A stretch of DNA of 64,000 nucleotides from Paracoccaceae bacterium (GTDB taxonomy: Bacteria > Pseudomonadota > Alphaproteobacteria > Rhodobacterales > Rhodobacteraceae): assembly GCA_014872875.1 (NCBI GenBank), contig WKFI01000011.1:186001-250000 (forward strand), written 5' to 3'. This document shows, one piece after another, positions 1 through 64,000 of this stretch. The first letter of the stretch is position 1. The number at the start of each line of letters is the position of its first letter. A program made the translations under genes and the position numbers. The notes beneath the pieces were generated by a model. That model did not search any database. It saw only the letters and a list, made by a program, of their open reading frames with translations, and was not told the origin of the DNA.

Positions 1-434
1 CCGGGCGGCGCGATTGGGCGGATGAGCTGGCGCAGATGACCTGCCTGCGCGCATTGGAGCGATCGGAGAGTTACACGCCTGGTACCCATCTGGATCGCTG
101 GCTGTTTCGCCTGACCCGAAATATCTGGCTGAACGAACTGCGATCACGCCGCGTGCGGCAGGGCGCCGGGCTCGTGGCGGTCGAAGAGACCGACATTTCG
201 GATCCCGCACCGGCAATGGAAACGAATATTCTGGCCCGTCAGGTGTTGGACAAGGTGAACCAATTGCCTGCGGCCCAGCGCGAGACGGTCCTTCTCGCCT
301 ATGTCGAAGGCTATAGCTACAAGGAGACCGCCGAGATCCTCGACATCCCGATCGGCACGGTGATGAGCCGCCTGTCCAGCGCGCGGAAATCACTTGCAGA
401 CCTGGGCGCGGACCGGCAAGGACGGGTCGGATGA
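1..434 (+). CDS. ECF-type RNA polymerase sigma factor, 5'-truncated by window edge
   Basis: Frame is open from base 3 (GRRDWADELAQMTCLRALERSE...); region 2 (LDRWLFRLTRNIWLNELRSRR) and region 4 HTH (LPAAQRETVLLAYVEGYSYKETAEILDIPIGTVMSRLSSARKSL). Confidence 0.9.
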   Translation, partial: GRRDWADELAQMTCLRALERSESYTPGTHLDRWLFRLTRNIWLNELRSRRVRQGAGLVAVEETDISDPAPAMETNILARQVLDKVNQLPAAQRETVLLAYVEGYSYKETAEILDIPIGTVMSRLSSARKSLADLGADRQGRVG

Positions 435-1162
435 CACAGCACCGCCTAATAAGCGATGCCGAGCTGACGGCATATCTGGACGGCGAAGCCGAGCCCGAGC
501 TTCTGCGCGAGATCGAGACGCAGCTGGCCACTGATTCCGAGATGCAGACCCGCCTGTCGGCGTTGGAGATCCCGATGGAGGCATTGCGTGTGGGCTTTGA
601 CCGGCAAGTTCAGACCGCGCCAGCCATGCCACCGCTACCAACCGCAGACCGAAGGCGCTTCGGAGTTGTGCCTTTTGCCAGCGGTTTGGCAGCCGGGTTG
701 GCGATCGCCATGATTGCGGGCTGGTTCCTGCGCCCCGCACCTTGGGAAGGCTGGGCACGTTTTGCGGCGGCCTACCAGACACTGTACGTAACCGAAACGC
801 TGGCCTCGGTAGAGGCAAGCCCTGACGACATTGCAAAACAGCTTTCGGAGCTCGGGCAAAGCTTTGGACTGGATCTGACCCCGGTCACAGCTGTCGATGG
901 TATGGAGTTCAAGCGCGGGCAGACGCTGGGCTTCAATGGCAAACCGCTGGCACAGCTGGCCTTCCTGACCCCCGACGGGGTACCGGTGGCCTTTTGCATC
1001 ATTCGTTCAAATGGCGCTGAGACGACTGCGATGCGCAGCGGGGCCATTCAGGGGCTGGCGGCAGCACAATGGAGCCGGGATGGTTATGGTTTCCTGCTGG
1101 TCGGCGGGCAGGATCAGGCCCTGATCGACCGCGCCGCACAGGACCTGTCCCAACAGATCTGA
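431..1162 (+). CDS. anti-sigma factor, single-pass membrane protein
   Basis: Overlaps the sigma gene stop; N-term LISDAELTAYLDGEAEPEL typical of zinc-finger-like anti-sigma factors; one TM segment. Confidence 0.8.
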   Translation: MTQHRLISDAELTAYLDGEAEPELLREIETQLATDSEMQTRLSALEIPMEALRVGFDRQVQTAPAMPPLPTADRRRFGVVPFASGLAAGLAIAMIAGWFLRPAPWEGWARFAAAYQTLYVTETLASVEASPDDIAKQLSELGQSFGLDLTPVTAVDGMEFKRGQTLGFNGKPLAQLAFLTPDGVPVAFCIIRSNGAETTAMRSGAIQGLAAAQWSRDGYGFLLVGGQDQALIDRAAQDLSQQI

Positions 1163-1304
1163 CCCGGCACCGTTCGGCGGAGCGCTTGTTTCCATGTCGC
1201 AAACGATCCCCGACAAAACCCTGATATTATCCAACCCCTGCCGCGTTCTTGCCCAGATTGGGAGACAGAAAGAACCTCGACACGTACTAGCCGAGGACGC
1301 GCCG

Positions 1305-2210
1305 ATGGACCGACTGACCGAAATGGAAGCCTTCGCCAATGTGGTGGATCAGGGAGGTTTCACTGATGCCGCCAAGAAGATGGGTATTTCGAAATCGGCC
1401 GTCTCGAAACATGTTTCGAGCCTTGAGGCCCGCCTGGGCGCACGCTTGCTGAACCGCACCACGCGTCGCGTCAGCCCTACCGAAATCGGCCTGGCCTATT
1501 ACGATCGCGCCCGCCGGGTTCTGAACGATGCCGGTGAAGCAGACGCGCTGGTGACCTCGATGCAATCTGCACCTTCAGGTCTGTTGCGGATTTCGGTTGC
1601 AACCGATTTCGGCGTCAACCACCTGTCACCCGTCTTGTCGGAGTTTCTGGCCGACTTTCCGGACATCACCGTGAACATGGTGCTCAACAATCGCTACGTG
1701 GAACTGATTTCCGAAGGCTTCGACATGGCCGTTCGGATCGGGGAACTGGAAGACAGCACCCTTCGCGCCCGCAAACTGACCGAGACAAACAAACGCATGA
1801 TCGCCAGCCCGGCCTATTTCGAGAAATACGGTCGTCCCCAGAAAATCGACGATCTGAACGAACACAAGCTTCTGCATTACTCGAACCAGTCCAGCGGCAA
1901 CGTCTGGAAGTTGACCGCCCCATCCGGCGAAAAGCGCCAGGTGCGCACGGCCGGATGGTTGAGCGTCAATGACGGACAATCCCTGTTGAACGCCGCAATC
2001 TCGGGATTGGGGATCGCCTATCTGCCCAGCTACCTCTATTCCGACGCGCTGGAACAGGGGCTGGTCGAAGACGCCATGCCATCACTACCCACCGAAACAC
2101 TGGGTATTTACGCGGTCTATCCGCCGGGCCGGTTCACCCAGCCCAAGGTCCGCGCTTTCATCGACTTTCTTATTCACGCCTTTGCCGACAAGGGCCCCAC
2201 CGATTGGTGA
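1305..2210 (+). CDS. LysR family transcriptional regulator
   Basis: MDRLTEMEAFANVVDQGGFTDAAKKMGISKSAVSKHVSSLEARLGARLLNRTTRRVSPTE; longer upstream start at 1194 less likely. Confidence 0.92.
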   Translation: MDRLTEMEAFANVVDQGGFTDAAKKMGISKSAVSKHVSSLEARLGARLLNRTTRRVSPTEIGLAYYDRARRVLNDAGEADALVTSMQSAPSGLLRISVATDFGVNHLSPVLSEFLADFPDITVNMVLNNRYVELISEGFDMAVRIGELEDSTLRARKLTETNKRMIASPAYFEKYGRPQKIDDLNEHKLLHYSNQSSGNVWKLTAPSGEKRQVRTAGWLSVNDGQSLLNAAISGLGIAYLPSYLYSDALEQGLVEDAMPSLPTETLGIYAVYPPGRFTQPKVRAFIDFLIHAFADKGPTDW

Positions 2211-2257
2211 GACAATTGGAGAAACGGGCCCCGTTTCGTTTCCCTTGGCAAACACCT

Positions 2258-2288
2258 GCCCCGGACAGCGTTCCGGGGCTTTTCTTTT
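2258..2288 (+). terminator. intrinsic terminator after LysR gene
   Basis: GCCCCGGA-CAGCGT-TCCGGGGC followed by TTTTCTTTT. Confidence 0.75.
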
Positions 2289-2297
2289 GGCCTCGAT

Positions 2298-3260
2298 CTA
2301 TTGAACCAAAAGCACCGCTTCGACCCGACGATTTGCCTGCCGCCCGTCCTGGGTGATATTCGACGCTATGGGGGCCAGGTAACCGACCCCATCCGCTTCG
2401 ACCCGCGCAGGCGCGACGCCATGTTGTTCGATCAACCGCGCCCGCACCGCCTGCGCCCGCCGCCGTGACAGGGATATGTTGTCCTGAAGCGCGCCAACGT
2501 CATCGGTATGCCCGACCAAGGCCAAACGATAAGTGTCATTCGCGCTCAAAAACGCCGCCAGGAGCTCCAACGATTGGTATTGGCCGTCACCAAGCTGCAC
2601 CGCGCCGGTTTCAAAGGCCACGTCAGCAAGAACAACATGACCCTCTGCCAAGAGACGTGCCACCAGGTCGGAGGCCGTGCTCTCGGCCTCGTCCACGTCT
2701 TCTGTCGATTGCGGTCGGCTGGCTGGTCTAACCGGCTGAGCAATCGGCGGCGCATCCGGGATCGTGGCAATTGGTTCCGAACCCACGGATATGACCTGTA
2801 GATAAGCGTTGGCTCCGAATTTGCTAACCAAGACGGTAACGACATCCTCTTCGCCTTTTTGCGCGGTGAGGAACCTGTAATCACCGATATCGACCACCAT
2901 GTCGGGGGCCGGAACCACCTCGACACCAAAGCGGAAGTCGAACCCGCCACACTCCCGATCGCCACAGTCCAGAACAATCTTGTATCCCTGCGCCTCTAAT
3001 TGTTCACGCAAGGGTGCCAGGATCTGCAATGTGCTGGCCACCGCGGCCTCAAGCCGCCAACTGCGCCGGTCTACACGGCCTTCGATCATTTGAACCGGAA
3101 CCGCAACTCCGTCAAAGGGCCCGGTTGGGATCGCGTAGCTGTCGAGTGGACTGATCCGTTCGAATAGAGCACGGGCACCGGCGGGCAGGGTCAGATCCGC
3201 CGCCCCGCCGGGCACCGCCCAGGCGAGACCAAGCAGTGTTATGGCCAGCCTCCGGATCAC
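2298..3260 (-). CDS. OmpA family peptidoglycan-associated protein
   Basis: Signal peptide; C-term ...LALVGHTDDVGALQDNISLSRRRAQAVRARLIE. Confidence 0.88.
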   Translation of the reverse strand: MIRRLAITLLGLAWAVPGGAADLTLPAGARALFERISPLDSYAIPTGPFDGVAVPVQMIEGRVDRRSWRLEAAVASTLQILAPLREQLEAQGYKIVLDCGDRECGGFDFRFGVEVVPAPDMVVDIGDYRFLTAQKGEEDVVTVLVSKFGANAYLQVISVGSEPIATIPDAPPIAQPVRPASRPQSTEDVDEAESTASDLVARLLAEGHVVLADVAFETGAVQLGDGQYQSLELLAAFLSANDTYRLALVGHTDDVGALQDNISLSRRRAQAVRARLIEQHGVAPARVEADGVGYLAPIASNITQDGRQANRRVEAVLLVQ

Positions 3261-3829
3261 CGGAATTGCGCGTGGTATTCGTCGTTCGGCTCCATGGCCG
3301 TTGCGCTGGCCACCCGGTTCGACATGTTGAAGAACCCGGTTACATTGGCGATGTCCCAGATATCGCGGTCCGTGAATCCCGCATCCCGCAGGATCTGGCG
3401 GTCCGCTTCTTCGATCTCGGCGCTGGCCGTGGTCATCTTGGCGGCAAAATCCAGCATTGTGCGTTGGCGAAGATCAAGCGGTGCAACGCGATAGTTCATC
3501 ACCAGCATTTCACCCAGTTTCGGATCACCAGACAGCTGCCGCACGGCAGCCCCGTGAGCGACAAGGCAATAAAAGCAGCGATTGATCGAGGACACGACCA
3601 CGGCGATCATCTCGCGCTCAAGCTTGCTGAGACCGCTAGGGGCCAGCATCAGGTCGTTGTACATGCCGGTAAAGGCGTTCAGCTTTTCGATGTCAAAAGC
3701 ATTGGCCTTGAGCACATTCGGCACCATGCCAAGCTTTTCCACGCAGATGTCGAAATACTTCTGCGTCTCGGGCGGCAGCGGGTCCACCATGGGCAGATCC
3801 AAGGCGGTCGGCATCTTCTGATCGGTCAC
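3257..3829 (-). CDS. carboxymuconolactone decarboxylase / peroxidase-related (AhpD-like) protein
   Basis: EREMIAVVVSSINRCFYCLVAHGAAVRQLSGDP motif (CxxC, H). Confidence 0.85.
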   Translation of the reverse strand: MTDQKMPTALDLPMVDPLPPETQKYFDICVEKLGMVPNVLKANAFDIEKLNAFTGMYNDLMLAPSGLSKLEREMIAVVVSSINRCFYCLVAHGAAVRQLSGDPKLGEMLVMNYRVAPLDLRQRTMLDFAAKMTTASAEIEEADRQILRDAGFTDRDIWDIANVTGFFNMSNRVASATAMEPNDEYHAQFR

Positions 3830-3835
3830 GTTCGT

Positions 3836-4564
3836 TCAATCTCCTTGCGGCAAATGTCGATAATGGTACTCTCCCACGCAGGTCATCCCCAGGGAAGCGT
3901 AAAGCCCGTTGGCCCCGTCATTACCCTTCGTACAAATGACCGACAGAGTGTCCGCGCCATTTTCGGCCGCCCAGAAGGCCGCCTGCCGCATCATCCAAGC
4001 GCCCATACCCTGACGACGCTGGTGCGGCAGGATCTCCAGCGCATGAACCATCGCGATACCATCGTGGATACCGCAGAACCCGGCCCCGGCCGGCTTGTCC
4101 TTGTGACGACCAAGAAGCGCAATTTTCGGACACTCGGCCCTGGCCATGATGGCCTGACGCGCAGCCCCGATACCGCCGCTTTCCCAGATTTCTCGACAAA
4201 TCGCCAAGGGCTCCCACACGGCGAAAGTTGTGACCCGGGGGATAACTGTGTCGGTCAGTCGCTCCACCGGGCAGGCCCAAATATTGACCGGATCAAGTAT
4301 CTGGTATCCCCTGTCCGCAAGCTGAGAGTCGAACTTGGTCTGACCGTCACGGATCATGAATTTCGGCCTCTGCCCCAGATCCAGCATGCCGGCCTCGGCT
4401 GCTGTGATCTGTGCTTCCGAGGCGGCATCGGCCTCCAGCGTTGCAGAGGACACACGCGAACCCCCACCCTGCCCTTCGCGCAGAGTGAATGGGCCACAGA
4501 CGACCGTCCGGGCCGCTGGCCAGGTAACATCCACAACTTGATAGAACTTCGGATCCGTCGTCAA
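3836..4564 (-). CDS. GNAT family N-acetyltransferase
   Basis: MVHALEILPHQRRQGMGAWMMRQAAFWAAENGADTLSVICTKGNDGANGLYASLGM. Confidence 0.85.
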   Translation of the reverse strand: MTTDPKFYQVVDVTWPAARTVVCGPFTLREGQGGGSRVSSATLEADAASEAQITAAEAGMLDLGQRPKFMIRDGQTKFDSQLADRGYQILDPVNIWACPVERLTDTVIPRVTTFAVWEPLAICREIWESGGIGAARQAIMARAECPKIALLGRHKDKPAGAGFCGIHDGIAMVHALEILPHQRRQGMGAWMMRQAAFWAAENGADTLSVICTKGNDGANGLYASLGMTCVGEYHYRHLPQGD

Positions 4565-5283
4565 AGCTCAAGCTCCCTGGCCAGTTGCGTCATGGCCGCG
4601 TCTACCCGCGCGCCATCGGTGCCCCGGACCACGACATTCGCGCCAAAGGCACCATCTTTCTGGAACGGGTAGCAGCCAATGGAAAGATCCGAAAACGTCG
4701 CGGCCAACGCCGAAAGCGTTCCGGCGATTTCACCCTCGCCGCGCATCACCCGCAAGGTTTGCGACAGAACCGGGTCACCTCCGGACAAGGTCGGCAACAC
4801 GCTTGCAACCATCGCCTGAAAAACCGATGGGACACCTGCCATGACATGCACGTTGCGCAGGGTGAACCCCGGCGCCGAGGACACCGGGTTTTCAATCAGA
4901 TCGGCCCCGTCAGGGATCCGCGCCATTCGCAGCCTGGCCTCGTTCAGCTCCAGCCCGGTGGTGGCATAGTGTTTCTCGAGGATGGCCCGGGCATCGTCGC
5001 GCACATCCAGATGCGCGCCAAAAGCCTGGGCAATACAATCGGCAGTAATGTCATCATGGGTGGGCCCGATCCCGCCCGAGGTGAAGACATTGTCATAGGC
5101 GTCTGACAATTGCCGGACCGCGAGAACGATAGCATCCGCATCATCGCTGACCACGCGAACCTCCTTGAGGTCGATCCCGTGCTTGGTCAACTCACCGGCG
5201 AGGTAGTACATGTTCGCATCACGTGTCCGGCCGGACAGGATTTCATCGCCAATCACCAACATCGCAGCTGTGGGGTTTGCCAT
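4561..5283 (-). CDS. competence/damage-inducible CinA-like molybdopterin-binding protein
   Basis: MANPTAAMLVIGDEILSGRTRDANMYYLAGELTKHGIDLKEVRVVSDD...VFTSGGIGPTHDDIT. Confidence 0.9.
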   Translation of the reverse strand: MANPTAAMLVIGDEILSGRTRDANMYYLAGELTKHGIDLKEVRVVSDDADAIVLAVRQLSDAYDNVFTSGGIGPTHDDITADCIAQAFGAHLDVRDDARAILEKHYATTGLELNEARLRMARIPDGADLIENPVSSAPGFTLRNVHVMAGVPSVFQAMVASVLPTLSGGDPVLSQTLRVMRGEGEIAGTLSALAATFSDLSIGCYPFQKDGAFGANVVVRGTDGARVDAAMTQLARELEL

Positions 5284-5346
5284 GACCATTCTCCCTCGTC
5301 TTGCGCAATCTTGCGCCGGTGCCCCGGCAGGTATAGGCCAGCACTC

Positions 5347-6048
5347 ATGCGCTTTGAAACCCCTCTTGTCCCCGCCCGGCTGATCCGTCGCTACAAACGC
5401 TTTCTGGCTGATTGCACGCTGGAAGACGGGCGCGAGATTACGGCCCATTGCGCCAATCCCGGATCGATGATGGGGTTGGCCGAACCGGGCATGAAAATCT
5501 GGCTGGAACCCAATGACGACCCGAAGAAGAAGCTGAAATACGGCTGGCGATTGGTCGATCACGAAAACGGCCATTTCACGGGGGTCGATACGTCGGTGCC
5601 GAACCGAGCGTTGAAAGCCGCCTTGCAGGCTCGCCAGATCCCGGAACTGGCCGCCTATGATACCGTGCGGGCCGAGGTCAAATATGGCGAAAAGAGTCGC
5701 ATAGACTTTCTGCTGACCGCTTCGGGCTTGTCCGACTGCTATGTCGAGGTGAAAAGCGTGACCCTGTCGCGCCAGCCCGGCCTGGCCGAGTTTCCCGACA
5801 GCGTGACGGCCCGCGGGACCAAACATCTGGGTGAACTGTCCGCGATGGTGGCCAAAGGGCATCGCGCTGTCATGCTGTACCTGGTGCAACGCAGCGATTG
5901 CGATCGCTTCCAACTGGCGGCCGATATCGACCCAACCTACGCTGACGCCTTTGCCAAAGCTGCAGCCGGCGGTGTAGAGCGGCTTGTCTATTCCACCAGC
6001 ATTTCGCCCGATGCCGTAGATTTGGGGCCGGTTTTGACGGCTGTGTGA
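5347..6048 (+). CDS. sfsA: DNA/RNA nuclease SfsA (sugar fermentation stimulation protein)
   Basis: MRFETPLVPARLIRRYKRFLADCTLEDGREITAHCANPGSMMGL...CYVEVKSVTL. Confidence 0.93.
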   Translation: MRFETPLVPARLIRRYKRFLADCTLEDGREITAHCANPGSMMGLAEPGMKIWLEPNDDPKKKLKYGWRLVDHENGHFTGVDTSVPNRALKAALQARQIPELAAYDTVRAEVKYGEKSRIDFLLTASGLSDCYVEVKSVTLSRQPGLAEFPDSVTARGTKHLGELSAMVAKGHRAVMLYLVQRSDCDRFQLAADIDPTYADAFAKAAAGGVERLVYSTSISPDAVDLGPVLTAV

Positions 6049-6118
6049 CAGTGTGGGGCATCTGTAGCTCTGGCCCTTCGGAGGAATTGGCCTTACATAC
6101 AGAGGACAAGACGCAGCG

Positions 6119-6943
6119 ATGGAGCCCATCTTGAACAGAGAAAACCGCGGCCGCATGACCAAGGACGGCATCCGGATCTATGAACAGGCTGACTTTGCCG
6201 GCATGCATGTTGCCGGCGAACTTGCTGCGCGCATTCTGGACGACATCGCCCCACATGTGTTTCCGGGTCAGAGCACCGGGGAAATCGACCGGCTGATCAC
6301 CCAGATGGTTGAAGACGCAGGCGCCAAATCTGCCACTATCGGCTACAAGGGCTACCAGCACGCCAGCTGTATTTCGGTCAACCACGTGGTCTGCCACGGA
6401 ATCCCGGGGCCGAAAACGCTGAAGGATGGCGACATCCTGAACATCGATGTCACCGTGATCGTCGATGGTTGGTTCGGCGATACGTCTCGCATGTTCGTGG
6501 CCGGAAAACTGCCGCGTAAGGCCGAACGCCTGGTGCAGGTCACCCATGATGCCCTGATGAAGGGGATCGAGATGGTCAAGCCCGGCAATACTTTCGGCGA
6601 TATCGGCCATGCCATTCAAAGCTTTGTCGAAGCGCACCGGATGAGTGTTGTCCGCGATTTCTGCGGTCATGGGCTGGGCCGTGTGTTCCACGCCCCCCCC
6701 AACGTGCTGCATTATGGCCGCCCCGGCACCGGTGCGGTGCTGGAAGAAGGTATGTTCTTTACCATTGAACCCATGGTCAATCTGGGGCGCCCCGAGACCA
6801 AGGTTCTGGCCGATGATTGGACCGCCGTGACCCGCGACAAATCCCTTTCGGCACAGTTTGAACATTCGGTCGGCGTCACTTCGAGCGGGGTCGAGATCTT
6901 TACCCTGTCGCCCGCCGGCAAGTTTCACCCCACTTACGGCTGA
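6119..6943 (+). CDS. map: type I methionyl aminopeptidase
   Basis: GYKGYQHASCISVNHVVCHGIPGPKTLKDGDILNIDVTVIVDGWFGDTSRMF...CGHGLGRVFH. Confidence 0.95.
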   Translation: MEPILNRENRGRMTKDGIRIYEQADFAGMHVAGELAARILDDIAPHVFPGQSTGEIDRLITQMVEDAGAKSATIGYKGYQHASCISVNHVVCHGIPGPKTLKDGDILNIDVTVIVDGWFGDTSRMFVAGKLPRKAERLVQVTHDALMKGIEMVKPGNTFGDIGHAIQSFVEAHRMSVVRDFCGHGLGRVFHAPPNVLHYGRPGTGAVLEEGMFFTIEPMVNLGRPETKVLADDWTAVTRDKSLSAQFEHSVGVTSSGVEIFTLSPAGKFHPTYG

Positions 6944-6964
6944 ACCCTGGGGCTGAGATAGGAT

Positions 6965-7015
6965 GGGGGCGCTGCCCCCCGTCGTGGCCAGCCACGACTC
7001 CCCCGAGGTATTTTG
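6965..7015. repeat. dispersed double-hairpin intergenic repeat, copy 1
   Basis: GGGGGC-GCT-GCCCCC then GTCGTGGC-CA-GCCACGAC then TCCCCCGAGGTATTTTGA; same architecture in inverse orientation at 55012-55060. Confidence 0.75.
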
Positions 7016-7038
7016 AACCAAAAAGAAGCAGGCGCAGG

Positions 7039-7698
7039 TTACAGACCGACCAGCGGTGGAACTTGGTCCATGCGTTGAAACGGCGTGGCGCCGTGCTGGG
7101 TCAGACGTTCAGCTGCGCCCGATGGCGCAAATCCGAGGCAGCGCATACCGGCGCGATGTGCCGCCAGCGCTCCGGTCGGGCTGTCTTCGATGACAACGCA
7201 ATCGGTGGCGTTCAGGTCAAAATGCTCGGCCGCAGCCAAAAACAGGCCCGGATCCGGTTTGGCCGTCTTCAACTCATGGGCCGAGAACATTCGTCCTTGA
7301 AACCTATCCCACAGGCCATTCTGGCCGAGAGTGATCCGCATCTTGTCACGACTGCCATTTGAGGCAACGCAGGTATTGACCCCAGCCTTGTCCAAAGCGG
7401 CCAACAACTCTGAAATTCCATCGATCAGGTCAACTCCCGCCCGAAGCGCGGCGTAAGTCTCGGCATAGACCTCCTCGATCCACGTGTCAGGCAGCTTTGC
7501 GCCTTTGTCACGGGCCTTGGACATCGCCCCGGCCATGGTTGAACCGACAAACAGATCCATGCTCTGTGCCACTGTCAGCTGCAAGCCATAGCGCGCCAGA
7601 TTGTCCACCATGACCTGATTGGACACTGGTTCACTGTCCACCAGGACACCATCGCAGTCAAAGATGATCAGTTTCGGTTTCAGAGAGGTTTGCAACAT
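7039..7698 (-). CDS. HAD-superfamily hydrolase (beta-phosphoglucomutase-like)
   Basis: MLQTSLKPKLIIFDCDGVLVDSEPVSNQVMV... VIEDSPTGALAAHRAGM. Confidence 0.9.
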   Translation of the reverse strand: MLQTSLKPKLIIFDCDGVLVDSEPVSNQVMVDNLARYGLQLTVAQSMDLFVGSTMAGAMSKARDKGAKLPDTWIEEVYAETYAALRAGVDLIDGISELLAALDKAGVNTCVASNGSRDKMRITLGQNGLWDRFQGRMFSAHELKTAKPDPGLFLAAAEHFDLNATDCVVIEDSPTGALAAHRAGMRCLGFAPSGAAERLTQHGATPFQRMDQVPPLVGL

Positions 7699-7790
7699 GT
7701 CCGCATGATCCGCTGTAAAGTTGATCAGACCATCTGGTGAAACCAAGCCAGATGCAAATCCCGGATCAGCAGATCCTTGCCCGGACTGTT

Positions 7791-8351
7791 TCAGGCCGAA
7801 ACACTGCGCCACATCAAGGTGATACTGGTATCACCATAGCGGCGCGTGTCGTGCAGCTCAAACCCGCCGGGCGGGGACATGGGCGCGTTTTCTTCCCACA
7901 CGATCAGCGCCTCATCTGCAATCCAACCACCGGCCACAGCTTGTTTCAGCGCCTTTTCGCCCAGAGCTTTGCCATAGGGAGGATCCAGAAAAATCAGGTC
8001 GTAGGGTGCATCAGGATTGGCCCCCAAACGCGTGGCATCCCGGCGCACGATCGAACAGCTTTCCCCGGCCCGACAGATCCCGACATTCTTGCGGATCAGG
8101 CCCAAGGACACACGCCCGTCATCAACAAAAGTGGCATGGTCGGCACCGCGGGACAACGCTTCCAGTCCCAATGCGCCGGTTCCGGCAAACAGATCCAGCA
8201 CACGGGCGCCGGGAATGACGTCGGTATGGTTCAGCACATTAAACAGGCTTTCCCGGACCCGGTCCGTGGTCGGGCGGAGATGCGCACCTGCATCACCTTT
8301 TCCGACCGGGGCCAAAGCCCGGCCCCGGAAATCGCCTGCGATGATCCTCAC
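7791..8351 (-). CDS. rsmD: 16S rRNA (guanine(966)-N(2))-methyltransferase RsmD
   Basis: MRIIAGDFRGRALAPVGKGDAGAHLRPTTDRVRESLFNVLNHTD...DLIFLDPPYGK. Confidence 0.95.
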   Translation of the reverse strand: MRIIAGDFRGRALAPVGKGDAGAHLRPTTDRVRESLFNVLNHTDVIPGARVLDLFAGTGALGLEALSRGADHATFVDDGRVSLGLIRKNVGICRAGESCSIVRRDATRLGANPDAPYDLIFLDPPYGKALGEKALKQAVAGGWIADEALIVWEENAPMSPPGGFELHDTRRYGDTSITLMWRSVSA

Positions 8352-9559
8352 GCGCGCAGCAGCGGCTTCAGATCGGCTTCTGGATCACCGACAACGGCCT
8401 TGTCTGCCGTCTTGCCACCGTCGATCAACCGTTTGGCAACCATGTAGGCGCGCGGGTCGTTCATGGCATCCACGGCCACCAACTGATCGCCGGTATAGTA
8501 CCAGAAGGACACGGTGCGGCCTTCGCCCTGACGGGTGACCACGTTGTCATAGCCGGTGTTCAGACCAGCGATCTGCAGCTTGACGTCATATTGATCCGAC
8601 CAGAACCAGGGCTTGGCGACATAGTCCTTTTCGGACCCCAGCATATTCGCAGCCACGATCTCGGCCTGATCGATGGCGTTCGGAACACTTTCCAAACGGA
8701 TCCGTTTGCCCTGGTATGGGAAGGAGGCGCAATCGCCCGCCGCCCAGATCACCGGATCCGAGGTCCTGCCATGGGCGTCGGTCTTGATGCCATTGTCCAG
8801 CTCGACCCCGGCCATTTCGGCCAGAGCGGTGGCCGGAACGATGCCGACACCGACGACGACAAAATCCACCTCGATTTCGGACCCGTCGCTCAGCACGGCG
8901 CCCGTCACTTTGCCATCGGTGCCGACCAGGCGATCCAGGCCCACGCCCTCGCGGATGTCGACACCGTGATCCGAGTGCAAGCCGCGGAAGTAATCCGAGG
9001 TTTCAGGTGCTGCAACGCGCTGCAGGATCCGGTCAGCCATTTCGACCAGCGTGACCTGAACACCGCGTTTTGCGCAGACAGCGGCGGCCTCCAATCCGAT
9101 GTAGCCGCCACCCACGATCAGCGTCTTGGCACCTTCGCTCACGGCGGGAGCCATGGCGTCCACATCAGTCAGGCCGCGCACGACGTGCACCCCTTCAAGA
9201 TCACCGCCAATGGCAGCCGGGAGATAGCGTGGATCGGAACCGGTCGTCAGGGCCAGTTGGTCATAGGACAGGACCTCATCCCCAACTGTCACCGTCTTTG
9301 CTGCCGCATCTATTGCGGTCACGCGCTGGCCCAGCTTCAGGGTGATGTTGTTTTCGGCATAAAAGCTCTCGGGGCGCAGGTACAGCCGTTCGACCTCCAT
9401 TTCCCCCAGCAGGTAAGCCTTGGACAGAGGCGGTCGCTGATAGGGCAGCGCCTCTTCTGCGCCGATCAAGGTGATCTCTCCGTCAAATCCGTCCTTGCGC
9501 AGCTTGGCAACCAGCGATGATCCCGCTTGGCCTGCTCCGATCACGATGATGTGGCTCAT
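8348..9559 (-). CDS. FAD-dependent oxidoreductase (ferredoxin/rubredoxin reductase type)
   Basis: MSHIIVIGAGQAGSSLVAKLRKDGFDGEITLIGAEEALPYQRPPLSK... GGGYIGLEAAAVCAKRG; IWAAGDCASF. Confidence 0.92.
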   Translation of the reverse strand: MSHIIVIGAGQAGSSLVAKLRKDGFDGEITLIGAEEALPYQRPPLSKAYLLGEMEVERLYLRPESFYAENNITLKLGQRVTAIDAAAKTVTVGDEVLSYDQLALTTGSDPRYLPAAIGGDLEGVHVVRGLTDVDAMAPAVSEGAKTLIVGGGYIGLEAAAVCAKRGVQVTLVEMADRILQRVAAPETSDYFRGLHSDHGVDIREGVGLDRLVGTDGKVTGAVLSDGSEIEVDFVVVGVGIVPATALAEMAGVELDNGIKTDAHGRTSDPVIWAAGDCASFPYQGKRIRLESVPNAIDQAEIVAANMLGSEKDYVAKPWFWSDQYDVKLQIAGLNTGYDNVVTRQGEGRTVSFWYYTGDQLVAVDAMNDPRAYMVAKRLIDGGKTADKAVVGDPEADLKPLLRA

Positions 9560-9653
9560 GTCACACTTGCCTCCCAACAAAGTAGTGGTCACTGTTTGCC
9601 GGGACCCTATATGCGCATTTAAGCAAAACGCAATCGCAAGAAAGGAATTCGCG

Positions 9654-10145
9654 ATGATTTCTGTAGGAGATTCCCTACCCGATGTCAGCCTGATCAAGTT
9701 AGGTGACAACGGCCCTGAGCCAATCAACATTTCAGAGAAGGCCAAGGACAAAAAGATTGTGATATTCGCAGTTCCCGGTGCGTTTACCGCAACTTGCCAC
9801 TCGGCTCATGTGCCCAGCTTCATCCGAACGAAGGACCAATTCGACGCCGAGGGCGTTGACGAAATCATCTGCGTTTCTGCCAACGATCCGTTTGTCATGG
9901 GGGCATGGGGCGAAGCGACCGGAGCGACCGAGGCGGGAATTACCATGCTGGCCGATGCCGACAGCAGCTTTACCGAAGCTTTGGGCATGCGATTCGATGC
10001 GCCGCCAGTGGGCCTGATCGGACGTTCAAAACGCTATGCGATGCTGGTTGAAAACGGCGTGGTGTCGATCCTAAACGCGGAAGAAAATCCAGGCATGTGT
10101 GAGCTTTCGGCGGGCGAAGGTTTGCTGGACTCGATGAAGGCATAA
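9654..10145 (+). CDS. peroxiredoxin (PRX5/redoxin type)
   Basis: MISVGDSLPDVSLIKLGDNGPEPINISEKAKDKKIVIFAVPGAFTATCHSAHVPSF. Confidence 0.92.
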   Translation: MISVGDSLPDVSLIKLGDNGPEPINISEKAKDKKIVIFAVPGAFTATCHSAHVPSFIRTKDQFDAEGVDEIICVSANDPFVMGAWGEATGATEAGITMLADADSSFTEALGMRFDAPPVGLIGRSKRYAMLVENGVVSILNAEENPGMCELSAGEGLLDSMKA

Positions 10146-10288
10146 ACCGTGGGCAGAAGTCCAACCTGAAGTTTGGTCCGGTTTCCGATCGCGAAACCGG
10201 ACACTCTGTTGTTGTGGACTTGACCGAAACCAGACGCGAGCGCTGAGATCCCCGTCAGATTTCACGTTTAAAGACTGATCAAATACCG

Positions 10289-10582
10289 CTACACCAGACC
10301 GTCCATCTTGCGGGCAAGCTTGGCATCCAAGGCGCTCAACCCGTCCACGTCATGGGTTGTCAGGACCACATCCACCTTGTTGTAGACATTGGACCATTCC
10401 GGGTGATGGTTCCATTTTTCGGCCCAGATCGCGACCTTGGTCATCCAGGCAAACGCCTCGACGAAGCTGGTGAACTTGAACTGCTTCTGAATCGCGTCCC
10501 GGCCTTCGACCGGGGTCCAGCCGGTTTCGAACAGCGGACCCAGAAGCGGGCCGCGGGTTTCCTCGCTCAGCTTTTCGGTCAT
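10289..10582 (-). CDS. 4a-hydroxytetrahydrobiopterin dehydratase
   Basis: [66 protein letters not shown]. Confidence 0.92.
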
Positions 10583-11766
10583 TCCTGTTCCTCCACTTGC
10601 TCCCGTTTGAACGGACCGTAATCCGTCAGGATCTCGATCTCGTCGGCGACGGCGGCGGCCTCTTGGCGCAGATATTGGGCAACCGCGTCCGAAAAACGCG
10701 GATCGCGAACCCAGTGCAAGCTGTGCGTCTGTACCGGCAGATATCCGCGCGCCAGCTTGTGTTCGCCCTGGGCGCCGGCTTCGACGCGACTCAGGCCCAT
10801 TTCAATCGCCAGATCGATGGCCTGATAATAGCACAGTTCGAAATGCAGGCAGGGGTGATGTTCGACACACCCCCAATAGCGCCCATAGAGTACGTCCCGC
10901 CCGATAAAGTTCAGTGCCCCCGCCACCGGACGCCCATCCCGCATCGCCAACACCAGCGCCATATCGTCGGCCATGACATCCTGCGCGATGTCAAAGAATC
11001 TGCGGGTCAGATACGGAGACCCCCATTTCCGCGCACCCGTGTCCTGGTAGAACACCCAGAACGCGTCCCAATGCTCGGGCTTAAGATCGCGACCGGTGAA
11101 CAGCTCGATCTCTCCTCCAAAACCCTGCGCCTGAGCACGTTCCTTGCGGATGTTCTTGCGCTTGCGGGACGACAGGCTGGCCATGAATTCGTCGAAGGTC
11201 TCGTACCCGGCGTTCTGCCAGTGAAATTGCTGGCTGGACCTGGGCATCAGACCCATTTCTTCGCCCATCTTCGCCTCGGCCTCGGTACAGAAGGTCAGGT
11301 GCAGCGACGACAACCCATTGTCGTCGGCCAATTGTACCGCGCCCTGGACCAATGCCGACTGGCCGATCCCCTCGTATCCCGGGCGCACCAGAAACCGACG
11401 CCCCGTGGCCGGGGTGAATGGCACGGCCACCTGCAATTTCGGGTAGTATCGCCCCCCGGCCCGCTCATAGGCATGTGCCCACGAGTGATCGAAGATATAT
11501 TCACCCTGGCTGTGATACTTGGCGTACAGCGGAGCGCAGGCGATCAGCATCCCGTCCAGATAAGCAGTCAGGTATTGTGGCTGCCAACCAGTGCCTTCGC
11601 CCACTGAGCCGCTTTGCTCCAGCGCCAAAAGGAAGCGGTGTGTCGTAAACGGATCTTCGGGTCGCCCGCCATCCTGGGTTTCCGGACAGGCGCAGGCGTC
11701 CCAGTCGTCCGCAGGTATCTGCTCCAGCGAGCCGAGTACGTGAATTTCGATCTGTGCCTGATCCAT
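10579..11766 (-). CDS. GNAT/FemAB-like N-acyltransferase (DUF482-type)
   Basis: [47 protein letters not shown]...[30 protein letters not shown]. Confidence 0.85.
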
Positions 11767-11838
11767 GCCTTCCCCGTGGTCGTGCCTCTGGTCGTGCCCG
11801 TGGGTCCTCACCACTATCTGGGCGCCGACCGGATCGGA

Positions 11839-12609
11839 TCAAGAGCTTACGTCAGCCGCGTAGCCTTCGAAGGTCACATTGTCGGCAACGGCGCGCGCAG
11901 TTGCCTCTTCCGCAGCAGATCGAATGGTCCAACACAGGATTGGAATGCCTCGGGCTTTGAGTTCGGCCACACGGGGCCGGTTCAGATCAATGGATTCATG
12001 GCTGATGAAGCACGCCTTGACCCGGTCGAAATCCGGGATTGCCCGCAGATGATCACAGACGGCTTTGGACAGGGGCCATTCATCATAGACATAAGCACTG
12101 GTCACGATGCCGCGTGGCACAGCGGGCAGCAGTTCCGCCATCCGGGCCACACTGTTTGGGTTGAAAGACATCACCGCCAGATCACCGGAATACTCCTGTA
12201 TCAGCTTGGCTGCAGCTTCCTCCAGTGGCCCCAGATCGTCACCCATTGCGCCGTCCTGATCCTTCAACTCGACCAGCAAGGGAACCTGCCCACTGACAAG
12301 GTCCAACACTTCGGCAAAGCTTGGAATGCCCTCGCCATCGCCGCCGGACAACGAAATCCCCTGCGCTTGGGCCAAACTGTGCTGACGGATCACCCCGCCC
12401 TGACCGGTCAAGCGGGACAGACCGTAGTCGTGAAACACCATGGCCTGATTGTCGCGGGTCAGTTGCAGGTCGATCTCGATCCCATAACCCTCCGCAATAG
12501 CCGCGCGGATGGCCGCGCGACTGTTTTCCGGACGCCCCTGCGCCACATCATGATACGCCCGATGCGCGATCGGTGTTGTCAGGAAAGACGCAGGCAACGA
12601 AGGGATCAT
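11839..12609 (-). CDS. glycerophosphodiester phosphodiesterase family protein
   Basis: IAHRAYHDVAQGRPENSRAAIRAAIAEGYGIEIDLQLTRDNQAMVFHDYGLSRLTGQ. Confidence 0.9.
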   Translation of the reverse strand: MIPSLPASFLTTPIAHRAYHDVAQGRPENSRAAIRAAIAEGYGIEIDLQLTRDNQAMVFHDYGLSRLTGQGGVIRQHSLAQAQGISLSGGDGEGIPSFAEVLDLVSGQVPLLVELKDQDGAMGDDLGPLEEAAAKLIQEYSGDLAVMSFNPNSVARMAELLPAVPRGIVTSAYVYDEWPLSKAVCDHLRAIPDFDRVKACFISHESIDLNRPRVAELKARGIPILCWTIRSAAEEATARAVADNVTFEGYAADVSS

Positions 12610-13064
12610 TTGATCTGGAACACCCCGTCGATTTCGACAGCCACACCCAGTGGCAACGAGGGCGAACCGACGGCCGAGCGTGCATGACGGCCCGCATCAC
12701 CCAGTGCCTCGACCAGGAAGTCGGACGCACCGTTGATCACCATCGGCTGTTGCGTAAAATCGGCGGTCGAGTTCACGAAACCGCCCAGCTTGACCACTTT
12801 GACCAACCGGTCCAGATCGCCATCACAGGCAGCCTTGACCTGCGCCAGCAGCGCAATCGCACAGCGTTTGGCGGCAGCGGCCCCGGCTTCGACATCCATG
12901 TCGTCGCCCAGCGTGCCGGTGATCAGACCGTTTTCATCGGCCGAGATCTGGCCCGACACATACACGGTGTCACCTACCTTGACCCACGGCACATAGTTTG
13001 CCGCCGGTGCGGGCGCGTCCGGCAACGTCACACCCAACTCATTCAGTTTGGCCTCAAAGCTCAT
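12606..13064 (-). CDS. RidA family protein
   Basis: MSFEAKLNELGVTLPDAPAPAANYVPWVKVGDTVYVSGQISADENGL; overlaps upstream GDPD gene by 4 nt. Confidence 0.9.
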   Translation of the reverse strand: MSFEAKLNELGVTLPDAPAPAANYVPWVKVGDTVYVSGQISADENGLITGTLGDDMDVEAGAAAAKRCAIALLAQVKAACDGDLDRLVKVVKLGGFVNSTADFTQQPMVINGASDFLVEALGDAGRHARSAVGSPSLPLGVAVEIDGVFQIK

Positions 13065-13145
13065 CCGCGTTTCCTTTCACGTCTCGATCACTTCTCGAAT
13101 CTGCGCGGACGCTACTCGCGTCGCGGCAGGACGGAAAGAAAAAAC

Positions 13146-14450
13146 TCAGGTCTCGCGGAAGGCCTTGGTGAAATAATCCGCCAGTGGTTTGACCAGATAC
13201 CCCAGCGGAGAACGATCATCCGTGCGGATGAAGCTTTCCACCGGCATACCGGGGATCAGCGTGGTACCTGCGGGCAGACGGTCCTGTTCGCCCTCTTTTA
13301 GCTCGATTTCAGCACGATAGAAGGACGCCTGACTTGCCTGATCCTCGAACGCGTCCGCCGAAACCTGTGTCACCGTACCAAACAGTTCCGGCGTCTGGCG
13401 CTGATCGAGGGCCGAGAAACGAACGCTCACATCCTGTCCGACAAAGATCTGGTCCACATGAATCGGATCCACCCGCGCTGCAATCACCAACGGCCGGTCC
13501 TGCGGCACCAGATACAACACGGGATCGGCAGGCCGGATGACCGAGCGCGGTGTATGCACCGCAAGACCATAGACAATGCCGGAAACTGGCGCGGTGATAT
13601 CCAGCCGGTCCAGTCTTTCTTGTAGCGACCGGCGCTGTTCCGCAAGTTCCAGTTCACGATATTGGAGGTCACGTAGTCGGGTGATCGCTTCTTCCCGCTG
13701 GCGGGTGTCCATCTTCAGGATCTCGATCTCGATCTCGGTGATCCGTCCGGCAGCCTGCGCCTCGGACGCAGTGAGTTCACCCAAAGTGCCATCCAGATTG
13801 GCCGCCGTACGGCGCAGGTTCAGCACGGTTGCGGCCTGCGCCAGACCTCGGTCCAGAAGCGATTGCTGGTTCTCCAGCTCCTGCTCGATCAGGCCCAGTT
13901 GCACCTCCAAAGACGACTGCTGAGCCTTGATCCCGACAATCTGATCACGGATCTGACCACGGCGTTTGTCCAATTGCTCTATCTCACGTGCAACAGAATC
14001 TTTGCGGGCCAGAAACAAACGCTCCTGACCGGCCAGCAGATCCTGAACCATCGGGCGGTCGCTGGCGATCTTTTCCAGCTCGGCATCAAAGACAACGGTG
14101 TCCTTGCTGTCACGCTCGGCCTCCAACCGGCCGCGGCGTGCCATCAACTCGAACAACTGCCCTTCGACGATCAGCTTCTGCGATTGCAGCAGCTTGGCAT
14201 CCAGACGGATAAGGGGCTGTCCCAAAGCCACGGTGTCGCCTTCATCCACTAGGATCTCAGCCACCACGCCGCCGTCCGGGTGCTGGACGATCTGCCGGTT
14301 GCGATCTACTTCGATCCGCCCTGGCGCAATGATCGCTCCGGCAATTGTGGCCTGCACGGCCCAGAAACCAAAACCACCGACCAGCACCGCCAAAGCCAAA
14401 AAGCCGATGATCAAAGGACGGCGCGCCGACCAGGTTTTCGTATCGGTCAT
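13146..14450 (-). CDS. HlyD family type I secretion periplasmic adaptor
   Basis: [47 protein letters not shown]... coiled coil ... [17 protein letters not shown]. Confidence 0.93.
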
Positions 14451-16180
14451 TGAACACCTCCCATTGCGGCAGTTTTCTGCAGGTCCTGATGGTTGGCCAC
14501 CATTTCGCGCAGCACGGTATCCTTGGGTCCGAACGCTGCGCGCGTTCCGCGATCCAGCACCAACAACGTGTCACATTCCTGAATGGCAGCCGGGCGATGC
14601 GCCATGATCAGTACCGACTTGCCCGCCTCTTTCAGCGCCCGGATTGCGTGGTTCAGAGCCACCGATCCGTCATTGTCCAAGTTCGAATTCGGCTCATCCA
14701 AAATCACGATCACCGGGTCGTCGTACAGGGCCCGCGCCAGGGCAATCCTCTGTTTCTGACCACCGGACAGGCGCCCACCTCCCCGGGTGATCACGGTATC
14801 ATAGCCATCCGGCAACTGAACGATCATGTCATGCGCGGCAGCTTTCTTGGCCGCCTCGACCACTTTCTGCGAATCCGGCGCTTGCGCCAGACGCGCGATA
14901 TTCTGGGCAATCGTTCCCTCGAACAGTTGGACCTGCTGCGGCAGGTAGCCGATATGCTGGCCAAGAACATCGGTGCCATATTGATCCAAGGCCGCTCCAT
15001 CCAGTCGTACGGTCCCGCCTGCAGGTCGCCAGACCCCGGTCAGAGCCCGCGCAAGCGTGGATTTTCCCGCGCCTGACGGCCCGATCACACCCACAGCCTG
15101 CCCCGGCTCCACCCGGAATGTCACCGTTTTCAATTGAGCACGCGTATCCCCCGGCGGCACAACAGTCAGCGATTGAACATCCAGCTTGGCCTTGGGTTTC
15201 GGAAGTTCGGTCCGCGCCTCTTCCGGCGGCATTGTTGTCAACAGTTCCGACAACGAATGCCAGCCCTTCTGCGCGCGCTGCACCAGCGCCCATTGACCAA
15301 TCGCCAGCTCAATCGGTGCCAAAGCCCGGCCCAGCAGAATGGATCCCGCGATCATCGCACCAGGGGTGATTTCATTCAGCAACACAAGATATGCGCCCAG
15401 CCCCAGCATCGCCGATTGCAGGAACATCCGCAGAGACTTGGTCAGCGATGTGAAGGAACCGCCCACATCCGTCGCAGCCACCGATTCTACCAGCGACGCC
15501 TCACGTGCTATTTTCCAGCGTTCGAAGGCCGCACCGCGCATCCCCATGGCCTGGATCATCTCGGCCTCGGTCCGGATCTCCTCGCTCATCAGCCCGGCCC
15601 GATGCGATGACAGGTTCGCCTTGGCCATAGGCCCGCGTGACAGCCATTGGTTCAGAAAGGTGATCAGGATCAAGATTGCACCACCACCCAGCGCCAGAAA
15701 GCCCAGCCAGGGGTGAAACAGCATGATCCCGGCCAGAAAAAATGGCGTCCACGGAATATCGAACCCGGCCATTAGAACCGGTGAAGCAATCAGTCGCTGG
15801 ATCGATTCGAGATCGCTGAGCCCCGTTTGCGCATTCGGATCGGGCGCCTGGGCCGAACGACGAATCATCGCGTCGAAAACCCGTTTGTCCAAAGCCGCCT
15901 GGAACCGCGCGCCCACGCGAGCCATCACTCGGCCCCGCGTGTAGTCCAGAATGCCCATCATGCCATAGAGAAACACCACCAACAGAGACAAGGCGACCAG
16001 CGTTTCCTCGGATCGGCTGCCCAGCACGCGATCATAGACCTGCAACATATACAGCGGCCCGGTCAGCATCAGAAGATTGGCGAAGAAGCTGAAAAGCCCG
16101 ACGGCCCAATACAGCGACCGGCTTTCACGTCGGGCGGACCGCAGTTCTTCCAGCCCCGGATTGTGCGTATGTGCTGCCAT
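14447..16180 (-). CDS. type I secretion system permease/ATPase
   Basis: ABC ATPase: [52 protein letters not shown]-terminal TM domain. Confidence 0.94.
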
Positions 16181-16373
16181 TATCCTGTTTCTTCCATCTC
16201 GACTTTTATATAGTCCTAGCTTCAACCAACTTATTTACCTTGTCGGAAACGGCGCCTGTTTCCAATCTGCCACATCTCTATTAAGTCAAGGGATCCGCAC
16301 TGGGAACCGGTTGGAACAAAGATACATGTTCAAGGTCTTGCGATCTGACGAAAATTGATGGGCTTTTGCACGA

Positions 16374-17135
16374 ATGAGTCTGAAAACGCGATCACTTTTT
16401 CCAGCATTGACCGTGCTGGTATGCAGCTTGTTGGCCGCTTGTGCAACGCCCACGCCGGAGCAACGCGCCTCAGGCGAAGTGTTCGATCCATATGAGCGAA
16501 CGAACCGGTCGATTCATGAATTCAACCGCGGCGTTGACAAGTTCTTCTTCCGCCCCGCCTCCAAAGGGTATGTGACCATCATTCCCGAACCCATGGTCAC
16601 CAGCTTCAGCCATTTCTCAGACAATGTCTCGATGCCGGGCCAGATGGTGAACGCCTTGCTGCAGGGCGATTTCCGTACCGCAGGCGAGGCCTTGATGCGG
16701 TTTTCGATCAACATGACGGTGGGGATTGCGGGCCTGTCGGATCCTGCCTCGGACTTCATGGTCCCGGCAGTCGATACGGATTTTGGTGAAACCCTGCATG
16801 TCTGGGGGGTCGGCGAAGGCGCCTTTGTCGAACTGCCGTTCCTGGGTGCATCCACGTCCCGCGATGCAGTTGGGATCGTCGTGGATCTGTTTACCAATCC
16901 GGCTGGCTATGCGCGCCACAACCCGCTGACCAATGTGACCGTATACGCGGAAATCGTCCGACGCATGGGCGACCGTGGCAATTTCTCGGACACCATCGAT
17001 TCGATCTTGTATGACAGCGCCGACAGTTATGCACAGTTGCGCCTGCTCTATCTCCAGAACCGTCGGTTCGAATTGGGGGATGGCGAACAGGCCGAAGAAA
17101 TCGACCCATTCGAGCTCGATACGGAGGGCTTTTGA
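16374..17135 (+). CDS. mlaA: MlaA/VacJ family lipoprotein
   Basis: Lipobox LLAACATP; DPYERTNRSIHEFNRGVDKFFFRPASKGYVTIIPEPMVTSFSHFSDNVSMP. Confidence 0.92.
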   Translation: MSLKTRSLFPALTVLVCSLLAACATPTPEQRASGEVFDPYERTNRSIHEFNRGVDKFFFRPASKGYVTIIPEPMVTSFSHFSDNVSMPGQMVNALLQGDFRTAGEALMRFSINMTVGIAGLSDPASDFMVPAVDTDFGETLHVWGVGEGAFVELPFLGASTSRDAVGIVVDLFTNPAGYARHNPLTNVTVYAEIVRRMGDRGNFSDTIDSILYDSADSYAQLRLLYLQNRRFELGDGEQAEEIDPFELDTEGF

Positions 17136-17137
17136 AC

Positions 17138-17725
17138 ATGCAAAGACGTAGTTTCCTGATCGGTCTTGGCGCCGCAATCGCAGCAATGCCCCAAGCGGTG
17201 CGCGCCTTGACGGAAAGTTCGGCCAAGACGCTGATCGATCGGCTTGTTGCAGACATCAACCGGGTCATCGCCTCGGGCAAGTCACAGAACGCCATGTTCC
17301 GCGATTTTGAAAAGATCTTCCGCAGCTACAGCGACACCTCCTACATCGCGGCCTATGCGATGGGACCGGATGCCCGCCGGGCCAGCTCGGCCCAGAAACG
17401 CGCTTTCTCGAAAGCGTTCCAAAGCTACATCTCGCGCAAATACGGCCGACGCTTCCGCGAATTTGTCGGCGGGCGGCTCGAAGTCACCGGCGTCAAGAAG
17501 GTCAAGAAATGGTACGAAGTGCGTACCTTGGCCTATCTGCAGGGTCAGTCCCCGTTTGAAGTGACCTTCCTGGTATCGGACCGTTCCGGCAAGGATCTGT
17601 TCTTCAACATGTTCATCGAAGGCGTGAACTTGCTGCTGACCGAACGAACCGAAGTCGGTGCCCTGCTGGACCGCAATAAGGGCGACATCGACAAGATGAT
17701 CAAGGAATTATCCAAACTGGGGTGA
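17138..17725 (+). CDS. mlaC: MlaC/Ttg2D family phospholipid-binding protein
   Basis: Signal peptide MQRRSFLIGLGAAIAAMPQAVRA; RSYSDTSYIAAYAMGPDARRASSAQKRAFSKAFQSYISRKYGRRF. Confidence 0.88.
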   Translation: MQRRSFLIGLGAAIAAMPQAVRALTESSAKTLIDRLVADINRVIASGKSQNAMFRDFEKIFRSYSDTSYIAAYAMGPDARRASSAQKRAFSKAFQSYISRKYGRRFREFVGGRLEVTGVKKVKKWYEVRTLAYLQGQSPFEVTFLVSDRSGKDLFFNMFIEGVNLLLTERTEVGALLDRNKGDIDKMIKELSKLG

Positions 17726-17806
17726 TCGGTTGGTTCTTGCGCGCCCGCATTGCGCAGCAATGCCGGGCCCAACCACAGCGATTGCATCTTTGATGCGAGC
17801 ACCTTT

Positions 17807-17834
17807 GGGCGGGAGTAACCCGCCCTTTTTCTTT
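17807..17834. terminator. intrinsic terminator between convergent mlaC and PBP1A genes
   Basis: GGGCGGG-AGTAA-CCCGCCC-TTTTTCTTT. Confidence 0.8.
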
Positions 17835-17838
17835 GGCC

Positions 17839-20136
17839 TCAATTCCCGCCAAAGATGTCCTTCAAAAGCTGATCCACCGCCTGGCCAATGCCGCCGCCAG
17901 CCGGTTTGCTACGCTGCGGTTTCACTGGTTTTGCCAGAGGCGCCGGTTCCCGCAACGGCAACGGCAGCGGCTCCAACCCGTCATGAACCCGCAGCATGGT
18001 CTCGTGCCAGATCTCGGCGGGCAGACCGCCACCCGTAACCCCCGTCAACGGCGTGTTATCATCATAGCCCATCCAGACGCCTGCCACATATTCGGCAGTG
18101 AATCCCACGAACCACGCGTCCCGTGCGGCCTGGGTGGTTCCGGTCTTGCCCGCAACCTGCCAACCGGGCAGTTGCGCTCGCCCGCCCGTACCCTGGGACA
18201 CGACCTTTTCCATCATCCACATCAATTCCTGTGCAGCTTCAGGACGGATCACCCGTTCACCGATACCACCCAGCGTATCGATCAGAGGTTCGCCCTCTCC
18301 TTGCAGGCGCAGTTCGACCAACCCGTAAGGCGTCACCGAGGATCCGCCATTCAGGATCCCGGCATAGGCACCCGACATCTCGATCAGCGTGCTTTCCGAT
18401 GCGCCCAGCGCCAAAGCCGGTCCCAGCGCCAGATCGCTTTCGATCCCGAATTCACTGGCCACGGTGCGCACCTTGTCACGCCCAACTGCCTCGGAAATCT
18501 TCACCGCAGGCACGTTCAATGAGTCCCTCAACGCCACCCACAAGGGCACCTCGCCAAAGAACTCCTTGGTATAGTTCTTGGGGCAATACTCACCCGATCC
18601 CGGCACGTTCATGCAGAATGGCGCATCCAACACCAGATCGTATGGCGAATAGCCCAGCTCAAGCGCGGTCGCATAAACAAAGGGCTTGAACGACGATCCG
18701 GTCTGGCGCTTCGCCTGTGTTGCTCGGTTGAAAACGCCCGCAACCTTGGTGGCCCGTCCGCCAACCATGGCGCGAACCGCTCCATCGGCGCTCATAACCA
18801 CGATGGCAGCTTGCGCTTTCGACCCTTCCCGCACCTTGTTCTCGAACACATATGCCAGCGCATCTTCGGCGGCCTTCTGCAGCCGCTGGTCCAAGGTAGT
18901 CCGGATCACCACATCTTCGGTCGTGTTCGACCCCAGGAAATCCGGCATCTCCCCCAACACCCAATCGGCAAAATACCCGCCTGCCCGTGCGGCAGCAGCC
19001 TGGCTCAGCTCGGCCGGGTAATCCCGTGCTGCTTTGGCCTGGGCCGAAGTCAGATACTCCTGATCTTCCATCAGCCCGACAATCACGTTGGCGCGGTTCT
19101 GTGCCCGCGTCAGGTTGTTGGTTGGTGCATAACGCGAAGGGGCAACCAATAGGCCAGCCAGCATGGCGGCTTCGGCCGGGTTCACCTCGGCCGCGGATTT
19201 CCCGAAATAGCGCTGACTTGCTGCTTCAAACCCGCGCGCACCCGCGCCCAGGAAGGCCCGGTTCATATAGATGGTCAGAATTTCATCCTTGGAATACCGG
19301 ACCTCCATGGCCATTGAATAAATGGCTTCCTTGACCTTCCGCCACAAAGTGGTTCGACGGCAATCGGCCTCGTATTCCTTCTCGCTCATGCCCGAGGCCG
19401 CGTCATACGGCTCGCCCAGACATAGCAGTTTCGCAGTTTGCTGAGTAATGGTGGACCCACCATGGCCCGACAACGGCCCCCGCCCTTCGCGCAGGTTGAT
19501 ACGAACGGCGCTGGCAATACCGCGCGGGCTGATGCCGAAATGGCTGTAGAACCGCTTGTCCTCGGTCGCGACGATCGCGTTCTTCAGATGCGGCGAGACC
19601 GTTTCAGTGGTCACAACGCCGCCGAACTGGTCACCGCGCCAAGCAAAGACCTGACCTTCGCGGTCCAGCATGGTCACCGAGCCACGCGCCCGCCCGTCCA
19701 GCAGCGCCGTTACGTCCGGCAGCCCGATGTAAATGTACCCCACCGCCATGGCGATCAGCAGCGCCACAATCATGCCCATGCGCCATGTGAAGCCCCAGAT
19801 CAGGCCGAACACCCAGCCAAAAACCCTGCGGATAAAGCCACGAATGCCGCCCGATCCCCCGCCGGTGCCGCCGGTGCCGCCGGTTTTACGCTTTGCGGGC
19901 TTGCGGGCCGTCGTCGACTTGGCAGCGGGTTTACGGGGTGCCGTCGTCTTTTTCTTGCCGCCCCCGAACTTGAACCCGAAAATCCCGCCCTTTTGAGCTG
20001 GCTTTGTCTTCTTCCTGGCCGCTGGCTTCGCAGATGGCTTGGCCTTCGGTTTGGACTTCGGCTTGGCCTTGCCCGCCGAAGAAGGATACCGGCGATCCGC
20101 CACCAATGGAGGCTTGCGCCTGGAGGAATCTGTCAT
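17839..20136 (-). CDS. penicillin-binding protein 1A family (transglycosylase/transpeptidase)
   Basis: GT51: ATEDKRFYSHFGISPRGIASAVRINLREGRGPLSGHGGSTITQQTAK; TP: TGSSFKPFVYATALE, GKTGTTQAARDAWFVGFT. Confidence 0.95.
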   Translation of the reverse strand: MTDSSRRKPPLVADRRYPSSAGKAKPKSKPKAKPSAKPAARKKTKPAQKGGIFGFKFGGGKKKTTAPRKPAAKSTTARKPAKRKTGGTGGTGGGSGGIRGFIRRVFGWVFGLIWGFTWRMGMIVALLIAMAVGYIYIGLPDVTALLDGRARGSVTMLDREGQVFAWRGDQFGGVVTTETVSPHLKNAIVATEDKRFYSHFGISPRGIASAVRINLREGRGPLSGHGGSTITQQTAKLLCLGEPYDAASGMSEKEYEADCRRTTLWRKVKEAIYSMAMEVRYSKDEILTIYMNRAFLGAGARGFEAASQRYFGKSAAEVNPAEAAMLAGLLVAPSRYAPTNNLTRAQNRANVIVGLMEDQEYLTSAQAKAARDYPAELSQAAAARAGGYFADWVLGEMPDFLGSNTTEDVVIRTTLDQRLQKAAEDALAYVFENKVREGSKAQAAIVVMSADGAVRAMVGGRATKVAGVFNRATQAKRQTGSSFKPFVYATALELGYSPYDLVLDAPFCMNVPGSGEYCPKNYTKEFFGEVPLWVALRDSLNVPAVKISEAVGRDKVRTVASEFGIESDLALGPALALGASESTLIEMSGAYAGILNGGSSVTPYGLVELRLQGEGEPLIDTLGGIGERVIRPEAAQELMWMMEKVVSQGTGGRAQLPGWQVAGKTGTTQAARDAWFVGFTAEYVAGVWMGYDDNTPLTGVTGGGLPAEIWHETMLRVHDGLEPLPLPLREPAPLAKPVKPQRSKPAGGGIGQAVDQLLKDIFGGN

Positions 20137-20402
20137 GCTCAAACCCTGCCCGGTTCTTGTCTTTGGCGCACAATACCGTGCCCGGTCGGATTTGTTGAGG
20201 GGCGGAAAACCATGATTTCCCCTTCTCAAGGTGACGCAAAATTCAGCAAAACCGCCGAAATGCGTAAATTTTGCGCACATCACCCAACCTGACTCCGGTT
20301 TTTTGCCCACAAATTGTTCCCTGAGAGGCCCTCAGCCGCTTTGCTGCAAGTGCGAAAAGCAGGGCAGCCTGCCTGACTTAAATGTGGAAACGGGGGACCG
20401 AA

Positions 20403-20741
20403 GTGAAACTCATCATTGCGACAATCAAGCCGTTCAAGCTGGAAGAGGTCCGCGTCGCGCTGACCGATATCGGCATTCGCGGCATGATGGTGACCGAGAT
20501 CAAAGGGTTCGGCTCTCAGTCGGGCCACACCGAAATCTACCGCGGCGCCGAATACGAAGTGAACTTTGTACCGAAGATCAAACTGGAGCTAGTGGTTCCG
20601 GCAGATCAGGCCGACCAGGTGGTCGAAACCATCACCAACACCGCCCGCACCGGCAAGATCGGCGACGGCAAGATCTTTGTTCTGGATGTGAGCCAGGCTG
20701 TGCGTGTGCGCACTGGCGAGACCAACCAGGACGCTCTGTAA
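20403..20741 (+). CDS. glnK: P-II family nitrogen regulator (GlnK/GlnB), probable GTG start
   Basis: (V/M)KLIIATIKPFKLEEVRVALTDIGIRGMMVTEIKGFGSQSGHTEIYRGAEYEVNFVPK; precedes amtB. Confidence 0.93.
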   Translation: MKLIIATIKPFKLEEVRVALTDIGIRGMMVTEIKGFGSQSGHTEIYRGAEYEVNFVPKIKLELVVPADQADQVVETITNTARTGKIGDGKIFVLDVSQAVRVRTGETNQDAL

Positions 20742-20766
20742 GCGGCGCAATCAAGGGAAACGGAAA

Positions 20767-22080
<1,314 letters not shown>

Positions 22081-22103
22081 GAGGCAGAAACAGTCAAGCA
22101 GCT

Positions 22104-22132
22104 ACGCCCTCCGCATCGCGGGGGGCGTTTTC
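22104..22132 (+). terminator. intrinsic terminator after amtB
   Basis: ACGCCCTCCG-CATCG-CGGGGGGCGT-TTTCC. Confidence 0.65.
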
Positions 22133-22142
22133 CATCCGGGGT

Positions 22143-22793
22143 TCAGTTCATGGCATCCCGTTCACAAGACAGGTCTTGTCCGTCCGAAGCCGTGAAAACC
22201 GCCTCGTCTCCCTTGGCCCAGAACGTAAAAGCCCCATCCGAGTATTTTATCCCCGAAGCCGCTGGCTGGGCCCTCATCACTGCAAAGCCATCGCGCCAAG
22301 TCAGCGAAAGCAACGGGTCTTCCCCTGAAATGAACACGGCGCTCAGTGGTATATCCAATCCGTCACAGACATAAGGGAACGGGCCATCCGAAAGCCCCGC
22401 TTCGGATCGCGCATCGGCATATTGCGTACGTATCTCACCGATCCGAAGCGCGTATTCCTGCAGAACACACTCCTCCACCCCCAAGCTTGACTTCCAACAC
22501 TCGTCCCGGCCCTTGATCCAGCCGCGCTGGAACGCCTTGAGTTCGCTCAAGCGGTCGCCTGTCATGTTCGGGCCATTGGCAGCTAGGCCATAGATACGGG
22601 TCAACTCCCGGTCCAACGCGCCCAGTGCCGCAGACGCGCAGATCGCGTCCTCGGCGTCACTGGCGGCCTTGGCACAGTCGAACGAGGGCTGATCGGCCAC
22701 ACCTGGGCCAGGCATGACCGCTACAACGGCAACAACACAAGATAGAATACGCAACACCAATTCACCTCCAAACATAACCGATCTTTTGAACAT
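22143..22793 (-). CDS. LprI-family (DUF1311) periplasmic protein
   Basis: PSFDCAKAASDAEDAICASAALGALDRELTRIYG... ELKAFQRGWIKGRDECWKS. Confidence 0.82.
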   Translation of the reverse strand: MFKRSVMFGGELVLRILSCVVAVVAVMPGPGVADQPSFDCAKAASDAEDAICASAALGALDRELTRIYGLAANGPNMTGDRLSELKAFQRGWIKGRDECWKSSLGVEECVLQEYALRIGEIRTQYADARSEAGLSDGPFPYVCDGLDIPLSAVFISGEDPLLSLTWRDGFAVMRAQPAASGIKYSDGAFTFWAKGDEAVFTASDGQDLSCERDAMN

Positions 22794-22869
22794 GGTAGGG
22801 TAATAGCGCCCAAAGAAAAACGCGCGCCCGGTTAGGGACGCGCGTCGCTTGCAGTCTTGTCAATGATGA

Positions 22870-24054
22870 TCAGACGCCCGCGTCGACAATCGCCTGGGCC
22901 AGGATCGGCACGGTCTGGGTGTTCAGACCGGCAATGTTCATACGGCTGTCGCCGACCATGTAGATCCCGTTGTCCACCCGCATCTTTTCGACCAGATCCG
23001 GCGTAGTTCCCAGAAGCGAGAACATGCCGCGGTGCTGCGCCAGGAAACCAAAGCGGTCCGATCCGGTCAGGTGCTGCAGCTCATCCGCCAATTGTTGGCG
23101 CAGATCCAGCATGTCCAAACGGGTCGCTTCCAGCTCGGCCGCCCAATCAGCGCGCAACGTGTCATCGTTCAGAATCATCGTCACCAACCGCGCCCCGTGA
23201 TCCGGCGGGAAGGAGTAGTTCTGACGGTTCAGGAAGGCCAAAGTCTGCTGGTTCAACGCCTGTCCGCTGACGTCATTCGACACCGCCATCAGCAGACCTG
23301 TGCGTTCGCGATAGACGCCGAAATTCTTCGAGCAGCTCGCCGCGATCAGAACTTCCGGGCAGGAGGACGCGACGAGGCGGGTGCCCAATGCGTCTTCCTC
23401 CAGGCCATCGCCGAAGCCCTGATAAGCAATGTCGATCATCGGGATCAGGCCGCGTTCGTTCAGAAGCGCAATGACCTCTTTCCACTGAACTTCATTGAGG
23501 TTGGCACCGGTCGGGTTGTGACAGCAGCCGTGCAGTAGGATCACGTCGCCTTTTTGCGCCGTCTTCAGATCTTCGATCATGCCGTCGAAATTCACGCCGC
23601 GGGTTTCGCGGTCGAAATAGCGATACACAACGGTTTCGATGTTCAGATAGTTCAGGATCGACACGTGGTTCGGCCAGGTCGGGTCCGAGACGAAAACCCG
23701 GGCCGACGGGTTGGCCATCTTGATCAGTTCAAACGCCTGGCGCACGGCACCCGTGCCGCCGGGGGTCGCAACGGATGCGATGTTCCCACGTTCGACCGTA
23801 TCGGCCAGGATCAGCTTGATCATCGCATCCGAATAAGCCGGATCACCAGCCAAACCGACATAGGCTTTGGTCTCTTGCTCTTCCCACAGCTTGTGTTCGG
23901 CCGCCTTGATGGCACGCATCACCGGGGTAACACCTTCGGCATTCTTGTACACACCGACGCCCAGATCGATCTTGTTGTCACGCGGGTCTTCGCGGAACAT
24001 CTGCATCAGCCCCAGGATCTTGTCGGCGGGCAGCGGTTTGAAATTTTCGAACAT
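22870..24054 (-). CDS. aromatic amino acid / aspartate aminotransferase
   Basis: MFENFKPLPADKILGLMQMFREDPRDNKIDLGVGVYKNAEGVTPVMRAIKAAE; HGCCHNPTGANL; SCSKNFGVYRERTG. Confidence 0.93.
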   Translation of the reverse strand: MFENFKPLPADKILGLMQMFREDPRDNKIDLGVGVYKNAEGVTPVMRAIKAAEHKLWEEQETKAYVGLAGDPAYSDAMIKLILADTVERGNIASVATPGGTGAVRQAFELIKMANPSARVFVSDPTWPNHVSILNYLNIETVVYRYFDRETRGVNFDGMIEDLKTAQKGDVILLHGCCHNPTGANLNEVQWKEVIALLNERGLIPMIDIAYQGFGDGLEEDALGTRLVASSCPEVLIAASCSKNFGVYRERTGLLMAVSNDVSGQALNQQTLAFLNRQNYSFPPDHGARLVTMILNDDTLRADWAAELEATRLDMLDLRQQLADELQHLTGSDRFGFLAQHRGMFSLLGTTPDLVEKMRVDNGIYMVGDSRMNIAGLNTQTVPILAQAIVDAGV

Positions 24055-24908
24055 CAGTTCTCTCCGGTAGCAACGGGAAGGGTCGGGAACGCACCCCATT
24101 CAGCCCAGGATCCGTCATAAAGCGCGTGGTCGGTCTTGCCGATCCGCTCCATGGCGAGGCTGAGAATGGCGGCTGTCACCCCTGACCCACAGGTGGTTAT
24201 GGCAGGTTTCGACAGATCCACGCCGGCCGCATCGAATGCTGCGCGCAGACCTGCATTGTCTTTCATCGTTCCATCGGCGTTCAGCACGTTCTGAAACGGC
24301 ACGTTCTTTGATCCCGGGATATGGCCTCCGCGCAACCCTTCGCGCGGTTCGGGATCGACTCCGGCAAACCGTCCGGCAGACCGGGCGTCTATGATCTCGT
24401 AATCGCCTAGCTTGGCGGCAGCCGAGACTTGTGTCACATCGCGCACAAGGTGGTTCTGTACCCGGACAGTCATGTGACGGTCACGGATCACCGGGGGCAT
24501 GTCTTCCATCGGGTGCCCTTCGGCCTGCCATTTGGGCAGGCCGCCGTCCAGCACAGCGATGTTGGTCTGTCCCATCAGGCGGAACAGCCACCAGACGCGC
24601 GCCGCTGACATCAGACCAGCCCCGTCATAGACGACGACCTGATGCCCGTCGCCCACGCCCATGGCCCGCATCCGCGACATGAATTTTTCAACCGGAGGCG
24701 CCATATGCGGCAGTTCGGACCGCGCGTCAGAGATGTCGTCGATGTCAAAGAAACGGGCGCCGGGAATGTGAGCCTGATCGTATTCGGCCTTCGCGTCGCG
24801 CCCTTGCTGCGGCAAATACCACGACCCATCCAACAACCTCAGGTCCGGATCCTTGAGATGGGCCGCCAGCCATTCGGTGGAAACAAGTGTCTTAGGATCG
24901 TCCTGCAT
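24054..24908 (-). CDS. sseA: 3-mercaptopyruvate sulfurtransferase (rhodanese-like)
   Basis: VSTEWLAAHLKDPDLRLLDGSWYLPQQGRDAKAEYDQAHIPGARFFDIDDISD; active site CGSGVTA. Confidence 0.93.
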   Translation of the reverse strand: MQDDPKTLVSTEWLAAHLKDPDLRLLDGSWYLPQQGRDAKAEYDQAHIPGARFFDIDDISDARSELPHMAPPVEKFMSRMRAMGVGDGHQVVVYDGAGLMSAARVWWLFRLMGQTNIAVLDGGLPKWQAEGHPMEDMPPVIRDRHMTVRVQNHLVRDVTQVSAAAKLGDYEIIDARSAGRFAGVDPEPREGLRGGHIPGSKNVPFQNVLNADGTMKDNAGLRAAFDAAGVDLSKPAITTCGSGVTAAILSLAMERIGKTDHALYDGSWAEWGAFPTLPVATGEN

Positions 24909-25107
24909 GCGAGTCTCTCCTGAATTGCGCGCGAGCAGAGGTACTATCCAAAGTCAACCTGCGCAAGTCAGGATACGCAAGCGGCATGGAGCATTCGGGT
25001 CTTGCCCACTCCCCGAAATCCATGACCGTGCACCGCCCAGAAACCTCATTGACCCGATCCCCCCCGGGAGGTTATCTGGATGGTAATTCGAGCGATCAGG
25101 CCACACC

Positions 25108-25455
25108 ATGCACAAACTCCAAGTCTTGATGAAAGCAGTCATGCGGCTTGTTCTGTGCTTTGCGCTGGCACTTTGGAGCTTGAAAGCCCCCATCAAACAC
25201 GATCCTGCTCAATTCATTGAAACCGTTTCAGCCGTTCAATCCGAACACGGTCACACACATGGTGATGTTTTGGATGCCATGTGGCAACTACATGGCCATG
25301 ACCACGAGGCTGCAGACCACGACCACAACACGGCGTTGACACCGGCCGGGCCCCAGCTTCGACCCGGTGAAAGACCCAAGATCAACCGCTTGCTTGCCCG
25401 GTCGAAAGCGCCACCATCTCCGAGCTTCGCGATCGAACACCCTCCCAGAGTCTGA
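25108..25455 (+). CDS. small histidine-rich secreted/membrane protein
   Basis: N-terminal hydrophobic segment then SEHGHTHGDVLDAMWQLHGHDHEAADHDHN; precedes hupE-like gene. Confidence 0.6.
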   Translation: MHKLQVLMKAVMRLVLCFALALWSLKAPIKHDPAQFIETVSAVQSEHGHTHGDVLDAMWQLHGHDHEAADHDHNTALTPAGPQLRPGERPKINRLLARSKAPPSPSFAIEHPPRV

Positions 25456-25555
25456 ACTCTCTGAAAAAAGCCTGCCTGATACTTGCGATGAAGCAATCGT
25501 CGCAAGCTGCATGGGCATGCCCTCCTGACATTTCACTAATTTTCGGAGAACTTCC

Positions 25556-26278
25556 ATGAACTCTGTCCGCACGGACGGGGCGACGCGTGTGTATCGCATC
25601 GTGCCCGTTCTTCTGGTCGCACTCTGCTTGTGCTTCTTCGCAGACCTTGCGGCCGCCCATAATGTGACCGAAGGCGACGCCGGTTACATCCAGGAAATCT
25701 GGGGCGTCAAGCTGATCCCCTTTGCCTATCTCGGGGCCAAACACATGGTCACCGGCTATGACCACATCCTGTTCTTGTTCGGGGTGGTCTTCTTCCTCTA
25801 CCGAATGCAACACGTTGCCATCTATGTCAGCCTGTTCGCAATCGGACACTCGACCACGATGCTGCTGGGCGTCTGGTTCGGCTGGAACGTAAATGCCTAT
25901 CTGATCGATGCAATCATCGGCCTGTCAGTCGTCTACAAGGCGCTCGACAATCTGGGGGCGTTTCAGCGATGGCTTGGCTTCCAACCCAACACCAAGCTGG
26001 CAACTTTGATCTTCGGCTTCTTTCACGGCTTGGGCCTGGCGACCAAGATCCTCGACTATGACATCGCACCGGACGGCTTGCTCCCCAATCTGCTGGCCTT
26101 CAATGTCGGCGTCGAAATCGGCCAGATCCTCGCTCTGTCACTGATCCTGATCGTGATGGGCTATTGGCGGCGGTCCGCCAGCTTCTGGCGCCACGCTTAC
26201 ACAGCAAACGTCGCAATGATGACCGCTGGCTTTGTCCTGATGGGCTACCAGCTGACCGGCTACGCCCTCTCCCTCTGA
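25556..26278 (+). CDS. HupE/UreJ family membrane protein
   Basis: GVKLIPFAYLGAKHMVTGYDHILFLFGVVFFLYRMQHVAIYVSLFAIGHSTTML... FGFFHGLGLATKI. Confidence 0.88.
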   Translation: MNSVRTDGATRVYRIVPVLLVALCLCFFADLAAAHNVTEGDAGYIQEIWGVKLIPFAYLGAKHMVTGYDHILFLFGVVFFLYRMQHVAIYVSLFAIGHSTTMLLGVWFGWNVNAYLIDAIIGLSVVYKALDNLGAFQRWLGFQPNTKLATLIFGFFHGLGLATKILDYDIAPDGLLPNLLAFNVGVEIGQILALSLILIVMGYWRRSASFWRHAYTANVAMMTAGFVLMGYQLTGYALSL

Positions 26279-26296
26279 CATCCAAGGAAAACACCT

Positions 26297-26911
26297 ATGT
26301 ACAACGCAGAAAAACCGTCTGTCGAAGATCTCCCCTCCTCGAAACAATTGCTAAAATCCACCCTGATCGCGCTGGTTGCTGCCGTAGCGATCCTGTTCAC
26401 GGTCGTCTTGCCCGCAGAATACGGCATTGATCCGACCCGGATCGGCCGGGTCCTTGGCCTGACCGAGATGGGAGAGATCAAGACACAGCTGGCCGAAGAG
26501 GCCGAGGCCGACAAGCAGTCTTCCTTGCAACGACCGCAACAGGGTATTGGCCTGCTTGACCTTTTCATCGGCAGCGCCGCGGCGCAGGACACCCCCGACT
26601 GGTCGGATGAATTCTCGTTCACCCTTGCGCCGGGTCAGGGCGCTGAATGGAAGCTGGTCATGCAAGCGGGTGCCGAAGCGGAATACAGCTGGAACACCGA
26701 TCAGGGCGTCGTCAATTTCGATCTACACGGAGACGGCTCAGGCAACTCCACGAGCTACACAAAGGGCCGGGGCGTGGCCGGAGATGTCGGGGTCTTGAAG
26801 GCCGCATTCACGGGCAATCACGGCTGGTTCTGGCGCAATCGCGGCAAATCGGATCTCACCGTGACCGTGCGGCTACGCGGAGACTACAGCTCCGTCAAAC
26901 GCACATACTGA
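26297..26911 (+). CDS. membrane-anchored protein with C-terminal beta-rich domain (transmembrane anchor protein)
   Basis: LPSSKQLLKSTLIALVAAVAILFTVVLPAEYGIDPTRIGRVLGLTEMGEIK; C-term WFWRNRGKSDLTVTVRLRGDYSSVKR. Confidence 0.75.
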   Translation: MYNAEKPSVEDLPSSKQLLKSTLIALVAAVAILFTVVLPAEYGIDPTRIGRVLGLTEMGEIKTQLAEEAEADKQSSLQRPQQGIGLLDLFIGSAAAQDTPDWSDEFSFTLAPGQGAEWKLVMQAGAEAEYSWNTDQGVVNFDLHGDGSGNSTSYTKGRGVAGDVGVLKAAFTGNHGWFWRNRGKSDLTVTVRLRGDYSSVKRTY

Positions 26912-26921
26912 CCCTGCACAA

Positions 26922-26949
26922 AAACAGATGGGCCCACGCCGGGCCCATC
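26922..26949 (-). terminator. intrinsic terminator of smpB
   Basis: On minus strand GATGGGCCC-GGCGT-GGGCCCATC followed by TGTTTTTG. Confidence 0.7.
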
Positions 26950-26960
26950 ACCAACCGAGT

Positions 26961-27437
26961 TCAGCGCGCGTCCTTCAACAGCCGCTGTTTCTGACGTCCC
27001 CAATCGCGCTTGGCCTGGCTTTCACGCTTGTCATGCGTCTTCTTGCCCTTGGCGATGCCAATTTTCAGCTTGGCCATGCCCTTGTGGTTGAAATACAGCA
27101 CGATCGGCACCAGCGTCATGCCCTTGCGCTGGGTTGCACTCCACAGGTTCGCCAGCTCCTTGCGTGACACCAGGAGCTTGCGCTTGCGACGCTCCAGATG
27201 CTTGAACATCTTGGCCTGCTCGTAAGGCGCGATATAGGAGTTGACCAGCCACAACTCACCGTCTTCCACAGCAGCATAGCTTTCGGCGATGTTGGCACCG
27301 CCCTGACGCAAAGACTTGACCTCAGACCCTTCCAGAATGATGCCACACTCCAGATCGTCCTCGATCGCGTAATCGAAGCGCGCGCGGCGGTTTTCAGCCA
27401 CCACCTTGTAATTCGGGTCTGTCTTTTGCTTGGCCAT
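26961..27437 (-). CDS. smpB: SsrA-binding protein SmpB
   Basis: [60 protein letters not shown]. Confidence 0.96.
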
Positions 27438-27495
27438 GGGCCGCAGATGTAGGCCCGATACGTCCGCCTTGCAAGCGGTCCGGGGCGGGAAACCG

Positions 27496-28047
27496 TCAAG
27501 CTTCGGAAGCGACCGGGCTTGTCTGCGGGTAGTGATGCATGTTCAGAAAAGCAGCGCCATCTGCTCCGGCGCGATAACCGTGCGGCAGGTCGGCCGCAAA
27601 GCGCAGCCCCTGCCCCGCCATCAGCGGCACCCAATTGCCATCCTTCAGAACTTCGACCGCGCCATTCAGGACAAAGACCTCTTCTGTCACTCCACCGGCA
27701 TGGGCAGCGGATTCGTAGCTCTGCCCGGGGCGCAAGGCGACGTGAAAGGTCTCGGCCCCCAAGACAGGGTCAAACGGAAACACGATCTTGACCTCGATAC
27801 TGCCGGGGAAGGTTACGGTCTGAAACACGCCAGTCTCGCCACCGCCCGAACCGATCAGCGCGCTCAACGGCAGCTGGAACCCCTTGGCGATTTTCCACAG
27901 GGTCGAGATCGTCGGGCTTGATTCGCCGCGTTCGATCTGCCCCAGCATCGCCTTGCTGACACCCGTCAGTTTCGCCACCTTCGACAGGCTCAGACCCGAG
28001 GCCGACCTCACATCACGAAGTTTCAGGGTTATTTCGTCCGGTTCCAT
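27496..28047 (-). CDS. XRE family transcriptional regulator with C-terminal cupin domain
   Basis: [48 protein letters not shown]; cupin [29 protein letters not shown]-track start at 28086 overlaps the operator, so ATG at 28047 preferred. Confidence 0.9.
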
Positions 28048-28070
28048 GCCAATGCTCAGCGAATTGTCTT

Positions 28071-28115
28071 GTGCGCTATAACGCACATATGATACGTGCG
28101 CTATAACATACGCAC
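28071..28115. promoter_or_regulatory. tandem operator for XRE-cupin regulator in divergent promoter
   Basis: 12-bp direct repeat GTGCGCTATAAC at 28071 and 28096 (25 bp apart); each copy followed by CGCAC, forming GTGCG-N6-CGCAC and GTGCG-N10-CGCAC. Confidence 0.7.
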
Positions 28116-28152
28116 CTTGTTATCGCAGGTAGGGCAAAAGGGAAACAGCATC

Positions 28153-29985
28153 ATGCCAATGTACCGATCCAGAACCTCCACCCATGGCCGCAACATGGCC
28201 GGTGCCCGTGGCCTGTGGCGCGCCACCGGTATGCAGGATGACGATTTCGGCAAACCGATCATCGCCATCGTCAACAGCTTTACCCAGTTCGTGCCGGGCC
28301 ACGTCCACCTGAAGGATCTGGGCCAGATGGTTGCGCGCGAGGTCGAAAAGGCCGGCGGCGTTGCAAAAGAGTTCAACACCATCGCAGTGGATGACGGCAT
28401 TGCCATGGGGCATGACGGGATGCTGTATTCGCTGCCGTCACGCGAAGTGATTGCCGACAGCGTCGAATACATGGTCAACGCACACTGCGCTGATGCGATG
28501 GTCTGCATCTCGAACTGTGACAAGATCACCCCCGGCATGCTGATGGCCGCCATGCGCCTGAACATTCCCGCGATCTTCGTATCGGGCGGCCCGATGGAAG
28601 CCGGCAAGATCGACATCGCAGACCTGGACGTGAAGAAAATCGATCTCGTCGATGCCATGGTTGCTGCGGCCGACGACAGATATACCGACGAGCAGCTGAA
28701 ACATATCGAGGAAAACGCCTGTCCAACCTGTGGCTCGTGCTCCGGCATGTTCACCGCAAACTCGATGAATTGCCTCGCCGAAGCTCTGGGCCTGGCGCTT
28801 CCTGGCAACGGTTCGACCCTGGCCACGCACTCGGATCGCAAGGACCTGTTTCTGGAAGCCGGGCGGCGCATTGTCGAAATCACCAAACGCCACTACGAGC
28901 TGGACGAAAAAGGTTTCCTCCCGCGCGAGATCGCGACCTTTGACGCATTCGAAAACGCCATGAGCCTGGATATCGCCATGGGAGGGTCGACCAACACCGT
29001 GTTGCACCTTCTGGCCATCGCAAATGAAGGCGGCGTGGATTTCACCATGACCGACATGGACCGGCTCAGCCGCAAGGTCCCGTGCTTGTGCAAAGTCGCG
29101 CCGAACACTGAAAACGTGCACATGGAAGACGTGCACCGCGCGGGCGGCATCTTCTCGATCCTCGGCGAACTCAGCCGCGCGGGCCTGTTCCATAACCATT
29201 GCTCAACCGTGCACACGGCAACAATGGGCGAAGCAATCGCGAACTGGGACATCAAGGTTGCCAACAACCCCAAAGCTCAGGACCTGTTCAAGGCCGCGCC
29301 GGGCGGTGTTCGCACCACCCAAGCCTTCAGCCAATCCAACCGTTACAAGGAACTGGACACCGACCGCGAAGGCGGCGTGATCCGCGCCAAGGAGCACGCT
29401 TTCAGTCAAGACGGTGGTCTGGCGGTGCTGTTCGGCAACATCGCGCTGGACGGCTGCATCGTGAAAACCGCAGGGGTGGATGAAAACATCCTGAAATTCA
29501 CCGGGACAGCTTATGTCTGTGAAAGCCAGGACCAGGCAGTCAGCGATATCCTGACTGGCAAGGTCAAGGAAGGCGACGTGGTGGTCATCCGCTACGAAGG
29601 TCCGCGGGGCGGCCCGGGGATGCAGGAAATGCTGTATCCGACCTCTTATCTGAAGTCCAAAGGACTGGGCAAAGCCTGCGCCCTGTTGACGGATGGTCGT
29701 TTCTCGGGTGGCACCTCGGGGCTTTCCATCGGCCACGTGTCGCCGGAAGCTGCTGAAGGCGGCGCCATTGGTCTGGTTCAACCGGGTGACAAGATCGAGA
29801 TCGACATCCCCAACCGCACCATTCATCTGGCCGTCTCGGACGAAGAACTCGCCACCCGTCGCAAGGCACAGGACGCAAAAGGCTGGGAACCGGCGGAACC
29901 GCGCAAGCGCAAGGTCTCCACGGCGCTGAAGGCCTATGCCAAATTGGCGACCTCAGCCGCCAAAGGCGCCGTTCGACAGCTGTAA
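28153..29985 (+). CDS. ilvD: dihydroxy-acid dehydratase
   Basis: [76 protein letters not shown]. Confidence 0.97.
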
Positions 29986-30008
29986 TTCAGCCTACTGTAA
30001 CACAAAGG

Positions 30009-30035
30009 CCCGCCATAACGGCGGGTCTTTTTTTG
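30009..30035 (+). terminator. intrinsic terminator after ilvD
   Basis: CCCGCC-ATAAC-GGCGGG-TCTTTTTTTG. Confidence 0.85.
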
Positions 30036-30065
30036 TTGCCCTAACGCGCAAAAGTATCTGTCCCT

Positions 30066-30968
30066 TCAATTGGTTACAGAACGCGCCAGAACTTCCTGCA
30101 CATTTTGCCGGTGTACCGCCTCGTACCCTTCGAAGTGGATCACCGCGCCAGCTGCAATCTCATCAGCCACAAACTCCTGCAGCGTCAAATCCACCAATTC
30201 CGGTTCTACCGAGCAGCGCAGCAGTTTGGCGACATAGCTTTGGGTCGCGGCGATCAACGAACGGTCATATCCACCTGCAGCAATCCGATCCGGATCGCCA
30301 TGACTAGGCAGGATCTTCGCAATCTCCCACTGCGACAAGCGCTCAAACTCAGCCAGATGCACCTCCAACCGGTCAGGCTCATCCACGTAAGTCACCGTGT
30401 CTTCCAATGTGTCCCCGGCTAGCAACAACTGACGATCGGGCAAATAAAGGACCAACCCGTCAAAACTGTGAATGTCGAGAGGCCGCAATTCGACCCGGAT
30501 CGCCCCCACCTGCACGGTTTCGGATCCGTCAAACACCTTGGTGGGATGAACCAGCGGATCAATGGGCGGGTCGTCCCGTGCGAACGCCTCTTCCACATCG
30601 CGCAACTTGTCCGCAGTCTTGCGATGGGTCAGGATCTCGCAATCGGCAAAGGCTTCGTTTCCGGCCACATGATCGTTGTGATGATGGCTCAGAACCACCC
30701 GAAGAGAGATCCCACCGCGCGCTTCCAACGCCGCTCGGATGGCCCGTCCATGCGAGACCGAAAGGCCTGTATCATAAACCAGCCCTTCCGCCCCGTCGAA
30801 GACGGCATAGCTGGCGACACCCAAAGCGTAAGCCCCGTCATCCAACCAATTGGCTTTATCCGAACGCAACCGTTTCCCCGGAATACGTCCGTCATAAAAA
30901 GCCAGCACATTCGGGCACGGCTCGAATATTCTGAGGGTCTGGGTAGAAATTTCACCCATACCCGTCAT
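30066..30968 (-). CDS. MBL-fold metallo-hydrolase
   Basis: RVVLSHHHNDHVAGNEAFADCEILTHRKTAD...LLAGDTLEDTVTY...ILPSHGDPDRI. Confidence 0.9.
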   Translation of the reverse strand: MTGMGEISTQTLRIFEPCPNVLAFYDGRIPGKRLRSDKANWLDDGAYALGVASYAVFDGAEGLVYDTGLSVSHGRAIRAALEARGGISLRVVLSHHHNDHVAGNEAFADCEILTHRKTADKLRDVEEAFARDDPPIDPLVHPTKVFDGSETVQVGAIRVELRPLDIHSFDGLVLYLPDRQLLLAGDTLEDTVTYVDEPDRLEVHLAEFERLSQWEIAKILPSHGDPDRIAAGGYDRSLIAATQSYVAKLLRCSVEPELVDLTLQEFVADEIAAGAVIHFEGYEAVHRQNVQEVLARSVTN

Positions 30969-31783
30969 TCGCCAAGCTTGGCGTGAACCTCATCCAGGTC
31001 GATCTCCCCGATGGGCATCTTGTTCGAGGGGTCTTCAAAATCGTATTTGAAGAGCTCGAAATCGCGTTTGTAGATCTCGTACACCAGATGCATCGAGAGA
31101 TCGTCAAAGTAATCCTCGACCGGATGCGCCCGCTTGGGGCCATGCCCTTCGCTTTCATTAAAACGCGGGATTGTATCCAGATCGACGCTCACCGGCGTCT
31201 CGATCCCGTTCAGAACCTCTCGCATGCCATCATTGAACTTCTCGGTCCAGATGATCTTGTCATACCGCCCACCATTCCAGATGAAGGTGGACACATGGCC
31301 CGACATGGCAGACCAATGAATGTCCGGCTCCATCGGGCGGCGAAACCGGATGGTGTCGCGCGTGAATAACAGGAACCGGCGGAAGCTACGGATCTGGTCG
31401 AACTCCTGCTTGCCGTCATCACCGCCAACTTCGATCCCGTAGTCATAGACAAGCTTGGGCACCAGATTGCCGCGATACCGTTTCCCGTTGCGCTGGATAC
31501 CGCAGATCTTGTCGAAGAACGAACTCAGAATCCGGGTATAGGGGTTGCGGACACAGGTGAAGGCATAGGATCGGTGCGACTGAACATTGCGGGTAATCGC
31601 CCCCTGGCTATCCTCCAACGCCCATTTGTGCATGCCCCCCTTGGCGTCGTGAATATCACCATCGAAAAACTCGCCATGATCCGAAAAATACATGATCTGA
31701 CCAATGGTCGAGCACGCGCATTTCGGCACCACACGATACACGACGCTTTCACTTTCGGTCATCCAGGTGCCGGGAAATCCCAT
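30965..31783 (-). CDS. sulfotransferase family protein
   Basis: PKCACSTIGQIMYF (5'-PSB-like) and SHRSYAFTCVRNPYTRILSSFFDKI (3'-PB-like). Confidence 0.85.
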   Translation of the reverse strand: MGFPGTWMTESESVVYRVVPKCACSTIGQIMYFSDHGEFFDGDIHDAKGGMHKWALEDSQGAITRNVQSHRSYAFTCVRNPYTRILSSFFDKICGIQRNGKRYRGNLVPKLVYDYGIEVGGDDGKQEFDQIRSFRRFLLFTRDTIRFRRPMEPDIHWSAMSGHVSTFIWNGGRYDKIIWTEKFNDGMREVLNGIETPVSVDLDTIPRFNESEGHGPKRAHPVEDYFDDLSMHLVYEIYKRDFELFKYDFEDPSNKMPIGEIDLDEVHAKLGE

Positions 31784-31944
31784 ACTGCCTCTCCTCCTGC
31801 GCGCCGTTTTGGCCCCGCGACGAAAGTTGACGCAAGGGCAGTGCGGCGTCCTCGATTGTGTTTCAAATTATCTGGTTTATTCAACCAGTCTCAACCTTTA
31901 TCAAGGTAAACAATGGGAAGAATTCGGGGTGCTTCGTTTCCGGT

Positions 31945-33522
31945 ATGGCGAAAATTGCGTATATTCTTCTCTGTCACAAGGATCCTGAGGCCATTGTGCA
32001 GCAGGCCGAGCGGCTGACGGCAGCAGGCGACTACATGTCGATTCATTTCGACGCACGCGCCAAACCAGAAGCTTACAAGCTCATCCGCGATGCGCTGGCC
32101 GACAACCCCAACGTGACCTTTTCCCGCAAACGTATCAAATGCGGCTGGGGGGAATGGTCACTGGTCCAGGCAACGCTTTATGCCGTAGAAGCCGCCGCCG
32201 AAGAGTTTCCCCGCGCCACCCATTTCTACATGCTGTCGGGCGATTGCATGGCAATCAAGACGGCCGAATATGCGCACCAGTTCCTCGACAACAACGATTT
32301 CGATTTCATCGAAAGCTTCGACTTCTTCGAAAGCGACTGGATCAAGACCGGGATCAAAGAAGAACGGCTGATCTATCGCCACTATTTCAACGAACGCACC
32401 CACAAGAAACTGTTCTACACCTCGTTCGAGATGCAGAAGAAATTCGGACTGGCCCGCGAAATTCCTGCCGATATCCAGGTCCAGATCGGCTCGCAATGGT
32501 GGTGCCTGCGGCGACGCACGATCGAATGGATTCTGGACTTCACCCGCACGCGCCGGGATGTGATGCGGTTTTTCGCTACGACCTGGATCCCGGATGAGAC
32601 GTTTTTTCAGACGTTGGTCCGTCACCTGGTTCCGGAAACCGAAATCCAGACCCGGACTCTGACCTTCCTGATGTTCACTGACTATGGAATGCCAGTGAAT
32701 TTCTACAATGATCATTATGATCTGTTGCTGAGTCAGGACTTTCTTTTTGCACGAAAGATCAGTCCTGAGGCGGTCGAATTGAAGGCCCGACTGGGCCGAC
32801 TATACGCTGCTCGTGACATACCTTTCGAAATCTCGAATGAAGGCCGCAGCCTGTTCAAGTTCCTGACCGGGCGCGGCCGCATCGGTCGCCGGTTTTCCAT
32901 GCGTTTCTGGGAAACCGAAAGCTCACTTGGCAGGGAACGTGAATTGATGATCGTTGTCTGCAAGAAATGGCACGTCGCCAAACGCTTGGTCGATCAGATC
33001 CGGCACATGACCAACATTCCTTGCATCGAATATCTCTTCAACGAAGAGGACACTCCCCTGCCCGATCTGGGCGGGATCCAGTCCTCCCTGGAAAAACGCA
33101 CCCGACACCGCCGCGCGCTGATGCGGATGCTCTTCGAATACTATGAAACGGACCGCCTGCTGGTCTGCATGGACAGCGCCAATCTGGATCTGATGCAGGA
33201 CTTCTTCTCCGATCGGTCGGTAACACGGATGCTGCAGATCGAATGCAAGTTCACCGATGAATACCTGATCGGCCACGCCTTGCGTGTTGGCCTGGCCGGG
33301 GACCGTACCCCGCAGGCCACATTGGAGCGTCTGCTGCCCACGATCCGCAATGACATCGTGCATGAATCCGATCGGATCCGCGACGCTGGCTTCCCGCGCA
33401 GCTACCGCATGCACGAAGTAGACAGCCCCGAGGACAATGCACACAAGTTGACCGAGTTCCTGAGCATCCCTTACGATCAGGCACTTCGCATTGCCCAGAC
33501 TGAGTATCTGTTTGCCGACTGA
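31945..33522 (+). CDS. GT14-like beta-1,6-N-acetylglucosaminyltransferase with C-terminal extension (DUF5927-type)
   Basis: MAKIAYILLCHKDPEAIVQQAERLTAAGDYMSIHFDARAK... HFYMLSGDCMAIKTAEYAHQFLDNNDFDFIESF. Confidence 0.82.
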   Translation: MAKIAYILLCHKDPEAIVQQAERLTAAGDYMSIHFDARAKPEAYKLIRDALADNPNVTFSRKRIKCGWGEWSLVQATLYAVEAAAEEFPRATHFYMLSGDCMAIKTAEYAHQFLDNNDFDFIESFDFFESDWIKTGIKEERLIYRHYFNERTHKKLFYTSFEMQKKFGLAREIPADIQVQIGSQWWCLRRRTIEWILDFTRTRRDVMRFFATTWIPDETFFQTLVRHLVPETEIQTRTLTFLMFTDYGMPVNFYNDHYDLLLSQDFLFARKISPEAVELKARLGRLYAARDIPFEISNEGRSLFKFLTGRGRIGRRFSMRFWETESSLGRERELMIVVCKKWHVAKRLVDQIRHMTNIPCIEYLFNEEDTPLPDLGGIQSSLEKRTRHRRALMRMLFEYYETDRLLVCMDSANLDLMQDFFSDRSVTRMLQIECKFTDEYLIGHALRVGLAGDRTPQATLERLLPTIRNDIVHESDRIRDAGFPRSYRMHEVDSPEDNAHKLTEFLSIPYDQALRIAQTEYLFAD

Positions 33523-33795
33523 TCAATAACGCCGGTGCTCTCTTCAGGCCTTTTGGCGGGGTCTCCACCAGGCCACACCATCTCTGCGGGATACTCCCCC
33601 TGACCCCCTCGCGAACAACAAGGCAGACGACGTAGAGGATCTGCGATCACGACTTCACTGTGCCAAGGATATTCCGGGGTGAATGCGCCTTTGGCGCAGA
33701 GGGGCAACGCCCCTTCAGCATAGCTGCCACGCCCAACGCTTCGAGGGCGCGCAAGCGCCAGAAGAAGGGGCGGGAGTGTTCCGCCCCAACTCCGA

Positions 33796-34440
33796 TTATT
33801 TCGACTTCCAGCTGTCCAGCCACCGCCGCAATCTGCCGCGGCGCTCCTCGATCGCGTCGCCAGCCGCATACAGGCTGTCTTCCACATCCTCGATCATGGG
33901 ATCAATGCGCCGCTGCCGGAACCGTCGCCACCGAACGTAGATCGCCCAGACCAGAGCAAAGAACGCTGTCAGGAACAGGATATTGAACCACGGGATCGGG
34001 CTGTAATCCGGGCCATCCACGGCCTTGACCGAAATCGCGTTGGGGAAGATCGACAGGAATTCGTTGCGCCAGCCGTAATGCATCACCGAGACCCACTCAG
34101 GGTTGTCCTTCGATGACACCTTGTCCGCCGCTTCGGTATAAAGATTTGCCGTATCGAACTTGAAATAGAACGGCCAGCCCCAGCCGGTATCTTCGTTGCG
34201 ATACACGATGGGCCGCCCATTGGCGCGCACCGCCTGGATGAATTGCACATCCCGGTTGATCAGGGTTGCCGACTGATCATCGGGCACCGCCCAGAAGATC
34301 CGCGTCCAGTCGTTCAGCTCCTGCCGTTCTTCATATGTGTTGACGATCCGTACCGTGTCATGATGCGGCAGCGCGTAATGCAGCACCGATCCGACAAACG
34401 CCCAGAAGATCAGGATGATCGCCCATTTTACATAGCCCAT
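33796..34440 (-). CDS. DUF1523-family membrane protein
   Basis: MGYVKWAIILIFWAFVGSVLHYALPHHDTVRIVNTYEERQELNDWTRIFWAVPDDQSA; two TM segments. Confidence 0.78.
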   Translation of the reverse strand: MGYVKWAIILIFWAFVGSVLHYALPHHDTVRIVNTYEERQELNDWTRIFWAVPDDQSATLINRDVQFIQAVRANGRPIVYRNEDTGWGWPFYFKFDTANLYTEAADKVSSKDNPEWVSVMHYGWRNEFLSIFPNAISVKAVDGPDYSPIPWFNILFLTAFFALVWAIYVRWRRFRQRRIDPMIEDVEDSLYAAGDAIEERRGRLRRWLDSWKSK

Positions 34441-34452
34441 GCTGTCAGGCCC

Positions 34453-34722
34453 TCACATGTAATTCCGAATGTAAATCAGGGCCACGATCGCAACCCACGG
34501 TACGATATAGACCCCAAGGATAAGTTTGCGGCGAAACGATTGATCATAGCGTTGCAACCCGCGTTCGACAAAGGCCTGCTTGTCGCCCTTCATCGCGTCT
34601 TTCTTTTCCCAATGCGCCTCAAGCTTGCCCTTGCGCACCGACCGGGAATAGAGCGACAGCCCCACATAAGCAATCGTCTGCAACACCAGCAGGACCAGCA
34701 ACAGGCGGAAAAGCGCAATCAT
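34453..34722 (-). CDS. small membrane protein of unknown function
   Basis: MIALFRLLLVLLVLQTIAYVGLSLYSRSVRKGKLEAHWEKKDAMKGDKQAFVERGLQRYDQSFRRKLILGVYIVPW; operon spacing. Confidence 0.7.
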   Translation of the reverse strand: MIALFRLLLVLLVLQTIAYVGLSLYSRSVRKGKLEAHWEKKDAMKGDKQAFVERGLQRYDQSFRRKLILGVYIVPWVAIVALIYIRNYM

Positions 34723-34723
34723 C

Positions 34724-36085
34724 TCAGCGTCTCCTTACCGCGCCCCATGGACCAACGCGGTCGATCAGATCGTCCCGGCGCGCACGCACCCGGGCGGGAT
34801 CGGGTGCCGCGCCGCTCATGTCCAGCTCATGCCCAAACAGTGCCGCGCGCGCCCCTGCCTTGTCTACTGCGTATTCATTGGCCAGGAAATCGGCCGCATA
34901 GGCCTTCTTTTCCTCGGGCCAGCCCCGATAGGCAGTATAGAACAGTTCCTTGTGGCAGATGAACAGTTGCCGGATGTCCAGCGGGCACAGCTCGGCCAGC
35001 AGCATGTTGACCAGATCCCGATCCGGCGTATTCGCCGCGCGCAGAGTATAGAAATAGCCCGGATGATCGGAACTGACCCGGGGCCAGCTGCCCCCGGTTT
35101 CCGCCCAGCGCACCATGTCGGCCAGCAGGTCATATTCGGGAGGCAAATCGCCCGCGTGGCTGCGCGCCAGACGCCGCAGGTCGGACCGCGTCCGCCCGGT
35201 CAGATCGACGCCCTTGCGGGCCAGAGTATCGGCAGTGATGAAGTCCATCTTCTGCCGCAAGATCGCTGCCCCGTCGATGCCACGCGCCTTGACCACGGGT
35301 TCGGCCAGATCGTTATAGTTCAGGAACTTGGCAATCCGGTTCCGTTCGCTCAGGTCAAACACGTATTTGATCGGCAGATCGCCTTCGGGTTTCTCGGCAC
35401 TGGCAATCACGGCCGGGTGATCCACCCCCTGAAACAGGTAGAGCCCACCGAAATGCGCGGTCCAGAAATTGCGCTGCTCGAATGTCTCGTGTTTCAGATG
35501 CACCGGATTGCGGGTCACATCGCCGGTGTCACGCGCGGTTTCGATCATCTCGGCGATCAGCACATCGTCGAACCAACCGTCTTCTTCGGTCTTGAACCGT
35601 TCCACCAGCCGCGCAAGATGATCCGCCTGCCGGATGGTGCCGCTGGTGGTATCGGCCTCGACCCGGACCTGACGAATGTCAAACAGCCGCTGCGGTACAT
35701 CCACCTGAAACACCGAGTTCACCAACTCGCCCGCCACCGCATCCTTGGCCGTCAGCGCAAAAAGCTGCGCTTCATTCGCGGTGATGAACCGCAGCAGAAT
35801 GTCCCGGCTGGTCGAAAACTGAGCATTCAGCAAAGGCGCGCGTTTCTGTTCCGTGCCCAAAAGAACGAACTGCCGATTCACCCCATTGGGGTTCAGATAG
35901 AACGGATCGCCCAGCTCCTCGCCAATCTCGGGCGAAAAACCCGACAGATCGATGTGAAAATCGGTCAGCCCTGTCCGCTTTCCCGCCAAATGCATCAACG
36001 CGCGGTTATACCGGTCGATCAAGGCGGGGCTGGAGATGTGGACGAGATTGCCGAACATCAGGCCGTTTGCAATCAGTCTTCTCAT
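34724..36085 (-). CDS. conserved hypothetical protein (DUF6638-like)
   Basis: Long ORF tightly packed with neighbours; no motif I can name with certainty. Confidence 0.75.
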   Translation of the reverse strand: MRRLIANGLMFGNLVHISSPALIDRYNRALMHLAGKRTGLTDFHIDLSGFSPEIGEELGDPFYLNPNGVNRQFVLLGTEQKRAPLLNAQFSTSRDILLRFITANEAQLFALTAKDAVAGELVNSVFQVDVPQRLFDIRQVRVEADTTSGTIRQADHLARLVERFKTEEDGWFDDVLIAEMIETARDTGDVTRNPVHLKHETFEQRNFWTAHFGGLYLFQGVDHPAVIASAEKPEGDLPIKYVFDLSERNRIAKFLNYNDLAEPVVKARGIDGAAILRQKMDFITADTLARKGVDLTGRTRSDLRRLARSHAGDLPPEYDLLADMVRWAETGGSWPRVSSDHPGYFYTLRAANTPDRDLVNMLLAELCPLDIRQLFICHKELFYTAYRGWPEEKKAYAADFLANEYAVDKAGARAALFGHELDMSGAAPDPARVRARRDDLIDRVGPWGAVRRR

Positions 36086-36255
36086 CCAAACCTCCCGCCC
36101 GGATTCACCCCGGGCCGCGCCCGACCTCCCGCCAAAGGGCGCGTTGACGATGCCATCCGCAATATGCGCGATAGGACTGCTTGGGCATGTGCGCGCAGAC
36201 CACAGCGTCCGTAAACGCCCGCCAGGTCGGGTGCGGCCCTCATCGCGTTAATCAT
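36082..36255 (-). CDS. candidate small translationally coupled ORF (57 aa)
   Basis: ATG overlaps the AAA gene stop (AAGATGATTAA) and its TGA overlaps the next ATG (ATGA). Confidence 0.45.
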   Translation of the reverse strand: MINAMRAAPDLAGVYGRCGLRAHAQAVLSRILRMASSTRPLAGGRARPGVNPGGRFG

Positions 36256-38188
36256 CTTTACCCTCCAGATACCGCTTCTTCGCCTCTTCCTGGCGGCCAA
36301 AGTCGCGCACCATGGTCTCAATCGCGACCTCATCGGATTTGTCGGCATAGCGGAATTCGCTGTCGGCGTAGCGGTTGATTTCCTGGATCACCATGTCCAC
36401 GGTGATCGGCACCCGCAGATCCTCGATCATCGCCCGTTTGGTGTCATAGTCGCGGAACAGGAACAGCTCAGGTTTTTCCATCCACTCATCGGGCAGTTCA
36501 AAATCCATCGCGCGGACTTTCACCGCGTCGGTAATGTTCTTGATCGCGCGACCGGTGAAGCGTTCGTCGGCTTGTTGAATGGCCTTCAGATAGGTGCCCA
36601 TCTTGGCAATCGTATCCAGATCGCCGATCTGGTCCTGCACCCGGTCGAACACGTTCAGCAGCCCGGCCTCCTGCGGTTTGGAATGCGCCTCGAACGATTT
36701 GGCGACAGCCGTCTTGATCTCCTGCGCGGCATAGAGGTCGTGCTGACCCAGCGGGATGTCATGGTTCTTGCCCATCAGCAGGGCCAGAATGTCGATGTAA
36801 TCCTCGCGGGTCTGAGGCCCGTCCACCAAGAACCGTGCGCCAGCCCGCTGGCGCAGGGCGTCATCGACGTTTTCGGGATAGTTCGAAAACATGCCAAAGG
36901 TGCAGTTCCCGCGCACCACGGTATTGGCCCCCGCAAAGCTTTCCATCAGCACGGCGGTGATCTCCAGCTGTCCCGCCGAAGACTGCCGATCACCACGTTT
37001 GCCAGCCAATTGGTCGATATCGTCGATGGTGCCAAAGCCGATCACGCCCGGATCGATGATGGTGTTGATGAACGCCTTGGCGTTCTGGCCCGATTTCCCC
37101 TGATAACTGTCGATGTTTTCCGTCGACAGGTTCTGATAACGGAACGGATAGCCCGCGACCTGACAATAGTCGTTGATCAACCCGGCCATCATCTGGATCA
37201 GTGTGGTCTTGCCCGTGCCCGGTTTGCCGTCGCCCATGAAGGTGAAAATGAACCCGCCCAGTTCCGCAAACGGGTTCAGGCGGCGGTTGAAATCATAGGC
37301 CATCAGCATCTTGGACAGGCGCAGCGCCTGATATTTGGCGATGTGGTTGCCGACCACCTGATGCGGTTTCTTGAAGCTCATGGTCAGCGTGGTGGATTTC
37401 GCCTTGGTCGCCGGTTCAAAGCCGCGGATGGTCAGGTCATCCGCCTCAACCCGCCAGGCTGCCCCGGCAAAGGCCGCCAGCCGCGGAGCGGTTTGGGCGC
37501 GCAGGGCTGCCTTCTCCATCACCTGTTCGGCATAAGCGGCCAGAGTGGCCAGCATCTGTGCCTCCTCCTGCGCATGCAAAGCCAGTTTCTGGTCCAGCTC
37601 CCACAGCAGCCCGTGCAGGGTCAGTTGCGCATTGTCGGTCAGAAGCTCCTCGGCTTCGCCGACCTCGACCTGGGTTTCGCCCAGATGCGGCGCCAGCAGA
37701 AACGCGGTCGCATTGGCCCAGACATGGGCCACGGCCAGCGCCTCGGCGGTCAACAGGTCCGAAAACTCGGTCTTCTTGTCTGCAGGCAAGGCCCCCGCCA
37801 AGTTCGACCGTTTCAGATCGGCCAGGCCCGAGGCATCCGAGAATTGTTCTCCCATCGCCAAGGCAATCGCCAACGCCCTGCGCAAGCCGTGCAGCGCAGT
37901 GGCCTGCAGCGGAGACATCAGCGGGTCGCCCCCATCCGACGCCTCGATCCGGTCGATCAGATGCACGCCTTCGGGCCGCGCGGTCGAGCGCGTCACCAAC
38001 CCCGGTGTCGTGGACCGGAACCGTCGCCGCGTGGCAATACCCGGGCTGCGTTCGGGCGCGCTGGCGGGGGTCTGCGCCTTGGCAATCCGAGGGGTGTGGT
38101 CGAACCCATCCAGTAGTCCATTCGCCGCGTCGTAATGCTTGCGAATATCCTCTTCGCGCAATTCCATCTGGTCGGATGTCAGGCTCAT
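36248..38188 (-). CDS. AAA family ATPase
   Basis: Walker A GKPGTGKTTLIQMMAG; Walker B-like VIGFGTIDDIDQLAGKRG; sensor/arginine region DDALRQRAGARFLVDGP. Confidence 0.9.
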   Translation of the reverse strand: MSLTSDQMELREEDIRKHYDAANGLLDGFDHTPRIAKAQTPASAPERSPGIATRRRFRSTTPGLVTRSTARPEGVHLIDRIEASDGGDPLMSPLQATALHGLRRALAIALAMGEQFSDASGLADLKRSNLAGALPADKKTEFSDLLTAEALAVAHVWANATAFLLAPHLGETQVEVGEAEELLTDNAQLTLHGLLWELDQKLALHAQEEAQMLATLAAYAEQVMEKAALRAQTAPRLAAFAGAAWRVEADDLTIRGFEPATKAKSTTLTMSFKKPHQVVGNHIAKYQALRLSKMLMAYDFNRRLNPFAELGGFIFTFMGDGKPGTGKTTLIQMMAGLINDYCQVAGYPFRYQNLSTENIDSYQGKSGQNAKAFINTIIDPGVIGFGTIDDIDQLAGKRGDRQSSAGQLEITAVLMESFAGANTVVRGNCTFGMFSNYPENVDDALRQRAGARFLVDGPQTREDYIDILALLMGKNHDIPLGQHDLYAAQEIKTAVAKSFEAHSKPQEAGLLNVFDRVQDQIGDLDTIAKMGTYLKAIQQADERFTGRAIKNITDAVKVRAMDFELPDEWMEKPELFLFRDYDTKRAMIEDLRVPITVDMVIQEINRYADSEFRYADKSDEVAIETMVRDFGRQEEAKKRYLEGKDD

Positions 38189-38255
38189 CTTGAAACGCCC
38201 CTACTCTTCATCTCGCTCAAAAACTCCCGCCGGAGGCTTGGTCCGGCAGGACCAA

Positions 38256-39380
38256 TCAATACCGCAACACCTGCCCGCTTTCGCTGACGACGAACTTTCC
38301 CACATCCGCAAATCCCGGAGGGTTCTGTTCGGCCAACACTTGAAACGGGCGTTGTGGCAGGATGATCGACCGACGCGTGCGGGTTGCACCAGTATCGGCA
38401 CCACGGCCGCCAAACGGATCCAACGCGAACACCTCGCGTTCCACAGTGGAAAACCACCCGGAACGCTCTTCGGTGACCCGTTCGCTTTCCAATTCCTCGG
38501 TGGTCCAGGCCAGTGCCCAATCCTGACCCTCGGGGGCCTCCGCCTCGCCCAGCACCCGCCGCAACGGTCCGGTCTGTTCGGTATAGGCCGAGCTGTACAT
38601 CGGCCCCACGTGATAACGCCGCAGCCGTTTCGGGTGCAGATCGTCAAAATCTTCGTCAAAGCCCTTGGCGATGGTCACCAGCTTCAATGCACCCAATGAC
38701 TGCGCCATCAGATGCGCCTGACATTCCGGCCAGCGCCGCTGATCCTTGGGCAGGGCGATCTTGCCGCTGTCCTCCAGCTCGAGCATGTAGATCACCGGCA
38801 GGTTGATCTGGCTGTCGTAGACCGCCCAATGCAGCAAGAACCGCCGCCGGTCGCCATCATTGCCCAGCCATTCGCTGACAGGATCATTGCGGGACCAGAA
38901 CAGGTCGCCTTTCAGCAGCTCCTGATAATAGAGCCGCTGGGACAACGCGAATTGCAGCTTGGTCGGGAAGCTCTGGTCCGAGATGATGGTGCGCACCATC
39001 TGGTCCTTCAGATCCGCCTCGGTCGGCATGTTGTCCAGATGCCGCGCGGCCTGTTGCGCGTCATTGGCCATGGTCATCAGCTCGGCCGCAACGGGAAAGC
39101 CACTGTCGCGCTTGTCCATCGCCAGCGACCCGAAAAACCGCCCCGTTTCGCGCCCGACCAGCAGGTATTTCATACTCAGCGCCCGGAAGGTGTAATTCAA
39201 CGCCGCCAGATAGCCGGTCAGCACCTTCACATCCGATTTGGACAGCGCGCCGTCGGCCTGCATATAGCCCGCCACCCGCGCGAGATGCGTGGTGATCGCC
39301 TCGAACTTGCGGAAATACCGGCGCGAGGCGAAGGTGTCAGTCAGGCCGATGTGATCCGAGGTTGTCTTTTCCGCGACCAT
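38256..39380 (-). CDS. conserved hypothetical protein of AAA-ATPase operon
   Basis: Long ORF, co-directional, 67 bp from AAA gene, 2 bp from next gene. Confidence 0.75.
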   Translation of the reverse strand: MVAEKTTSDHIGLTDTFASRRYFRKFEAITTHLARVAGYMQADGALSKSDVKVLTGYLAALNYTFRALSMKYLLVGRETGRFFGSLAMDKRDSGFPVAAELMTMANDAQQAARHLDNMPTEADLKDQMVRTIISDQSFPTKLQFALSQRLYYQELLKGDLFWSRNDPVSEWLGNDGDRRRFLLHWAVYDSQINLPVIYMLELEDSGKIALPKDQRRWPECQAHLMAQSLGALKLVTIAKGFDEDFDDLHPKRLRRYHVGPMYSSAYTEQTGPLRRVLGEAEAPEGQDWALAWTTEELESERVTEERSGWFSTVEREVFALDPFGGRGADTGATRTRRSIILPQRPFQVLAEQNPPGFADVGKFVVSESGQVLRY

Positions 39381-39382
39381 GT

Positions 39383-39586
39383 TCAGGAACGATCCTGAGG
39401 GTCTTGCTGGCCAGCCCGGGGCCAGGCCTTCTCGAATGCAAATCCGACAAGACCAGCCACGACAGCCGTCACCACGATCCGAACAAGAACGGACGGATCA
39501 AACCCAAGGTTATCCAGAAGCAAACTCACCGCAAAGATCGCCACAAAGAAACACAGGAACTGAACTGCAAAGCGCCGCATCATCAT
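39383..39586 (-). CDS. small two-TM protein
   Basis: MMMRRFAVQFLCFFVAIFAVSLLLDNLGFDPSVLVRIVVTAVVAGLVGFAFEKAWPRAG; 4-bp overlap with upstream gene. Confidence 0.65.
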   Translation of the reverse strand: MMMRRFAVQFLCFFVAIFAVSLLLDNLGFDPSVLVRIVVTAVVAGLVGFAFEKAWPRAGQQDPQDRS

Positions 39587-40665
39587 CCCCCATACAGGTT
39601 CTTGTCATGCTTCTCGACAATCGACTGGAACCGGCGGGCAAAGCGTTCGTCGGCTTTGGCCTTCTTCTCCAGCACGTCGCGGGCAAAGACCATGTGGTCT
39701 TCATGCGCTTCCAGCATGTCGGCCATTTTCTGGTTCGTCGCGGTGCCGATGGCGGCCATGGCGGTCTGGGCTTCCTTGTCCGTCTCAACCCCGATTTCGT
39801 TGATCCGGTGCGCTACGTCCTGTTGCTGCGCCGTTTTCAACGATTTGGTCAGCGCGTCATACAGTACCACGCGCTGCTGCGTGTCCGTCTGCAGTTTGTT
39901 GATCAGCACCATCTGGGTCGCGGCCTGGTTCTGCAGACTGTCCACCCAGGTCTTGCCCTTTTCGATATACCGCTCCAGCGTCTGCGATTTCGCCAGCTTG
40001 ACCTGTTCGTCCTGCACCAGCGCGTTATAGGCGCCGTTCAGATCCGCCAGTTCGGTCTCCAGCTTAGTCCGCGCAGCGGCGTCCTGTTCGACGGCGATCT
40101 TGTTTTCTAACTCGATGATCTTGGGATCCATACTCAGGATCTCGGCCCGGACCTTTTCCAGTTCGGACACGGTGAACTCGCGGTCATCCAAGGTAGAGGT
40201 CAGATTGTCCTGTACCTTTTGGCGCTGTTCCTCCAGCACCGCCAACTGCCCTTCCAGCAGCTTCACGATCACATCCGACTTCGCAATCAGGTCCTGCAAC
40301 TTGTCGTCAATATTGGCGGTTCGCATCCGCTCCTGCCGCATCGAATCCGATTTGCCGCGGGAAAAGATGCCGACAAAGCTTTCCCAGCCGGTTTTCGACC
40401 GCATTTCGTCGAAATCCTTGGAGAACGCGCTGGTCACATCGTCCAGCCCCATGATCAGTTCAGCAATATTCGCGTTCATCACCTCGGTATGGGCGTGAAC
40501 GTCTTCCAGCGTGGCGTTTTCAATGTCGATATCGGCGTTTTCACCTGCTTCAATCTTGGCCCGCGCGCTTTCGATGCGGCTGGTCAATCCTTCGATCTGA
40601 GCCTGCGATTCCCGAACCTTGCGCTGGCTTTCCTCAATCATTGCCTGAAACTGGGCTTCCGCCAT
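39583..40665 (-). CDS. coiled-coil protein of unknown function
   Basis: Heptad-rich throughout (MAEAQFQAMIEESQRKVRESQAQIEGLTSRIESARAKIEAG...); first gene of operon. Confidence 0.8.
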   Translation of the reverse strand: MAEAQFQAMIEESQRKVRESQAQIEGLTSRIESARAKIEAGENADIDIENATLEDVHAHTEVMNANIAELIMGLDDVTSAFSKDFDEMRSKTGWESFVGIFSRGKSDSMRQERMRTANIDDKLQDLIAKSDVIVKLLEGQLAVLEEQRQKVQDNLTSTLDDREFTVSELEKVRAEILSMDPKIIELENKIAVEQDAAARTKLETELADLNGAYNALVQDEQVKLAKSQTLERYIEKGKTWVDSLQNQAATQMVLINKLQTDTQQRVVLYDALTKSLKTAQQQDVAHRINEIGVETDKEAQTAMAAIGTATNQKMADMLEAHEDHMVFARDVLEKKAKADERFARRFQSIVEKHDKNLYGG

Positions 40666-40841
40666 CAATCCCTCCTGTTCCTGTAAATGCCTTACCTGTC
40701 AGATAGGGAATGTTTATCCCTTTTACATCCCCTCAGGCGGCTGAAAACATGAAAAAACAAAACTCGCAAACAGTCTGACAAAGGCCCGCTGGAAAGAAAA
40801 GGGGAATGCGCAGATCCGTGGCGCATGAGGTTGCGGCAGAT

Positions 40842-41029
40842 GGCTCCGCCCCAAGGAAACACCTTCCCCGGGCGCCGCGACGGTGCTATACGCCGGTCCG
40901 GGCTCACAGGCGATGGCGTCGCCGGAGAGCAGCGCTCTCGCCCATCCGTACCACGCTCCTGTACGCCGGGACTTTCAATCGGGAGATTGAGGGCCCCGCC
41001 TGGCGTCTCCCCCGAAAAAGGAGGCATCC
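40842..41029 (+). promoter_or_regulatory. structured 5' leader (candidate riboswitch) of amidinotransferase gene
   Basis: Several perfect stems; core GGCGATGGCGTCGCC (40909-40923) ... GCCCAT ... TCCTGTACGCCGGGACTTTC shared with creatinase leader at 44602-44740. Confidence 0.6.
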
Positions 41030-42151
41030 ATGGCCTGGTCGCCTGAGAAAACCGAAGTCAAAAGCTGGAATGAATGGGACACCCTGCGCCATGTGATCGT
41101 GGGCCGCGCCGATGACTGCCACATCCCGCCCGAAGAACCCGCGCTGGACGCCAAGGTCCCCGAAGACAGCGACATGCGCGGCCAGTGGGGTCGCCGCCCG
41201 CAGGAGACGATTGATCGCGCCAATGAACTGCTGGACAACTTCGCCGATCAGCTGCGCAAGCGCGGCGTGCGTGTTGACCGCCCGGTGTCGATTGACCACT
41301 CGCAGCCGGTGACCACCCCGGACTTCCACACCGACAGCCAGTTCGGCTGTATGCCGCCGCGCGACGTGCTGCTGACCGTGGGGCATGAGATGCTGGAAGC
41401 AACGATGTCCTATCGTTGCCGCTGGTTCGAATACCTGAACTATCGCCCGCTGTTGAAACAATATTGGGAGGAAGATCCGAACTTCCGTCACGAAGCCGCT
41501 CCCAAGCCGCGCCTGACGGATGAGGATTATCACCCCGATTACCTCAGCGACAAAATCGGTGTGGAAAAGCGCCTGCAATGGGCGGCCGAGAAGTTCTTTG
41601 TCACCACCGAAGAAGAGCCCCTGTTCGACGCCGCCGACGTGCTGCGCTTCGGTAAGGATCTGGTTGTGCAGCATGGTTTCACCACCAACCTCAAGGGCAT
41701 CGAATGGCTGCGTCGCCACTTCCCGGATCATCGGGTTCACACGGTGAACTTCCCCGGTGACCCCTACCCGATCCACATCGATGCGACCTTTACCCCGCTG
41801 CGTCCGGGCCTGATCCTGAACAACCCACAACGCCGCCTGCCCGAAGACCAGCGCGGCATGTTCGAAAAGAACGGCTGGGAAATCGTGGACGCCGCGCAGC
41901 CCGCGCATAACACGCCGCCGCCACTGTGCTATTCTTCCACGTGGCTGTCCATGAACGTGCTGGTTCTGGACCCGAAAACCGTCTGTGTCGAGAAATCCGA
42001 GGTCTATCAGGCCGAGCAGATGGACAAGCTGGGCATGGAAGTGGTCGAGGTCGAACTGCGCGACGCCTATGCGTTCGGCGGCGGCCTGCACTGCTGCACC
42101 GCGGATGTCTATCGCGATGGCGACTGCGAAGATTACTTCCCGAACCAGTAA
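41030..42151 (+). CDS. amidinotransferase (glycine amidinotransferase-like)
   Basis: WNEWDTLRHVIVGRADD; HTDSQFGCMPPRDVLLTVGHEMLEATMSYRCRWFEY; PIHIDATFTPLRPGLIL; catalytic-Cys region GGGLHCCTADV. Confidence 0.92.
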   Translation: MAWSPEKTEVKSWNEWDTLRHVIVGRADDCHIPPEEPALDAKVPEDSDMRGQWGRRPQETIDRANELLDNFADQLRKRGVRVDRPVSIDHSQPVTTPDFHTDSQFGCMPPRDVLLTVGHEMLEATMSYRCRWFEYLNYRPLLKQYWEEDPNFRHEAAPKPRLTDEDYHPDYLSDKIGVEKRLQWAAEKFFVTTEEEPLFDAADVLRFGKDLVVQHGFTTNLKGIEWLRRHFPDHRVHTVNFPGDPYPIHIDATFTPLRPGLILNNPQRRLPEDQRGMFEKNGWEIVDAAQPAHNTPPPLCYSSTWLSMNVLVLDPKTVCVEKSEVYQAEQMDKLGMEVVEVELRDAYAFGGGLHCCTADVYRDGDCEDYFPNQ

Positions 42152-42176
42152 TCAAACCAGTCAAAGAAAAGGAAAA

Positions 42177-42204
42177 GCCGCGCAGACGTTGCGCGGCTTT
42201 TTAT
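42177..42204 (+). terminator. intrinsic terminator after amidinotransferase gene
   Basis: GCCGCGC-AGACGTT-GCGCGGC-TTTTTATTG. Confidence 0.85.
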
Positions 42205-42224
42205 TGTTCAGGCGTTTGCACCGC

Positions 42225-42842
42225 TCAATAAGCAACGGTGAACACTTGGCGCGGATGGGCTGGGGTTTCCACCTCGTCCAGCAGCGCGATGGCATAGTCT
42301 TCGGCACTGATCCGGCTGTTGCCTTCGGCATCGCTCAGAAGCTCGCGCCCGCCAAGTCGGAATTCGCTGGTGCGTTCACCAGGCTCGATCAGGGCCGCGG
42401 GCGCCAAGAAAGTGAAATCAACCGTGCTATCTGCCAGCAGGTCATGTACCTGGCGCATCCCTTGCGCTTCGGCGCGGTATTCATCAGGGACAATGTCTGC
42501 CACCGGGGTGCCATCGGGCATATTCAGCGTCCCAGCGCCACCAACCACAACCAGGCGTTTGCCGCTTAGTTCGGCAGCACGGATCAGCGCCCGGCCATAC
42601 GACGTCGCCTCGGAAATCGCGTCCCCGGTTGAACGTGGGCTGACTGCAGAAATCACAACATCCATATCGGCCGAGGCGGCTGCAACCTCTTCCGCATTGG
42701 CTGCATCCAGCTGCAACGCCTTTGCTCCTTCTATGGCGTTCCCCTTTCGCGAGGCCGCCACAACCGAATGTTCACGCGATTGTGCCTCTGCCACAAGACG
42801 GCTGCCGATCATGCCAGTGGCCCCAATAATCAAAAGCTTCAT
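42225..42842 (-). CDS. NAD(P)-binding oxidoreductase (NmrA/SDR-like)
   Basis: MKLLIIGATGMIGSRLVAEAQSREHSVVAASRKGNAIEGAKALQLDAANAEEVAAASADMDVVISAVSPRS. Confidence 0.9.
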   Translation of the reverse strand: MKLLIIGATGMIGSRLVAEAQSREHSVVAASRKGNAIEGAKALQLDAANAEEVAAASADMDVVISAVSPRSTGDAISEATSYGRALIRAAELSGKRLVVVGGAGTLNMPDGTPVADIVPDEYRAEAQGMRQVHDLLADSTVDFTFLAPAALIEPGERTSEFRLGGRELLSDAEGNSRISAEDYAIALLDEVETPAHPRQVFTVAY

Positions 42843-42861
42843 GTTGGTTCTCTTTCATCCT

Positions 42862-42946
42862 ATAGTTACTTTGAGTAACCAGATACGTATGATCGAAGCG
42901 CAAGAAAATACGCAGCTTTAAGTCTCATAGTTACCTTGGAGGAACC
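42862..42946. promoter_or_regulatory. two HxlR-type operator sites in divergent promoter
   Basis: Perfect palindrome GTTACT-TTG-AGTAAC (42865-42879) and degenerate copy ATAGTTACCTTGGAGGAACC (42928-42946). Confidence 0.7.
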
Positions 42947-42949
42947 GGC

Positions 42950-43321
42950 ATGGGTGCACGACGCAAATTGGACTATGATTGCCCGATACGTGATGTGCTG
43001 GACCGCGTCGGGGATGCCTGGTCGGTGCTGACGATTATTGAACTGTCCAAAGGGCCGTGTCGGTTCAATGCTTTGCGACGGGTGATTGACGGGATTTCGC
43101 AACGCATGCTTTCGGTCACATTGCGCCAGCTCGAACGGGACGGTTTGGTCTCGCGCACCGTGTTACCAACAGCACCGCCGCAAGTGGAATATGCGCTGAC
43201 AGACCGGGGGCATTCTCTGTTTCACGCCATCGGAGCACTAAGCGATTGGGCCGTGGAACATCAGCCCGGTATTCGCGCCTCGCGGCAGCTCTATGACGAA
43301 AGCGACCGTGTAGCTTCTTAA
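42950..43321 (+). CDS. HxlR family winged-helix transcriptional regulator
   Basis: CPIRDVLDRVGDAWSVLTIIELSKGPCRFNALRRVIDGISQRMLSVTLRQLERDGLVSR. Confidence 0.93.
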   Translation: MGARRKLDYDCPIRDVLDRVGDAWSVLTIIELSKGPCRFNALRRVIDGISQRMLSVTLRQLERDGLVSRTVLPTAPPQVEYALTDRGHSLFHAIGALSDWAVEHQPGIRASRQLYDESDRVAS

Positions 43322-43356
43322 AGGCGCCGCCCAAGGATCAGACGGCGCCCACAAAT

Positions 43357-44601
43357 TTATCCGACCACGTTGAATTCAGGGCCGTAGGGGTATTTGGTGA
43401 TGTTTTCGTTGCCATCCTCGGTGATCACCAGGATGTCATGCTCACGATACCCACCGGCACCCGGCTTGCCGTCCGCGATGGTCAGCATCGGTTCCATCGA
43501 AATCACCATGCCCGGTTCCAGCACCGTATCGATGTCTTCGCGCAGCTCAAGACCTGCCTCGCGCCCGTAGTAGTGCGACAGCACACCGAAGGAATGGCCA
43601 TAGCCGAAGGTCCGGTATTGCAGCATGTCGCGCTCGGCGAAGAAATCGTTGATCTTGTGGGTGATCTCGGCGCAGGAGGCGCCGGGTTTCAACAGCGACA
43701 TGCCGTATTCATGAGCGCCGACATTGGCCTCCCAATAGCGCAGGCTCGCCTCGTCCACTTCCTTCACGAACATTGTCCGTTCCAGTGCAGTGTAGTAGCC
43801 GGAGATCATCGGGAAAGTATTCAGTGACAGGATATCACCCCGTTCCAGCACGCGGCCCGTCACCGGGTTGTGCGCGCCATCGGTGTTGATACCCGACTGG
43901 AACCAGACCCAGGTGTCACGATATTCGGCATCAGGAAAACGCTTGGCGATTTCCAGCTCCATCGCATCACGACCAGCCATCGCCACGTCGATTTCGCGCG
44001 CGCCTTCCTTGACCGCATCGCGGATGGCGAAACCACCCACGTCAGCCACAGCGGCACCTGCGCGGATCATCTCGATCTCGACGGCGGATTTGTGCATCCG
44101 CTGGCGCATGGTGGCCTCGTAAAGATCCACGGTTTTCGACGGACTGAGGAAAGCATCCAATTTGGCCTTCTGCAGCAGGCTCAGGTGGTCGCTTTCGTAA
44201 CCGATCACACGGCCCGAGCCGGAAACACTCTCAATCGCACGCCAGTAATTATCGCGCTGCCAGTCGGTATAGGTGATGTTGTCGCCATAGCAACGCCGCC
44301 AGGGCTGCCCCGCGTCGATCCCCGCCGAAATGGTCACGCAGGCGGTTTCCGTCACGACCAGCGCATACGGTCGGCCAAAGGCACAATAGGTGAAGCCCGA
44401 ATAGTACGAGATATTGTGCATCGACGAAAACACGGCGGCATCGACGCCCTGCTCGGCCATGATCCGGCGCAGGCCGGCAACGCGCGCGGCGTATTCATCT
44501 TCGGAAAACTGCAAGGGCGCCTTTTCCCCGTTGTGGAAACGGTAGAAATCCGGGCGCGCGGCAGCAGCGGTGAGATCTTGGTACTTAGGAATAGCAGTCA
44601 T
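43357..44601 (-). CDS. creatinase (M24-family creatine amidinohydrolase-like)
   Basis: WFQSGINTDGAHNPVTGRVLERGDILSLNTFPMISGYYTALERTMF; GYGHSFGVLSHYYGREAGLELREDIDTVLEPGMVISMEPML; C-term PYGPEFNVVG. Confidence 0.88.
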   Translation of the reverse strand: MTAIPKYQDLTAAAARPDFYRFHNGEKAPLQFSEDEYAARVAGLRRIMAEQGVDAAVFSSMHNISYYSGFTYCAFGRPYALVVTETACVTISAGIDAGQPWRRCYGDNITYTDWQRDNYWRAIESVSGSGRVIGYESDHLSLLQKAKLDAFLSPSKTVDLYEATMRQRMHKSAVEIEMIRAGAAVADVGGFAIRDAVKEGAREIDVAMAGRDAMELEIAKRFPDAEYRDTWVWFQSGINTDGAHNPVTGRVLERGDILSLNTFPMISGYYTALERTMFVKEVDEASLRYWEANVGAHEYGMSLLKPGASCAEITHKINDFFAERDMLQYRTFGYGHSFGVLSHYYGREAGLELREDIDTVLEPGMVISMEPMLTIADGKPGAGGYREHDILVITEDGNENITKYPYGPEFNVVG

Positions 44602-44740
44602 TTTGACCCTCCTTCGAAAAAAGAAAGGTCCCGGCGTTCAGGACTGTTTGGATATGGGCCATGTCAGGGCGACGCCATCGCCCGGGCCTGCCGCGAACAT
44701 GGGGATGAAACCACGTTCCGGCAAGCCTTTTTTGCGGAAA
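44602..44740 (-). promoter_or_regulatory. structured 5' leader (candidate riboswitch) of creatinase gene, homologous to amidinotransferase leader
   Basis: Minus strand GGCGATGGCGTCGCC (44668-44682) ... GCCCAT ... TCCTGAACGCCGGGACCTTTC then TTTTTTCGAAGGAGG RBS. Confidence 0.6.
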
Positions 44741-44753
44741 GACAACTGAAGCG

Positions 44754-45545
44754 TCAGTTTTCGCCCAAAAGCGTCCGTACCATGTCGCTTTCAGGATCCG
44801 CCAACGGCTCAATCACGTCGAAATGGTGTTTTCCGTCCGCCACGACATGGCCTGCCCCCCACGACTCGGCCAGCCAATGTGCCTGGTCCAGAAAGGACGG
44901 ACGTTCATCGCCGCCCACCCAGACCACGACCTGCGCATCGTAACGGTCCTGCATCAGGATCGGACTCTCCGACTCTGCCGCCTGCAGGTCCATCTGGAAT
45001 TTCTCGTTCATCCCCGTCTGCATCAGGGGCCGCAGGTCGGAGAGCGGCGAGATCGGCATGACCGTTTGCAGACGCTCGCCTACTTCGGCGGGCAGCACAT
45101 CGCGCCCGGTCATCCGCGCGACAAGATGGCCCCCGGCAGAGTGCCCCGCCAGCAGGATCGGCCCTGCGACTTCCTGCGCGATCCGGGTCACGGCCGCCGC
45201 AATCTGCCGGGTGATGTCTGCAATCCGGACCTGCGGGCACAGGTCATACGAGGGCATCGCGACCGCCCAGCCATGCGCCATGAGCCCTGCCGCAAGGTTG
45301 GACCAAGACGACTTGTCGAACGCCATCCAATAACCACCATGTACGAAGACAAACACTCCTTTGGGTGTTTCTTCTGGCAAGAAGAGATCGAACTGGTGCC
45401 GCGCGCCCGCACCGTAGTCCAGATCCAGCCGCGCCCGGTCCCCCAACTCTTCTCGAAAACGAGCCGCTTCCGCCGCCCAACGCGGTGGGAAGGCATCGGC
45501 GCCCGCAATGTAGGGCCCATTGGCATAAGCGTCACTCAGATCCAT
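44754..45545 (-). CDS. alpha/beta hydrolase (arylformamidase-like esterase)
   Basis: GVFVFVHGGYWMAFDKSSWSNLAAGLMAHGWAVAMPSYDLCP; LLAGHSAGGHLVARM. Confidence 0.9.
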   Translation of the reverse strand: MDLSDAYANGPYIAGADAFPPRWAAEAARFREELGDRARLDLDYGAGARHQFDLFLPEETPKGVFVFVHGGYWMAFDKSSWSNLAAGLMAHGWAVAMPSYDLCPQVRIADITRQIAAAVTRIAQEVAGPILLAGHSAGGHLVARMTGRDVLPAEVGERLQTVMPISPLSDLRPLMQTGMNEKFQMDLQAAESESPILMQDRYDAQVVVWVGGDERPSFLDQAHWLAESWGAGHVVADGKHHFDVIEPLADPESDMVRTLLGEN

Positions 45546-45648
45546 CTCATTTCCTTAACGTGTTAATTTATTCTGGACTCACAAGTCGTGCTGGACAACA
45601 CTAACGCCAAATGCTTTGCATTCGCGAGACCTATTCCGGGAGGACCCC

Positions 45649-47121
45649 ATGCTCGACACCATCACTGATCTGAAATCGCTCCTTAAAGACCCCAGCCTGC
45701 TGGAAACCCGCGCCTATATCGGCGGTCAGTTCGTGGACGGCGAAGGCACATTCGACGTGCTGAACCCGGCGCGCGGCGACGTAATCGCCCAGGTTGCCGA
45801 TACCAGCCGCGCCCAAGTCGCTGGTGCCATTGCTCAAGCCGATGCGGCGCAAAAAGAGTGGGCCAAATGGACCGGCAAGGAACGCGCCGCTGTTCTGCGC
45901 AAGTGGTTCGACCTGATGATGGAAAACCAGCAGGACCTGGGTATCATCCTGACGGCCGAGATGGGCAAACCCCTGGCCGAGGCCGTGGGTGAAATCGGCT
46001 ATGGCGCGTCCTTCATCGAATTCTTCGCCGAAGAGGCAAAGCGGATCTATGGCGAAACCATCCCCGGCCACCAGCGCGACAAACGCATCACCGTTCTGAA
46101 ACAGCCGATTGGCGTTGCCGCGTCGATCACGCCCTGGAACTTCCCCAATGCAATGATCACCCGCAAGGCCGGCCCGGCGCTGGCGGCGGGCTGCGCCTTT
46201 GTCGCGCGCCCAGCGGCGGAAACCCCGCTGTCGGCCATTGTGCTGGCGGTTCTGGCGGATCGCGCAGGCATCCCGGCTGGCGTGTTCAACGTGGTGCCCT
46301 CCTCGCGCGCCAGCGACATCGGCAAGGAATTCTGCGAAAACGACGCCGTACGGAAGCTGACCTTCACCGGCTCGACCGAGGTGGGTCGCATCCTGCTGCG
46401 CCAGGCCGCCGACAGTGTGATGAAATGCTCGATGGAATTGGGTGGCAACGCGCCCTTCATCGTGTTTGACGACGCTGACCTGGACGCCGCCGTCGAAGGC
46501 GCGATCCTGTGCAAGTTCCGCAACAACGGTCAGACCTGCGTCTGCGCCAACCGGATCTATGTGCAGGCCGGTGTCTACGACGCTTTCGCCGCCAAGCTGA
46601 AAGCCGCGGTCGAGAAGATGAATGTGGGCGACGGGCTCGAGGACAACATCCAGTTCGGTCCGCTGATCAACAGCGAAGCGGTCGAAAAGGTCCAGGAACA
46701 TATCGCCGACGCCACTGCGAAAGGCGGCGAAGTCATTCTGGGGGGCAACCCATCGGAACTCGGCGGTACCTTCTTCCAACCCACTATCGTGACCGGCGCC
46801 ACGCAGGAGATGGCCTTCTCCACCGATGAAACCTTCGGCCCGCTGGCCCCTCTCTTCAAGTTCGAGGACGAAGACGACGTCATTGCCATGGCCAATGACA
46901 CGATCTTCGGCCTGGCTTCGTATTTCTATGCCAAGGACCTCAGCCGCGTCTACAAGGTCGCCGAGGCGCTGGAATATGGCATTGTCGGCGTCAACACCGG
47001 CATCATTTCGACCGAGGTGGCGCCGTTTGGTGGTGTCAAGCAATCCGGCTTGGGCCGCGAGGGCAGCCATCACGGCATCGACGACTACCTGGAAATGAAA
47101 TACATCTGCATGTCGGTCTGA
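45649..47121 (+). CDS. NAD(P)-dependent succinate-semialdehyde dehydrogenase-like ALDH
   Basis: PWNFPNAMITRKAGPALAAGC; LTFTGSTEVGRILL; MELGGNAPFIVFDDADLDAAVEGAILCKFRNNGQTCVCANRIYVQ; GGVKQSGLGREG. Confidence 0.93.
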   Translation: MLDTITDLKSLLKDPSLLETRAYIGGQFVDGEGTFDVLNPARGDVIAQVADTSRAQVAGAIAQADAAQKEWAKWTGKERAAVLRKWFDLMMENQQDLGIILTAEMGKPLAEAVGEIGYGASFIEFFAEEAKRIYGETIPGHQRDKRITVLKQPIGVAASITPWNFPNAMITRKAGPALAAGCAFVARPAAETPLSAIVLAVLADRAGIPAGVFNVVPSSRASDIGKEFCENDAVRKLTFTGSTEVGRILLRQAADSVMKCSMELGGNAPFIVFDDADLDAAVEGAILCKFRNNGQTCVCANRIYVQAGVYDAFAAKLKAAVEKMNVGDGLEDNIQFGPLINSEAVEKVQEHIADATAKGGEVILGGNPSELGGTFFQPTIVTGATQEMAFSTDETFGPLAPLFKFEDEDDVIAMANDTIFGLASYFYAKDLSRVYKVAEALEYGIVGVNTGIISTEVAPFGGVKQSGLGREGSHHGIDDYLEMKYICMSV

Positions 47122-47143
47122 TCCCGACCCCGTCCAACCTAAA

Positions 47144-47170
47144 CCGGCGCGCCCCCCGCGCCGGTTTTTC
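47144..47170 (+). terminator. intrinsic terminator after ALDH gene
   Basis: CCGGCGCG-CCCCC-CGCGCCGG-TTTTTC. Confidence 0.85.
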
Positions 47171-47220
47171 ATTTGCGGCCCCGGCCGTTGGGCAGCCCAA
47201 GCAAAACCGAGCCGCCTTTT

Positions 47221-47631
47221 TTAGCCTGACCGTATCGGCTGCGCCATCATCCCGGTCAAAGCATGTACAGCCTCGCTCCAGGCTCTTTCCTCGTCCTCGG
47301 ACAAAGCGTCCCCCATCACGTCCTTCAAGGCCGCGGTCAGCGCGTCCGCCGCCGCCATATACTGCTTCGTGTCGACACCGTATTTCCGGTGGTTCAAGGC
47401 CAGTCGCTCCCCAAGATTTTCAAATGACGCCGTATCCCCCAGGCTGCGTACGGTCGAGGCCAGCATCGCTTCGAACATGTCCTTCTGTTTGCTGAAGTCC
47501 TGTGTAAACAGCGCCCTGCTCTCTGGCAGTGCCTCGAACAGGCGGGCATAGAACCGGTCGGCAAGCTCCCCCTTATGCTTAAACACCTTGGCAAAGCTGG
47601 TCTGAATCAATGCTATATGTCGGTGATCCAT
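47221..47631 (-). CDS. single-domain globin
   Basis: MDHRHIALIQTSFAKVFKHKGELADRFYARLFEALPESRALFTQDFSKQKDMFEAMLASTVRSLGD...LALNHRKYGVDTKQY. Confidence 0.85.
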   Translation of the reverse strand: MDHRHIALIQTSFAKVFKHKGELADRFYARLFEALPESRALFTQDFSKQKDMFEAMLASTVRSLGDTASFENLGERLALNHRKYGVDTKQYMAAADALTAALKDVMGDALSEDEERAWSEAVHALTGMMAQPIRSG

Positions 47632-47708
47632 CAAATGGCCTTCTGAAATCTGGCATTTCAAGGGGGACCACTGTCCCAAATCCAGATTAAGACAGCCTTA
47701 ACATACGC

Positions 47709-48320
47709 TCAGATGCTGCCCAGAATACGCTGCAAACTGTATTGAACCTGATCAGGAAACCGCCGCGCCATATCGTCATGCGCATCCTGCCCGAACATGC
47801 GCGCAAGTGTCGGGTCCGAGATCGCGAAATAGCTCACTGCCCCCAACATCTGATAGGCCACCAGCATCGCCTCATTCCGAGACGCCTCCCGCCAGCGCCC
47901 GGTATCCTGGACCATGGCCGCCAGTTCCTGAAGAAACGGTTTCAGATACCATTTCCCGGCTTGCTCGGCACGTTGCTTGTTGTCCATCAGCTCGCGCACG
48001 ATGATCCGCACATCAGTGCTGTCTGCCAGCGCCTGTTCGCAATAGATCGCAAAAAAGGTCTCCAGCCGCGCCTCCGGGCTCATCCTTTCTTCCTGGCCCT
48101 CGACTAATACTGCCATCATCCGATCCGAGATCCCGGCCAGCACTTCCCCGTACAGCCGCTCCTTGCTGCCGAAATGATGCAGCAGCGCCTGTTTCGTGAC
48201 CCCCAGCTGATCCGCCACTGCAGCAATCGAGGTGCCATGAAATCCGCGATCGGCAATCAACGCGGCTGCTGCCTGCACAAAGTCTTCTCGCCTGCTGTCT
48301 TTCGAAATGGCCAAAGGCAT
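47709..48320 (-). CDS. TetR/AcrR family transcriptional regulator
   Basis: FVQAAAALIADRGFHGTSIAAVADQLGVTKQALLHHFGSKERLYGEVLAGI. Confidence 0.93.
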   Translation of the reverse strand: MPLAISKDSRREDFVQAAAALIADRGFHGTSIAAVADQLGVTKQALLHHFGSKERLYGEVLAGISDRMMAVLVEGQEERMSPEARLETFFAIYCEQALADSTDVRIIVRELMDNKQRAEQAGKWYLKPFLQELAAMVQDTGRWREASRNEAMLVAYQMLGAVSYFAISDPTLARMFGQDAHDDMARRFPDQVQYSLQRILGSI

Positions 48321-48362
48321 CACCGGTTCTCCTTTTACACTCCCTAACGTAATTCTTGACTC

Positions 48363-48402
48363 CTTACCAGTCGGTAAGTCATTTTCCTTACCAATCGGTA
48401 AG
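48363..48402. promoter_or_regulatory. two perfect TetR-type operators
   Basis: CTTACC-AGTC-GGTAAG (48363-48378) and CTTACC-AATC-GGTAAG (48387-48402), 24 bp centre to centre, between divergent tetR and oxygenase genes. Confidence 0.85.
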
Positions 48403-48422
48403 TAGCTAACAGGAAACGCGCC

Positions 48423-49568
48423 ATGGACCGTGAACTGGAACTGGAACTGCTGGATGAACTAATCTCGCTCGATCAAGAAAAGCTCGCCTATCTGGATGAA
48501 GACATCGCCCTTTCACCGGTCGAACACTATTGCGATCCGGACCATTTTGCGCAGGAACATGACAGGGTTTTTCGCAGCTACCCCCAGATCGCCGCCCACT
48601 GTTCGGAACTGCCCGAACCTGGGTCGTTCCTGCGTCGTGATCTGGCAGGGCTGCCGGCCTTTCTGACACGGGATCGTGACGGGCAGGTCCACGCATTCCT
48701 GAATGTCTGCCGCCACCGGGGCGCGCGTCTGGTGGAGGACGAAAAAGGCTGCAAGCACAGCTTTTCCTGCCCTTACCACGCCTGGACCTGGTCCAATACC
48801 GGCGATCTGCGCGGCGTCCCGCATCAGAAACAGGGCTTCCCCGATCTGGACAAATCGAAATACGGTCTGATCCGCCTGCCTTGTTCGGAAATCAGCGGCT
48901 GGATATGGGTTGTCCCAAATCCCAAGTCCAGTTTCGACATCGCCGCGTTCGTCGCCCCGGCCGCCGCCGATTTCGCGTGGTTGGACGGAGGCAATCTGCG
49001 CATGGGCCCTTCCAACCAGATCACCTGCGCCGCCAATTGGAAGATCCTGCTCGAAGGCGGGATCGAGGCCTATCACTTCCGCGTCGCCCACAAGGACACT
49101 ATCGGCCCGTTCTTCCCCGACAACCTGTCCAGCTACCGCATGATGGGGCACCACATGCGCTCGGTCCTGCCACGGGTCACCATCGGCGACCTGCACAGCC
49201 GTCCACGCGACAGCTGGAACATCCGCGACGAGGCGAATGTGCTCTACACCTTCTTCCCGACCTCGCAGTTCCTGGTGCAGCAGGATCACCTGATCTGGAT
49301 CCGGACCGAACCGCTGGCCGCCGATCAAACCCGATTGACGCTGACCACCATGGTGCCCGCAGACGCGCCCACCGATCTGGACGCCCATTGGCAGAAGAAC
49401 CACCAGATCACGATGCACACCCTGTCCGAAGATTTCGATATCGGCGAAGCCATCCAGAGCGGCCTGGCCTCCGGCGCCAACGACGCCCTGACCTTTGGCC
49501 GCTACGAAGGGGCGCTCACCCAATTTGCCAACATGATGGCGCAGGCCGTGTCAGACCCGGCGGCCTGA
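48423..49568 (+). CDS. aromatic-ring-hydroxylating-type Rieske oxygenase alpha subunit
   Basis: Rieske CRHRGARLVEDEKGCKHSFSCPYHAW; mononuclear iron region EGGIEAYHFRVAHKDT. Confidence 0.92.
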   Translation: MDRELELELLDELISLDQEKLAYLDEDIALSPVEHYCDPDHFAQEHDRVFRSYPQIAAHCSELPEPGSFLRRDLAGLPAFLTRDRDGQVHAFLNVCRHRGARLVEDEKGCKHSFSCPYHAWTWSNTGDLRGVPHQKQGFPDLDKSKYGLIRLPCSEISGWIWVVPNPKSSFDIAAFVAPAAADFAWLDGGNLRMGPSNQITCAANWKILLEGGIEAYHFRVAHKDTIGPFFPDNLSSYRMMGHHMRSVLPRVTIGDLHSRPRDSWNIRDEANVLYTFFPTSQFLVQQDHLIWIRTEPLAADQTRLTLTTMVPADAPTDLDAHWQKNHQITMHTLSEDFDIGEAIQSGLASGANDALTFGRYEGALTQFANMMAQAVSDPAA

Positions 49569-49586
49569 GCACCCACAAACGAAAGG

Positions 49587-49616
49587 CCCCGCAGCCGGAA
49601 CACGACGGCTGCGGGG
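49587..49616. terminator. strong hairpin between convergent oxygenase and hsp20 genes
   Basis: CCCCGCAGCCG-GAACACGA-CGGCTGCGGGG; weak T-rich tract (CCTTTCGTTTG) on minus side. Confidence 0.55.
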
Positions 49617-49735
49617 CACACGGAATACGGATCCGGAGTTGGGGAGACCTCGAAACACAAACCGGCGTATCACTTGTGGACGCAAAACCGGATTGCATTC
49701 CTGAAACGGGGACCGCATCCCATGCGGCTGCCCCG

Positions 49736-50200
49736 TCAGTTGACGGGTTTGGCCTCGACCATCTCCGGCTGAGCGGCGCCACGGGCGATCTCGATCCGGC
49801 GGGGTTTCAGTGCTTCGGGCACTTCGCGCTTCAGGTCGATATGCAACATGCCGTTTTCATGGCTGGCGCCAGTGACACGAACATGGTCAGCCAGGGTGAA
49901 CCGTCGCTCAAAGGCGCGAGTGGCGATACCACGATGCAAATAGGTGCGGCTGTCGTCTTCCTCGGCCTTGCGGGCGGCGACAACAAGCGCGTTTTCCTTC
50001 ACCTCGACCGTCAGGTCCGCGTCCGAAAATCCGGCCACGGCGATCGAAATGCGATAGGAGTCTGAATCTGTCTTTTCGATGTTGTAGGGGGGGTAGCTGG
50101 GCTGCCGACTGTCGGCGTTCAGGGCGCGATCCATCAGGTCTGCGATCTGGTCAAAGCCAACGGATGCCCGGTGCAGCGGGGCAAGATCAAAACTACGCAT
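49736..50200 (-). CDS. Hsp20 family small heat shock protein
   Basis: MRSFDLAPLHRASVGFDQIADLMDRALNADSRQPSYPPYNIEKTDSDSYRISIAVAGFSDADLTVEVKENALVVAARK. Confidence 0.95.
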   Translation of the reverse strand: MRSFDLAPLHRASVGFDQIADLMDRALNADSRQPSYPPYNIEKTDSDSYRISIAVAGFSDADLTVEVKENALVVAARKAEEDDSRTYLHRGIATRAFERRFTLADHVRVTGASHENGMLHIDLKREVPEALKPRRIEIARGAAQPEMVEAKPVN

Positions 50201-50203
50201 TGT

Positions 50204-50275
50204 TCATCCTCATTCATGAGCGATTTTCATATGAGCCCTCCGAACCGGACGGGCAGGTCTAGATACGGACCCCTG
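50204..50275 (-). ncRNA. ROSE-like RNA thermometer leader of hsp20
   Basis: Minus strand AUC(G)CUCA-UGAA-UGAGGAU pairs UCGCU with SD AGGA with bulged G; upstream stems GCCCgTCCG/CGGAGGGC and GGTC/GACC. Confidence 0.65.
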
Positions 50276-50350
50276 TCGCAGGCGATCCGACCCAACTCAC
50301 ATATGAACGGGAAACAGCGTTTCAAGACCCGGCTTTCCAGTCAGAGCGGC

Positions 50351-51166
50351 TCAATCCACCTTGATGAACTTGGCACCTCCGGCACTGCGTCCCTCGCCCA
50401 CTCGCACCCGCTTGACCCTCCGGTCGGGCAAGGGCACCGGATCGCGGCGTAATTGCGCCTTCAACCGCGTCACCGCCTGTGTCAGATCCATGCCCAGCGC
50501 CACCTTGCGCCCATCAATCTCGACCATGGCCGAGATCACCGAGACAATCCGGCCGCGACCGCCCACCTGACTCAGCACTGCCGAGCCCGAGGACCCGAAT
50601 GTCACGTCGCAATCGAACGCCATCAGGCCGCGACCCGCGTCCAGCACCTGACAGGACCGCTGTCGCGAAATCGCCTCCTCCCGGTCCATCCCGTAAGACG
50701 CCAGGCTGACCGCTCCAGACTGCGCCCCATCCTGTGTCAGAACAAAGGGATCCGCCTGAGCCACCGAAATCGGCTGCGCCAACCGCATCAGCGCGACATC
50801 CGCGCGGATACGATCCGGTGAAGGCCGGGCCGAAGGCTGAAATTCCGGCAGGGTCGCCACCTGCAGCACCGTGCGTTCCGCAATCGCCACCCCGTCGCGC
50901 AAACCGGCGCGAAAGGTAATCTGTTCGGGCAGATACGGCTCGCCACTTCGCCTGTCGAAGGCGCAATGGGCTGCTGTCAGCACCAGATCGGTTGCAATTA
51001 GCGTCCCGGTACAGAAACCACGCCCGGCAAGATCAAGCCGCCCGATCGCTTCCCACCCCAAAAGATCCTCACGGTCTGTTAACCGTCGCAGCCCGCTGGT
51101 GTCGGCGCTGACCGTCTGGGTCAGCCCTATGATCACGACAAGGAAAGCTGCTAGGATACGCATCAT
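50351..51166 (-). CDS. secreted trypsin-like serine protease (S1/V8-like)
   Basis: GFCTGTLIATDLVLTAAHCAFD; RADVALMRLAQP; DVTFGSSGSAVL; signal peptide. Confidence 0.88.
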   Translation of the reverse strand: MMRILAAFLVVIIGLTQTVSADTSGLRRLTDREDLLGWEAIGRLDLAGRGFCTGTLIATDLVLTAAHCAFDRRSGEPYLPEQITFRAGLRDGVAIAERTVLQVATLPEFQPSARPSPDRIRADVALMRLAQPISVAQADPFVLTQDGAQSGAVSLASYGMDREEAISRQRSCQVLDAGRGLMAFDCDVTFGSSGSAVLSQVGGRGRIVSVISAMVEIDGRKVALGMDLTQAVTRLKAQLRRDPVPLPDRRVKRVRVGEGRSAGGAKFIKVD

Positions 51167-51172
51167 CTGAGA

Positions 51173-51985
51173 TCACTCGGGCCGGACGAATTTGGCCCCC
51201 GTTTCATTACGCAACTGCCCGACAACCACTCGCCCAGTGCCCGGCAAGGTTTGGGAAAACCCACCCTTGGCCAACAGATTGGCCTTGAGCAGCACCAGGG
51301 CCTCCTCCAGCGCCGAGCCCAGCGCCACCTGGCTGCCGCGTACTTCGGCCTTGGCAGAAACCACCGACACGATGCGCGGCTCTCCTGCTGTAAAACTGAA
51401 AATCGGTGCGCCAGAGGATCCGAAATCAACATCGCAGGACATGACCAGCACACCCTCCTGACGGGCCATCACGCCACAGACCTCTTGCAGCGATGGTGCT
51501 TCGGACCTGCTTTGCCCGTATGACACCACACCGACCTGATCACCCTTGCTGGGGCGTGTCGCTGTGTCGAAAGGTCGGATCGTCGTGTTACGGATCGGGT
51601 GTTGCAATTGCAGCAGCGCTACATCGTTGCGCACCCGTTCGGACGATACTTCGCCATCATAGACGTAGTCAGGATGGGCCAGCGCCCGGCGCACCCCGCG
51701 ATAAGCCGAAGCACGCCCATTGCGCCACCCGGCCAAAAACTCCATGTTCTCGGGTCGGATCCGGCGCTTGCTATCGCGGTCAAACAAGCAATGCGCAGCG
51801 GTCAGAACCAGATCGGGCGCAATCAGCGCCCCGGTACAGAACCCTGCCCCGTTGACATCAAGACGTCCCACGGCCTCCCACTGACGCCCGGCATCGGTCG
51901 TATCCAGACGCTGCAAACTGCTGTCTTGCGCCACCGCGCAGATCGGCAGAACCGTCATCACCAAACCTATGAACCAGCGTCGCAC
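51173..51985 (-). CDS. secreted trypsin-like serine protease (paralogue), probable GTG start
   Basis: RRWFIGLVMTVLPICAVAQ signal; GFCTGALIAPDLVLTAAHCLFD; RNDVALLQLQHP; DVDFGSSGAPIF; SD GAGGGAG before GTG. Confidence 0.85.
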   Translation of the reverse strand: MRRWFIGLVMTVLPICAVAQDSSLQRLDTTDAGRQWEAVGRLDVNGAGFCTGALIAPDLVLTAAHCLFDRDSKRRIRPENMEFLAGWRNGRASAYRGVRRALAHPDYVYDGEVSSERVRNDVALLQLQHPIRNTTIRPFDTATRPSKGDQVGVVSYGQSRSEAPSLQEVCGVMARQEGVLVMSCDVDFGSSGAPIFSFTAGEPRIVSVVSAKAEVRGSQVALGSALEEALVLLKANLLAKGGFSQTLPGTGRVVVGQLRNETGAKFVRPE

Positions 51986-52525
51986 GCACGTCTCCCTCTC
52001 GGTCACCTCCTTTGTGTAGGAGGGCGATAGGGCAAAATTGCGGCAAATGCCGGAAATTAAATGGAACGATCCACAGCCCCGCGCGCGCCAAAAACTTGCG
52101 ACTTTCCCAAGCCGCTCCGTGCGATCCCGGCTTAGAGAAGTGGGGCAGCGCACCGCCCCCATCCATGCCATCAACCAAAACAGAGCGCTTCCCGCCCACA
52201 GGCCCAATGCAACAACACATCGGACCCGATCTATGCCAGCTTGCCACAGGCGATACAGCGCATTGGTAACCGGCAGCATGGATGGTAAGATTATCAAGGC
52301 CACAGCCGGGAAAAACGCGATCCCGGTCATGAAGAAAACCGGCATCAATGCGATGAACAGGGCTATCACGCCCAAAAACAATGCCAACCGCCACAGCACC
52401 CGGCGCGCATCCTCGGGCCGACCCAGATCCTGACGCAGACGCAGAGCCACCGAAACAGTCACGAGACAGGCGGAAAATGGCAGGCCCAGCGCCCAAGGCC
52501 AGAACATTGGAGCCTCGACATCCAT
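51986..52525 (-). CDS. multi-TM hypothetical membrane protein (3' boundary uncertain; frame runs open into downstream protease)
   Basis: MDVEAPMFWPWALGLPFSACLVTVSVALRLRQ...LALFLGVIALFIALMPVFFMTGIAFFPAVALIILPSML; no stop before 51985. Confidence 0.45.
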
Positions 52526-52574
52526 CCCGCAAGTCTGACACTCGGTGCCGGCCCTGAACTGATACTGGTCAAGT

Positions 52575-53897
52575 TCAGCGCAGGATTGGAATCTCTGGCG
52601 TGCGCTTGCCTGGGGCGCTCAACCCCGCGGGCTCCGGACCTCCGGTGGCCCAATCCAGCAACTCCACCGTGTGCACGATCGGCAGTTCGGTGCCCGAGCC
52701 GATCTGCATCATGCAGCCGATATTGCCCGCCGCGATTAGATCCGGCTTTTTCGCCTCCAGCGTCCTGATCTTGCGATCCTTCAGCTTGCCCGAGATCTCT
52801 GGCTGCATCAGGTTGTATGTCCCGGCCGAACCGCAGCACAGATGCGGGTCCGCTGGCTCCACCACCTTGAAGCCGGCACGCTTCAACAAGGTTTTAGGAT
52901 GTGTCTTGATCTGCTGTCCGTGCTGCAAGGAACAGGCCGCGTGATAGGCAACAGTCAACCCTTTGTCTGCACCCTCAGTCAGATCCAGCTGCATCAGGAC
53001 CTCGCTCACGTCCATCGCGATCGCCGACACCCGCGCTGCATCCTCGGCCAGTGGTTCATTGCGGAACATGTGCCCGTAATCCTTGACCGTGGTGCCACAA
53101 CCTGACGTGTTGATCACGATGGCATCCAAGCCTTTGCCATCCATTTCGGCCGCCCAGGCGCGAATGTTCTTGGCTGCCGTCGCGTGGCTTTCGCTTTCGC
53201 GCCCCATGTGATGGGTCAACGCGCCACAGCAGCCCGCCCCTTCGGCCACCACAACCTCGCAGCCCAGCCGGGTCAGCAGCCGGATCGTCGCGTCATTGAT
53301 ATCGGTGTTCAAAGCCTTTTGTGCGCAGCCTGTCATCAGCGCCACCCGCTTGCAACGGGTACCCTGCGCAACAAAACTCTGCGGATCGTCATTGCGGCTG
53401 ACCGGCGGGATCTCTTTCGGAGCCATGTCCAGCATTGCCCTCAGCCGCGCATCCGGCACCAACCCCCGGAACGGTTTTGCGATCTTGGCCCCGAGCAACG
53501 CCAACCGGAACCGCGTCGGATAGGGCAGCACCCGCGCCAGCACCCAGCGCAAGGCTCTGTCCGTGAACGGCCGTTTGTAATGCTGCTCGATATACGCCCG
53601 CGCGTGATCCACCAGATGCATGTAATGCACGCCGGAAGGACAGGTGGACATACAGGCCAGGCAGCTCAGGCAGCGGTCGATATGCTTGACGGTCTTTTCG
53701 TCCGGAACGCGCTCATTCTCCAGCATGTCCTTGATCAGATAGATCCGCCCGCGCGGGCTGTCCAACTCGTCCCCCAACACCTGATAGGTGGGGCAAGTCG
53801 CAGTACAAAACCCGCAATGCACACAGCTGCGCAGGATTTCATTCGCCCGCTGGATGCCGGGATCCTGCAACTGCTTTTCGGTAAATGTGGTCTGCAT
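52575..53897 (-). CDS. glcF: glycolate oxidase iron-sulfur subunit
   Basis: ILRSCVHCGFCTATCPTYQVLGDELDSPRGRIYLIKDMLE; CLSCLACMSTCPSGVHYMHLVDHARAYIE. Confidence 0.95.
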   Translation of the reverse strand: MQTTFTEKQLQDPGIQRANEILRSCVHCGFCTATCPTYQVLGDELDSPRGRIYLIKDMLENERVPDEKTVKHIDRCLSCLACMSTCPSGVHYMHLVDHARAYIEQHYKRPFTDRALRWVLARVLPYPTRFRLALLGAKIAKPFRGLVPDARLRAMLDMAPKEIPPVSRNDDPQSFVAQGTRCKRVALMTGCAQKALNTDINDATIRLLTRLGCEVVVAEGAGCCGALTHHMGRESESHATAAKNIRAWAAEMDGKGLDAIVINTSGCGTTVKDYGHMFRNEPLAEDAARVSAIAMDVSEVLMQLDLTEGADKGLTVAYHAACSLQHGQQIKTHPKTLLKRAGFKVVEPADPHLCCGSAGTYNLMQPEISGKLKDRKIRTLEAKKPDLIAAGNIGCMMQIGSGTELPIVHTVELLDWATGGPEPAGLSAPGKRTPEIPILR

Positions 53898-53900
53898 GAT

Positions 53901-55001
53901 CTACCCCATCAGTCCCGGATTAAGGATCCCGCGCGGATCGAATTTCTGCCGCAACCCGGCACTGATCGCGGCCAGCGGCGCAGGCTCTGGCGGGAACATC
54001 CCCAACCTTTCCCGCGTCTCACCCGACCCCCGGATCAATGTTGCACCACCCGGCACGGACAGCCGCGCCCGCAAATCCGTGCCCTCTGGCACCAACGCCC
54101 AAATCAGACCGCCGCCCCAGTCGAACTGCAGCGCGTCGGCCTGCATCTGCTCTGCTGCGGCCACTGCGTCGGTGGGTTTCATCGACACCCGCCAGACATC
54201 GCCCGCGCGCCCGGCAAATGCCGTAACATCCCGAACGTCCGCCCAGTCAGCGCTGGTTTCTTCCTCAACCGCAACCTCACCGAACCCGGCCAGCAACTTC
54301 TGCAATTGAACAGCTCGATAGGACACCGAATCCGCAAAGCCCTCGACCCGCACCCGCGCCACCTGCGCTTCCGGATCATAAGCCGCCCCTGTCACATCGA
54401 AGGGAGAGCCCAGCGCCGCAGACATCGTCTGCACCGCACTGGCCAGATCAACCCCCGATACCAGCACCGAGGCCTCCGCCTCCGTCTGCGGCAACACCTT
54501 CAACGACACTTCGGTGAGCACGCCCAGCGTGCCATGGGCGCCAGCCATCAGTTTGACCAGATCATAGCCGGTCACGTTTTTCATGACCCGGCCGCCATTC
54601 TTGATGACCTGCCCCTGCCCATCGACAAAGCGCACGCCCAGCAGATGGTCCCGCGCCGCGCCACATTGAATCCGTCGTGGCCCCGAAGAATTGGTGGCAA
54701 ACACCGCACCAATCGTCGGCGCGCCTTGCGTTCCCAGCAACCCGCGCAAATCCGCCGGCTCAAAGGCCAACCGCTGGTTCTCTGCGGCCAACACCTCGCG
54801 GATCTGCACCACAGGTGTCCCCGCTTTCACCACCAAAGTCAGCGCGCCGGGCTCATAAAGCTCGACGCCACTCAACCCGCTGACGGACAGAGGCTCTCCC
54901 ACCCCGCTCAGCCCGCGTGTGCCGCCGCCCTGCACCCGCAATGGGCCCTGCGCCGTCTTGATCTGCTCGGCCAGATCGGCCTCAGTTGCTACCATGCTCA
55001 T
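53901..55001 (-). CDS. glcE: glycolate oxidase FAD-binding subunit
   Basis: RVQGGGTRGLSGVGEPLSVSGLSGVELYEPGALTLVVKAGTPVVQIREVLAAENQRLAFEP; between glcF and glcD. Confidence 0.93.
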   Translation of the reverse strand: MSMVATEADLAEQIKTAQGPLRVQGGGTRGLSGVGEPLSVSGLSGVELYEPGALTLVVKAGTPVVQIREVLAAENQRLAFEPADLRGLLGTQGAPTIGAVFATNSSGPRRIQCGAARDHLLGVRFVDGQGQVIKNGGRVMKNVTGYDLVKLMAGAHGTLGVLTEVSLKVLPQTEAEASVLVSGVDLASAVQTMSAALGSPFDVTGAAYDPEAQVARVRVEGFADSVSYRAVQLQKLLAGFGEVAVEEETSADWADVRDVTAFAGRAGDVWRVSMKPTDAVAAAEQMQADALQFDWGGGLIWALVPEGTDLRARLSVPGGATLIRGSGETRERLGMFPPEPAPLAAISAGLRQKFDPRGILNPGLMG

Positions 55002-55011
55002 TCATCTCGCC

Positions 55012-55060
55012 TCAAAAACTCCGGGGGAGTCGCGCCTTGCGCGACGGGGGCAGCGCCCCC
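55012..55060. repeat. dispersed double-hairpin intergenic repeat, copy 2
   Basis: TCAAAAACTCCGGGGGA-GTCGCGC-CTT-GCGCGAC-GGGGGC-AGC-GCCCCC; inverse of 6965-7015. Confidence 0.75.
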
Positions 55061-56509
55061 TTATTCGGCTGCCACAGGCGCCACACGCCGGGTTTCGGTC
55101 ACCGACAGTGGAAACACCTTGGCCGGGTTCAACAACCAGTTCGGGTCGAACACATCCTTGACGTGCAACTGCGCCTCCAAATCCGCCGGATCATACTGGT
55201 GCAGCATCAAATCGCGCTTCTCGACACCCACCCCGTGCTCGCCGGTCAAGCACCCCCCGGCCTCGACGCAGAGTTTCAGGATCTCGGCCCCGAAGGCCTC
55301 GCAGGTCTCCAGATCTCCGGGCTTGTTGGCATCGAACAGGATCAGCGGGTGCATATTGCCGTCGCCGGCATGGAACACATTGGCCACATCCAGCCCGAAC
55401 TCCTTGGACAGCTCACCAATCCGACGCAACACGAAAGGTAGCGATGACACCGGGATCGTACCGTCCAGGCACATATAGTCATTGATCTGCCCCATGGCGC
55501 CAAAAGCTGACTTCCGTCCCAACCAGATCCGCCCGGCCTCATCCGCATCCTGCGCTTCGCGCAGTTCCACCGGATCATGGCGGCGTGCAATCTCGATGAT
55601 CTTGTTTAGCTGCCAGGTGATCTCGTCCTCGCTGCCTTCGACCTCGACAATCAGCAGCGCCTCGCAATCGGGATAGCCCGCCTTGGCAAAGGCTTCGCAG
55701 GCGCGAATGCAGGGCCGGTCCATGAACTCGATCGCCACGGGTAGGATCCCCGATTTAATGATGTCGCTGACACAGGCGCCCGCAACCTCGTTGCTGTCGA
55801 ACCCCATCAGCACCGGCCGCGCACCTTCGGGCTTACGCAGAATGCGCAGCGTGGCTTCGGTCACCACCCCCAGCTGACCTTCGCTGCCACAGATCACCCC
55901 CAGCAGATCCAGCCCACCCGCATCCAGATGCGCCCCGCCGATTTCGACTACGGTGCCATCCATCATCACCATGGTCACACCCAGCAGGTTGTTGGTGGTG
56001 ACCCCGTATTTCAGACAATGCGCGCCGCCGGAATTCATCGCGATATTGCCCGCAATCGCACAGGCCAGCTGGGACGAAGGATCCGGTGCGTAAAAGAACC
56101 CGTCCTCCTCGACCGCACCCGAAACACTCAGATTGGTCCGCCCGGACTGCACCCGGATCACCCGGTTGTCGTAATCGACCTCCAGAACCTCGTTCATCCG
56201 CGCCACGCCCAGAATGACACAGTCTGCCGTTGGCAGCGCGCCCCCGGCCAGCGAGGTTCCCGCCCCGCGCGGCACCACCGGCACACCTTCTTCGTGACAG
56301 ATCCGCAGCACGTCCGACACTTCATTGGTGGTCGAAGGCAGCACCGCCAGCATGGGCGGGCACTTGTAGGCGGTCAGGGCATCACATTCATAGGCCCGGG
56401 TTTCGCTGTCATCTTCGATAATCGCATCGCCGGGCAGAACTTGCGACAGCCGCGAAACAAGCCGCGCCTTGCGGGCCAGGATGGCTGGGTTTGGAACGGG
56501 CATCTGCAT
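55061..56509 (-). CDS. glcD: glycolate oxidase subunit GlcD
   Basis: ALTAYKCPPMLAVLPSTTNEVSDVLRICHEEGVPVVPRGAGTSLAGGALP; GNIAMNSGGAHCLKYGVTTNNLLGVTMVMMDG; CLTGEHGVGVEKRDLM. Confidence 0.96.
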   Translation of the reverse strand: MQMPVPNPAILARKARLVSRLSQVLPGDAIIEDDSETRAYECDALTAYKCPPMLAVLPSTTNEVSDVLRICHEEGVPVVPRGAGTSLAGGALPTADCVILGVARMNEVLEVDYDNRVIRVQSGRTNLSVSGAVEEDGFFYAPDPSSQLACAIAGNIAMNSGGAHCLKYGVTTNNLLGVTMVMMDGTVVEIGGAHLDAGGLDLLGVICGSEGQLGVVTEATLRILRKPEGARPVLMGFDSNEVAGACVSDIIKSGILPVAIEFMDRPCIRACEAFAKAGYPDCEALLIVEVEGSEDEITWQLNKIIEIARRHDPVELREAQDADEAGRIWLGRKSAFGAMGQINDYMCLDGTIPVSSLPFVLRRIGELSKEFGLDVANVFHAGDGNMHPLILFDANKPGDLETCEAFGAEILKLCVEAGGCLTGEHGVGVEKRDLMLHQYDPADLEAQLHVKDVFDPNWLLNPAKVFPLSVTETRRVAPVAAE

Positions 56510-56602
56510 GAGCTGTCTCCAACGTGGCTTTCAAATTTGGTAAAATAATATTACCAATTATCCTGTACTGACAAGCCCCCTTGCCTGAGCTATTTTGCCG
56601 CC

Positions 56603-57313
56603 ATGATCTGGATCGACCGCCTGAACAGCTTTTCCGCTTTTGATTACAGTGCCCTGGCCCTGCTGATCGCAGCCTGGATGTGGATCGGCTGGCGCATAGA
56701 AAACCCGCCCCCGAACCGCCCGTCTGTCTCATATCTGATGGCGGATTTTCGTCGCGCCTGGATGAAACAGATGGTGACTCGCCAACCGCGCATGCTGGAC
56801 GGGCAGCTGATTGCCAATTTCCGCCAAGGCGCGACTTTCTTCGCCTCGACCACCATGATCGCCATCGGCGGCGGGCTGGCTCTGATCGGCAACACCGAAC
56901 AGCTACAGGGGGTTGCCAGTGACCTGACGCTGGGAACCGCGCCCACATTCGTGTGGGAGATCAAGATCCTGGTGGTCCTGCTGTTTCTGTCCAACGCATT
57001 TCTGAAACATGTCTGGGCACACCGGCTGTTCGGCTATTCCTCGGTGGTGATGGCCGCCGTTCCCAATGACGCCGAGGATCCCGAGGCTTATCCCCGCGCT
57101 GCCCAGGCGGCCGAGATTTGCATCACCGCCGCCCGCAGCTTTAACCGCGGCATGCGCGCCACCTATTTTGCGCTGGCCGCGGTGGCCTGGCTGGCCGGAC
57201 CACTGACCTTGCTGCTCTCCACCTCGATCACGCTCGCGGTGCTCTACCGGCGCGAGTTCGCCTCCCAATCGCGCGAAGCGCTGCTCAAGATCGCGCCAGA
57301 CACATCATCGTGA
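56603..57313 (+). CDS. DUF599 family membrane protein
   Basis: FRRAWMKQMVTRQPRMLDGQLIANFRQGATFFASTTMIAIGGGLALIGNTEQL. Confidence 0.82.
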   Translation: MIWIDRLNSFSAFDYSALALLIAAWMWIGWRIENPPPNRPSVSYLMADFRRAWMKQMVTRQPRMLDGQLIANFRQGATFFASTTMIAIGGGLALIGNTEQLQGVASDLTLGTAPTFVWEIKILVVLLFLSNAFLKHVWAHRLFGYSSVVMAAVPNDAEDPEAYPRAAQAAEICITAARSFNRGMRATYFALAAVAWLAGPLTLLLSTSITLAVLYRREFASQSREALLKIAPDTSS

Positions 57314-57349
57314 CTGGTGTGCAGCCCGCCGATAGCTAGGATCGCGGGC

Positions 57350-57709
57350 ATGAGACATTTCTTTTACCAGATTGCCCTGATCACCGCCCTCGTCTCCCCG
57401 GCACTGGCCGATGACCCGGTGGTCGAAAATGTGACCGCCCACCAAAGCGGTGACAGCTGGCGCTTTGACGTGACCCTGTCGCACCCCGACACCGGTTGGG
57501 ACCATTATGCCGATGGCTGGCGTGTGCTGGACATGGACGGGACCGAACTTGGCCTGCGCGTTCTGCACCACCCGCATGTCAACGAACAACCTTTCACCCG
57601 TTCGCTCAGCGGTGTGACCATTCCGACCGGAACCACCCGAGTGCAGATCCAGGCCCGCTGCAACGTAGACGGGTGGAGCGAGACGACAGTTACCGTCACA
57701 CTCCCCTGA
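57350..57709 (+). CDS. small secreted protein of unknown function
   Basis: Signal peptide MRHFFYQIALITALVSPALA; beta-rich VVENVTAHQSGDSWRFDVTLSHPDTGWDHYADGWRVLD. Confidence 0.75.
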   Translation: MRHFFYQIALITALVSPALADDPVVENVTAHQSGDSWRFDVTLSHPDTGWDHYADGWRVLDMDGTELGLRVLHHPHVNEQPFTRSLSGVTIPTGTTRVQIQARCNVDGWSETTVTVTLP

Positions 57710-57762
57710 CCAAAATGCGCCCAACTAAACAGCGTGCTGCAAGGCCATCGTCATGAGGCGCT

Positions 57763-58737
57763 TTACCGGGCTCCGGTAAAAATCCGCGCCCAGTCCTCGG
57801 CCATGTCGACGATCAGCCAACCCAATTCAGGGCCCTGCTCCAACCCGTCGCACAGGCGCCCGATATGGCTGTCGCAATCATAGGCCACTTCGCGCTCCGC
57901 ATCGGTGTGATGCACGATCATGCCGAACCGTGGTCCCTCACCGGCCGTTGTCCACTGCAGCATGGCAAAATCCCCGTCCGAGTTGCCGCCCGCAAAAATG
58001 GGCCGCTTGCCGATGATCCGGTCGATATTGATCGCCTTACCTTCCTTGTCATCGACAAAAGCCAGCGCCGGTTCCTTGGTGATCACCGGAACCCCGTCTA
58101 CCACTGCATATGAACTTTCCAGATAGGTGCCGATCACCTGCTCGGGCGGAATGCCATAGGCCTCCTCGGCGAAGACCCGCATGAAATGGATGCCGCCGCC
58201 GGATACGATATAGGTCTTGAACCCTTCGTCCCGCAGGTAGCGCAGCAGTTCCACCATCGGCTGATAGGTCATCCGGTCATAGCCCAGCCCGGTGTCGGGA
58301 TGGCGCGCCTCGGCCAGCCAAGCGGCCACACTTTCCTGAAACGCCTCGACGCTCATCCCTGTATGAGAGGCCGCGAGCACTTCGACCAAGCCTTCCTTAC
58401 CCCCTTCGGCCAAGGCCGCGTAGTCTCCTGCTGCTGCGGCTTTCAAAGCATCGGTGTTGGCCAGCGACGGGTCCGCCTTGACCATCTCCTGAAACGCTTC
58501 AACGGCAAAGATGAGTTGGAAATAGACCGGCTGTTCGCCCCAGAGCGTGCCGTCATTGTCAAAGACCGCGATCCGGTCCGACGGCGTAACATAAGTGTCC
58601 GCCTCAGGATCCGTGACGCTGTCCACAAACGCGACAATCCGATCCCGCGCTTGCGTTTCGTTCCAGGATGGCAGCGGATCTGCAAGACCAACGGATGCGG
58701 ACAGGCAAGCAGCAAAAGCAAGGGAAAACAGGCGCAT
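57763..58737 (-). CDS. secreted HAD-family phosphatase
   Basis: Signal peptide MRLFSLAFAACLSASVGLADP; DRIAVFDNDGTLWGEQPVYFQ; KTYIVSGGGIHFMRVFAEE; GNSDGDFAML. Confidence 0.85.
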   Translation of the reverse strand: MRLFSLAFAACLSASVGLADPLPSWNETQARDRIVAFVDSVTDPEADTYVTPSDRIAVFDNDGTLWGEQPVYFQLIFAVEAFQEMVKADPSLANTDALKAAAAGDYAALAEGGKEGLVEVLAASHTGMSVEAFQESVAAWLAEARHPDTGLGYDRMTYQPMVELLRYLRDEGFKTYIVSGGGIHFMRVFAEEAYGIPPEQVIGTYLESSYAVVDGVPVITKEPALAFVDDKEGKAINIDRIIGKRPIFAGGNSDGDFAMLQWTTAGEGPRFGMIVHHTDAEREVAYDCDSHIGRLCDGLEQGPELGWLIVDMAEDWARIFTGAR

Positions 58738-58824
58738 GGAAGACCTCAAATCGTCAATGGGAATCACCTGAAATGATAGCTCCCACCGATCCCGAGACCA
58801 GTAAAATGCGTCGCAAATCGGGGG

Positions 58825-59295
58825 TTACGTTCGGTGATACGGACTGCCTGCCAGGATCGTCGCGGCGCGATAGAGCTGCTCGGTCAACATCACTCGGACC
58901 AGCATGTGCGGCCAGACCATCTTGCCAAAGGACAACGAAAAATCCGCCTCCGCTCGCAATGACGGATCAATACCGTCGGCCCCTCCGATGATCAGCGCAA
59001 GATCCTGACGGCCCGTATCGCGCCATCCTGCCAGACGGTCGGCAAAATCCGGCGAACTCAGTACCTTGCCACGCTCGTCCAGCGTGCAGATCACCGCCCC
59101 CTTGGGCAACGCCTTGCGCAGCAGCGCCGCCTCGGCACCCATTCCGGCGTTCTTCTTGTCTTCGACCTCGACCACCCGCGCCGGACCCAAGCCCAGCGCG
59201 CGACCGGTGCGATCAAACCGGGTCAGATAGTCGTCGATCAGGGATTTCTCGGGCCCCGCCCGCAGACGGCCGACGGCGCAGATATGGAGCTTCAT
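58825..59295 (-). CDS. rlmH: 23S rRNA (pseudouridine(1915)-N(3))-methyltransferase RlmH
   Basis: MKLHICAVGRLRAGPEKSLIDDYLTRFDRTG... ALIIGGADGIDPSLR...SFGKMVWPHMLVRVMLTEQLYRA. Confidence 0.95.
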   Translation of the reverse strand: MKLHICAVGRLRAGPEKSLIDDYLTRFDRTGRALGLGPARVVEVEDKKNAGMGAEAALLRKALPKGAVICTLDERGKVLSSPDFADRLAGWRDTGRQDLALIIGGADGIDPSLRAEADFSLSFGKMVWPHMLVRVMLTEQLYRAATILAGSPYHRT

Positions 59296-59379
59296 GGCGC
59301 ATCCCTTCGCCGGACGGAATTCCAAACGAAATTCGGTCCGAAATTCTTTCCAGACTTTGGGCCTGTCAGCAGGTCCGCA

Positions 59380-59739
59380 TCAATTGCTCGACGCGCTCGC
59401 GCCGGGTAGCCACATCTTTTCAAGCTGATAGAATTCGCGCACTTCCGGACGGAAGATATGAACGATCACATCGCCTGTATCGATCAGCACCCAATCGCCG
59501 GCATCCTTGCCTTCGATCTTGCTGGTGAAACCGAACTCCTGCTTGATCCGATCCACCAGCTTTTCCGACATCGCCGCCACCTGACGGGTCGATCGACCCG
59601 AGGCGATGACCATGTAGTCGCCAATTGCCGTCTTGCCGCGCAGGTCGATCTGCACGATATCTTCGGCCTTGTCGTCATCAAGCGAGGAAAGAATACGGGC
59701 CAGCAACTGTTCGCTGGTCGGCTGCGATGTCACATCCAT
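59380..59739 (-). CDS. rsfS: ribosome silencing factor RsfS
   Basis: DDDKAEDIVQIDLRGKTAIGDYMVIASGRSTRQVAAMSEKLVDRIKQEFG...GDWVLIDTGDVIVHIFRPEVREFYQLEKMW. Confidence 0.95.
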   Translation of the reverse strand: MDVTSQPTSEQLLARILSSLDDDKAEDIVQIDLRGKTAIGDYMVIASGRSTRQVAAMSEKLVDRIKQEFGFTSKIEGKDAGDWVLIDTGDVIVHIFRPEVREFYQLEKMWLPGASASSN

Positions 59740-60211
59740 GACAGGCGCCTGCGGTTCAACGGCCGGGGCCGTCTCAAGTTGGGATGACAGGACATTGTCC
59801 TCCTTGTTACGCGCCGTCAGCCCCCCGGCGCTGGGGATATCTCAAACCTAACAACCCGGATGTTTCATTTCAACGAAACGGAAGCGGAACCGGGGCGAAT
59901 CGGCGTGACTCTGTGCCCGATCTGCACCCCAATGAAAACCCTTGGGGCGCGCAAACCGGCTTTGCATCCAAAGATTGCGCCTGTTTCTTCCCTGTTTGCG
60001 CCCGACAATCCGGCCCCACCCTTGCGATACACGGGCCGCGCCTGTATCTGAACGCCATGACCCTCGTATTGGCCCCATCCATCGAACTGCAAGATCGTGC
60101 CCGTCTGCGCGAACGGTTCTATGGTGCCGCCCGCACGGTCCTGGCCCGGCTATAAGCCGCGCCCAGCCCACAGCCAGCACTACACTTTACCAATATACGG
60201 GAGAGGACCCC

Positions 60212-61618
60212 ATGTCCCCCAAAACGCTCTATGACAAGATCTGGGATGCGCATGTCGCGCACGAGGCCGAGGACGGCACCAGTCTGCTCTATATCGACCG
60301 GCACCTTGTTCACGAAGTTACCAGCCCGCAAGCCTTCGAAGGTCTGCGCATGGCGGGCCGCAAGGTTCACGCGCCGGACAAGACCATCGCCGTTCCGGAC
60401 CACAATGTGCCAACCACACCCGGCCGTGAAAACCCCGAACAAATGACCGAAGACAGCCGCATCCAAGTGGCCGCGCTCGACAAGAACGCCAAGGAATTCG
60501 GCATCCACTATTACCCTGTCTCCGACATTCGCCAAGGCATCGTGCATATCGTCGGCCCGGAACAGGGTTGGACCCTGCCCGGCATGACCGTGGTCTGCGG
60601 CGACAGCCACACCGCCACGCACGGCGCCTTCGGCGCGCTGGCGCATGGCATTGGCACCTCCGAGGTCGAACACGTTCTGGCCACCCAGACGCTGATCCAG
60701 AAGAAGTCCAAGAACATGAAGGTGGAAATCACCGGCAAGCTGAAGCCGGGCGTGACCGCCAAGGACATCACGCTCGCCGTGATCGGCGAAACCGGTACCG
60801 CTGGCGGCACCGGCTATGTCATCGAATATTGCGGTGAAGCGATCCGCGATCTTTCGATGGAAGGCCGCATGACCGTCTGCAACATGGCGATCGAAGGCGG
60901 CGCCCGCGCCGGTCTGATCGCGCCGGACGAAAACACCTTTGAATATGTCAAAGGCCGCCCGCATGCCCCGAAAGGTGCTCAGTGGGAAGCCGCCCTGAAC
61001 TGGTGGAAGACGCTTTATACGGATGAAGACGCGCATTTCGACAAGGTCGTCACCCTGAAAGGCGAAGACATCCAGCCCGTCGTGACCTGGGGTACAAGCC
61101 CCGAAGACGTGCTGCCAATCACCGCAGTCGTGCCCTCGCCCGAAGACTTCGAAGGCGGCAAGGTCGAAGCTGCCGCACGCGCGCTGGAGTACATGGGCCT
61201 GACCCCGGGACAGAAGCTGACTGATATCGAAGTCGACACCGTGTTCATCGGCTCGTGCACAAATGGCCGTATCGAAGACCTGCGCGCCGTGGCCGATGTG
61301 GTCAAAGGCAAGAAGATCAAGGAAGGCATGCGCGCCATGATCGTGCCCGGCTCGGGCCTTGTGCGGATGCAGGCCGAAGAAGAAGGCCTGGCCGAGATCT
61401 TCAAGGAGGCCGGTTTTGAATGGCGGCTGGCAGGTTGCTCCATGTGTTTGGCGATGAACCCGGATCAGCTGTCCGAAGGTGAACGCTGCGCCGCGACCTC
61501 CAACCGGAATTTCGAAGGTCGTCAGGGCTACAAGGGCCGAACCCACCTGGTCAGCCCGGCCATGGCTGCCGCTGCGGCACTTACCGGAAAGCTTACGGAC
61601 GTGCGCGAGCTGATGTAA
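60212..61618 (+). CDS. leuC: 3-isopropylmalate dehydratase large subunit
   Basis: [91 protein letters not shown]. Confidence 0.97.
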
Positions 61619-61654
61619 GCTGGTCCCATTCTTAACATGTAAGGGATAGGGACT

Positions 61655-62197
61655 ATGAGTGACTGGCTGAAATGGCTCCTTTTGGGCCTCTTGTCGATTG
61701 TCTTTGGCGTGATCGTCCTGGGCAATACTGTTGTGGCTTCTCTGGCCGTTGCGACCCTCACGGGTGCGCTGCTGCTGGCAAGTGGCATCTTTCAGGTTGT
61801 CGGCGGTTTTTCCGTCGAAGGCACCGGCAACAAGATCCTGTCATTCCTCATGGGGGCGGTCATGCTGTTTCTCGGCTGGTCGTTCCTGGCGCACCCGTTG
61901 CAGGGCGTCATCTCGCTGTCCATGCTGGTTCTGATCCTGTTCATGGCCGGCGGGATCGCCCGAGTGATCCTGTCCTTTCAGATGCGGGGCACGCAATTCT
62001 TCTGGCCAACCCTGATTTCAGGGATCCTGTCGATGATCCTGGCCGGGGTCATCTGGTCCAATGCCAGCGCTGAACCGGCATGGCTTCTGCACCTCTTGGG
62101 AATTCTGCTGGGCATCGAGATGTTGTTCAACGGCCTAGGTCTGGTCTTCATGGCGCTGTTTGTTCGCGGCGCTGACAAGGAAAGCTCGGCAGCCTGA
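61655..62197 (+). CDS. HdeD family (DUF308) acid-resistance-like membrane protein
   Basis: Six-TM pattern; LLSIVFGVIVLGNTVVASLAVATLTGALLLASGIFQVVGGF. Confidence 0.82.
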   Translation: MSDWLKWLLLGLLSIVFGVIVLGNTVVASLAVATLTGALLLASGIFQVVGGFSVEGTGNKILSFLMGAVMLFLGWSFLAHPLQGVISLSMLVLILFMAGGIARVILSFQMRGTQFFWPTLISGILSMILAGVIWSNASAEPAWLLHLLGILLGIEMLFNGLGLVFMALFVRGADKESSAA

Positions 62198-62248
62198 TTC
62201 GGAACCGGATTTCGATCCGCATCCTGGGGTTGCCGAACATACACCGCA

Positions 62249-62324
62249 GCTGTGCACGATCAGTGCACAGCCTGTGTACGGAAATCACGCCCCGTCTGAC
62301 GGGGCACCCCACTCGGATGTGGGT
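62249..62324 (+). promoter_or_regulatory. three consecutive inverted repeats in leuD leader
   Basis: GCTGTGCAC-GATCA-GTGCACAGC (62249-62271); GCCCCGT-CTG-ACGGGGC (62289-62305); CCCAC-TCGGAT-GTGGG (62308-62323). Confidence 0.6.
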
Positions 62325-62344
62325 CGAAAACGAGGAGTCTGATA

Positions 62345-62950
62345 ATGGACAAGTTCGAAAAACTGCAGGGCATCGCGGCACCCATGCCGCTGGTCAACAT
62401 CGATACCGACATGATCATCCCGAAAGTGTTCCTGAAAACCATCAAGCGGTCAGGTCTGGGCGTAAACCTGTTCGACGAAATGCGTTACGATCGCCAAGGC
62501 AATGAGCTGCCCGAATTCGTCCTGAACAAACCCCAGTATCGCAACACTGAAATTCTTGTCGCCGGCGACAATTTCGGCTGCGGTTCTTCGCGCGAACACG
62601 CCCCTTGGGCGATCAAGGATTTCGGCATCAAATGCGTTATCTCGACCTCGTTTGCCGACATCTTCTTCAACAACTGCTTCAAGAACGGCATCCTGCCCAT
62701 CGTGCTCCCGCAAGAGCAGGTAGACATGCTGATGACCGACGCGGAAAAGGGCGAAAACGCCCGCATGACCGTTGATCTGGAAGCACAGGAGATCACCACC
62801 TCGGACGGCGACGTTATCGCCTTTGAAGTCGACGCGTTCAAGAAACACTGCCTGCTGAACGGTTTGGATGACATCGGTCTGACGCTGGAAAAATCAGCCT
62901 CGATCGACGCATTCGAAGCCAAGGCCGGGCAGGAACGTCCGTGGGTTTGA
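62345..62950 (+). CDS. leuD: 3-isopropylmalate dehydratase small subunit
   Basis: [85 protein letters not shown]. Confidence 0.97.
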
Positions 62951-62991
62951 CGGCGACCCGCTAAGGCGGATCGCAGAAAATTCAAAAAAGG

Positions 62992-63022
62992 GTCGCGCCC
63001 CGTGCGCGGCCTTTTTTTGTTT
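62992..63022 (+). terminator. intrinsic terminator after leuD
   Basis: GGTCGCGC-CCCGT-GCGCGGCC-TTTTTTTG. Confidence 0.8.
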
Positions 63023-63287
63023 GCGGTCTGACGCTCCTGACACCCCACATCTTGTGGCTCACCGTCCAAATCCTTGAAATTGTTGCGCTTGATGATGCAA
63101 TCCGGCACCAGTTGCAGCGCCAAATTCGGCAATTCTTAACCTAAACCCTGTAAATTGCTTGAGTGAGATTCCGAAAGCCTGCACAAATAAGGCCAAAATG
63201 AGGCACTCACCCCAACGTAGGTGAGATCAAGTTGGAACAAAGGCGCGGCACGTATCGCTCCTGTCCAGTTTGAAGGGATCGAGAGCA

Positions 63288-64000
63288 GTGGTTGCACGCA
63301 TACTGGGCGCCGTCCTTCGCGGAGTATTGGTTGCATTGCTGATTGCAATGCCTTCCATCCTGCTGCCGCACTACACGATCCGCTCCGGTGAAATGGTTGC
63401 GCTGATGGCGCTTCTTGCCGCGCTGTTGACCATCGCCGAATATTCCTCGACCTTTCCCAGCTTCGTGGAATTCCGAGACGCCCCACCAATCAACCGGATG
63501 CGCTTTGTCAGCCTGTTCCTGATTGTCTTGTCGCTTAGCCTGATCGCCAAGCACATGTATGAACCTTCCAACATGACGGCGCTGTTCTCAGGTCTGGGTT
63601 ACCTGCTGGGCAACTTGCTCGATTTCCCCTATTCACCGGTCCGCTTGGTGCTGCTGGTGCTGCCCCAGAACGTCCCGATTGAAATCGTCCAGACCGCTCG
63701 AGCTGCCGCTGGGGTGGCCTACATGTTCACTCTGATCACCGTGCTGTCCTTCCAATTCAGCATCCGGGTTCTGAACTGGCCGATTGCAAACGGCGCCTTC
63801 AACGTCTGGGTCAACCTGCCGCTTTTCGACCCGACCACCGGTGGGGACGTGGTACATCGCCTGCATCGGGACGGGCGCATCAATGTCATGTTGGGCTGCC
63901 TTCTGCCCTTTGCCATTCCGGCCTTCGTGAAACTGGCCGCAGACATCGTTGATCCCGCCCTTTTGATCCCGCCACACACAATGATCTGGACGATTGCGGC
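63288..64000 (+). CDS. multi-TM hypothetical protein, probable GTG start, 3'-truncated by window edge
   Basis: Open frame from GTG at 63288 to window end: VVARILGAVLRGVLVALLIAMPSILLPHYTIRSGEMVALMALLAALLTIAEYSSTF... Confidence 0.7.
   Translation, partial: MVARILGAVLRGVLVALLIAMPSILLPHYTIRSGEMVALMALLAALLTIAEYSSTFPSFVEFRDAPPINRMRFVSLFLIVLSLSLIAKHMYEPSNMTALFSGLGYLLGNLLDFPYSPVRLVLLVLPQNVPIEIVQTARAAAGVAYMFTLITVLSFQFSIRVLNWPIANGAFNVWVNLPLFDPTTGGDVVHRLHRDGRINVMLGCLLPFAIPAFVKLAADIVDPALLIPPHTMIWTIA

Follow-up and report, generated by a model that had tools for sequence, protein, structure and literature searches.

What does a compact run of genes do when it joins an AAA ATPase to a long coiled-coil protein and several small membrane proteins, and which of its genes truly belong together? 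The locus that raises this question lies in a 64,000-nucleotide stretch of DNA from a Paracoccaceae bacterium (contig WKFI01000011.1, positions 186,001 to 250,000 of the forward strand), the whole of which we refer to as the window. A first-pass annotation, made from the sequence alone, had described seven co-directional minus-strand genes at positions 33796–40665, and our check of the open reading frames reproduced their order, strand and sizes; they run, 5′ to 3′, as A, B, C, D, E, F and G (Table 1). The tight junctions reported for the cluster hold for three of six, namely the 4-bp overlap of A and B, the 2-bp gap between B and C, and the 1-bp gap between E and F, but not for F/G (12 bp) or for the looser C/D (67 bp) and D/E (162 bp) gaps. 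An RNA family search matched no family in the region, and a scan for sigma-70 promoters gave no excess over shuffled sequences. No Pfam family scored above its cut-off for A, B, C or F, and NCBIfam and PADLOC added nothing specific for the proteins of the operon.

Table 1 Features of the locus, in positions of the window.
Feature	Position	Strand	Description
Gene A	39583-40665	-	360 aa, coiled-coil protein, core member
Gene B	39383-39586	-	67 aa, two hydrophobic TM-like stretches, accessory
Gene C	38256-39380	-	374 aa, core member
Gene D	36248-38188	-	646 aa, AAA ATPase, core member
Gene E	34724-36085	-	453 aa, DUF6638 (PF20343), core member
Gene F	34453-34722	-	89 aa, two TM-like stretches (hydropathy)
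Gene G	33796-34440	-	214 aa, DUF1523, two TM-like stretches (hydropathy)
Candidate operator	40710-40728	-	Inverted repeat of 19 nt, ATGTAAAAGGGATAAACAT; 63 nt ahead of the start codon of A
C-terminal tail of A	39592-39633	-	Residues 345-358; predicted to dock the AAA or its adaptors
Hairpin in C/D gap	38225-38251	-	Terminator-like or attenuator-like, T run after; pattern scan, match to consensus only
Walker A region of D	37202-37228	-	Residues 321-329; 103/108 fit pattern
Pore loop 1 of D	37091-37105	-	YQGKS, residues 362-366; 108/108 orthologues including Vibrio
Walker B of D	37013-37030	-	TIDDID, residues 387-392; TIDDID in 94/108

Comparison of gene order across genomes indicates that what is conserved is a core of four genes, A-C-D-E, and not the seven equal members that the first-pass annotation had implied. 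The order A-C-D-E is identical in all 98 complete loci, drawn from Rhodobacteraceae, from further alphaproteobacteria (Rhizobiaceae among them) and from one gammaproteobacterium, and the order A-C-D-E-(F)-G was seen around D in 18 of 18 genomes. Sorted by layout, the 110 stretches comprise 90 with ACDEFG, five with ACDE and three with ACDEG, the remainder being mostly incomplete at contig ends, together with three A-only relatives and one PspA. The core is single-copy and uniform in order, while the neighbours of the loci span many families, any one of which is common to a minority only; because the flanking genes vary in this way, it is selection, rather than synteny at large, that keeps the core in order.

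The other genes of the locus behave differently. B is a variable passenger: in the other genomes examined, the slot that separates A from C has no orthologue of it and holds unrelated small open reading frames or is empty. Another variable slot lies between D and E; it is often filled by a small hydrophobic protein of ~110 aa and once by a 6-kb insert, and in rhizobia the variable accessory slots include DUF559 endonuclease-like and Fic genes. F is present in 92 loci and was not found in loci L015 and L160 or in those of Rhizobiaceae, and G is present in 95. In Rhizobiaceae both are missing, and DUF2333 (PF10095) occupies the place of G. Membrane proteins of differing families stand directly 3′ of E in most alphaproteobacterial lineages; F with DUF1523 on the one hand and DUF2333 on the other are a lineage-specific, interchangeable membrane part.

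The unit extends well past close relatives of the source genome, reaching Rhizobiaceae, Vibrio and one other gammaproteobacterium. Within the family, D occurs in 15 of 25 genomes, and a class-wide sample adds two further families. At least 562 stretches were confirmed by tblastn in a collection holding one genome per species, and among the best 80 of these nearly all are Rhodobacteraceae. A profile search found A in 30 of 399 genomes of the phylum. Genomes bearing DUF6638, the family of E, make up 26 of these 30, so that E was never seen without A (26/26 in the 399 genomes), and none of 14 control genomes carries DUF6638. The other four comprise three A-only relatives and one PspA; the family of the A-only relatives (f174) was taken as Rhizobiaceae because annotated Sinorhizobium meliloti shows the same arrangement, its core flanked by thymidine kinase on one side and a DUF2333 membrane protein on the other, without F or G. 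Outside the class, one gammaproteobacterium has the full set, and megaplasmids of Vibrio parahaemolyticus and V. vulnificus carry A-C-D-E. The Vibrio D is 39% identical over 97%, the A, C and E proteins of V. parahaemolyticus give profile matches of 1e-73 to 1e-87, and after E stands an mfd gene and no membrane protein. The module is real and widely conserved, and apparently undescribed.

Its motor is of a known kind. PF00004 matches residues 321–454 of D at 2.4e-11, with 44.7 bits against a curated cut-off of 21.2, and the Walker A and B motifs and the pore loop place D among AAA ATPases; its architecture is a ~300-aa N-terminal region followed by the AAA module. Among 108 D proteins, Vibrio included, K327 and T328 of Walker A are invariant, as are D389, D390 and D392 of Walker B and R446, R448 and R452 in an arginine-rich region after sensor 1, and the ALRQRA region is kept in 105. 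The usual catalytic glutamate of Walker B is an aspartate in all 108, which could mean that D hydrolyses ATP slowly or acts as a nucleotide switch and does not thread processively. Among solved sequences, D comes closest to the i-AAA protease, fidgetin-like 1, katanin and Vps4, each time weakly (best E 1.7e-05); these are threading or severing AAAs, and D itself gave no match to a protease domain. An identity with Vps4 found no favour, as Pfam showed no MIT match and the Vps4 similarity is weak (E 0.012).

The remaining core parts are new in sequence. No other protein of the operon is as conserved as A, whose mean column identity is 81% (D reaches 78%), and hydropathy gives no TM stretch within A. 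Its orthologues adjoin the core in at least 98 loci and also in Vibrio, and all 105 proteins from core loci, again with Vibrio included, carry the tail [KD]H-x3-4-Y within their last 16 residues. In all three A-only relatives, at whose loci C, D and E are absent, that tail is missing, and the segment SLKTAxQQxxAH is likewise gone. These joint losses make the tail and the segment the most promising candidate points of contact with C, D or E, though the A-only relatives are closely related to one another and the losses may be one evolutionary event; the tail could have C or E as its partner rather than D. A is not a PspA/IM30 or ESCRT-III protein by profile, with no match to PF04012 or to the ESCRT-III profile, and one match to the A profile, in genome G552, turned out to be PspA (E 1e-4, a weak coiled-coil similarity). 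Nor does the operon replace PspA, which is found in 4 of 15 genomes with D and 3 of 10 without it, independently of the operon.

C and E yield confident AlphaFold2 models (pLDDT 91.9 and pTM 0.90 for C; 87.6 and 0.82 for E) whose folds, as modeled, are unmatched among solved structures. Foldseek returned no match in the PDB at E ≤ 0.001 for either model, and none among viral structures for C, where the best match (E 0.003, TM 0.10) is meaningless. Of the two outcomes that the first-pass annotation had named as counting against it, a clear structural match to a characterised system and synteny confined to close relatives, neither came about. Sequence searches of the PDB with E, C and A likewise returned no matches. 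C bears a signature, DLHP...R...GP, that is largely invariant down to Vibrio. E had been listed as an unknown protein of 453 aa, a description that overlooked its membership of DUF6638, which it matches at 1.4e-231 over residues 10–452; the assignment of G as a DUF1523 membrane protein stands (PF07509, 1.9e-69, with two TM-like stretches).

The upstream region of A bears on the control of the operon. An inverted repeat there, a candidate operator, follows the consensus ATGTAAAN5TTTACAT, which occurs upstream of A with ≤2/14 mismatches in 54 of 107 loci, these loci being related and not independent; in a control of 20 shuffles per sequence, none reached ≤2/14 mismatches. The palindrome lies mostly 51–70 nt before the A start codon and forms a conserved block in an alignment of 21 upstream regions. 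Two copies, 58–59 bp apart, occur at one other locus in 8 of 8 genomes tested; the gene behind this pair is DUF2852 in genomes G000 and G046, with an RDD gene nearby in G046, as there is at the equivalent locus in G355. In G000 one more site stands ahead of a nitroreductase/EI24 pair, and G355 has the same arrangement by sequence. In Rhodobacteraceae, a putative regulator that binds the consensus probably also controls DUF2852 and the nitroreductase/EI24 pair, and the palindrome that they have in common with the operon suggests that the operon's function is probably inducible and concerned with the envelope or with stress. Such sites persist in genomes of the family that lack D, which would make the operon one optional part of a larger regulon. 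The site spacings of CRP, PadR and PpsR do not fit this palindrome.

We propose, tentatively and with somewhat less than even confidence, that the core A-C-D-E is an ATP-driven remodeller of coiled-coil assemblies at the inner membrane. In this scheme, A would build elongated assemblies of coiled coils at or close to the inner membrane, and D, presumably a hexamer, would grip the conserved C-terminal tail of A, much as tails engage the AAA in the logic of Vps4. D would then thread A through its pore by means of the YQGKS loop, so that assemblies of A are dismantled or rearranged, while C and E might serve as dedicated adaptors or scaffolds that link motor and polymer. F and DUF1523 here, or DUF2333 in Rhizobiaceae, could anchor the machine or supply its envelope target, and in Rhodobacteraceae the operon would answer to the putative regulator at ATGTAAAN5TTTACAT. 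Our confidence goes no higher, since the polymerisation of A, the threading and the place at the membrane are steps that we infer. As the Vibrio core is followed by no membrane protein after E, a linked membrane target would not be universal. The membrane-associated remodelling machine of the first-pass annotation thus survives in part, in that an uncharacterised AAA motor, a coiled coil and membrane partners do occur together, but not as seven equal members.

The main rival to remodelling, which we consider possible though rather unlikely, casts D as a chaperone for assembly or activation, comparable to MoxR/RavA-ViaA or to the CbbQ activases. It would spend ATP on maturing or loading a membrane complex built from F/G or from DUF2333, helped by C and E as cofactors, while A would provide a scaffold. 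Such a role would suit the membrane partners that directly follow E in most alphaproteobacterial lineages while differing in family, as well as C and E, which, having no known fold, could bind clients, and the aspartate of Walker B, which suggests slow turnover. It sits less well with A, whose conservation exceeds that of D and makes a mere scaffold unlikely, with the Vibrio core, which has no linked membrane protein, and with the strictly conserved pore loop, as threading would predict.

Two further explanations would make the operon a protective system. One, which we regard as improbable, takes A to be a distant TelA (PF05816) and the operon to confer resistance to toxic anions or antimicrobial peptides. 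The order of segments in A does resemble TelA by eye, and hhalign gave a partial match of 143 columns (E 0.0007, at a probability of just 27%), but Pfam TelA matched none of 19 A proteins, and with a deeper, more diverse profile of A the hhalign probability fell to 16%, as for generic coiled-coil similarity; an identity of A with TelA is accordingly not supported. The other explanation, the least probable of those weighed here, is an anti-phage or anti-plasmid defence system, to which the company of an ATPase, a coiled coil and membrane proteins, the variable accessory slots with their rhizobial DUF559 endonuclease-like and Fic genes, and the patchy presence in 15 of 25 family genomes might all be fitted. 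Membership of a known defence system is not supported: the best PADLOC match was TRIP13 at 1.8e-05, which covers the AAA module alone, and the others were weak coiled-coil matches, generic in kind. D homologues were absent from phage records and A homologues from viral contigs, and a single-copy, uniform core under an operator common to housekeeping-type genes is unlike a fast-moving defence island.

The remodelling proposal would matter beyond this locus. The unit is found in hundreds of sequenced Rhodobacteraceae, many of them marine, and in rhizobia and Vibrio, and its function did not appear in the literature that we searched: we found no paper on DUF6638 and none characterising DUF1523, DUF2333 or DUF2852. 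With a conserved tail on A and a common operator, its function is directly testable in roseobacters and Sinorhizobium. Should the core indeed remodel assemblies of coiled coils at membranes, bacteria would have solved the ESCRT problem independently. On analogy one might go further and see in A-C-D-E an undescribed membrane-remodelling machine, an analogue of ESCRT-III/Vps4 built from unrelated parts (an AAA motor with a non-canonical Walker B, a new coiled-coil polymer with a tail code, two adaptors of new fold and swappable membrane modules), a fuller claim that we think unlikely.

Several known systems place these parts. E belongs to DUF6638, G to DUF1523 and the membrane partner in rhizobia to DUF2333 (PF10095), names that come without a function. 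D resembles FtsH/i-AAA, katanin, fidgetin-like 1, Vps4 and TRIP13 in its AAA module, Walker motifs, pore loop and arginine-rich region, but differs from them in its own N-terminal region, its Walker B aspartate and its lack of a protease match, and the similarity is weak. TelA (PF05816), like A, is a long cytosolic coiled-coil protein with a layout similar by eye, but A has no significant profile match to it, and a separate, true TelA lies elsewhere in the same genome; TelA is not known to stand alongside C, D and E. In the proposed mechanism the module would work like the ESCRT-III/Vps4 and PspA-AAA associations, for which ATP-dependent membrane remodelling by PspA/Snf7-AAA pairs has been proposed (PMC11237479). 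A is not a PspA/Snf7 protein by Pfam, D shows no MIT match there, and C and E have no counterpart in those systems, but here as in those associations a coiled-coil protein is joined to a classical AAA, with genes for membrane proteins in the operon.

A conserved palindrome, ATGTRAAN5TTYACAT, is a candidate operator in Rhodobacteraceae. Two sites spaced 58-59 bp lie upstream of DUF2852, which has RDD in its vicinity, while the nitroreductase/EI24 pair and the seven-gene operon (A-G) each have a single upstream site. The palindrome probably delimits a regulon in this family that includes DUF2852, the nitroreductase/EI24 pair, and the operon. The neighbour convergent to the operon encodes a Core-2/I-branching-type glycosyltransferase fused to DUF5928.

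Coordinates of features in the window and in stretches from other genomes (L-numbers, own coordinates)
Feature	Location	Strand	Basis
A-C-D-E core with mfd, Vibrio megaplasmids	L171:9619-18732; L173:7620-16732		
A-like protein without core, tdk/DUF2333 locus	L163:9213-10286; L164:9108-10181; L165:9422-10495		
Palindrome sites	L190:7329-7406; L191:7438-7515; L192:7530-7606; L193:7555-7573		
Glycosyltransferase-DUF5928 fusion	window 31858-33522	+	Pfam
D/E gap	window 36086-36247; equivalent in L017, L021, L022, L025, L026, L027, L028, L030, L031		
Hairpin after C, containing CCTCCGGCGGGAGTTTTT	window 38219-38251		

The hairpin stretch CCTCCGGCGGGAGTTTTT occurs once within the 64-kb window. A near-identical stretch, GCCTCCGGCGGGAGTATTTT, lies upstream of A, the coiled-coil gene, in another genome (L072), so this may be an intergenic element that recurs across the family.

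The gap between D (the AAA ATPase) and E (the DUF6638 protein) is a slot for accessory genes whose content varies between genomes. Several carry a small hydrophobic protein of ~110 aa there and others unrelated proteins; rhizobia have DUF559 endonuclease-like genes, and the insert in L017 spans 6 kb and carries both a sulfotransferase-like gene and one for a long repeat protein.

The D genes in two records titled Halomonas (L070 and L075) are 78% identical to that of the window; either the gene was transferred recently or these genomes are mislabelled and belong to Rhodobacteraceae. On Vibrio megaplasmids, the core is followed directly by mfd, the gene for transcription-repair coupling factor. 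At the tdk/DUF2333 locus of three genomes of family f174, taken as Rhizobiaceae, only an A-like protein is retained; it has lost the C-terminal tail and one internal segment, in step with the disappearance of C, D, and E there.
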